This document shows positions 1 through 26,554 of a stretch of 26,554 nt of DNA, piece after piece; the first letter of the stretch is position 1; each line of letters opens with the position of its first letter. Under the pieces are notes generated by a model that did no database searches, had not been told where the DNA came from, and saw nothing but the letters and a program-made list of their open reading frames with translations. The DNA lies in the IMG/VR virus record IMGVR_UViG_3300042452_001130, positions 1 through 26,554 of that record. One strand, 5' to 3'. The position numbers were made by a program, and so were the translations under genes. The stretch comes from a virus.

Positions 1-113
1 CCCACAGACACCGTTTCAAAATCCGCACCGGGATCATACGGTGATTCGCCGTCCCAGATGACGATATTATCCACAATGCTTGTTTCCCGCACAATCACCG
101 CCAGCCGCTGCAT
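1..113 (-). CDS. Partial small tail-fibre accessory-like protein (3' end outside window)
   Basis: A minus-strand reading frame opens at an ATG (113-111) preceded by a strong Shine-Dalgarno, GGAGG, seven bases upstream, and runs open off the left edge. The visible 38 residues begin MQRLAVIVRETSIVDNIVIW and include an IVDNIVIWDG stretch. Short phage proteins with a V(V/I)NIVVWDG motif are commonly found directly after tail fibre or tail tip genes. It lies about 10 bases downstream of the glycine-rich tail protein, so it is probably in the same late operon and could help fold or attach that protein. The function is inferred from position and one motif only, and the full length is unknown. Confidence 0.6.
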   Translation of the reverse strand, partial: MQRLAVIVRETSIVDNIVIWDGESPYDPGADFETVSV

Positions 114-122
114 AAAACCTCC

Positions 123-1046
123 TCAGAAATACGTGATCACCACGACAAGGCCATTACCGCCCGTGCCGCCGGTGCCAGAGTCGCCTACAGCGTTCACAGC
201 GGCACCGCTGCCCCCGCCGCCAGAACCCAAAGCACCATTGCCCCCATTCCCGCCGTTGCCTGTGGTGGAGGCACCGCCACCGCCGCCGCCAGCCATCCCG
301 TAAAAAAGGCCACTGCGGGCATCGGCGGTGCCATTACCGCCCGCTGTACCGCCTGCAGTGCCGGCAGTGCCGCCGCCTGTTGTTGAAAAAACATGGGCGC
401 GGTTGTTACCAGAACCACCAGAGCTCGCAACATTGGCGTTGGTGATACCGCCTGCAGCGCCGCCACCAGCACCACCCATGGCGCTTTGTGCGCCGCCATT
501 GCCCACGCCGCCGGTAGTTGAAGCGGCACCGCCGCCACCGCCAGGTGAAATGCCGTTGCCCGCCAACCCTGCCGCGCCACCTGATGTTGTACCGCCACCG
601 CCCGCCGTACCGCCACGTCCAATAATCCAAGCGGTTGCGCCGAATTGGGAGTTACCACCGGCAGCGCCGTTGTTGCCATTGGTATCAGCAGTGGTGACTG
701 CAGCCCCGCCAGTACCGCCCGCGCCCACGGTGACGGTTTCGGTAGCGGCCAGTACGGAGGCAGGAAATGTCTGACGTGACCAGCCGCCACCCGCGCCGCC
801 GCCACCACCGCAACGGACAGAAGCTGCTGCGCCCTTACGGCCAGAGCCACCACCGCCGCCTGCGCCGATGCAAATCACTTCAACGATTTTTGCATCCGCA
901 GGTTTCGTCCAGGTGCCAGAGCTGCTGAACACCTGAATATCGGCCATATCGGCTTTGGTGGTGTTCAGGGCGGCGAAGTTGGCGTTGATGACATCGCGGG
1001 AATCGCCCACCTTATCGGTAGCTTGCAGGGTGGTGAGAGTGGTCAT
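123..1046 (-). CDS. Glycine-rich phage tail protein, candidate receptor-binding adhesin
   Basis: The 307-residue protein has a short ordered N-terminus with a VGDSRDVINANFAALNT segment (about residues 11-28), as in many phage tail-fibre proteins. A predicted beta segment, FSSSGTWTKPADAKIVEVIC, leads into roughly 230 residues of glycine-rich low-complexity sequence (GGGGG, GGAGG and GNGG runs), and the protein ends with hydrophobic LVVVITYF. This layout matches phage glycine-rich domain proteins, some of which form polyglycine-II bundles and act as adhesins. Its ATG overlaps the stop of the 52-residue gene upstream (ATGA). I infer a place at the tail tip contacting the host. Proline-rich open frames on the other strand here are shadows of the GGN codons. 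Confidence 0.8.
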   Translation of the reverse strand: MTTLTTLQATDKVGDSRDVINANFAALNTTKADMADIQVFSSSGTWTKPADAKIVEVICIGAGGGGGSGRKGAAASVRCGGGGGAGGGWSRQTFPASVLAATETVTVGAGGTGGAAVTTADTNGNNGAAGGNSQFGATAWIIGRGGTAGGGGTTSGGAAGLAGNGISPGGGGGAASTTGGVGNGGAQSAMGGAGGGAAGGITNANVASSGGSGNNRAHVFSTTGGGTAGTAGGTAGGNGTADARSGLFYGMAGGGGGGASTTGNGGNGGNGALGSGGGGSGAAVNAVGDSGTGGTGGNGLVVVITYF

Positions 1047-1201
1047 GTGAGGTCGTTCCAGGTTTTCTCAAAGCTGCCGCCGGTGGCCATGTCTGCCCAG
1101 GTTTTAGGTGTGTCCCCACCGGTGGCAAACGTTGCCCACAAGGGAGCAAAAACAGCGGCGATGACTTGCCCCGCCGCTCGCACTAATCCTAAACCCAGCA
1201 T
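1043..1201 (-). CDS. Small hypothetical tail-tip operon protein (52 aa)
   Basis: I place the start at the ATG 1201-1199, which overlaps the TGA of the DUF2460 gene as TGATG; an upstream in-frame start at 1237 would overlap that gene by 37 bases. The 52-residue product begins MLGLGLVRAAGQVIAAVFAP. It has a hydrophobic N-terminal half of about 20-25 residues that could be one membrane or buried helix, then a polar half with a repeated theme, TPKTWADM and FEKTWNDL, containing two KTW(A/N)D boxes. The 3' end overlaps the glycine-rich gene (ATGA). I do not recognise a family. Position suggests a minor tail-tip component or a connector for the adhesin. Confidence 0.6.
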   Translation of the reverse strand: MLGLGLVRAAGQVIAAVFAPLWATFATGGDTPKTWADMATGGSFEKTWNDLT

Positions 1202-1803
1202 CACAGCCTGATCTCCACCAGCGGAATCTGATCCCACACAAACAATTCATGCGACTGGATACGAATAGCGAGGCGGTCGGTATCGAAGCGCACGGGCACG
1301 TCAAACTCGCAGTCTGCCGTGATCAACACGCCAGTTGCGGGGGCGGTACTAAACGTCACCACCCCTGTTGTGTGATCAACCGAAACACCCGACGATTGCA
1401 ACACGCTGTCCTTGTAGATTTTCACCGTACCCGAGACGGGCTTTTTGAGGGGGCGAGTTTCGTTTTCACCGCCGCTGCTGTAGGTTTTTGTTAATTGAAA
1501 GGCGGTTTGTGTGCCATTACCTGCGCCAATCAGCTGCCCCGTCACGCGATAATCGCTCCAATCCTTGAAGCGGAAGCCGTAGGCACGTCCCTTGCGGGCA
1601 CGGAAAAAGCTGATGACCTCCGTTGCCTGCGTGCGGTTTTTGATGCCCGTGGAAACATCATACCGTGCCCGGGCACTGTCCCAGCTTTGATTGCGCTGCT
1701 CAAAGCCTGATTGCAGGATCACGATATCGGTCAAATATTCGGGGCCACCTGTTGCGCCGTACGCGATGGCGTCGGGGAAGCGGACGTCGTGAAAGGTGGT
1801 CAT
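1201..1803 (-). CDS. DUF2460 family distal tail protein
   Basis: The 200-residue protein matches the DUF2460 / TIGR02217 phage family in length and features: N-terminal FHDVRFPDAIAYGATGGPEY, an R-x-Y-D-V segment (ARARYDVSTGIKNR) and the FFRARKGRAYGFRFKDWSDY core, then GNGTQTAFQLTKTY. In Rhodobacter gene transfer agents the DUF2460 protein (g12) is the distal tail (Dit-like) protein at the junction of tail tube and baseplate hub, and the same role is likely here. It directly follows the tape measure gene with an ATGA overlap, the usual Dit position. The DUF2163 hub, NlpC/P60 peptidase and large hub gene that usually follow it are not found downstream in this window. Confidence 0.88.
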   Translation of the reverse strand: MTTFHDVRFPDAIAYGATGGPEYLTDIVILQSGFEQRNQSWDSARARYDVSTGIKNRTQATEVISFFRARKGRAYGFRFKDWSDYRVTGQLIGAGNGTQTAFQLTKTYSSGGENETRPLKKPVSGTVKIYKDSVLQSSGVSVDHTTGVVTFSTAPATGVLITADCEFDVPVRFDTDRLAIRIQSHELFVWDQIPLVEIRL

Positions 1804-4223
1804 GTATTCCGCCCCTTGTGCCGCGCCAGCGATACCGCCAGATCCCCCATAATCTGCCCTCGGCTCTGGCGGAAAGATTCCGCATCGCGGGTGACAATGG
1901 TCATGTTAATGACGGGACTGCTGGAGCCGCCCATTTTCCCAGCCTGTTCACGGGGGATGACAATTTCGCCGCGTTGCAGGATGGCAGGCACTTCATCGGG
2001 CATCAGCCCCGCAATGCCGCCACTGTGGTAGCGCGGCGCACTGGCAAACAGCATCGGCGAGACAGCACGCGACGGTGCACCCGCCCCAACCGTGCCGCCC
2101 TCGTGGAATATCCCCGCACCGAGCAGCCCTTGTGCCAACGGCGCGATGATCGCTTGGCGAATAGCAATCCGTGCCAAATCCCGCAGAATGCTGTTGGCAA
2201 GATCTTCAAAGTTGAGTTTTCCCGTGGTGACAAAATCAACGAGGGAATCCTCCAGCCCCTGCAGGCTGCGGCTCATGGCATCCTGCACTTGCCCCGCAAC
2301 GTCCGTGGCGGATTTGGCGTATTCCTCCAAAGCGCGTCTCGCACCCGTGGCAAAATCATTGCTGCCTTCCTCGGCTTGGTGGAAGGTTTCGCGTGCCTGT
2401 GCGACAGCGCGGTTATAGGTGTCTTGATCAATGGCGCCTTTGGCCAGCAAATCGTTCAGTTTGGCAATTTCAGTGCCGTATTTTTCTGCATCGTTGCGAG
2501 TCGCTTCGAACACTTGGCGGGCGGCATCGGCGGTTTGTTGTTCCTCATACAGTTTCGCCGCCAGCTCCTGCGCTTTGGCTTTCTGATCATCGGTGGCGGT
2601 GGGGGAAAGGCGTTCTGTCGCCGTATCAACGAATTTTTCCTTGTCGGTTTTACCCACCGCAGCGCGGTCAGCATCTAACCGTGCCAGCACTTCTTGGTTC
2701 TTTGCGTAGTCTTCCTGCGCCTTTTTGGTGGCTTCCAGCGCGGTTTTTTCATCGTACAGCGCCCCCGCCAGTTCGCGCACCCGTTCGCGCTGTGCGGCTG
2801 TTGCTGCGCTGGAAAGTCTGCGCTCGGCGGTGAGAATAAACTGCTGGCGTTCATTGAGTTCTAATGCCTGCCGCTCATCCTGCAACGAACGGATAATCCC
2901 CGCATTCGCATCAAGGGTTTGCTTTTGCACCTCGTTTTGCTGTTTGCCGGCCTGTTCCAACACGGCATTGGCCACCGCCAGCTCACGGATTTTTATGGCC
3001 TCATCACTTTTGGCATCAATCCCCAGCTTGCGAATTTGGGTTTCTGCGGCCTGTTCGCCTTTCACCCGCGCCACCGCATCCGCCCCTTGGCGCATCGCAG
3101 CGTTTAGTTGTTCGATCTGCTGCTGTTCGCGCTGCAGGGTATCAATCACATCGCCCGTGGCCTGCTGCTTGCGGGCAGCTTCATAGTCCTTTTGCGCTTC
3201 TTCTTTTTTGCGCTGTTTGGCCGTTTCCGCGGCAGCGTTCTCGAGAATTTGCCGCTGCACCGCATCTAACTCGCCCTTGATGCGATTGACCTCTTCCCGC
3301 GCTTGTACGACACGGCGACCACCGAGCAGACCATTGGTATCGTTGCTCAGCTGTTGTGAGGCGTTCAACTCATTGGCCGCTTGTTGCAACCGTTTCGACA
3401 GGTCTTGAAACTGCTCATCCAGCGACGGGTCACTGAATAAGCCGCGCAGGCCATTCACCGTGCGCAAGATAACGGTTTTATAGGCAACATCCACCTGCTG
3501 GGTGAAGCGGTTCCATTCATCTTCCAAAGCTTGAGTCTGTTTGACCAGATCCTCGCCTATCACAAGGCCGAAGGCACGGGCTTCCTTGGAAAGGCTGGCA
3601 ATACCTGCCTCGCCTTCGGACAGCAATTGCACGAGGCGCGGCCCTGCCTGCTTACCGAACAGATCCGAAGCAAGGGCGGCTTTTTCAGCCTCACTACCCA
3701 CACTTTCGAGTTTGCGCACGAACTCATCGAACACATCGCCGGCGTTGCGGATGGTGCCATCGGCATTGAGCGCCGCGATTTGCAGCCGCTCAAATGCGCC
3801 AGCCGCCGCGCCCGTGCCATCGGTTGCCACATCACCAAGGCGCTGGTTGAGTTTGCGGATGCCATCATCCAGCAATTCCGCCGAAGCCCCGCTTTGTTCG
3901 GCGGCGTAGCGTAGTTCCTGCAACCGTTCGACATTAATGCCGATGCTTTGCGCTAGGTCGCCTAACTCCGCCGTTTTAGTGACGGCGCGGTTGATACTGT
4001 CAAAGATCTGGTTGCCAGCCGCCAAGGCAGCCCCTGCGACGAAAACACGTTTCAGGCCGCCAACAACTGAACTTAATGCTTGCAGTTGGTTTGACGCAGG
4101 TACACCCGCTTGCTCAATCCGCTTTAATGCTTGTTCCCCCGTGCGCCCAATATCTTGCAACTCCCGCGCAACGACTTTGCCGTTTTCGGTAGCAAGACGG
4201 ATGGAAAGGTTACGGGTGGCCAT
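1800..4223 (-). CDS. Tail tape measure protein, lambda gpH-like
   Basis: This is the longest gene in the window (807 residues). It has an N-terminal domain (MATRNLSIRLATENGKVVAR), then a hydrophobic patch (VFVAGAALAAG, about residues 60-72), then several hundred residues of Ala/Gln/Glu/Lys-rich heptad-like helix. The C-terminal region (LQGLEDSLVDFVTTGKLNFE, then ILRDLARIAIRQAIIAPLAQ) is the lambda tape-measure C-terminal type. Such proteins set tail length and are ejected with the DNA. The length is close to lambda gpH (853 residues), so a tail of similar length is expected. The start overlaps the end of the frameshifted chaperone reading frame by 14 bases. Confidence 0.95.
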   Translation of the reverse strand: MATRNLSIRLATENGKVVARELQDIGRTGEQALKRIEQAGVPASNQLQALSSVVGGLKRVFVAGAALAAGNQIFDSINRAVTKTAELGDLAQSIGINVERLQELRYAAEQSGASAELLDDGIRKLNQRLGDVATDGTGAAAGAFERLQIAALNADGTIRNAGDVFDEFVRKLESVGSEAEKAALASDLFGKQAGPRLVQLLSEGEAGIASLSKEARAFGLVIGEDLVKQTQALEDEWNRFTQQVDVAYKTVILRTVNGLRGLFSDPSLDEQFQDLSKRLQQAANELNASQQLSNDTNGLLGGRRVVQAREEVNRIKGELDAVQRQILENAAAETAKQRKKEEAQKDYEAARKQQATGDVIDTLQREQQQIEQLNAAMRQGADAVARVKGEQAAETQIRKLGIDAKSDEAIKIRELAVANAVLEQAGKQQNEVQKQTLDANAGIIRSLQDERQALELNERQQFILTAERRLSSAATAAQRERVRELAGALYDEKTALEATKKAQEDYAKNQEVLARLDADRAAVGKTDKEKFVDTATERLSPTATDDQKAKAQELAAKLYEEQQTADAARQVFEATRNDAEKYGTEIAKLNDLLAKGAIDQDTYNRAVAQARETFHQAEEGSNDFATGARRALEEYAKSATDVAGQVQDAMSRSLQGLEDSLVDFVTTGKLNFEDLANSILRDLARIAIRQAIIAPLAQGLLGAGIFHEGGTVGAGAPSRAVSPMLFASAPRYHSGGIAGLMPDEVPAILQRGEIVIPREQAGKMGGSSSPVINMTIVTRDAESFRQSRGQIMGDLAVSLARHKGRNT

Positions 4224-4512
4224 GGGTGGTGTCGTTCATTGCGGCATGCAGGGCGGCGGGAATAGCAGGAAACAGTTCGGCAATCACAATCGTGTCATAG
4301 CCAAGGCAGGACGCCAGCTGCAGGGCATCGGGCAGGGTTTGTGTGCGTAAGCCAATGTCCCATGCCTGCCAGCCCTGCAGCGTTTGTGGTTCGAAACGCG
4401 TGTAAGGACATTCGGTAGTTATGGCGTCAGCACAGGGGAGTCGCTGCTCACGGCATCCAGCGCAGTAGCTGGCTCCGCCGCCGAAGTGCCATTTGCATCG
4501 TTCAAAAAGGGC
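4210..4512 (-). CDS. GT-type extension of tail assembly chaperone, reached by -1 frameshift
   Basis: This 100-codon open frame has no plausible start or ribosome site of its own. It is in the -1 frame relative to the chaperone gene and is open without a stop from the slippery heptamer to the TAA at 4212-4210. Translated after slippage it starts ALFERCKWHFGGGASYCAGC, has a cysteine cluster (CxxC plus two more Cys at about residues 6, 17, 20, 27 and 35), then CPYTRFEPQTLQGWQAWDIG and a helical C-terminus. It occupies exactly the position of lambda T, which is made only as the G-T fusion. The fusion would be about 221 residues. It overlaps the tape measure start by 14 bases. Confidence 0.85.
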   Translation of the reverse strand, partial: ALFERCKWHFGGGASYCAGCREQRLPCADAITTECPYTRFEPQTLQGWQAWDIGLRTQTLPDALQLASCLGYDTIVIAELFPAIPAALHAAMNDTTHGHP

Positions 4513-4874
4513 TTTTTTTCAGCGTCAAGAAGCTCCTTGAGGCCAGTGTACTGCGTGCGAAACTCATCGGCCAGCGTCCAGAAACTCATCAGATCGCCCA
4601 CGGTTTGGTCATTGACAGGCGCGTGTTCATCCGAATCGGGCAGCAGTACGCCCTCCCACGCCAGAATGCCCACTTTCGCAAGCGCGGTGGTGAACGCGGC
4701 AATACGGCGGCCTTCCTCAAGGGCGGCATCGTCAATAGGGTCAGAAGCCAGCTTTTGCCGTGCCACCGCCTGCGCTGCATAAAACACCGCGCTGGTGAAC
4801 GGACGCACCTGCACGCGCACGCCGAGTTTGAGATCAATCCAGTAGGGTTCGGTGGGTATTTTCAAAGATAACAT
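4419..4874 (-). CDS. Tail assembly chaperone, lambda gpG-like
   Basis: I start the gene at the ATG 4874-4872 because AGGAG lies eight bases before it. A longer in-frame start at 4925 would overlap the tail tube gene and lacks such a site. The 151-residue product begins MLSLKIPTEPYWIDLKLGVR and is acidic in its C-terminal third. It sits between the tail tube and tape measure genes, the conserved place for tail assembly chaperones that coat the tape measure during tail polymerisation. Near residue 120 it carries GAA AAA AAG, a slippery site that would allow a minor longer product. The family call rests on position, length and the frameshift architecture, not on a recognised motif. Confidence 0.85.
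   Translation of the reverse strand: MLSLKIPTEPYWIDLKLGVRVQVRPFTSAVFYAAQAVARQKLASDPIDDAALEEGRRIAAFTTALAKVGILAWEGVLLPDSDEHAPVNDQTVGDLMSFWTLADEFRTQYTGLKELLDAEKKPFLNDANGTSAAEPATALDAVSSDSPVLTP
4512..4518 (-). other. Programmed -1 ribosomal frameshift site (A AAA AAG)
   Basis: In the chaperone frame the codons read GCT GAA AAA AAG CCC, so the heptamer A AAA AAG is in the required X XXY YYZ phase. This is the heptamer used by E. coli dnaX. A -1 slip here re-reads the last G and enters the 100-codon open frame to 4210. The next bases, CCC TTT TTG, could also favour slipping or pausing. I did not identify a convincing downstream pseudoknot by eye. Confidence 0.85.
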
Positions 4875-4908
4875 AGGCTTTCTCCTGTTGATAAAAGTGG
4901 AAGATGAA

Positions 4909-5850
4909 TCAGTAGGACGCGACATCGTTCACCAAGGTGACGGTCACCATGGCGTTTGCCACCGTGTTCTTTGCGCCTTGAAAGTCATAGGATGCCTCAA
5001 CCCCACCAGGGCCTTGAATGCCCAGCTTGGGCTTTGGCAGGTACACTTCGTGGCAGAGGATAATCAGCTTGTTGTTGGCATCGATGGTGTAGGAAAATTC
5101 CAAGTCCACCGCCGTGCCCGCGCTAGCAAGGTCAATCAGCGTGTTGTCGGCATAGCGCACCGCCACGGAACCCGTGAGCGCGGCAATGCCAGGGTCAACG
5201 CCGTCCAGCTTGCCATCCGCTCGGATGGTTTCGATTTTCTCGAGGTTATTGCTGTAGGTGACAGACGCGCTGGTTACATTGGCCAGTGCACTGCCGCCCT
5301 GTTTGATCGCGCCTTGGAACTGCGAGAATCGCGTGTAGTTGGCTTGGGTTGGTGTGCCGCCTTGGGTGCTGGCATTCCGCGTCTCGCCTTGGCCGATGCA
5401 GTTGATGGTGGCGGTGGCTTCGCCGGAACGGGTGAAATTGAAAGCAATAGAATTGGCGCGAACACCTGCCATCATGTAATAGGCGGGGATTTGCGGCATG
5501 CCTGCTTCGAGCGCGATGCTGGGGAGCGTCACGCCGCCTGATTTAAAGGCATGGCTATAGGGCGCACTGCTGCCCGTGGTGGTGGGTGCCCCGAACAGGG
5601 CTTTCAGCCATTGGCCGATATTGCGGAGGTCAATTGGCACGACGATATCGCCATCCACATTGATCACGTCCTGATAGGGCTGGGTTGGGTCGCGCCCCAA
5701 ACCCAGCACATTGCTGGCGATCAACCCCTGCTGCGAGCCAAGGCTGCTGCTGACAAACGGCATTTTCTTAAAGCCAGAGACGGGCGGTGTGCCGTAAGTG
5801 CTCTCAAACGCCAATAAAAGCTGGGCATTCCAGCCATATGCACGAGCCAT
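4909..5850 (-). CDS. Major tail tube protein
   Basis: The 313-residue protein begins MARAYGWNAQLLLAFESTYG and continues TPPVSGFKKMPF, the typical opening of the phage tail tube family (Phage_tube_2-like). It has a central GDIVVPIDLRNIGQWLKALFG segment and alternating beta-strand patterns. The start ATG is preceded by AAGGAAA. The gene lies in the lambda V position, just before the chaperone pair, so it should form the hexameric rings of the non-contractile tail. The residues after about 210 (VDPGIAALTGSVAVRYADNT) also look like a beta-rich tail domain. The gap before the chaperone gene is 34 bases. High abundance in the virion is expected. Confidence 0.9.
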   Translation of the reverse strand: MARAYGWNAQLLLAFESTYGTPPVSGFKKMPFVSSSLGSQQGLIASNVLGLGRDPTQPYQDVINVDGDIVVPIDLRNIGQWLKALFGAPTTTGSSAPYSHAFKSGGVTLPSIALEAGMPQIPAYYMMAGVRANSIAFNFTRSGEATATINCIGQGETRNASTQGGTPTQANYTRFSQFQGAIKQGGSALANVTSASVTYSNNLEKIETIRADGKLDGVDPGIAALTGSVAVRYADNTLIDLASAGTAVDLEFSYTIDANNKLIILCHEVYLPKPKLGIQGPGGVEASYDFQGAKNTVANAMVTVTLVNDVASY

Positions 5851-5885
5851 GGTTGTTTTTCCTTCGTAAAAACAGGTTGTAGGTT

Positions 5886-5949
5886 TTAGGGTTTAGGGTG
5901 GAGGTGGGAGAGAATAACTACAACCTACCCCCTCCAACCTACACCCTAA
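5886..5949 (-). repeat. Imperfect 25-bp inverted repeat rich in TTAGGG-like units
   Basis: Arms 5886-5910 and 5925-5949 are inverted copies matching at 21 of 25 positions around a 14-base loop. One arm reads TTAGGGTTTAGGGTGGAGG. It begins at the stop codon of the U-position gene (5948-5946) and ends about 35 bases before the tail tube start. The transcript could fold into a long hairpin there, acting as a partial terminator, RNA stabiliser or processing site. There is only a five-T run about 10-15 bases past the stem, so a classic terminator is not clear. Confidence 0.6.
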
Positions 5950-6377
5950 CCAAGCGCCGTCGGCGCGAGGTACTCCAGCAGCACCGGAATGCTGGCGATC
6001 TTGAGGCCAGCCGCGCCTTCGACGGGTTCATCGGTAAATTGCGGGGCTTCGAGCACGGCGACATCGACGGTGCCACCGAGGGTGGGGTTGGCGGTGAGCG
6101 CGGCGGCAATGGCCGTTAAAATCGTATCAAGGGCAGCATCGCGTGCGCTGGCAGTAGGTTTTTGCACCGCCACCTGCACTTCAGCGCGGTGCTGGATGAG
6201 ATACCGCAGCGGCGAAAGCAGCGTTTCAGCCACTGTCACCTCGCCATCAAAAAGAATGATTAGGCCATTATCGGGGATTTTAACGGGCAGAATCTCACCC
6301 CGTTTTACGGTCACGCCCGCCACCACCTGCAACACTGTAAACAAAGCCTGCAATGCGGTTTCACGAACGCTGCTCAT
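5946..6377 (-). CDS. Tail terminator/completion protein, lambda U-position
   Basis: The 143-residue protein opens MSSVRETALQALFTVLQVVA, followed by a beta-rich region (GLIILFDGEVTVAETLLSPL, then RAEVQVAVQKPTASARDAAL). A small alpha/beta protein at this position between the Z-position gene and the tail tube fits the tail terminator family, which caps the polymerised tail tube. Phage proteins of this type are sometimes mislabelled acyl-CoA transferase in databases. The start overlaps the preceding gene (ATGA). A long inverted repeat starts at its stop codon. Confidence 0.72.
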   Translation of the reverse strand: MSSVRETALQALFTVLQVVAGVTVKRGEILPVKIPDNGLIILFDGEVTVAETLLSPLRYLIQHRAEVQVAVQKPTASARDAALDTILTAIAAALTANPTLGGTVDVAVLEAPQFTDEPVEGAAGLKIASIPVLLEYLAPTALG

Positions 6378-7033
6378 TTGGGGTCTTTCCAGTTATTGGC
6401 AATCAGCGATGGCAAGCGGTTCTGCCACGCTTCGGCTTCGCGTTTAAGATCAATGCGCTTACGGGTTTTGACCATGGGCACCAGCCAGAACATCACAGCG
6501 GTGGAGAGGCCGCGCCCTGATTGTTTCTGCTTGTCACTGGCTTGTTTAAAGCCGCGCAATGCGCCTGTTTTCTTGGCAAAGCTGGCGCGAACATTATCCA
6601 CCACCAACAGCGACACGCCAGTGCGGCGATAGACAAACCGCAGCCGCCCCAAACTCTGTTCAGGAAAATTCGTTGGGGTAATGCGTTTGCCGCCCACACC
6701 GCGTTTCGGAGCATTGGGGGTGGGAATCGCCAGCCACAAGCCATCTTTGCCGCGAATGGTGGTTGCTACCTCCAGCCCCGTCATGATTTCGGGTGCATTT
6801 GTATACACCAAGCCTGCCGCTTTCAGGCTCGCTTGCCCCTGCGGATAGACCTTACCGCGCCAGGTGTTCGCCAGCCGCTGCCCAAGCCCTGCCGAGGTCA
6901 CTTGCCGCCGCATCGCCAGTTTTAAGCCATCGGTCGCCTGTTTTATCCCAGCGGTGACAGCTTTTTCACCCGCCCGTATTTCCGCTGCCATGTAGTCACG
7001 CAGTGAACCTTGAATGGCGGCGGTGATCCTCAT
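6374..7033 (-). CDS. DUF6441-like tail completion protein, lambda Z-position
   Basis: The 219-residue protein starts MRITAAIQGSLRDYMAAEIR and is helical and basic at the N-terminus (KQATDGLKLAMRRQVTSAGL). A central WLAIPTPNAPKRGVGGKRIT segment is typical of DUF6441-type phage proteins, with a lysine/arginine-rich C-terminus. The gene is in the lambda gpZ position, where the product works at the tail's head-proximal end. Start and stop overlap both neighbours as ATGA, consistent with coupled translation. The family name comes from remembered sequence features and is likely, not certain; the tail-completion role is from gene order. Confidence 0.78.
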   Translation of the reverse strand: MRITAAIQGSLRDYMAAEIRAGEKAVTAGIKQATDGLKLAMRRQVTSAGLGQRLANTWRGKVYPQGQASLKAAGLVYTNAPEIMTGLEVATTIRGKDGLWLAIPTPNAPKRGVGGKRITPTNFPEQSLGRLRFVYRRTGVSLLVVDNVRASFAKKTGALRGFKQASDKQKQSGRGLSTAVMFWLVPMVKTRKRIDLKREAEAWQNRLPSLIANNWKDPK

Positions 7034-7341
7034 TGCCGGTAACAGTCCAGCGTCCAGACAAGGTTTTCCGCATCCCGCACGGGTTCGCCCTGCACGGCAT
7101 ACAGCAGTGTGCCGATGGTCAATGTATCGCCTTCCTGCGGGGTTGCAATGTCCGACACCCGCACATCCACCACCAATGTTGGCGTGTGAATGGCAATATC
7201 CCGCACATCGACAATACGGTCAGGCGATTTGATCACCGCACGAATCGTCTGCGGAAGCCCTGCCACAGGCGCGTAAGTGACAGTTCGAGCCATAGCAGAA
7301 TCAGCAAACAAGGCATTAATCATCTCCTGAAAAGCGGTCAT
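7030..7341 (-). CDS. Head-tail joining protein, lambda FII-position
   Basis: The 103-residue product begins MTAFQEMINALFADSAMART and then has a run of beta strands (VTYAPVAGLPQTIRAVIKSP, later GDTLTIGTLLYAVQGEPV). It ends WTLDCYRQ. Size, beta content and the closing phrase in which a table value such as Y-x-V is followed by a short strand match head-tail joining (FII/HK97 gp10-like adaptor) proteins. It lies directly between the FI-position and Z-position genes, exactly as FII does in lambda, and overlaps both by ATGA. It probably forms the ring binding the portal complex to the tail terminator. Confidence 0.78.
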   Translation of the reverse strand: MTAFQEMINALFADSAMARTVTYAPVAGLPQTIRAVIKSPDRIVDVRDIAIHTPTLVVDVRVSDIATPQEGDTLTIGTLLYAVQGEPVRDAENLVWTLDCYRQ

Positions 7342-7673
7342 TGTTGCGCCATGCTGGCGGGGCTGATGAACAGTTGCCCATCGGCTGCGCTGGCGGCTTT
7401 GATGGCGGCAATCTTCTGGCCGCTATCGATGAGAAAATATTCCGGCGTGCCCGCAGGCAGAAACAGGTTGCTGGTCGTGGCGGTCGGGTTACTGCCCACA
7501 GCAATATGACAAGCCACCGTTGCCACCACGCGCACCAAGACTGCCGTCAAAGCAGCGGTTTGCGCCGAGGTGCCCGTCACCGCCAGCACCACATCCGCCG
7601 CCGAGTTCGGCTGGATGCAGGGCATGGCATCGAAGTTCGGCCCCGACAGCGGGGTTTTGATGAGATCAGCCAT
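7338..7673 (-). CDS. Small head protein, lambda FI-position
   Basis: The 111-residue protein starts MADLIKTPLSGPNFDAMPCI. Its middle is a hydrophobic beta pattern (AALTAVLVRVVATVACHIAV), followed by SNLFLPAGTPEYFLIDSGQK and IAAIKAASAADGQLFISPAS. Small phage head proteins with a beta-sandwich pattern, an LPAG turn and a 'K-x-A-x-I-x-A' strand are common next to capsid genes. The order suggests the FI position of lambda, where the product helps packaging, but sequence similarity to FI is not evident. It starts four bases after the capsid stop. I call it a probable minor head or head-surface protein. Confidence 0.65.
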   Translation of the reverse strand: MADLIKTPLSGPNFDAMPCIQPNSAADVVLAVTGTSAQTAALTAVLVRVVATVACHIAVGSNPTATTSNLFLPAGTPEYFLIDSGQKIAAIKAASAADGQLFISPASMAQQ

Positions 7674-7677
7674 GGCT

Positions 7678-8682
7678 TTAGGTGTTCGTCAGTTTGACGA
7701 GAACGGCGGGACGCAAGCACATCGGCAGCGGGTTGGATTGCGTGTGCAAATCCGTACCGCGTTCAAACTTGCGCGGTTCCTGCTTGGCGTAGAGGGGTTG
7801 GCCAAGGGTATTGGCGGTCTCATTGAAATCCGCAGGGGCGAAGTAGGTGGCAAACGTCCCCAACGTGCCGATGGGGAAACAATGCCCTTCGTTCGCGGCA
7901 ATAAACCGCCGCACGTTGCTGTCGGCATCGGTGGCCACGCCGCGATATTCTTCAAACATCATGCCGCCAAAAGGAAAACCGCTACGCATGTCGTCCCGCA
8001 AAGCCGCGCCGTCCTGCCAGCGTTGATAGGCATCTTTCACCAAAGCATGGCTGGTCAGGGCATCGAAAAACTCTTGGCTCACCAAGGCGTGGACGCGGGT
8101 CATGACCTCGCCTTTGAGGTTGTCCTCGACGTGGCGAATGACCTCCAAGCATTTCTTTTTGACGTCCGTGGTGGAGATACTTAGCTGAAAGTTCACGGAT
8201 TTGGCGGTGATGCCAAACTCCGTGTACAGATCAAACAACGTCGAGCTATCCGCATCAAGGATCACGCCTTTCAGGGCTCCCATGCGCAGATACTCCAGCG
8301 TAATCGCGTGCTTGTTGCGCATGTTCTGCAGGTGCGTGGCCAACACATCCGCATAGGCGCGGGTGGTATCCTCCGACCCAAATGCCCGAATGCCCTGAAT
8401 TTCTTCGGGCAGCACCACGTCATCGTGGGGAATATGCGGCACGGTGAAGGAGCGCACTGTCCGTCTACCGCGCTTGCCCAGCGTTCCCGGTGACCCCAGC
8501 ACCGCCGTGGGCAACAGGTTTAAAACGCCATTCTGCTCCTCAACGGTAATGGCCCGAAACCGCACGGGGTTCGGCGGCATCAAATTTAACTGCTCGATCC
8601 GCCCATAAGTATTGGGGAGGATGTTGATCGCCGCCGTCAGGCTAGTCATGCTGAAGGCGGGGTTTTGGAAGGGGTTTTGCAT
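7678..8682 (-). CDS. Major capsid protein, lambda gpE family
   Basis: The 334-residue protein carries features of the phage capsid E family: TSLTAAINILPNTYGRIEQL near the N-terminus, then PVRFRAITVEEQNGVLNLLP, SFTVPHIPHDDVVLPEEIQG and later KHAITLEYLRMGALKGVILD. The length is close to lambda gpE (341). The start ATG is preceded by AAAGGAG at about eight bases. It directly follows the decoration protein gene. It should assemble on the nested scaffold into the HK97-fold procapsid shell and, like lambda, would not be cleaved as a major precursor. Confidence 0.95.
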   Translation of the reverse strand: MQNPFQNPAFSMTSLTAAINILPNTYGRIEQLNLMPPNPVRFRAITVEEQNGVLNLLPTAVLGSPGTLGKRGRRTVRSFTVPHIPHDDVVLPEEIQGIRAFGSEDTTRAYADVLATHLQNMRNKHAITLEYLRMGALKGVILDADSSTLFDLYTEFGITAKSVNFQLSISTTDVKKKCLEVIRHVEDNLKGEVMTRVHALVSQEFFDALTSHALVKDAYQRWQDGAALRDDMRSGFPFGGMMFEEYRGVATDADSNVRRFIAANEGHCFPIGTLGTFATYFAPADFNETANTLGQPLYAKQEPRKFERGTDLHTQSNPLPMCLRPAVLVKLTNT

Positions 8683-8685
8683 GAT

Positions 8686-9060
8686 TTAAGCTCCTTTGCG
8701 CACCAAGATGCCCTTGGTTTCCAGTTGTGAAATGGCGGTGGTTTTCTGCCCGGCCGTAATGCCGCCGGGCCAGACAAGGGCGTGGTCGGCGACAATGCCG
8801 TGACGGGCGAGGATGAGGCCTTTGGCATCCGCCGTGGCCGCCGCAGCATCCGCCAGCAGAATCGCCGCCGCCGTCTGGCTGCCGTCCACGGCGGCGGGGG
8901 CGAGCAGCACATACTTTCCCGTCGCCGTGATGCGCCCCAGAACAGCCCCAAGGGTCAAGTTTGCCCCTGTGCCGATCACCGCGTTTTCCCGGGAAAACAG
9001 GTTCGGCGCTTCGTATTTGAGGACATCGCCGAGGTAATTTGATTCGTTTAAAGCGGGCAT
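8686..9060 (-). CDS. Head decoration protein, lambda gpD family
   Basis: This 124-residue protein matches the D/HDPD family in size and layout: a flexible N-terminus (MPALNESNYLGDVLKYEAPN), SRENAVIGTGANLTLGAVLG, and the A-AILLADAAAATADAKGLILA segment followed by RHGIV. In lambda gpD trimers bind the expanded capsid and stabilise it against internal DNA pressure. The ATG is preceded by AAGGAG at about eight bases, and the gene sits between protease/scaffold and capsid as in lambda. Confidence 0.93.
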   Translation of the reverse strand: MPALNESNYLGDVLKYEAPNLFSRENAVIGTGANLTLGAVLGRITATGKYVLLAPAAVDGSQTAAAILLADAAAATADAKGLILARHGIVADHALVWPGGITAGQKTTAISQLETKGILVRKGA

Positions 9061-9072
9061 GGCTGATTCTCC

Positions 9073-9366
9073 TTAACGTTTGGCTTGGGCGGCGCGTTTC
9101 TGCGCTTCGGCCAGCATGGGATTGGGCGCATCGGTGCCAGCGACGGGCTGAATCTGCGACTGGATTTCTGCCTGTTGCGCCGCCAGTTCCAACAGGGTTT
9201 TGCGTGCTGCCTCCAGCGTTGCGCCCTGTTCAATAAAATCAGCCGCCTTGTCAGGCTTGCCCGCGAGGCGGCAGGCGTGGATGATTTCCAGATGCTGGGT
9301 TTTTAAAGCTTCGGCGGCCTCTTTGCGGACGGCCTCCAGATCAACGGGGGGTTTTTCATCAAGCAT
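9073..9366 (-). CDS. Nested in-frame scaffold protein, Nu3-like (internal start in protease gene)
   Basis: An in-frame ATG at 9366-9364 (codon 269 of the protease) follows AAAGAAAGGAAA with about seven bases of spacing, a good internal ribosome site. It would make a 97-residue protein starting MLDEKPPVDLEAVRKEAAEA, strongly helical and charged, ending AEAQKRAAQAKR. This copies the lambda C/Nu3 arrangement, in which the scaffold is produced in excess from the 3' part of the protease gene. No protein evidence is available here; the call rests on the start signal, the domain boundary and the family precedent. Confidence 0.7.
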   Translation of the reverse strand: MLDEKPPVDLEAVRKEAAEALKTQHLEIIHACRLAGKPDKAADFIEQGATLEAARKTLLELAAQQAEIQSQIQPVAGTDAPNPMLAEAQKRAAQAKR

Positions 9367-10170
9367 GCGAGTTTCCTTTCTTTTGGTGGTTGGGGTTAGG
9401 GTCGAGGCAAGGGCTCTAATCGTGCTTTCAACCGTGCCCACGCCATCGGCGAGCTCGGCTTTCACGGCATCTTCGCCAAAGAACAGCGCGGCTTCCGTAG
9501 CGCGGACGGCATCAGTAGAAAGGCTGCGGTTGAGGGAAACGGTATCAACGAACAGACCATACAGGCGGTTGACCTCGGCTTGCAGGAAGCCCGCCGCGTC
9601 TTCGCTTAATGGTTCGTGGGCGTTGAAATCGTTCTTGCGGCTGCCAGCAAACAGCGTTGTGACCTTCACCCCCTGCTTTTCGTCGTACCCCGATTGATCA
9701 ACGTGGGCAGCCAGCACGCCAATGCTGCCGACACCGCCCGTGCGGGTGAGGAACAGCTTATCGGCAGCACTGCCGATGGCGTAAGCCGCAGAAAACGCGC
9801 TGTCGTTGGCAATCGCCCAGACAGGTTTTGTGCCACGGGCGGCAAAAATACGGTCGGCCAGATCAAACGCGCCTGCTGCCTCACCGCCTGGGCTGTCAAT
9901 CTCAAGCAGAATGGCATCAATGCTGGGGTCTGCCACCGCCGCATCAAACCGTGCCTGCACCTCCTCGTAATTGCCAAAACCAAACAGGCTATCCAAGAAC
10001 GAGCCGCGTTTCGCCAGTGGCCCCAATACAGGCACCACCGCAATTCGGGCATTACCACTGCTAGAGCCACTACGGGCGGCGAGCGGTTGCGGCGCACGTA
10101 GCAACGGCAGGGCGTGCGGCGCCAGCAATAAAGGCCGGTTTAGCCATTGCTGGGAGAATGTGTCGGGCAT
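9073..10170 (-). CDS. S49 (SppA-like) prohead protease with C-terminal scaffold domain, lambda gpC-like
   Basis: Residues about 40-250 form a ClpP/SppA-fold protease: VVPVLGPL, the ILLEIDSPGGEAAGA strand-turn, and NDSAFSAAYAIGSAAD, whose Ser127 is the candidate nucleophile. The likely catalytic lysine is near residue 179 in AGSRKNDF. After about residue 268 the protein turns into a charged, helical, Ala/Glu/Gln-rich tail, as in lambda gpC, where the C-terminus equals the scaffold protein Nu3. An internal ribosome site and ATG begin exactly there. The gene starts two bases after the portal stop. The product matures the procapsid and removes the scaffold. Confidence 0.92.
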   Translation of the reverse strand: MPDTFSQQWLNRPLLLAPHALPLLRAPQPLAARSGSSSGNARIAVVPVLGPLAKRGSFLDSLFGFGNYEEVQARFDAAVADPSIDAILLEIDSPGGEAAGAFDLADRIFAARGTKPVWAIANDSAFSAAYAIGSAADKLFLTRTGGVGSIGVLAAHVDQSGYDEKQGVKVTTLFAGSRKNDFNAHEPLSEDAAGFLQAEVNRLYGLFVDTVSLNRSLSTDAVRATEAALFFGEDAVKAELADGVGTVESTIRALASTLTPTTKRKETRMLDEKPPVDLEAVRKEAAEALKTQHLEIIHACRLAGKPDKAADFIEQGATLEAARKTLLELAAQQAEIQSQIQPVAGTDAPNPMLAEAQKRAAQAKR

Positions 10171-10172
10171 GG

Positions 10173-11636
10173 TTATTCGGAAAAACTGCTTTGTGTCTGT
10201 TGCACCGCGCCGGTCTTGGCGACTTTGCGCGGATCGGAATCGAGAATCAGGCCGAGGCTATCGGCACGTTCGTTATCGGCGGCGATTTCGGCATCAATCT
10301 CTTCGGCGTCATAGCCAAGTTCTGACACCACTTCCGAACGGCTTTTAAAGCCGTTGCGCACGGCGAGTTGCTCCGCCTGCTGGTCTTTCAAGGGATCAAC
10401 CCAATCCCAGCCTTGGGGAATCCACTTGGCTGCAAGGTAGGCACGGCGGTTTTTCTGAAAGTCGCTGAGCGAAATGGGGAGTGCCCCCGCCAGCACCGCC
10501 AGTTCCAGCCAGCGTTGCCACACGGGGCGGCAGAGTTGGTACACCAGCACTTGGTGTTGCAGCATCGTGCAGCGGCGGCGGAATTCAATCAAACCAGCAC
10601 GAATGCTGGAATAATTGACGCCCGTCAGGTCAGAGGTGAGCTGTTCATAGGTAATCCCCAGCCCGACAGCAATCATCCGCAGTTGCTGACGAAAGAACGC
10701 CTCATAACTGCCGCCGACATCGCCAGGTTCCGAGAATTTTACATCTTCCCCAGGCTCCAGCAGTTGTAGCGTACCGGGTTCCAAGCCCGCCTGCGCCGCG
10801 CCTTTATCATCGGGGGTGCCTTCGCCCATGAACGGTGTGTCGGGGTCGTTCTTGGTGATGAAGCCTGCGAACATGGCTGCCGTCTTCTTACGCACCAATT
10901 CCGCGTCATCATATTGATCGAGTTCATAGAGCTTCAGCAGCACCCGCCCCAACCACGGCTCACCGCGAATCTGCCCTGGGCGTTGCGGTTTGAAAATATG
11001 CAGCACTTCTTCAGCGGGCACGCGCACGGTTTCCTTGGCGGTGCCGAACAACATCGCATCGCCGGGGTGTTCGCGGTAAAGGTGATACGCCACCCGCTGA
11101 CCAAGGCGGTTGAACTCAATCCCGCCCCTGATAAAGTTTCCGTTTGCGAGCGGCTTGTTGTTGCTGGCATCCAGATGTTCCGCTTCCAGCGTTTGCAGTT
11201 GTAATGGTACGGAAAGCCCATCTTCTGCGCGGCGCACCCGCAGGCGCACAAAACATTCACCGCCTTCCACCATAGCGCGGCAGATCAGCGCCTGCAGGCC
11301 GTAAAAGTCCGTCAACCCCGCGCTGTCTGCCTCGTCTGTCCACTCCAGCCACAAGGCTTGGATTTGCTGGCGCAGGTCGGATTCGTCTGTTTTCGATTGC
11401 GGTTTGATGCCCGTGCCAACGGCATTCGCCACAATCGCCTCAATGCCGTTCGCGGCATAAGCATTTTTACGCGCCATGTCGCGGCTACGGGAGCGCAGCA
11501 ACGCTGCATCCTGAAACAGAATGGCATTGGCGGAATCGGTAGTCGGCACCCAGGTTTGCAGTCTTCTGCCAGTGCCCGCCGCGTCATAGCCCAAGGCTTT
11601 GACGTTCGGTTTACGCAGCCAGCCAAAAATCTTCAT
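10173..11636 (-). CDS. Portal protein, lambda gpB family
   Basis: The 487-residue protein has the lambda-portal layout: an N-terminal R-D-M-A-R-K-N-A-Y-A-A-N-G-I-E-A segment (about residues 52-68), VANAVGTGIKPQSKTD, and EDGLSVPLQLQTLEAEHLDA. It continues with VLHIFKPQRPGQIRGEPWLG and GITYEQLTSDLTGVNYSSIR, all family landmarks. It should form the dodecameric DNA entry and exit ring at one capsid vertex. The start overlaps the gpW stop as ATGA. The C-terminus is acidic and low in order (AEEIDAEIAADNERADSLGL). Confidence 0.95.
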   Translation of the reverse strand: MKIFGWLRKPNVKALGYDAAGTGRRLQTWVPTTDSANAILFQDAALLRSRSRDMARKNAYAANGIEAIVANAVGTGIKPQSKTDESDLRQQIQALWLEWTDEADSAGLTDFYGLQALICRAMVEGGECFVRLRVRRAEDGLSVPLQLQTLEAEHLDASNNKPLANGNFIRGGIEFNRLGQRVAYHLYREHPGDAMLFGTAKETVRVPAEEVLHIFKPQRPGQIRGEPWLGRVLLKLYELDQYDDAELVRKKTAAMFAGFITKNDPDTPFMGEGTPDDKGAAQAGLEPGTLQLLEPGEDVKFSEPGDVGGSYEAFFRQQLRMIAVGLGITYEQLTSDLTGVNYSSIRAGLIEFRRRCTMLQHQVLVYQLCRPVWQRWLELAVLAGALPISLSDFQKNRRAYLAAKWIPQGWDWVDPLKDQQAEQLAVRNGFKSRSEVVSELGYDAEEIDAEIAADNERADSLGLILDSDPRKVAKTGAVQQTQSSFSE

Positions 11637-11860
11637 TCCACACCTTTGCTGGTGAACACGCGGATTTGCTGTGTCCGCGTGCCGGCCACCGCCTTGATTT
11701 CCTGCCGCATCCGATCCCGCAGCGAAATTAGCTCGCCCAACTGCACCTGACTGTAACTCACGGTTTTGCCGTCATAGGCAACAGACGCTACCCGCTCGCC
11801 GCTCTGCAGCTTGCGGATGGCTGTTTCGATGTCGGTGAGATCTTGTTCGGTGTAGGGCAT
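11633..11860 (-). CDS. Head-tail joining protein gpW
   Basis: The 75-residue protein starts MPYTEQDLTDIETAIRKLQS and continues GERVASVAYDGKTVSYSQVQ, then LGELISLRDRMRQEI. This helix-beta hairpin-helix layout and size match lambda gpW (68 residues), which plugs and extends the portal after DNA packaging. It lies between the large terminase and the portal as in lambda and overlaps the portal start (ATGA). Confidence 0.92.
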   Translation of the reverse strand: MPYTEQDLTDIETAIRKLQSGERVASVAYDGKTVSYSQVQLGELISLRDRMRQEIKAVAGTRTQQIRVFTSKGVE

Positions 11861-11861
11861 A

Positions 11862-13736
11862 TCAACTCATCCAGCGGGAGCGGGTTACGCGGGGGCGTTG
11901 GGGTTTGTGTGTTGTCACAGGTTCAATGGCACGCCGTTCGTTAGGCACCAGTTGTTCTTCCAGATTCTGCCAATGGCGGTCGGTAAAGCGTTCGATACCA
12001 AGGGTGATGGCAGCAGCGCGGGCATAAATCCGGCAGTCCAGCGCCTCATTGCGTTCCCGCAATTTCTGCCATTCCCGTTTCGGGTAACCCTTGACGGTCT
12101 TGGTCACCAGCTGTTCGGCGGTCAGCTGCTTGAAGTATTCGGCTTCATACTGGGGAAAGTGGCAGTATCCAGAGGGAAACTGTTCATCTTCACCGCGCTG
12201 AAGCTTCAGCCACTGGTAGAGTTCGGATTTCAGCAGCGAGACACCCACCGGCCAGACCTTGATGCCCCGCCGCAAGCGTTTGCCGCCGATATTCACATCA
12301 ACCGCCGTCGGGGCACCCACCGGCGCAATTGCCCGTTCTACGCCCTTGACTGCCAATACGCGGCCAACTTCTTGCTTGCGGCACCACGCGTATACATCCT
12401 GCGTGGCAAAGCCCGTATCCACTGCTAGGGCGCGGATAGAAAGATCAACGCCGCTTGCATGGCGGAAAGGTTCGGCCAGCAGGGCTTGAAGTTTCTGCCA
12501 GACGGCTTCTTGTGCCGGATCACCGTAGAGAATGCGGTAATCCACCGACCAGCTTTCTTTGCCCTTGCCCCAGGCGACCACCTCGACTTCGATGCGGTCT
12601 TTTTGAATGTCGGCACCGGCAGTAAGCAGCAGTCCTTGGACAGGAATGATGCCAAGCGAATAACTTTCCCGACGTTCATACAGTCGCTGCCAGTCTGGTG
12701 CTTCGCCGCGATCCACCCAGGTTTCGCCCAGAACGGTGTTCACCCAGACTTTCAGTTGTGCTTCATCATCCTTGGCCTTCAGAAAGCTGCGTACCGCTTC
12801 TTCCCATGAAAACCACCCCACAGGGCTGTACAGGGAGGAGAGATGATACCCTCGTGTTTTGCCGTCGCCCACCGCTGTACTGCGCCATTCGCCGCCCTCC
12901 AGCATCCTGCTTTTGCCATGGTTGGGGATGGGCGTGTCGCACGCTTCGCAGTGGTAACGCACCGTGGCGGGATCATTGTCCTGCCAGCGAAGCTGCGCCC
13001 ATTTCAGCACCTGCATATGCCCACACACGGGGCACGGCACATGAAAAAACCGCTGATCCGAGGATTCAAACTCTTTTTCAATACGGCTTAGGCCACTGAC
13101 GGTCGGTGTGGATACTTCTAAAATCTTGCGCCGTGCAAAGGTGGCGGTGCGCTGTACCGCCAGCGAAACGGGGTCACCTTCACCGTCTGCATCGCCGGGA
13201 TAGCCATCGATCTCGTCCATGAACAGGTAGCGTACCGCCATGGAGCGCAGCCCCACGGCACTGTTTGCACCCGTAATCACCACGATGCCGCCGGGAAATT
13301 CTTTCGACTGCACCGTATTGCCCGCATCGCGGGAACGCGGGTCTTTGACCTTGGCGCGAATGGCGGGCGTATCGTCAATCAGTGGTGCAAAGCGGCCTTT
13401 GCTCCAACGCTTGCCCATCTCCACCGTAGGCAACACCACCAGCATCGGCCCCGGTGCTTGGTCGATGACATAACCGATCCAATTGTTGCCTGCTTCCGTG
13501 CCGCCAACCTGTGCGCCTTTCATGAACACGACCTTCTCAACCCCGCTGGAGGGTGAGAGACAGTCCATGATCTCCCGTAAATACGGCGTTCTATCCGTCC
13601 GCCACCGTCCTGGCTCGGCAGAAGCGGTCTGCGACAGCATCCTAAACTGATCCGCCCATTCGGACACCGTCAGCAGCGGATCGGGGCGCAGGCCGTCGTT
13701 AAACGCGGCGTTGTAAATCTCAGCCGCTGTCGGCAT
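11862..13736 (-). CDS. Terminase large subunit, GpA family
   Basis: The 624-residue protein is a GpA-type packaging ATPase-nuclease. The ATPase landmarks are visible: a P-loop-like GAQVGGTE at residues 74-81 and the Walker B LFMDEID at 171-177, with the coupling IVVITGANSAVGLRSM between them. A zinc-binding-like CPVCGH...CEAC pattern sits near residues 235-270. The C-terminal half contains AVDTGFATQDVYAW, a likely nuclease acidic site. GpA enzymes cut at cos sites and translocate DNA into the procapsid, so cos packaging is expected. The ATG overlaps the small subunit gene by 17 bases and follows GGTGG at about nine bases. Confidence 0.95.
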   Translation of the reverse strand: MPTAAEIYNAAFNDGLRPDPLLTVSEWADQFRMLSQTASAEPGRWRTDRTPYLREIMDCLSPSSGVEKVVFMKGAQVGGTEAGNNWIGYVIDQAPGPMLVVLPTVEMGKRWSKGRFAPLIDDTPAIRAKVKDPRSRDAGNTVQSKEFPGGIVVITGANSAVGLRSMAVRYLFMDEIDGYPGDADGEGDPVSLAVQRTATFARRKILEVSTPTVSGLSRIEKEFESSDQRFFHVPCPVCGHMQVLKWAQLRWQDNDPATVRYHCEACDTPIPNHGKSRMLEGGEWRSTAVGDGKTRGYHLSSLYSPVGWFSWEEAVRSFLKAKDDEAQLKVWVNTVLGETWVDRGEAPDWQRLYERRESYSLGIIPVQGLLLTAGADIQKDRIEVEVVAWGKGKESWSVDYRILYGDPAQEAVWQKLQALLAEPFRHASGVDLSIRALAVDTGFATQDVYAWCRKQEVGRVLAVKGVERAIAPVGAPTAVDVNIGGKRLRRGIKVWPVGVSLLKSELYQWLKLQRGEDEQFPSGYCHFPQYEAEYFKQLTAEQLVTKTVKGYPKREWQKLRERNEALDCRIYARAAAITLGIERFTDRHWQNLEEQLVPNERRAIEPVTTHKPQRPRVTRSRWMS

Positions 13737-14232
13737 CGGACAATTCCACCAGCACGGTACGGATTTCGTTGGTCAGCAGTGTGTGCACTTTGGTGGCATC
13801 ATGTTCGGCAGCCAGCACCGCTGCCAGACGATCCGGCAGGTTCAGCATGCCATCCCGCACGATACGTGCACGGCGGAACGCGGCGATGCGTACCTCATCG
13901 GCGCTCACCAGCTTGCCGGTTTCCGCCTTGGCCTTGGCTTCCAGCAGCCGCCCGCGCTCAACCTCGGTTTTAATCCGGCTTTTGAGCAGCAGGGTGGAAA
14001 GGCTTTGACCGCCACCTTCCAGCGGCTCCTCGCTGGATGTCTGCCGTAACGGCTCACGCAAGGCAGCCAGCGCCGCTTCCGCCTGCACCGTATCTACCTT
14101 GCCGCCTGTCAGGCGAATAGTGCCTTGCTTGATCAACTTGGCGGCATATTGCCGTGAAAATCCTTTTTGCCGTGCCCATTCAGATTGGGTGAGCAGCATA
14201 GCAGTGAGACTATCCAAATTGTTGATTTTCAT
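13720..14232 (-). CDS. Probable terminase small subunit, Nu1-like
   Basis: This 170-residue protein has an N-terminal helix-turn-helix segment, LTQSEWARQKGFSRQYAAKL followed by IKQGTIRL, where Nu1-type small terminases bind cos DNA. A helical middle follows (RIKTEVERGRLLEAKAKAET, then GKLVSADEVRIAAFRRARIV) and an LPDRLAAVLAAEHDATKVH C-terminus. It immediately precedes the GpA terminase, as Nu1 precedes A. The start is uncertain: the ATG at 14232 has no clear ribosome site, and Met12 at 14199 begins right before the HTH. It is the first gene of the leftward late operon. Confidence 0.85.
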   Translation of the reverse strand: MKINNLDSLTAMLLTQSEWARQKGFSRQYAAKLIKQGTIRLTGGKVDTVQAEAALAALREPLRQTSSEEPLEGGGQSLSTLLLKSRIKTEVERGRLLEAKAKAETGKLVSADEVRIAAFRRARIVRDGMLNLPDRLAAVLAAEHDATKVHTLLTNEIRTVLVELSDADSG

Positions 14233-14237
14233 GGTTT

Positions 14238-14312
14238 ATTGAGTTGATATGCTGGTTGTTCCAAGCATGTGTTGCATCACCATCAACCCATGCAACGGAG
14301 AAAACCATCATG
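14238..14312 (+). promoter_or_regulatory. Promoter/leader of the DUF3489 gene, copy 1 of a duplicated leader
   Basis: The box ATTGAGTTGATA (14238-14249) is followed after 11 bases by CCAAGCAT (14261-14268). Read as a promoter this gives TTGAGT, a 17-base spacer, and AAGCAT. Next comes a perfect 7-bp inverted repeat, GTTGCAT (14271-14277) and ATGCAAC (14290-14296), then the ribosome site GGAGAAAA before the ATG. The same order with the same spacing occurs before the next plus-strand gene. Promoter activity is inferred. Confidence 0.55.
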
Positions 14313-14858
14313 GAACACACACAAGAACAACTGGCAAACGCCTTGCTAACCCTTGGCTTTCAGCGCACCGCATACCCATCCGACAAGTATCAGGTCTTTG
14401 ACAACGGCACGTTACGCTACCTTGTTGACCGTCAGGGCAACCTGCGGCGCGGCGCCTCGGTCAACAGCAGCGTTACCGCCAATGAGGCGATTGCGGATAT
14501 CCTAAGACGAGCGGCGGAAACTATCACGCAGCAGCCAGAACAGCAGGAAGGGCATGCTGCACACGAGCAAGAGTCCAACAACGAAGTAAAGCAAGCTGCC
14601 GATAACAGCCCATCCCAACAGCCGCGCCAACGTGGCAGCAGCAAACAACAGGTGCTGGTTGACCTTCTGACCCGCTCTGAAGGTGCCACCATCTCCCAGA
14701 TTGTCGCCGCCACCGACTGGCAGGCGCACAGCGTGCGCGGTGTCATCAGCGGCGTACTCAAGAAAAAGCTGGGGTTGCATATTGTCTCGGAGAAGTCAAA
14801 AGGCGGGGAACGCATCTACCGCGTGGCAGCAGAAAATAAAGCAGAACCAGCGATCTAA
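14310..14858 (+). CDS. DUF3489 domain protein
   Basis: I start at ATG 14310 (MEHTQEQLANALLTLGFQRT) because it follows ACGGAGAAAACC; the longer in-frame start has no ribosome site. The 182-residue product has an N-terminal ~60-residue domain, a Gln/Glu-rich linker (residues about 75-115), and a C-terminal winged-helix domain: SKQQVLVDLLTRSEGATISQ, then IVAATDWQAHSVRGVISG and KKKLGLHIVSEKSKGGERIY, the DUF3489 signature. DUF3489 proteins are small putative DNA-binding proteins found in phages and mobile elements; their exact role is unknown to me. It is divergent from the terminase operon. Confidence 0.88.
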   Translation: MEHTQEQLANALLTLGFQRTAYPSDKYQVFDNGTLRYLVDRQGNLRRGASVNSSVTANEAIADILRRAAETITQQPEQQEGHAAHEQESNNEVKQAADNSPSQQPRQRGSSKQQVLVDLLTRSEGATISQIVAATDWQAHSVRGVISGVLKKKLGLHIVSEKSKGGERIYRVAAENKAEPAI

Positions 14859-14928
14859 TTGAGTTGATACTGTTGTGAATCCAAGCATTCGTTGGGGTGT
14901 GAACACCAACAAAGGAGAAAATACCATG
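14858..14928 (+). promoter_or_regulatory. Promoter/leader of the DUF6900 gene, copy 2 of a duplicated leader
   Basis: ATTGAGTTGATA begins at 14858, on the last base of the DUF3489 stop codon, and CCAAGCAT follows at 14881-14888, the same 23-base offset as in copy 1. A hairpin follows, GTTGGGGTGT (14891-14900) against ACACCAAC (14903-14910) with one bulged G, then AAAGGAGAAAATACC before the ATG. The hairpin sequences differ between copies while their positions agree, so structure may matter more than sequence. Confidence 0.55.
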
Positions 14929-15114
14929 ACCCAAGAACAACTTTTTCAAGCCATCGCCCAAAAACATCTTTTCATTGAGACGCTGGAACAACGCATGAGT
15001 GACAGCCTCGATTTTCACGAGGTTAGCGTCTGGGGTGTGGAAGCTGCGTTGAAGGAAGCGTTTGAAGCGGGCAAACGCGCCGCCCGCCAGCGCAAACCTA
15101 AACAGGCGGCGTAA
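14926..15114 (+). CDS. DUF6900 domain protein
   Basis: The ATG at 14926 follows AAAGGAGAAAATACC and gives a 62-residue protein, MTQEQLFQAIAQKHLFIETL, continuing EQRMSDSLDFHEVSVWGVEA and ALKEAFEAGKRAA. The IETLE-x-R-x-SD-x-LDFHEVSVW-x-V-x-A core is the DUF6900 signature. These small proteins are frequent in phages and mobile elements and have no established function known to me. The gene shares its leader design with the DUF3489 gene upstream. Its 3' end overlaps the convergent methyltransferase gene by 17 bases. Confidence 0.88.
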   Translation: MTQEQLFQAIAQKHLFIETLEQRMSDSLDFHEVSVWGVEAALKEAFEAGKRAARQRKPKQAA

Positions 15115-16351
15115 CCACACCAAACGGCGATCCATCCATATGGGTCGCCGTTTTTCCTGTAAAATCCTGCCACCGCTTGACGATCACATCCACATAGCAG
15201 GGATCGAGTTCAATCAGCCGTGCCTGCCGCCCTGTTTTTTCACAAGCGATAAGGGTAGAACCAGAACCCCCGAACGGGTCGAGTACAATGTCCCGCGTCT
15301 TGCTGCTGTTGCGCACGGCCCGTTCCACCAGTTCCACGGGCTTCATGGTCGGGTGCAGGTCGTTTTTCTGGGGCTTATTGAAGAACCAGACATCGCCCTG
15401 ATCGCGTGCCCCGCACCAGAAATGTTCCGCACCATCGCGCCAGCCGTAGAGGATGGGTTCGTACTGCCGCTGATAATCAGATCGCCCCAGCGTGAAGGTA
15501 TTTTTCGCCCAGATGACAAAGGTTGACCATTTGCCGCCTGCTTTACGGAAGGCTGATTGCAACGTGTCTAGCTCTGAAGAACTCATGCACACATACACCG
15601 CGCCCTTGCAGACGCTCAGCAGATTTACACAGGCATCGTATAAAAACTGCTCGAACCCCTCGCCGAGGTTGTCGTTCATAATCGTTCGGCCAGCTTTTTT
15701 GCCGCCTTTTGCTCTGATCTTGTCTTTGGCAGTATTGCCATAATCAACATTGTAAGGCGGATCGGTAAAAACCATGTCGGCAAGAACGCCGTCCATGACC
15801 TTTTCCAGATCCGCCAGCACCGTGGCAGAGCCGCAAAGCACACGGTGATCTCCGAGCAGCCACAAGTCGCCGGGCTGCGATATAGGGTTTTCTTGAATTT
15901 CAGGAGCCGCGTCATCGTCGGTGAGACCTTGGTTTTCTTGGACATCACCATTCAAAAGGCGTTCAAGATCTTCAAAATCAAACCCCGTGATATCCAGATC
16001 AAAATCCGCATCATTTAAGGCTTGCAGCTCAAGGCGGAGCATTTCTTCGTCCCACCCTGCGTTCTCCGCAATTTTGTTATCGGCAATCACCAACGCTCGC
16101 CGCTGGGTTTCCGAGAGATGCGCCAGCATGATCACCGGCACTGTCTTAAGACCTAACCGCTGCGCCGCCATCAAGCGCCCGTGCCCCGCGATGATGACGT
16201 TGTCATCACCGATAAGAATCGGGTTCACAAAGCCAAACTCGGCAATCGACCCCGCAATCTGGCTGATCTGTTCATCCGCATGCGTCCGCGCATTCCGGGC
16301 GTAAGGAATCAGCCGCTCAAGCGGGTAGTGCTGGATGTGCAAGTCGTTCAT
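15098..16351 (-). CDS. ParB-domain DNA methyltransferase (N6-adenine/N4-cytosine class)
   Basis: The 417-residue protein joins two domains. Residues about 5-100 are a ParB/Srx-like nuclease-fold domain (LERLIPYARNARTHADEQIS, IAGHGRLMAAQRLG). Residues about 160-400 are an amino-methyltransferase: catalytic motif IV DPPY at 197-200, and the AdoMet-binding motif I DPFGGSGST at 358-366. Catalytic motif before AdoMet motif is the beta-class order. Such ParB-methyltransferases are common in phages and modify phage DNA, perhaps against host restriction; the recognition sequence cannot be read here. It begins three bases from the C5 methyltransferase stop with AGGA upstream, so both likely form one unit. 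No restriction gene is adjacent. Confidence 0.93.
   Translation of the reverse strand: MNDLHIQHYPLERLIPYARNARTHADEQISQIAGSIAEFGFVNPILIGDDNVIIAGHGRLMAAQRLGLKTVPVIMLAHLSETQRRALVIADNKIAENAGWDEEMLRLELQALNDADFDLDITGFDFEDLERLLNGDVQENQGLTDDDAAPEIQENPISQPGDLWLLGDHRVLCGSATVLADLEKVMDGVLADMVFTDPPYNVDYGNTAKDKIRAKGGKKAGRTIMNDNLGEGFEQFLYDACVNLLSVCKGAVYVCMSSSELDTLQSAFRKAGGKWSTFVIWAKNTFTLGRSDYQRQYEPILYGWRDGAEHFWCGARDQGDVWFFNKPQKNDLHPTMKPVELVERAVRNSSKTRDIVLDPFGGSGSTLIACEKTGRQARLIELDPCYVDVIVKRWQDFTGKTATHMDGSPFGVVTPPV
15122..15155 (+). terminator. Intrinsic terminator of the DUF3489-DUF6900 unit
   Basis: A 14-bp stem, AAACGGCGATCCAT (15122-15135) against ATGGGTCGCCGTTT (15140-15153) with one T-G pair, closes on a four-base loop and runs into TTTTT (15151-15155). 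It lies eight bases after the DUF6900 stop codon and inside the 3' coding part of the convergent methyltransferase gene. On the minus strand the T tract is only three bases, so it should act mainly on plus-strand transcripts. Confidence 0.8.
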
Positions 16352-16353
16352 GT

Positions 16354-17328
16354 TCAGTCCTGATCAAAACAAGCGCGGAGAGTGCGCCACGCATATGCTG
16401 CTGCCAGCGGCACCACCCCGTTACCGCAGGCTCTGATTCTGTCCACCCGATAGGCCAGCCCATCAGCCATTCGGTGAACGCTGGGTTTAAGCTCATCAGG
16501 AACGGTTTCCCATCCGGCAAGATCGCGTGGGCCTGGCGGCCAAAGTGGAATGCCGCTTCGGCCACGGATTCCTGCCGTCCGCCTTTGTCGTTCGGGGTAT
16601 CCTTCCAGTCGCGGCTGAGGGGGGTCGGCCACGCCTTGGCTGTTTCGCCCAGCGCATTTCCATGCCCGCTGCTGGTGCTGCCCGGCTCCTGCGCCCTTGG
16701 GCTTGGCCAGAGGATTTGTTCCCGCAGATTGCTGGGGCGGCTGCGTCCCTCGCGCTGCCCCCCTTTGCCCATCAGGCGTTGCATTGCCGCCGTGCTGCGC
16801 TGGGGCAGATGATCCATCGTGTTTGGTGTTGCCCAGTTGAGCGAGGATAAACAACCGCTCGCGGCGGTGCGGCGCACCCACTTCTTCCGCGCTAAACAGG
16901 CCTGCCGCAACCGCGTAACCCATGTTGCCCAAGTCATGGCAGACCTGTTCAAATCCCAACGATAGATGGTTGGCGACGTTCTCGAAAAAGCACCACTGGG
17001 GTTGGATTTCACGGGCGATGCGGGCAACGTGTGGCCACAGGTGCCGGGGGTCTTGGTCGGCTCGCTTACGCCCTGCGATGCTAAACGGCTGGCAGGGGTA
17101 TCCGGCAGTGATGCAATCAATTTTGCCGCGCCAGCTTTTGCCGTCGAATGTTCGCACGTCAGACCAGATAGGCGCCGGATCCAACCGTCCTGCTTCCATA
17201 TGCGCAACAAGGAGGCTGGCAACATAGGCTTCCCCCTCGACATAACAAACGGCATGGGCGTCAGGCACAGCGAGGCGCAGGCCAAGCTCAAGCCCGCCCG
17301 CTCCGGCACATAAAGCCAAGACATTCAA
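16354..17328 (-). CDS. DNA (cytosine-5-)methyltransferase
   Basis: C5-methyltransferase motifs appear in order: motif I VLALCAGAGGLELGLRL, motif IV with the catalytic cysteine in GYPCQPFSIAG, motif VI FFENVAN, motif VIII HRRERLFILAQ, and a C-terminal GNGVVPLAAAYAWRTL (IX/X). Neither possible start is ATG. I choose TTG 17328-17326 because it gives MNVLALCAGAGG, the usual distance to motif I, with a weak GGAAA upstream. TTG at 17370 would give 338 residues but lies in a GTCAACC repeat and has no ribosome site. The target site is unknown. A second 335-codon open frame on the same strand is a shadow; it lacks these motifs. Probable role: protecting phage DNA. Confidence 0.93.
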   Translation of the reverse strand: MNVLALCAGAGGLELGLRLAVPDAHAVCYVEGEAYVASLLVAHMEAGRLDPAPIWSDVRTFDGKSWRGKIDCITAGYPCQPFSIAGRKRADQDPRHLWPHVARIAREIQPQWCFFENVANHLSLGFEQVCHDLGNMGYAVAAGLFSAEEVGAPHRRERLFILAQLGNTKHDGSSAPAQHGGNATPDGQRGAARGTQPPQQSAGTNPLAKPKGAGAGQHQQRAWKCAGRNSQGVADPPQPRLEGYPERQRRTAGIRGRSGIPLWPPGPRDLAGWETVPDELKPSVHRMADGLAYRVDRIRACGNGVVPLAAAYAWRTLRACFDQD

Positions 17329-17342
17329 AATGATTTCCGAGG

Positions 17343-17370
17343 ATAATTTCTGTGGATGAAAATGTGTCAA
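17343..17370 (-). promoter_or_regulatory. Candidate promoter for the methyltransferase pair
   Basis: On the minus strand, a perfect TTGACA (17370-17365) is followed by a 16-base spacer and AATTAT (17348-17343), which matches four of six positions of TATAAT. The expected transcript start is only about eight bases before the TTG start chosen for the C5 methyltransferase, so the mRNA would be nearly leaderless. The TTGACA is part of a GGTTGAC repeat unit, so a protein bound to the repeats would cover it. Confidence 0.35.
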
Positions 17371-17481
17371 CCAGCCGCGTCAACCTGGTTGATACAAACG
17401 GGGATGGTTGACAGGTGCGGTTAACACGGAAAGTGTCGGTTCGTCAGGGGTTCAGCGGTTTTTGTCAACCGCGTGTCAACC
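17366..17481. repeat. Cluster of GTCAACC/GGTTGAC motifs (operator- or iteron-like)
   Basis: Five exact copies of the 7-mer occur at 17366-17372, 17379-17385, 17406-17412 (inverted), 17464-17470 and 17475-17481. Near copies lie at 17387-17393 (GGTTGAT) and 17419-17425 (GGTTAAC). Two pairs have starts 13 bases apart (N6 spacing) in opposite orientations, and a third pair has N4 spacing. No gene lies between 17371 and 17657. The arrangement looks like binding sites for a dimeric or cooperatively binding regulator. Confidence 0.6.
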
Positions 17482-17601
17482 TTGTGTTTTCGGCTGACGC
17501 TAAAAAAATCCCGCGCTCAGCCCACCCGCATAGGTTTTCGGGGGAGGAGTACCTTGGTTTTTTGGGGTAGCCAGCGATGAAGGGGGATTTAGAATAAAAT
17601 C

Positions 17602-17656
17602 TGCACAAACATAACTGTGCACTATGCCTAATACAATATACAAGTGGTGCACCACT
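17602..17656. promoter_or_regulatory. Two palindromes centred on GTGCAC, operator-like
   Basis: TGCACA (17602-17607) and TGTGCA (17616-17621) form an interrupted palindrome with an 8-base spacer. AGTGGTGCACCACT (17643-17656) is a perfect 14-bp palindrome lying immediately after the stop codon of the next gene (17660-17658). The GTGCAC cores at 17617 and 17647 are 30 bases apart, roughly three helical turns. The intervening sequence is AT-rich. These could be operators or, for the second, a weak transcript-end hairpin without a T tract. Confidence 0.45.
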
Positions 17657-17657
17657 G

Positions 17658-18197
17658 TCAACGCTTTCTTTTCCTGGCTGTGTTCATCTCATCCAATGCC
17701 TCCCGCAGCCGAATGATTGCATAGCCTTTGCGCCACTGGCGCTGCTTCTCGTAGTCACCAAGGCTATGACAGACACAGCAAATGGCTTCTAGGATGCGCT
17801 GTGATTCTTCATTAACCAGATCCATCAGGCTACGGTAGTGATGCACCGCCTGCATGCAGCGCTCGGCCATAAACATCTCGGGTTTGCTATTGGCGGGTAT
17901 AACGGCGAGATCATAGGACAGTGAGGGCTGCATCCGAACAAACAAACCATAGAGTCGATCCGCAATGCGGTACTGGTCATGGTTGATACCCCGGCAGCGT
18001 TTATCGGCAATGTCCTTGGCCTCATCCTCGCAGTACCAGCGGTAGTATTTATCAATAGGACGCTGGTCTTTGAGGCGGTTGGCGTAGCCAAGATCGGTCT
18101 TGACCTGCTCGAACGTCACCCGCGCCTGCGTTTCCGGTGTGCCTAGGTCGGCGTAAATCCCATTGGGCAGGATGTGCTTGTTTTTCTTCTTAGCCAT
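17658..18197 (-). CDS. Hypothetical protein, possible DUF6456-like phage regulator
   Basis: I start at ATG 18197-18195, which follows GGAGGCATCC; the longer in-frame extension runs far into the resolvase gene. The 179-residue basic protein starts MAKKKNKHILPNGIYADLGT. It has YYRWYCEDEAKDIADKRCRG, SYDLAVIPANSKPEMFMAER, a helical ILEAICCVCHSLGDYEKQRQ segment and ends in KRKR. The last 60 residues resemble phage DUF6456-type proteins in pattern, but I cannot confirm this. Its place at the end of the early genes, next to repeat-rich regulatory DNA and before the late region, suits a late-gene regulator or antiterminator. This is inference. It overlaps the upstream gene by eight bases. Confidence 0.7.
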   Translation of the reverse strand: MAKKKNKHILPNGIYADLGTPETQARVTFEQVKTDLGYANRLKDQRPIDKYYRWYCEDEAKDIADKRCRGINHDQYRIADRLYGLFVRMQPSLSYDLAVIPANSKPEMFMAERCMQAVHHYRSLMDLVNEESQRILEAICCVCHSLGDYEKQRQWRKGYAIIRLREALDEMNTARKRKR

Positions 18198-18651
18198 GGA
18201 TGCCTCCATGCTGGGCAATTGCCCAGTGCAAGAGTGCGAGGGCATCAGCCTCGTTATCATCGATAGGATTGTGGCCTAAATCCTGCACAGCCTTGATGAC
18301 GGTTTCCTTGCTGGCATTGCCTTTGCCAGTGACGAATTGCTTGATGGTACCCACTGGAACGCCTGCGTAGGGAATACTTTGCCCCTCACACCACGCCGTG
18401 AGATGGCTCAGAAATCCGCCATAGGTATGGGCGGCATCGACTCCAAGATGGCGGCGAACCTCCTCGAAGTACACGGCCTGCACACCGCCACAAACCTGAT
18501 GCGTTTCTTCAAGCCAGCGTTCAAAACGTAAATATCTCATGCCGCCACCCTCGAAGCGACGTGGCTTAAAATGCGCCGTACCACTCACAATCTTTCGGCT
18601 GCGCAGTGCCCAGCCGGTAGTAGTGCCTAAATCCAATGCCAGAATATTCAC
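18190..18651 (-). CDS. RuvC-like Holliday junction resolvase (phage type)
   Basis: I choose the GTG start at 18651-18649, since AGGAGA lies just upstream and the product then starts MNILALDLGTTTGWAL, the RuvC/RNase H first strand. The 153-residue protein shows the RuvC acidic set: Asp7 in ALDLGT, Glu63/Glu64 in YFEEV, and the C-terminal DDNEADALALL (Asp132, Asp136). A GTIKQFVTGKGNASKETV segment is typical of phage RuvC-like nucleases. Such enzymes resolve branched DNA before packaging. It follows the candidate origin and the primase gene, consistent with a role in processing replicated DNA. Confidence 0.9.
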   Translation of the reverse strand: MNILALDLGTTTGWALRSRKIVSGTAHFKPRRFEGGGMRYLRFERWLEETHQVCGGVQAVYFEEVRRHLGVDAAHTYGGFLSHLTAWCEGQSIPYAGVPVGTIKQFVTGKGNASKETVIKAVQDLGHNPIDDNEADALALLHWAIAQHGGIHG

Positions 18652-18707
18652 GATTGTATCTCCTGTGTTGATGATTGGAAAAACGGATCGCTCCACCCAT
18701 CACAGGC

Positions 18708-18748
18708 GTGTGCGTGGCCAGACCCTCTCTGGGTCAAGCCACACACAC
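18708..18748 (-). other. Long stable hairpin upstream of the resolvase gene
   Basis: Arms GTGTGCGTGGC (18708-18718) and GCCACACACAC (18738-18748) pair over all 11 positions on the minus-strand RNA (one U-G pair). Inside, after a 2x2 mismatch, GACCC (18721-18725) pairs with GGGTC (18731-18735) around a five-base loop. A shorter CCACACA/TGTGTGG repeat (18739-18745, 18751-18757) competes with the outer arm. No T tract follows, so a plain terminator is unlikely; it could be an attenuator, RNA stabiliser or single-strand origin structure. Confidence 0.6.
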
Positions 18749-18768
18749 TATGTGTGGGAGGGACACCC

Positions 18769-18936
18769 CAAACTGGAATTCGATTGAAAATGATTATTTT
18801 TCTTGACGTTAAGGCCAGTTGACCCAGTTTGACGGGCAGTTTGCCGTGGCAAACTGAATTTCGATTTAAGTCGCTGAAAAACAATGATTCCAGTTTGCGG
18901 CAGTTTGACAGTTTGCCCTCTAACTGCTTCAGTTTG
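18769..18936. repeat. CAGTTTG iteron-like array, candidate replication origin
   Basis: Eight exact CAGTTTG copies occur in 168 bases: direct at 18825, 18837, 18891, 18901, 18909 and 18930, inverted at 18769 and 18850. The copies at 18837 and 18850 form CAGTTTGCC-GT-GGCAAACTG. AT-rich stretches (18776-18815 and 18857-18890) lie between groups. The array directly follows the primase-helicase gene. A 100-codon minus-strand frame spans it, but its repeated K-L residues come from the motif and it looks noncoding. The region 18652-18946 otherwise holds only the hairpin described separately. Confidence 0.65.
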
Positions 18937-18946
18937 ACGGAGGCGC

Positions 18947-21076
18947 TCATACCGTCACCTCATCGTGATAAATCCACACATCAGGGTCTTCGATGGGCAA
19001 AACCGCACCATCGGACGGGCTTCGATAATGTGTGGGTAGGAAAGGTTTGTAGGGCGTTGTAACTTCGCCGGTATCGGTGTCTATCTGCTCTGTGCCACCG
19101 GGTATCTCCATCCCCTCAACGCAGAGAAAACCATTGCGTGAACGTGCCGCTCCATCTTTATTGAACTTGATGAACCCCTTGGATGTCAGAACATCAATAC
19201 GGTCGCGGATGGCGTGACGACCGCCAAGTCCAGCCTTGTTCTCCCACACCTGTGTAAACAGACTGGCTGTATAGAGATTGCCTTTGCGCCCCTCATCGAA
19301 GATAATCTCAAGAATCTGGTCATGTTTGCGCCGCCGTTCCGCATCCAAGCGTTCGCCGTAATGCTTGTTGACTAAGCGTTCGGACTCAACATCGACTTCG
19401 CACCACTCGCCGTTAATCTTATCGATATGCTTTACAGGCGGAGTCTCACCATTGCGCAATTCAAAACATAAGCGCCGAATACTTTGCTGCTCGTCCGGTC
19501 GGTAAAGCACAATCCCAGAGCTATAAAAACTGCGGATTGCGCCTGCGCCTGAAAGTGCCTGAAATGGGTCTTCTTCCAGCTGCTTTTTCTGAATTTTGCG
19601 GATATGATGGGCAAGGATCACGCCCGCCATAGGATTGACCATCTGCCGTAGGCATTCCACGCGCTCCTGCAAAAACTGCAGCATGGCGGTGTTATCGTTT
19701 TCGTTAGCGCCCTTGCTGCTGTCGAAGACATTACGTAGCGGGTCAATAACGATAACATCGACTTCGCCTGGCTCAAAAAAACACAGGATTGTATCCCGCA
19801 GTTTGCTAACGCCTTGCTCATTTAGTAGGCAGTTGACCTGCGGCGTAATGACGAGATTTTTTCGCACCAGTGGCCAGGCTGTTTCGTCAAAAGACAAGGC
19901 GCGCAGCCTCTCACGCAGGTAGTGGTAGCCAATTTCAAGCTGAAAATAGAAAATCTTGAGCGGTCTGGGCGGTGTCATGCCCAGAAATGGCAAGCCTGCC
20001 GCCATGTGTGCCATCCAACAGATCAGCAGGTCGCTTTTTCCAACCTTGGGCGCGCCACCAAGCACGCCGAGGCCACCATGCGTCAAAATGCGGGGCGCAA
20101 TCAGATCGGGCGGAACATCCGATGCATCGTCAAGCAGAGTACCCACATCATAAGCAGCTATGGGTGAGCGCCGCTCAATGGGGATAATCGTTGCGCTGGC
20201 GATAAGTGCGTCAATGTCTGTACCATCAGTCAGCGCATTCGCCGCATCCCATTTTAAAGGCTTGTCGGGGGGCGGTGTTAACAGCGCGATGCTGCGCACT
20301 TTATGATAGGGTAAAACATCAACGACTCTGGCTGCGTATTCTCGGCCAGCCTCATCGTTATCTGGCCAGATGACAATCTGTTTGCCTTGCAATGGTGACC
20401 AATCCGTTTTCTCAACCGGCGCATTGGCACCGTTCATGGCGGTGGTAGCGCAGATGCCCCTGGCAATCAGCGCATCGGCGCATTTTTCGCCTTCTACCAG
20501 CACAACATGGCTGACAGTGGCAATGCCGGGCTGATTGTAGAGTGGTCGCGGCTCAGGAGCTTTGTGCCGCCGGGCTTTCACATCCCAAGGGCGGAACTCT
20601 TTGCCATCTCCCGTGTCATAGCGGTACACGCAGGCGATCAGGTTGCCTGACGCATCCTGATAATCCCAACGGGCAGTGGGAGCACCCAGATCCGTTTCAC
20701 GCTTGCTTTGCATGCGGGAAACGCCGAGCCAATCTGCTATCTGAGCAATAATCTCTAGAAAATCGGTACGGCTATCCAAGCCATGTACGGCTCCCCATAG
20801 ACTAATAATATCGCCGCCATCGCCCGTGGCAAAATCGTGCCACATCCCAGCTTTCTGGCCAGCAATCTCGACAACCAGGCTATCCCCCTTGTTGCCGTAG
20901 ATATCGCCAACATAAAATTTGCCATGCCGAAACACCCCTGCGGGCAGCAAATACGCAAGTGCGTGTCTGATTTGTCCCTGAAGGCGCCCTTTGACCTCAT
21001 CAATGTCAGGCATGGCGGATTGAGGCGAATATTCGTCCTGGGTTTTTGCGCTGTTAAAGTCGAGTCCTGTGTTCAC
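18947..21076 (-). CDS. Phage DNA primase-helicase (Toprim plus RepA-like AAA ATPase)
   Basis: I start at GTG 21076-21074, which overlaps the upstream stop as GTGA with a GGGGGG run about nine bases before it; the TTG at 21091 is the other option. The 709-residue product has an N-terminal domain (about 1-120), a Toprim domain (about 190-255) with VEGEK and PDNDEAG acidic motifs, and a RecA/RepA-like ATPase with Walker A GGAPKVGKS near 340-348 and Walker B DVIVIDPLRNVF. A LAHHIRK sensor segment and a C-terminal winged-helix-like part follow. I do not see a classic CHC2 zinc finger. It should load at the origin, unwind and prime phage DNA. Confidence 0.92.
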   Translation of the reverse strand: MNTGLDFNSAKTQDEYSPQSAMPDIDEVKGRLQGQIRHALAYLLPAGVFRHGKFYVGDIYGNKGDSLVVEIAGQKAGMWHDFATGDGGDIISLWGAVHGLDSRTDFLEIIAQIADWLGVSRMQSKRETDLGAPTARWDYQDASGNLIACVYRYDTGDGKEFRPWDVKARRHKAPEPRPLYNQPGIATVSHVVLVEGEKCADALIARGICATTAMNGANAPVEKTDWSPLQGKQIVIWPDNDEAGREYAARVVDVLPYHKVRSIALLTPPPDKPLKWDAANALTDGTDIDALIASATIIPIERRSPIAAYDVGTLLDDASDVPPDLIAPRILTHGGLGVLGGAPKVGKSDLLICWMAHMAAGLPFLGMTPPRPLKIFYFQLEIGYHYLRERLRALSFDETAWPLVRKNLVITPQVNCLLNEQGVSKLRDTILCFFEPGEVDVIVIDPLRNVFDSSKGANENDNTAMLQFLQERVECLRQMVNPMAGVILAHHIRKIQKKQLEEDPFQALSGAGAIRSFYSSGIVLYRPDEQQSIRRLCFELRNGETPPVKHIDKINGEWCEVDVESERLVNKHYGERLDAERRRKHDQILEIIFDEGRKGNLYTASLFTQVWENKAGLGGRHAIRDRIDVLTSKGFIKFNKDGAARSRNGFLCVEGMEIPGGTEQIDTDTGEVTTPYKPFLPTHYRSPSDGAVLPIEDPDVWIYHDEVTV

Positions 21077-21825
21077 GCCTGATCCCCCCAACAGGTTTTA
21101 CGGTAAGGGCAGAATCGGCATTCAAAGTGTTCAGGGTCGCTGGTGAAGCGTGCTAAAATCTCTTGATGGTCAGACGCCTTTAAAATCCTGACAGCTCTGT
21201 CACTGGCTTTTTGAGCGCGTGTAACGTCAAATGGCACCAGCTCGTGATAAATTTCTGCTGTGTCTTTATTGATGGCGGTAAAAAGCGCTGGGTTCTTGGA
21301 AATTCCCGGTACGCTGGCTTCCATGTATGCCTGATAGATTGCCACTTGCGCGGCATAGACTGGTTTGGAATCAGCCAAGCCTTTCTTGACGGTGTCTTTC
21401 CAAGATTTAGCGTTAAGGGATTTGCATTCCCACAGCATAGGGAACGACAAGCCAAGATCGACTGGCGCATTATTAATAATCCCGTCCACATGCCCCCGGA
21501 TTCGGCCATTTGCCACTGAGAACCCGAAAGGCTGGCCATCTCGGCGCTTGGTAAAAAGCTCAATTCCCGTGAGGCGCAACCATCCCACCGCCAGATCTTC
21601 GAACACATGTCCAGCAGCGAATATCCGTAAGACTTGAGCACTGAACGCGTCATCGCGCGGGGTATGCAGGAATTCGAACTGCAGCGCCCGGTCACACGCC
21701 ACACCCAGCCTTGAGGCACCAAGATACTCTCGTTCGTTCTGGTTGGCGTGCTCCCTCTGCAGAGCTTCATCAATGTGTTGGTTCAGCCTCTCGGCAAACG
21801 TGGGGCGATGATTAAAATCCAGCAT
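21073..21825 (-). CDS. Cas4/AddB-type PD-(D/E)XK exonuclease with predicted 4Fe-4S cluster
   Basis: The 250-residue nuclease shows the RecB-family core: His73 in AGHVFEDLAVGW, Asp114 in RGHVDG, Glu133-x-Lys135 in LWECKSLN, and the QxxxY motif Gln160/Tyr164 (QVAIYQAYM). Cys44 (GVACDRALQ) and C-terminal Cys236, Cys239 and Cys245 (CRFCPYRKTC) form the C...CxxCxxxxxC pattern that binds a 4Fe-4S cluster in Cas4 and AddB. There is no CRISPR context. In phages such nucleases process DNA ends for recombination, here beside a Sak4-like ATPase. It starts on the last base of the upstream stop (TGATG). Confidence 0.92.
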   Translation of the reverse strand: MLDFNHRPTFAERLNQHIDEALQREHANQNEREYLGASRLGVACDRALQFEFLHTPRDDAFSAQVLRIFAAGHVFEDLAVGWLRLTGIELFTKRRDGQPFGFSVANGRIRGHVDGIINNAPVDLGLSFPMLWECKSLNAKSWKDTVKKGLADSKPVYAAQVAIYQAYMEASVPGISKNPALFTAINKDTAEIYHELVPFDVTRAQKASDRAVRILKASDHQEILARFTSDPEHFECRFCPYRKTCWGDQA

Positions 21826-22019
21826 CAGAAAGGCACCTCATCGCTGCCTTCCAACAGTTTTTCCTGATAGGCGGTGACAATCACCTCAATCAGGGTGAGC
21901 ACCTCAGCACGACTGAGATCTTTGAATGCCCGGTGCATACCAATTTCCGCCACATACTCACCAAGGGCTGTCAGGGCGTGCGCCATGGCGGCTTTTTCGT
22001 AATCGGTAGGGTCGATCAT
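21825..22019 (-). CDS. Small DUF6511-like phage protein (64 aa)
   Basis: The 64-residue protein starts MIDPTDYEKAAMAHALTALG and has EYVAEIGMHRAFKDLSRAEV followed by LTLIEVIVTAYQEKL, ending acidic. The 'G-x-x-x-A-E-I-G-M...L-x-x-x-E-V-L-x-L-I-E-V' pattern recalls the C-terminal part of DUF6511 phage proteins, but I am not certain. It overlaps the helicase stop (ATGA) and the nuclease start (TGATG), so all three are translationally coupled; a role as a partner of the helicase or nuclease is possible but unproven. Confidence 0.75.
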   Translation of the reverse strand: MIDPTDYEKAAMAHALTALGEYVAEIGMHRAFKDLSRAEVLTLIEVIVTAYQEKLLEGSDEVPF

Positions 22020-23680
22020 GCTGCCACCCTGCCGTTATTGATGGCACTCATAATGGCCTGCCGATTAAACTGCAGGGTCATCATGGCAGACGCCTTGTAG
22101 CGTGTCAGGCTGTAGTCATGACGATACGCTGGCGGCAGGTACTGAAGCTGACGCTCGGTTGCTGGCTGATGTAGCCAACTACGTGTTTTGTGTGCCGTGC
22201 TCTCGTTTTCATACAGATTCAGCCAGTCATCAGCGGTGGCAAAGCACACCAGTCGTTCCCCTGATGCCAGCAAGCGCGGTTTTTCCTTATTTTTTGCACC
22301 AACGGCATGCCAATCACCGTCTTTCAAGAACACACCCGCCCAGGCGTTGAATCCAGCAGCAACAAACTGGCGGTCATGATTATCCAAGCCACACCAAAGA
22401 AAATTGGAACGCCCCAGCAGGTCAATTTCCGTCATGACAAAGTCGGCGGAAGCCGCTGGTTTGCTACCCGTAGCACTCTCCCAGACGTATCCGCACAAAG
22501 GACACTCCCGCACGGCAATCGGCACACTGGCCTCACATTCTGGGCATTCCTTAATAGGCGCATCGCCCTCCATTACCTGATCTTCAAGGCTGGCTTCCTG
22601 TTCAAGAGAGCCGTGAATCAACGATGATGTGCCAAAATCGAGAACGATACAGTCGCGTTTAACGATATCTGGATGCTCGATGGGATCAACGGTACGCAAG
22701 CCACGTCCCACCATCTGAATCATGGTGGACTTGAAGGAGCTTGGTCTGAGTAGAATTACACAGCTGGTGGGTGGATAGTCCCAGCCCTCCGTTAACACCG
22801 CGACATTGACAATCACCTGGGCATGGCCGTGGGTGAACAGACCAATGGTGTCAGCACGTTCATGTTCTGACATGCCGCCGTGCACACAGACGGCATTCAC
22901 CCCAGCCGCATTAAAGCTGCTTGCAACATCAAAGGCGTGCTGAACGGTCGAGCAAAACACCACGGTTTTGCGGTCACCGGCTTTTTCCTTCCAATGTGCC
23001 ACCACGGCCTCGTTAATCGGCGAGGTGTTCATGATGGCGGCAACCTCGTTCATATCAAAATCGAGGGCGGTTTTACGCACCTTGCCCAACTGGTCGTTGA
23101 CACCGACATCCATAACGAAAGTGCGGGGTGGCACCAGATGGCCAGACGCAATCAGTTCCTTGACGGTAATCTGATCCGCCACGTTGGAAAAAATGGGGCG
23201 CAATCCCTTTTTGTCGCCCCGGTTTGGGGTGGCGGTCATGCCGAGGAGACGCAGATGCGGATTTAGTTCTTTGGCACGCTCAATAACGGGCACATAGCTG
23301 TCCGCTCTGGCATGGTGCGCTTCATCGATAACCAGCATGTCCAGCGGCGGCATGGCATCAAGATTGCGTTCACGGCACAGAGTCTGTACCATCGCAAAGG
23401 TGACGTTTCCTGCCCATGACTTGATCGTGGCATTAAAAACGGCGGTGGAAATGCCCGGGTTGACGCGCTGGAATTTACTTTCGTTTTGTTCGGTCAGTTC
23501 ATCCCGATGTGCCAGAACACAGGCAGTAACAGGCTTTTTCCGATATATCTCACCAATGATGGCGGACAACATAATGGTTTTGCCCGCACCGGTTGGTGCT
23601 ACCGCTAGGGTATTACCGTGTTCTTCAAGGGCGGCGACCGATTTTTGAACAAGCTCTTTTTGTCTTGGTCTGAGTAACAT
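22016..23680 (-). CDS. SF2 DEAD/DEAH-box helicase with zinc ribbon
   Basis: The 554-residue protein has a full SF2 helicase core: Q-like RPRQKELVQ near residue 5, Walker A APTGAGKT (28-35), DEAH box VIDEAHHA (117-124), motif III MTATP (148-152), and motif VI QMVGRGLR (322-329). A four-cysteine zinc ribbon follows at Cys379/382 and Cys393/396 (CPEC...CPLC). The last 130 residues are a phage-type accessory domain ending in a QLQYLPPAYRHDY segment. It belongs to the RecG/UvsW/SSL2-like group used in phages for branch migration or origin opening. It starts nine bases after the DUF669-like gene's stop with GAGGGGG upstream. Confidence 0.93.
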   Translation of the reverse strand: MLLRPRQKELVQKSVAALEEHGNTLAVAPTGAGKTIMLSAIIGEIYRKKPVTACVLAHRDELTEQNESKFQRVNPGISTAVFNATIKSWAGNVTFAMVQTLCRERNLDAMPPLDMLVIDEAHHARADSYVPVIERAKELNPHLRLLGMTATPNRGDKKGLRPIFSNVADQITVKELIASGHLVPPRTFVMDVGVNDQLGKVRKTALDFDMNEVAAIMNTSPINEAVVAHWKEKAGDRKTVVFCSTVQHAFDVASSFNAAGVNAVCVHGGMSEHERADTIGLFTHGHAQVIVNVAVLTEGWDYPPTSCVILLRPSSFKSTMIQMVGRGLRTVDPIEHPDIVKRDCIVLDFGTSSLIHGSLEQEASLEDQVMEGDAPIKECPECEASVPIAVRECPLCGYVWESATGSKPAASADFVMTEIDLLGRSNFLWCGLDNHDRQFVAAGFNAWAGVFLKDGDWHAVGAKNKEKPRLLASGERLVCFATADDWLNLYENESTAHKTRSWLHQPATERQLQYLPPAYRHDYSLTRYKASAMMTLQFNRQAIMSAINNGRVAA

Positions 23681-23689
23681 ACCGCCCCC

Positions 23690-24259
23690 TCACTGTGCCC
23701 AAGACGGCAGGTTGGTTTTGGGTGCTGCGGCTGTTGGCTGGGCAGGAGAAGTGGCGATGCCGCCCATCAAGCTGGCGTAATCCTTGTGATCAGGTGTTAC
23801 AGCATAATTAATGGCATTCTTGGTTTCACCGTCCCGATTTTTTTCCAGAGAAATTTTGGCTAGGAATTCAATGCCATCGAGATTCGCCAGACTATGGATG
23901 CAGCGGGCTTTTTGAGCCTGTGGAGAGTTGTCTTTGTTACTGATGCCCCGCGCAGAATTCAAAATGCCCTTGATCATGGAGCGTCCCATGTTCGCCCAAT
24001 TGGGGCCTGATGGGCTGTACAGACCAATATTCGTCCAGATTTTACGGCGGGCGTACTGTCCCTCCAGCACAACGAATTCACAGGAAAGGTAAACCGTTCC
24101 CTTCTGGGTATTGTGCGTGGCCATGCCATCTGTCCAGCCTTGGGCTGGGTCGTTATAGCCACCAGGCTTGATGGTTAGGCGTACCTTGGCCAACGTGCCA
24201 GAGGGGATGGGGGTAAATTCCTGCTGGGTGTCAGCGGCGTTAAAGTCGTTCCAGCTCAT
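23690..24259 (-). CDS. DUF669-like probable single-stranded DNA-binding protein
   Basis: The 189-residue protein starts MSWNDFNAADTQQEFTPIPS. It has GTLAKVRLTIKPGGY, then VYLSCEFVVLEGQYARRKIW and TNIGLYSPSG, the beta-barrel-like core seen in DUF669 phage proteins: a strand, an E-x-x-V-L-E-G-x-Y-x-x-R-K turn and an aromatic strand. The C-terminal 40 residues are low-complexity Ala/Pro/Thr ending in the hydrophobic LPSWAQ, reminiscent of SSB tail tips but not acidic. The neighbours (Sak4-like ATPase, helicase, exonuclease) fit an SSB role. Assignment is from remembered features and context. The start overlaps the upstream stop (ATGA) and follows GGAGAAAGC. Confidence 0.75.
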   Translation of the reverse strand: MSWNDFNAADTQQEFTPIPSGTLAKVRLTIKPGGYNDPAQGWTDGMATHNTQKGTVYLSCEFVVLEGQYARRKIWTNIGLYSPSGPNWANMGRSMIKGILNSARGISNKDNSPQAQKARCIHSLANLDGIEFLAKISLEKNRDGETKNAINYAVTPDHKDYASLMGGIATSPAQPTAAAPKTNLPSWAQ

Positions 24260-25113
24260 GCTTTCTCTCCTTGTTCTTGGGGTGGCAGGGCATAGGTGAG
24301 CTGCGCCGAGCGCGAGGTGGCTGGTCGCTTCAGCTTTTCCATGAGTCTGCCAAGGTGGGGTTCTTCGATTTGTTCAAGTCGTCCGGACCGGTCTTTGGCT
24401 GGGAAACCATATGGGTTCAGAGTGTGGCAGACGAAGGCGCGGAAAGACTTGCCTTCACTGGCTGGAATATCCGCCATGGTGATCACCTGATCGACGATAC
24501 CGGGTAATTCGAGGCCGGTCTTTGACCCTTCAATCTGGGGAACAAAATGCCGCCGGTTAAAATCATCGAGCTTTTCGTCAAGAATGCCTACAAACCAGAT
24601 GTTCTTGCCACGGGTGTGCTGCAGGTGCGTCAGCCAGCCGATCATTTCCTGACCCTGCAAGCCGTAAGCGCCCCGAGTGTCTGGTTTTCCCGTTTTATCA
24701 CTGAAGGCCTGAGGCTGCCCCTTGCACCATTGAAAGCAAAGCCGCCCTGCGACCGTTATTGAGTCGATAAAAACGGTCTCGTAGCGGTCAAGCCCTCGAG
24801 CTTCGCCGTACTTCTGGCACACGGCTTCAAAATGAGCCTGACTGTAGACCTGATCATCGCGTAGCGCCGGGTTCGAGCCACCGATAAACACAGCGAAGTC
24901 TCGGCACTCCTGCCAGGTGCGTGGGCGAATGGTATCACCGCGCCATCCTTCAATGGCCAGATCGCCGGCTTCTAGGTCAAAAAACAGGGTCGTTTCGGCA
25001 GGAAGTGTCCACAAAAGAGAGGTTTTGCCGATCCCGGAACGCCCGAAAATACAACCTTTAATGCCCTTGCTTTCTTTCAGGCGTTCATCGGCGGAGATAA
25101 TTGGCAAACTCAT
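24256..25113 (-). CDS. Sak4-like RecA-fold ATPase (AAA_24 family)
   Basis: The 285-residue protein has Walker A GRSGIGKTS (residues 24-32), then LFFDLEAGDLAIEGW, a family landmark, and Walker B YETVFIDSITVAGR. A later KNIWFVGILDEKLDDFNR sensor-like strand and a HFVPQIEGSKTGLELPGIVD segment follow. These match the phage AAA_24/Sak4 group, single-stranded DNA annealing ATPases with a RecA core that work with a phage SSB. The downstream SSB-like gene supports that. The start overlaps the preceding small gene (ATGA). Confidence 0.9.
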   Translation of the reverse strand: MSLPIISADERLKESKGIKGCIFGRSGIGKTSLLWTLPAETTLFFDLEAGDLAIEGWRGDTIRPRTWQECRDFAVFIGGSNPALRDDQVYSQAHFEAVCQKYGEARGLDRYETVFIDSITVAGRLCFQWCKGQPQAFSDKTGKPDTRGAYGLQGQEMIGWLTHLQHTRGKNIWFVGILDEKLDDFNRRHFVPQIEGSKTGLELPGIVDQVITMADIPASEGKSFRAFVCHTLNPYGFPAKDRSGRLEQIEEPHLGRLMEKLKRPATSRSAQLTYALPPQEQGEKA

Positions 25114-25403
25114 TGCGCACCTGCCTTGCGGGACAGTGCATCAATGATGTTTTCTGAACCCAGCGCGCCATGTTTGCGGGCTTCGTTATAAAGCTCCTTA
25201 ATGGCCATCTCTCTGCGGCGAATGACGCTGCTTTCCTGATCAAGTGCCTGTGCGGCAAACGCCAGATCATCCAGTGTCGCCTCCGACACAGGCTTAGTGG
25301 TTTCCTCAGTAATGGCACCCAGCGCAGGGATGCGAATAAACGCCGGGATATGCTGAGCGTAGAACTGGTCTTTCACCAGCTTTTGCAATGTTGGTTTGAA
25401 CAT
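25110..25403 (-). CDS. Hypothetical protein at the start of the recombination operon (97 aa)
   Basis: I choose ATG 25403-25401, since AGGAGG lies five bases upstream; a GTG one codon earlier is too close to that site. The product starts MFKPTLQKLVKDQFYAQHIP, then AFIRIPALGAITEETTKP and a helical charged part (LDDLAFAAQALDQESSVIRR, REMAIKELYNEARKHGAL). I do not recognise a family. As the first gene after a structured noncoding region and coupled to the Sak4-like gene by ATGA, it may be an accessory of that ATPase, but no function is visible in its sequence. Confidence 0.72.
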   Translation of the reverse strand: MFKPTLQKLVKDQFYAQHIPAFIRIPALGAITEETTKPVSEATLDDLAFAAQALDQESSVIRRREMAIKELYNEARKHGALGSENIIDALSRKAGAQ

Positions 25404-25575
25404 CACGACCTCCTATTGGTTGAGAAAGTGCTCTTTGGTCTTGTCTTTGCCGGCTGCCGGGTTCTGACGCCGCCCAAAGAGCAAGGCGGTCGCGTTATTT
25501 CCTCAATGATTGCTCAATCGAGGTCTTGTATTCCCGCGAGAACCCGGCATGTTTTTCATGCCTTCATAGGGTTAC
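25404..25575 (-). promoter_or_regulatory. Structured noncoding region with interleaved perfect 10-bp inverted repeats
   Basis: Minus-strand RNA from this gap can form several stems. GCCGGGTTCT (25548-25539) pairs with AGAACCCGGC (25465-25456). Inside it are CCTCGATT...GAGG (about 25524-25501) and CCGCC...GGCGG (about 25489-25470). The latter's loop holds TGCTCTTTGG (25483-25474), complementary to CCAAAGAGCA (25438-25429), 14 bases before the AGGAGG of the next gene. A further GGCATG/CATGCC hairpin (25562-25546) shares three bases with the first stem. No convincing protein reading frame with a start was found. Probable cis-acting leader or small RNA. Confidence 0.6.
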
Positions 25576-26163
25576 TTACCGAGACGCTTCAAAAAACGTC
25601 GGTGAGACCGGATTCGGGAGGTAGTCGGTGATGTGCCTTACGGATAAAGCGGCGCGTAGCTCGTGCATCACTCCATACAAGGTGGCACGGGGTGTACCGC
25701 GCAGGCGCGAGATTTCCGTCAGGTTGAATGTGCGTAGGTCAATCAGGAGGAACACCAGACGCGGTGGCATGGTTTCCACCGCTCGTTCCAGATCAATGCG
25801 CAGATCGTGGGCTGCTTGGTCTGGCGAGTCGGTATCTTGTAATTCATCGTCCTCCCCGTCATTATCCGCGAGCCAGGCATCCAGCGATACGATGGTCTCG
25901 CCGTGCCCTCGTTTTTGGCTGCGGGCTGTCTGGATAAGGCTGGCGCATTTATGATTGAGAATGCGGTCGATAAACGTTGACCATTGTGCTTTGCTCGGAT
26001 CAAAATCCTTGATCCGGGCAATAGCATCGAGCATAATCTCTTGCTCAAGGTCTTCAATTTCCATACCGTTGATGGCAGGATGCCTTATCAGGCTGCGGGC
26101 GTGGTATTTGACTTGGGTAACAAGCAGGGTGTTTAGTCCTTCATAACGGTTTAAGCTCTTCAT
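25576..26163 (-). CDS. Sigma-70-like RNA polymerase sigma factor (phage type)
   Basis: I start at ATG 26163-26161 (MKSLNRYEGLNTLLVTQVKY) because the upstream in-frame extension would translate a terminator hairpin. The 195-residue product has a region-2 pattern, SLIRHPAINGMEIEDLEQEI followed by MLDAIARIKDFDPSKAQWST and FIDRILNHKCASLIQTARSQ. After an acidic linker (DNDGEDDELQDTDSPDQ) comes a region-4 helix-turn-helix, MPPRLVFLLIDLRTFNLTEI and SRLRGTPRATLYGVMHELRA. It probably directs polymerase to phage promoters, possibly late ones. The ribosome site is weak (GAAAGACGAAAC). The sigma assignment is good at pattern level; target promoters are unknown. Confidence 0.82.
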   Translation of the reverse strand: MKSLNRYEGLNTLLVTQVKYHARSLIRHPAINGMEIEDLEQEIMLDAIARIKDFDPSKAQWSTFIDRILNHKCASLIQTARSQKRGHGETIVSLDAWLADNDGEDDELQDTDSPDQAAHDLRIDLERAVETMPPRLVFLLIDLRTFNLTEISRLRGTPRATLYGVMHELRAALSVRHITDYLPNPVSPTFFEASR

Positions 26164-26187
26164 AAGTTTCGTCTTTCGATTGATTAA

Positions 26188-26229
26188 CCGCCACGTGGGC
26201 GGGACAACATCGAATGGTGAAAACTCACC
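26188..26229 (-). other. Two small hairpins in the sigma gene leader
   Basis: CCGCC/GGCGG (26188-26192 and 26198-26202) and GGTGA/TCACC (26216-26220 and 26225-26229) form short perfect inverted repeats 25-65 bases before the sigma start. They may be protein- or RNA-level control sites. Nothing else recognisable lies in the leader up to the terminator-like hairpin. Confidence 0.35.
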
Positions 26230-26276
26230 GGAGAGCGGCGGAGTGGGGTCTAAAACCAGACGCAAAAATGCAAAAC

Positions 26277-26298
26277 GCCCCGGCTGGCGGGGCTTTTT
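26277..26298. terminator. Bidirectional terminator-like hairpin
   Basis: GCCCCG-GCTGG-CGGGGC is a six-bp GC stem with a five-base loop, followed on the plus strand by TTTTT. On the minus strand it is followed by TTTTG and ATTTTTG. It sits between the sigma gene leader and the AT-rich region of the DUF262 gene. It could stop transcription across the junction in both directions. Confidence 0.6.
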
Positions 26299-26335
26299 GG
26301 GGTGCAAATTTTTTTGGGATTTTTTTTTAGTTTCT

Positions 26336-26351
26336 CAGTGAAATTTCACTG
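26336..26351. promoter_or_regulatory. Perfect 16-bp palindrome, operator-like
   Basis: CAGTGAAATTTCACTG reads identically on both strands. It follows two long T tracts (7 and 9 bases within 26309-26328) and lies about 50 bases before a TATAAT box, so it could be an operator for the DUF262 gene or for leftward transcription. No T run follows closely enough for a terminator. Confidence 0.5.
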
Positions 26352-26402
26352 GCGATAAAAATCAGCATAAACTCTGGTCGAATTCACCTTCTGCTGTATA
26401 AA

Positions 26403-26408
26403 TATAAT
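26403..26408 (+). promoter_or_regulatory. Candidate -10 box (TATAAT) for the DUF262 gene
   Basis: A perfect TATAAT in an AT-rich stretch lies 36 bases before the ATG. The best -35 candidate, TTCACC at 26383-26388, is only 14 bases away, so the promoter is not complete by consensus and may need an activator. Confidence 0.45.
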
Positions 26409-26443
26409 GGATAAATAAACGAGCACACAGAAGAGCCACGCGA

Positions 26444-26554
26444 ATGAAACTTTTCAGCCTAAATGATATATTTGAGAGACGAGTGCTGAGAATACCTGAC
26501 TATCAGCGTGGTTACGCGTGGCAGGAGCATCAACTTATAGATTTTTGGGAAGAT
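26444..26554 (+). CDS. Partial DUF262 (GmrSD-like) protein, cut by the window end
   Basis: The 37 visible codons read MKLFSLNDIFERRVLRIPDY, then QRGYAWQEHQLIDFWED. The I-P-D-Y/F-Q-R-x-Y-x-W-x-x-x-Q motif is the diagnostic N-terminal signature of DUF262, a ParB/Srx-fold NTP-using domain found in GmrSD type IV restriction and related anti-phage or nucleic-acid proteins. The frame is open to the end. It is on the opposite strand from its neighbours and more AT-rich, so it may be a cargo or host defence gene beside the phage. The ribosome site (GAAGAG) is weak. Confidence 0.85.
   Translation, partial: MKLFSLNDIFERRVLRIPDYQRGYAWQEHQLIDFWED

Follow-up and report, generated by a model that had tools for sequence, protein, structure and literature searches.

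The 172-base gap between a sigma-like gene and a recombination/replication operon in the window—the whole stretch of 26,554 nucleotides analysed here, a 26.5-kb phage fragment whose main genes all lie on the minus strand—most probably (about three chances in four) encodes a C4-like antisense RNA of about 100 nt: a divergent member of the sRNA-Xcc1 family, whose P3 loop would lower translation of the next gene by pairing at or near its ribosome-binding site. Antisense repression of the operon headed by the 98-aa ORF, with genes for a Sak4-like annealing protein, a helicase, a Cas4-like exonuclease and a primase/helicase, would be the best explanation of the locus. This reading is carried by what can be observed in the sequences: the structure, the homology, the covariation of loop and target in the family, and the gene context (Table 1).

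Table 1. Features of the locus, in window coordinates.
Feature	Position	Strand	Basis or remark
Structured gap	25404-25575	(-)	172 bases, between sigma-70 region 2 gene and 97-98-aa ORF
Upstream gene, sigma-70 region 2	25576..26163	(-)	PF04542 3.5e-7, phrog_1740
Presumed target gene, 97-98 aa, first in operon	25110..25403	(-)	phrog_36009
Shine-Dalgarno AGGAGG of the 98-aa gene	25409..25414	(-)	sequence
Core antisense-type RNA, RF02221-like three-way junction P1-P2-P3	25447..25552	(-)	RF02221 and R2 matches
P1 5' strand TGCCGGGTTCT	25539..25549	(-)	11 bp perfect; compensatory changes in relatives
P1 3' strand AGAACCCGGCA	25455..25465	(-)	perfect complement of TGCCGGGTTCT
P2: CGCG/CGCG base, internal loop AATACAA-ACC...GG-AATA, distal stem CCTC/GAGG	25491..25538	(-)	invariant columns and covariation
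P3 hairpin CCGCC/GGCGG, antisense loop TTGCTCTTTG	25470..25489	(-)	all five pairs vary on both sides
Target site CCAAAGAGCA	25429..25438	(-)	10-bp complement of P3 loop; kept in clade
GGCATG/CATGCC hairpin overlapping P1	25546..25562	(-)	not conserved
Terminator in sigma-gene leader	26277..26293	(-)	clade-conserved

The original prediction described two perfect 10-bp inverted repeats interleaved in the gap, one arm lying in a hairpin loop and pairing with a site 14 bases before AGGAGG. Both repeats are present, that of P1 being one pair longer than stated (11 bp); the second joins TGCTCTTTGG (25483-25474) to CCAAAGAGCA (25438-25429) over 10 perfect bp. They do interleave, TGCTCTTTGG forming the loop of the CCGCC/GGCGG hairpin, and the end of CCAAAGAGCA is indeed found 14 nt 5' of AGGAGG, this Shine-Dalgarno (SD) being itself unpaired in the window; the duplex between the loop TTGCTCTTTGG and CCAAAGAGCA amounts to -17.0 kcal/mol. 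That two such repeats are unlikely by chance holds as well: dinucleotide shuffling of the 172 bases, repeated 20,000 times, gives 157 sequences with one perfect 10-bp repeat, none with two and none with the interleaving. The minus-strand RNA folds with a z of -4.34, equally stable shuffles being 0 out of 200.

The lowest-energy nested fold sacrifices P1 for a helix which also joins CGCGACC to GGUCGUG around the start codon; it was rejected, the start-codon pairing being lost in relatives. The GGCATG hairpin, proposed as a mutually exclusive alternative, does exist at 25562-25546, but not as a switch arm, since it is down to 4 bp or absent in relatives. A protein-coding reading was likewise discarded: no codon pattern is seen, the clade has cores of 102, 100 and 89 nt among others, with differences not divisible by three, and covariation is found in the stems.

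At curated thresholds Rfam gives nothing in the window. When the search is extended to E 10, RF02221 (sRNA-Xcc1) fits 25447-25549 over the full length of the model, with 37.7 bits and an E of 2.5e-5, under the curated cut-off of 53 bits; a member of the same clade (L056) reaches 43.3 bits. The model R2, for which only loci beyond the window's clade were used, finds the window at 25451-25552 with 56.5 bits and an E of 1.7e-11 (a rough value), and the window RNA shows the RF02221 three-way junction with its P2 core AUACAA-ACC...GG-AAUA. From the RF02221 fit and the R2 match the window RNA, judged by its sequence, is a divergent member or a very close relative of RF02221; this membership and the C4-like antisense logic were not visible to the author of the original prediction.

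The same RNA is found at the same place in closely related phages (L002, L003 and L004, the homologues of the 98-aa protein in the two latter being 48-49% identical), and the window locus has no nucleotide relative in named phages or plasmids. A pattern search with the shared core brought further phage and genome loci, several above the RF02221 cut-off and the best at 80 bits; the pattern AATGCAA was abandoned, its matches arising mostly by chance. About 40 phage and prophage loci were gathered for the family. Besides, an 83-nt chromosomal subtype of RF02221 (L303, L309, L314, L319, L328-L348) is dispersed in many copies through single Xanthomonadaceae genomes, one Luteimonas having 7. Almost every copy has a loop of its own with an upstream target to match, while SD pairing is mostly absent. 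Tandem or paired copies also occur within one phage (L018, 9899-10103; L044, 7835-8438), as with the clustered Xylella copies.

The structure alignment comprises 38 diverse members. Pairing is maintained in 94.7% of its cells, 14 of the 21 pairs show changes on both sides (5 out of 5 in P3), and compensatory cells number 173 against 60.7 after shuffling; the signal is gone when partners are slid by one to three columns. The covariance test suggested originally, with compensation-free disruption of the stems as a counter-indication, thus finds stems that vary with compensation. As P1 pairing served as a filter when choosing the aligned loci, the covariation of P1 alone is partly circular; the tests on P2, P3, the loop and its target, and the upstream copy described below are not. 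The family stems contain many G-U pairs, which indicates that the element acts as RNA and not as a DNA cruciform.

Loop and target also change together. At 36 de-replicated loci the P3 loop was set against the 38 nt that precede the next start codon: loops score 17.35 with their own SD region and 11.51 +/- 0.44 when swapped (z 13.3, 0/20,000 permutations), and for half of them no foreign target fits as well as their own. Loop-target compensation is directly visible between near-identical loci: in L019, L032 and L053 the loops TCTAGACA, CTTGACA and CTTACGA face the SD regions TGTCTAGGAG, TGTCAAGGAG and TCGTAAGGAG respectively, and L232 and L247 combine loop and SD as GTCTGACGG/CCGTCAGGAG and GTCTAGCGG/CCGCTAGGAG.

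Outside the window clade most loci have a second copy of the target core upstream of the RNA, usually ending in ...AG-CGG and followed in many loci by a terminator; the loop matches this copy too (z 11.4, 0/20,000, 29 loci). Chromosomal Xanthomonadaceae copies kept the upstream match (z 9.0), the downstream SD match being weak (z 2.6). A second determinant lies in the junction that follows P3; its pairing sites are just 5' of the upstream copy (z 10.5) and, before the next gene, 5' of the SD (z 6.1). The upstream GCGG can either pair with the following CCGC or free it for formation of the terminator, so that binding at the upstream copy could decide between read-through and termination. An attenuator, as proposed originally, does fit many relatives, namely those with a terminator fused to the upstream target copy; at the window locus it is unsupported because no terminator adjoins the RNA. 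On an Oxalobacter contig (L210, 5396-7330) two copies of the RNA lie about 1.8 kb apart with loops CACTTTG and CTGATTG, and each loop fits the targets that flank its own copy, upstream as well as downstream.

The window clade is a variant of this layout, with no adjacent upstream target copy (z -0.3) and no second determinant at the junction. The loop is nearly invariant within it, so that the loop-target covariation rests on the relatives. Throughout the close clade loop and target pair over at least 8 bp; in L022, L038, L054, L092 and L108 the pairing is kept over 10-12 bp, the site lying some 17-19 nt before the SD. In the sister loci L003, L004 and L370 it is the SD proper, CCAAGGAGC(A), to which the loop is complementary, and L056 carries both kinds of site. 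An upstream target in the sigma leader, CCAAAAAGC before the terminator at 26293-26277, was considered and rejected: its pairing is only 4-6 bp in relatives and is not specific. This terminator is possibly the displaced counterpart of the upstream target, which the pairing does not support. Palindromes of the type GGTGAnnTTTCACC flank it in the window (26194-26380) and in the relatives L022 and L056; these are likely repressor operators. Upstream, relatives encode a LexA-like repressor and an integrase of serine-recombinase type, as judged from ORF sequences only, which suggests temperate phages.

The genes that follow the RNA in the family are often antirepressors. Domains found among 37 of them are Bro-N (6), KilA-N (4), pRha (3), P22_AR_N (2) and ANT (2), and 11 of the 37 match a PHROG anti-repressor Ant family. 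In named phages the RNA, unannotated, directly precedes an annotated ant: Haemophilus phage Aaphi23 (86 bits), where gene q lies upstream, Escherichia phage Rac-SA53 (78 bits), and PhiR5_2, whose two copies score 73 and 69 bits. Target-antisense-target triads are readable in named phages, e.g. in Aaphi23 the upstream CAAACAG-CGG, the loop CTGTTTG and the SD CAAACAGGAG. At another locus (L221, 2337-2634) the gene under the RNA encodes a CsrA-family protein, not an antirepressor.

The 98-aa ORF has no Pfam match and belongs to no known family. Its AlphaFold2 model is small, helical and confident (pLDDT 87), with no fold match in the PDB and one weak partial match among viral models. At least 141 relatives of the gene exist in IMG/VR; among 80 of these the RNA lies upstream of about a dozen, all at least 46% identical. 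Since few relatives of the gene carry the RNA, the control module seems to be exchanged between phages.

We propose that the RNA is transcribed as part of the operon transcript and may be cut from it. P1, P2 and P3 would present the P3 loop to a site just upstream of, or on, the next ribosome-binding site; the pairing, either in cis as a pseudoknot or in trans after release, would hold down the translation of the first early gene, presumably the 98-aa gene in the window phage, until some moment of relief. What the original prediction put forward, a riboregulator or a processed small RNA whose loop forms a pseudoknot with a downstream site, is supported through homology and covariation—its processing being presumed—and the interpretation given there is borne out in part. 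In most relatives the layout is completed by an upstream target copy, often terminator-fused, with the downstream target over the Shine-Dalgarno of a gene that is often an antirepressor; in the window clade the RNA would act from behind the sigma-like gene on the 98-aa gene opening the recombination/replication operon. More widely, we lean with somewhat less assurance towards sRNA-Xcc1 being a widespread phage immunity system, a C4-like antisense RNA equipped with both an upstream target-terminator and a downstream SD target and re-specified copy by copy as loop and targets co-evolve; in the window clade it would have moved behind a sigma-like gene, and from antirepressor control to that of recombination/replication.

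The conserved P2 invites another explanation, namely a ligand- or protein-sensing leader of the riboswitch type, in which the AAUACAA/GGAAAUA internal loop would bind something and the loop-downstream pseudoknot would be the expression platform. The corresponding internal loop AATACAA-ACC...GG-AATA is conserved across relatives (alignment A3) and nearly invariant across divergent hosts, partly since the search pattern required it, and a loop-SD pseudoknot resembles those of translational riboswitches. However the platform loop varies freely together with its own target, most members have a second target copy upstream, needless for a riboswitch, and the regulated genes are often phage antirepressors belonging to no metabolic pathway, so we consider such a sensor unlikely.

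We give still less credit to the kind of RNA that sRNA-Xcc1 of Xanthomonas and Xylella has been proposed to be, a free trans-acting small RNA with its main targets elsewhere, whether in the host or among other phage genes. In its favour, sRNA-Xcc1 is a stable 88-nt RNA (PMC2996969) and Xylella copies are expressed (PMC12189769), but the loop of each copy fits its own neighbours better than the targets of other copies, and both L210 copies match their own SD. A DNA-level element (an origin or protein-binding palindromes), or repeats arising by chance, appears very improbable: although operator-like palindromes do lie nearby, upstream of the sigma gene, the link to the next gene's ribosome-binding site is strand- and position-specific, the covariation with its many G-U pairs is family-wide, and the shuffles speak against chance.

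The antisense reading gives a testable function to an Rfam family of open role, whose copies in Xanthomonas and Xylella were so far interpreted as virulence or vesicle RNAs. With the target-antisense-target layout, sequence alone suffices to predict the target of each copy; different loops within one genome further suggest orthogonal immunity specificities between co-resident prophages. The copies in the named E. coli phages Rac-SA53 and PhiR5_2 bring the question within reach of laboratory strains.

With RF02221, a small RNA of Xanthomonas integrons and plasmids, the window RNA shares the three-way junction, the AUACAA...GG-AAUA core and a P3 with variable loop; the model matches some phage relatives above its cut-off, whereas the window, with its longer P2 arm, stays at 37.7 for a cut-off of 53. 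The open-access papers searched locate sRNA-Xcc1 next to symE or within genomic islands and treat it as a small RNA linked to virulence or found in vesicles: a trans sRNA, not an antisense RNA of phage operons. The antisense triad was not found for it in that literature, and an earlier statement in subscription literature is possible. One report lists C4, isrK and sRNA-Xcc1 matches side by side in one Xylella strain (PMC12189769), which is consistent with a shared role.

Among the precedents for the proposed mechanism, P4 CI is a processed RNA between the upstream and downstream complementary sites seqA and seqC (PMC4825925); the family has flanking complementary sites as well, but control in P4 is by transcription termination, of which the window shows no sign. 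Gifsy-1 IsrK, with STnc1160, has a terminator after the upstream RNA (PMC4825925), and isrK has no Rfam match at the window. Another precedent is C4 of phages P1 and P7 (RF01695; c4-a1b1, RF03163), listed by Weinberg et al. (PMC2864571). The C4 model RF01695 finds neither the sRNA-Xcc1-type family nor, at E <= 10, the window, nor do the family models R1 and R2 match phage P1, and C4 RNA is devoid of the AUACAA/GGAAUA P2 of the sRNA-Xcc1-type family. C4 RNA is a substrate of RNase P. Its b2 target is on the ribosome-binding site; the window target ends 14 nt before the SD, and at L003, L004 and L370 the SD itself is the target; C4 controls an antirepressor operon, the window's target gene has neither known family nor known fold, and relatives have antirepressors. 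Unlike C4, the window is without adjacent upstream target and second determinant. On the other hand, like the window RNA, C4 has a closing stem and two hairpins, the second of which bears the antisense loop; the two determinants of the family, the P3 loop and the junction after P3, resemble a'/b' of C4; and the order a1/b1 - c4 - a2/b2 - icd - ant in the phage P1 record, with one target upstream and the other downstream before icd-ant, is the plan that the sRNA-Xcc1-type family shares.
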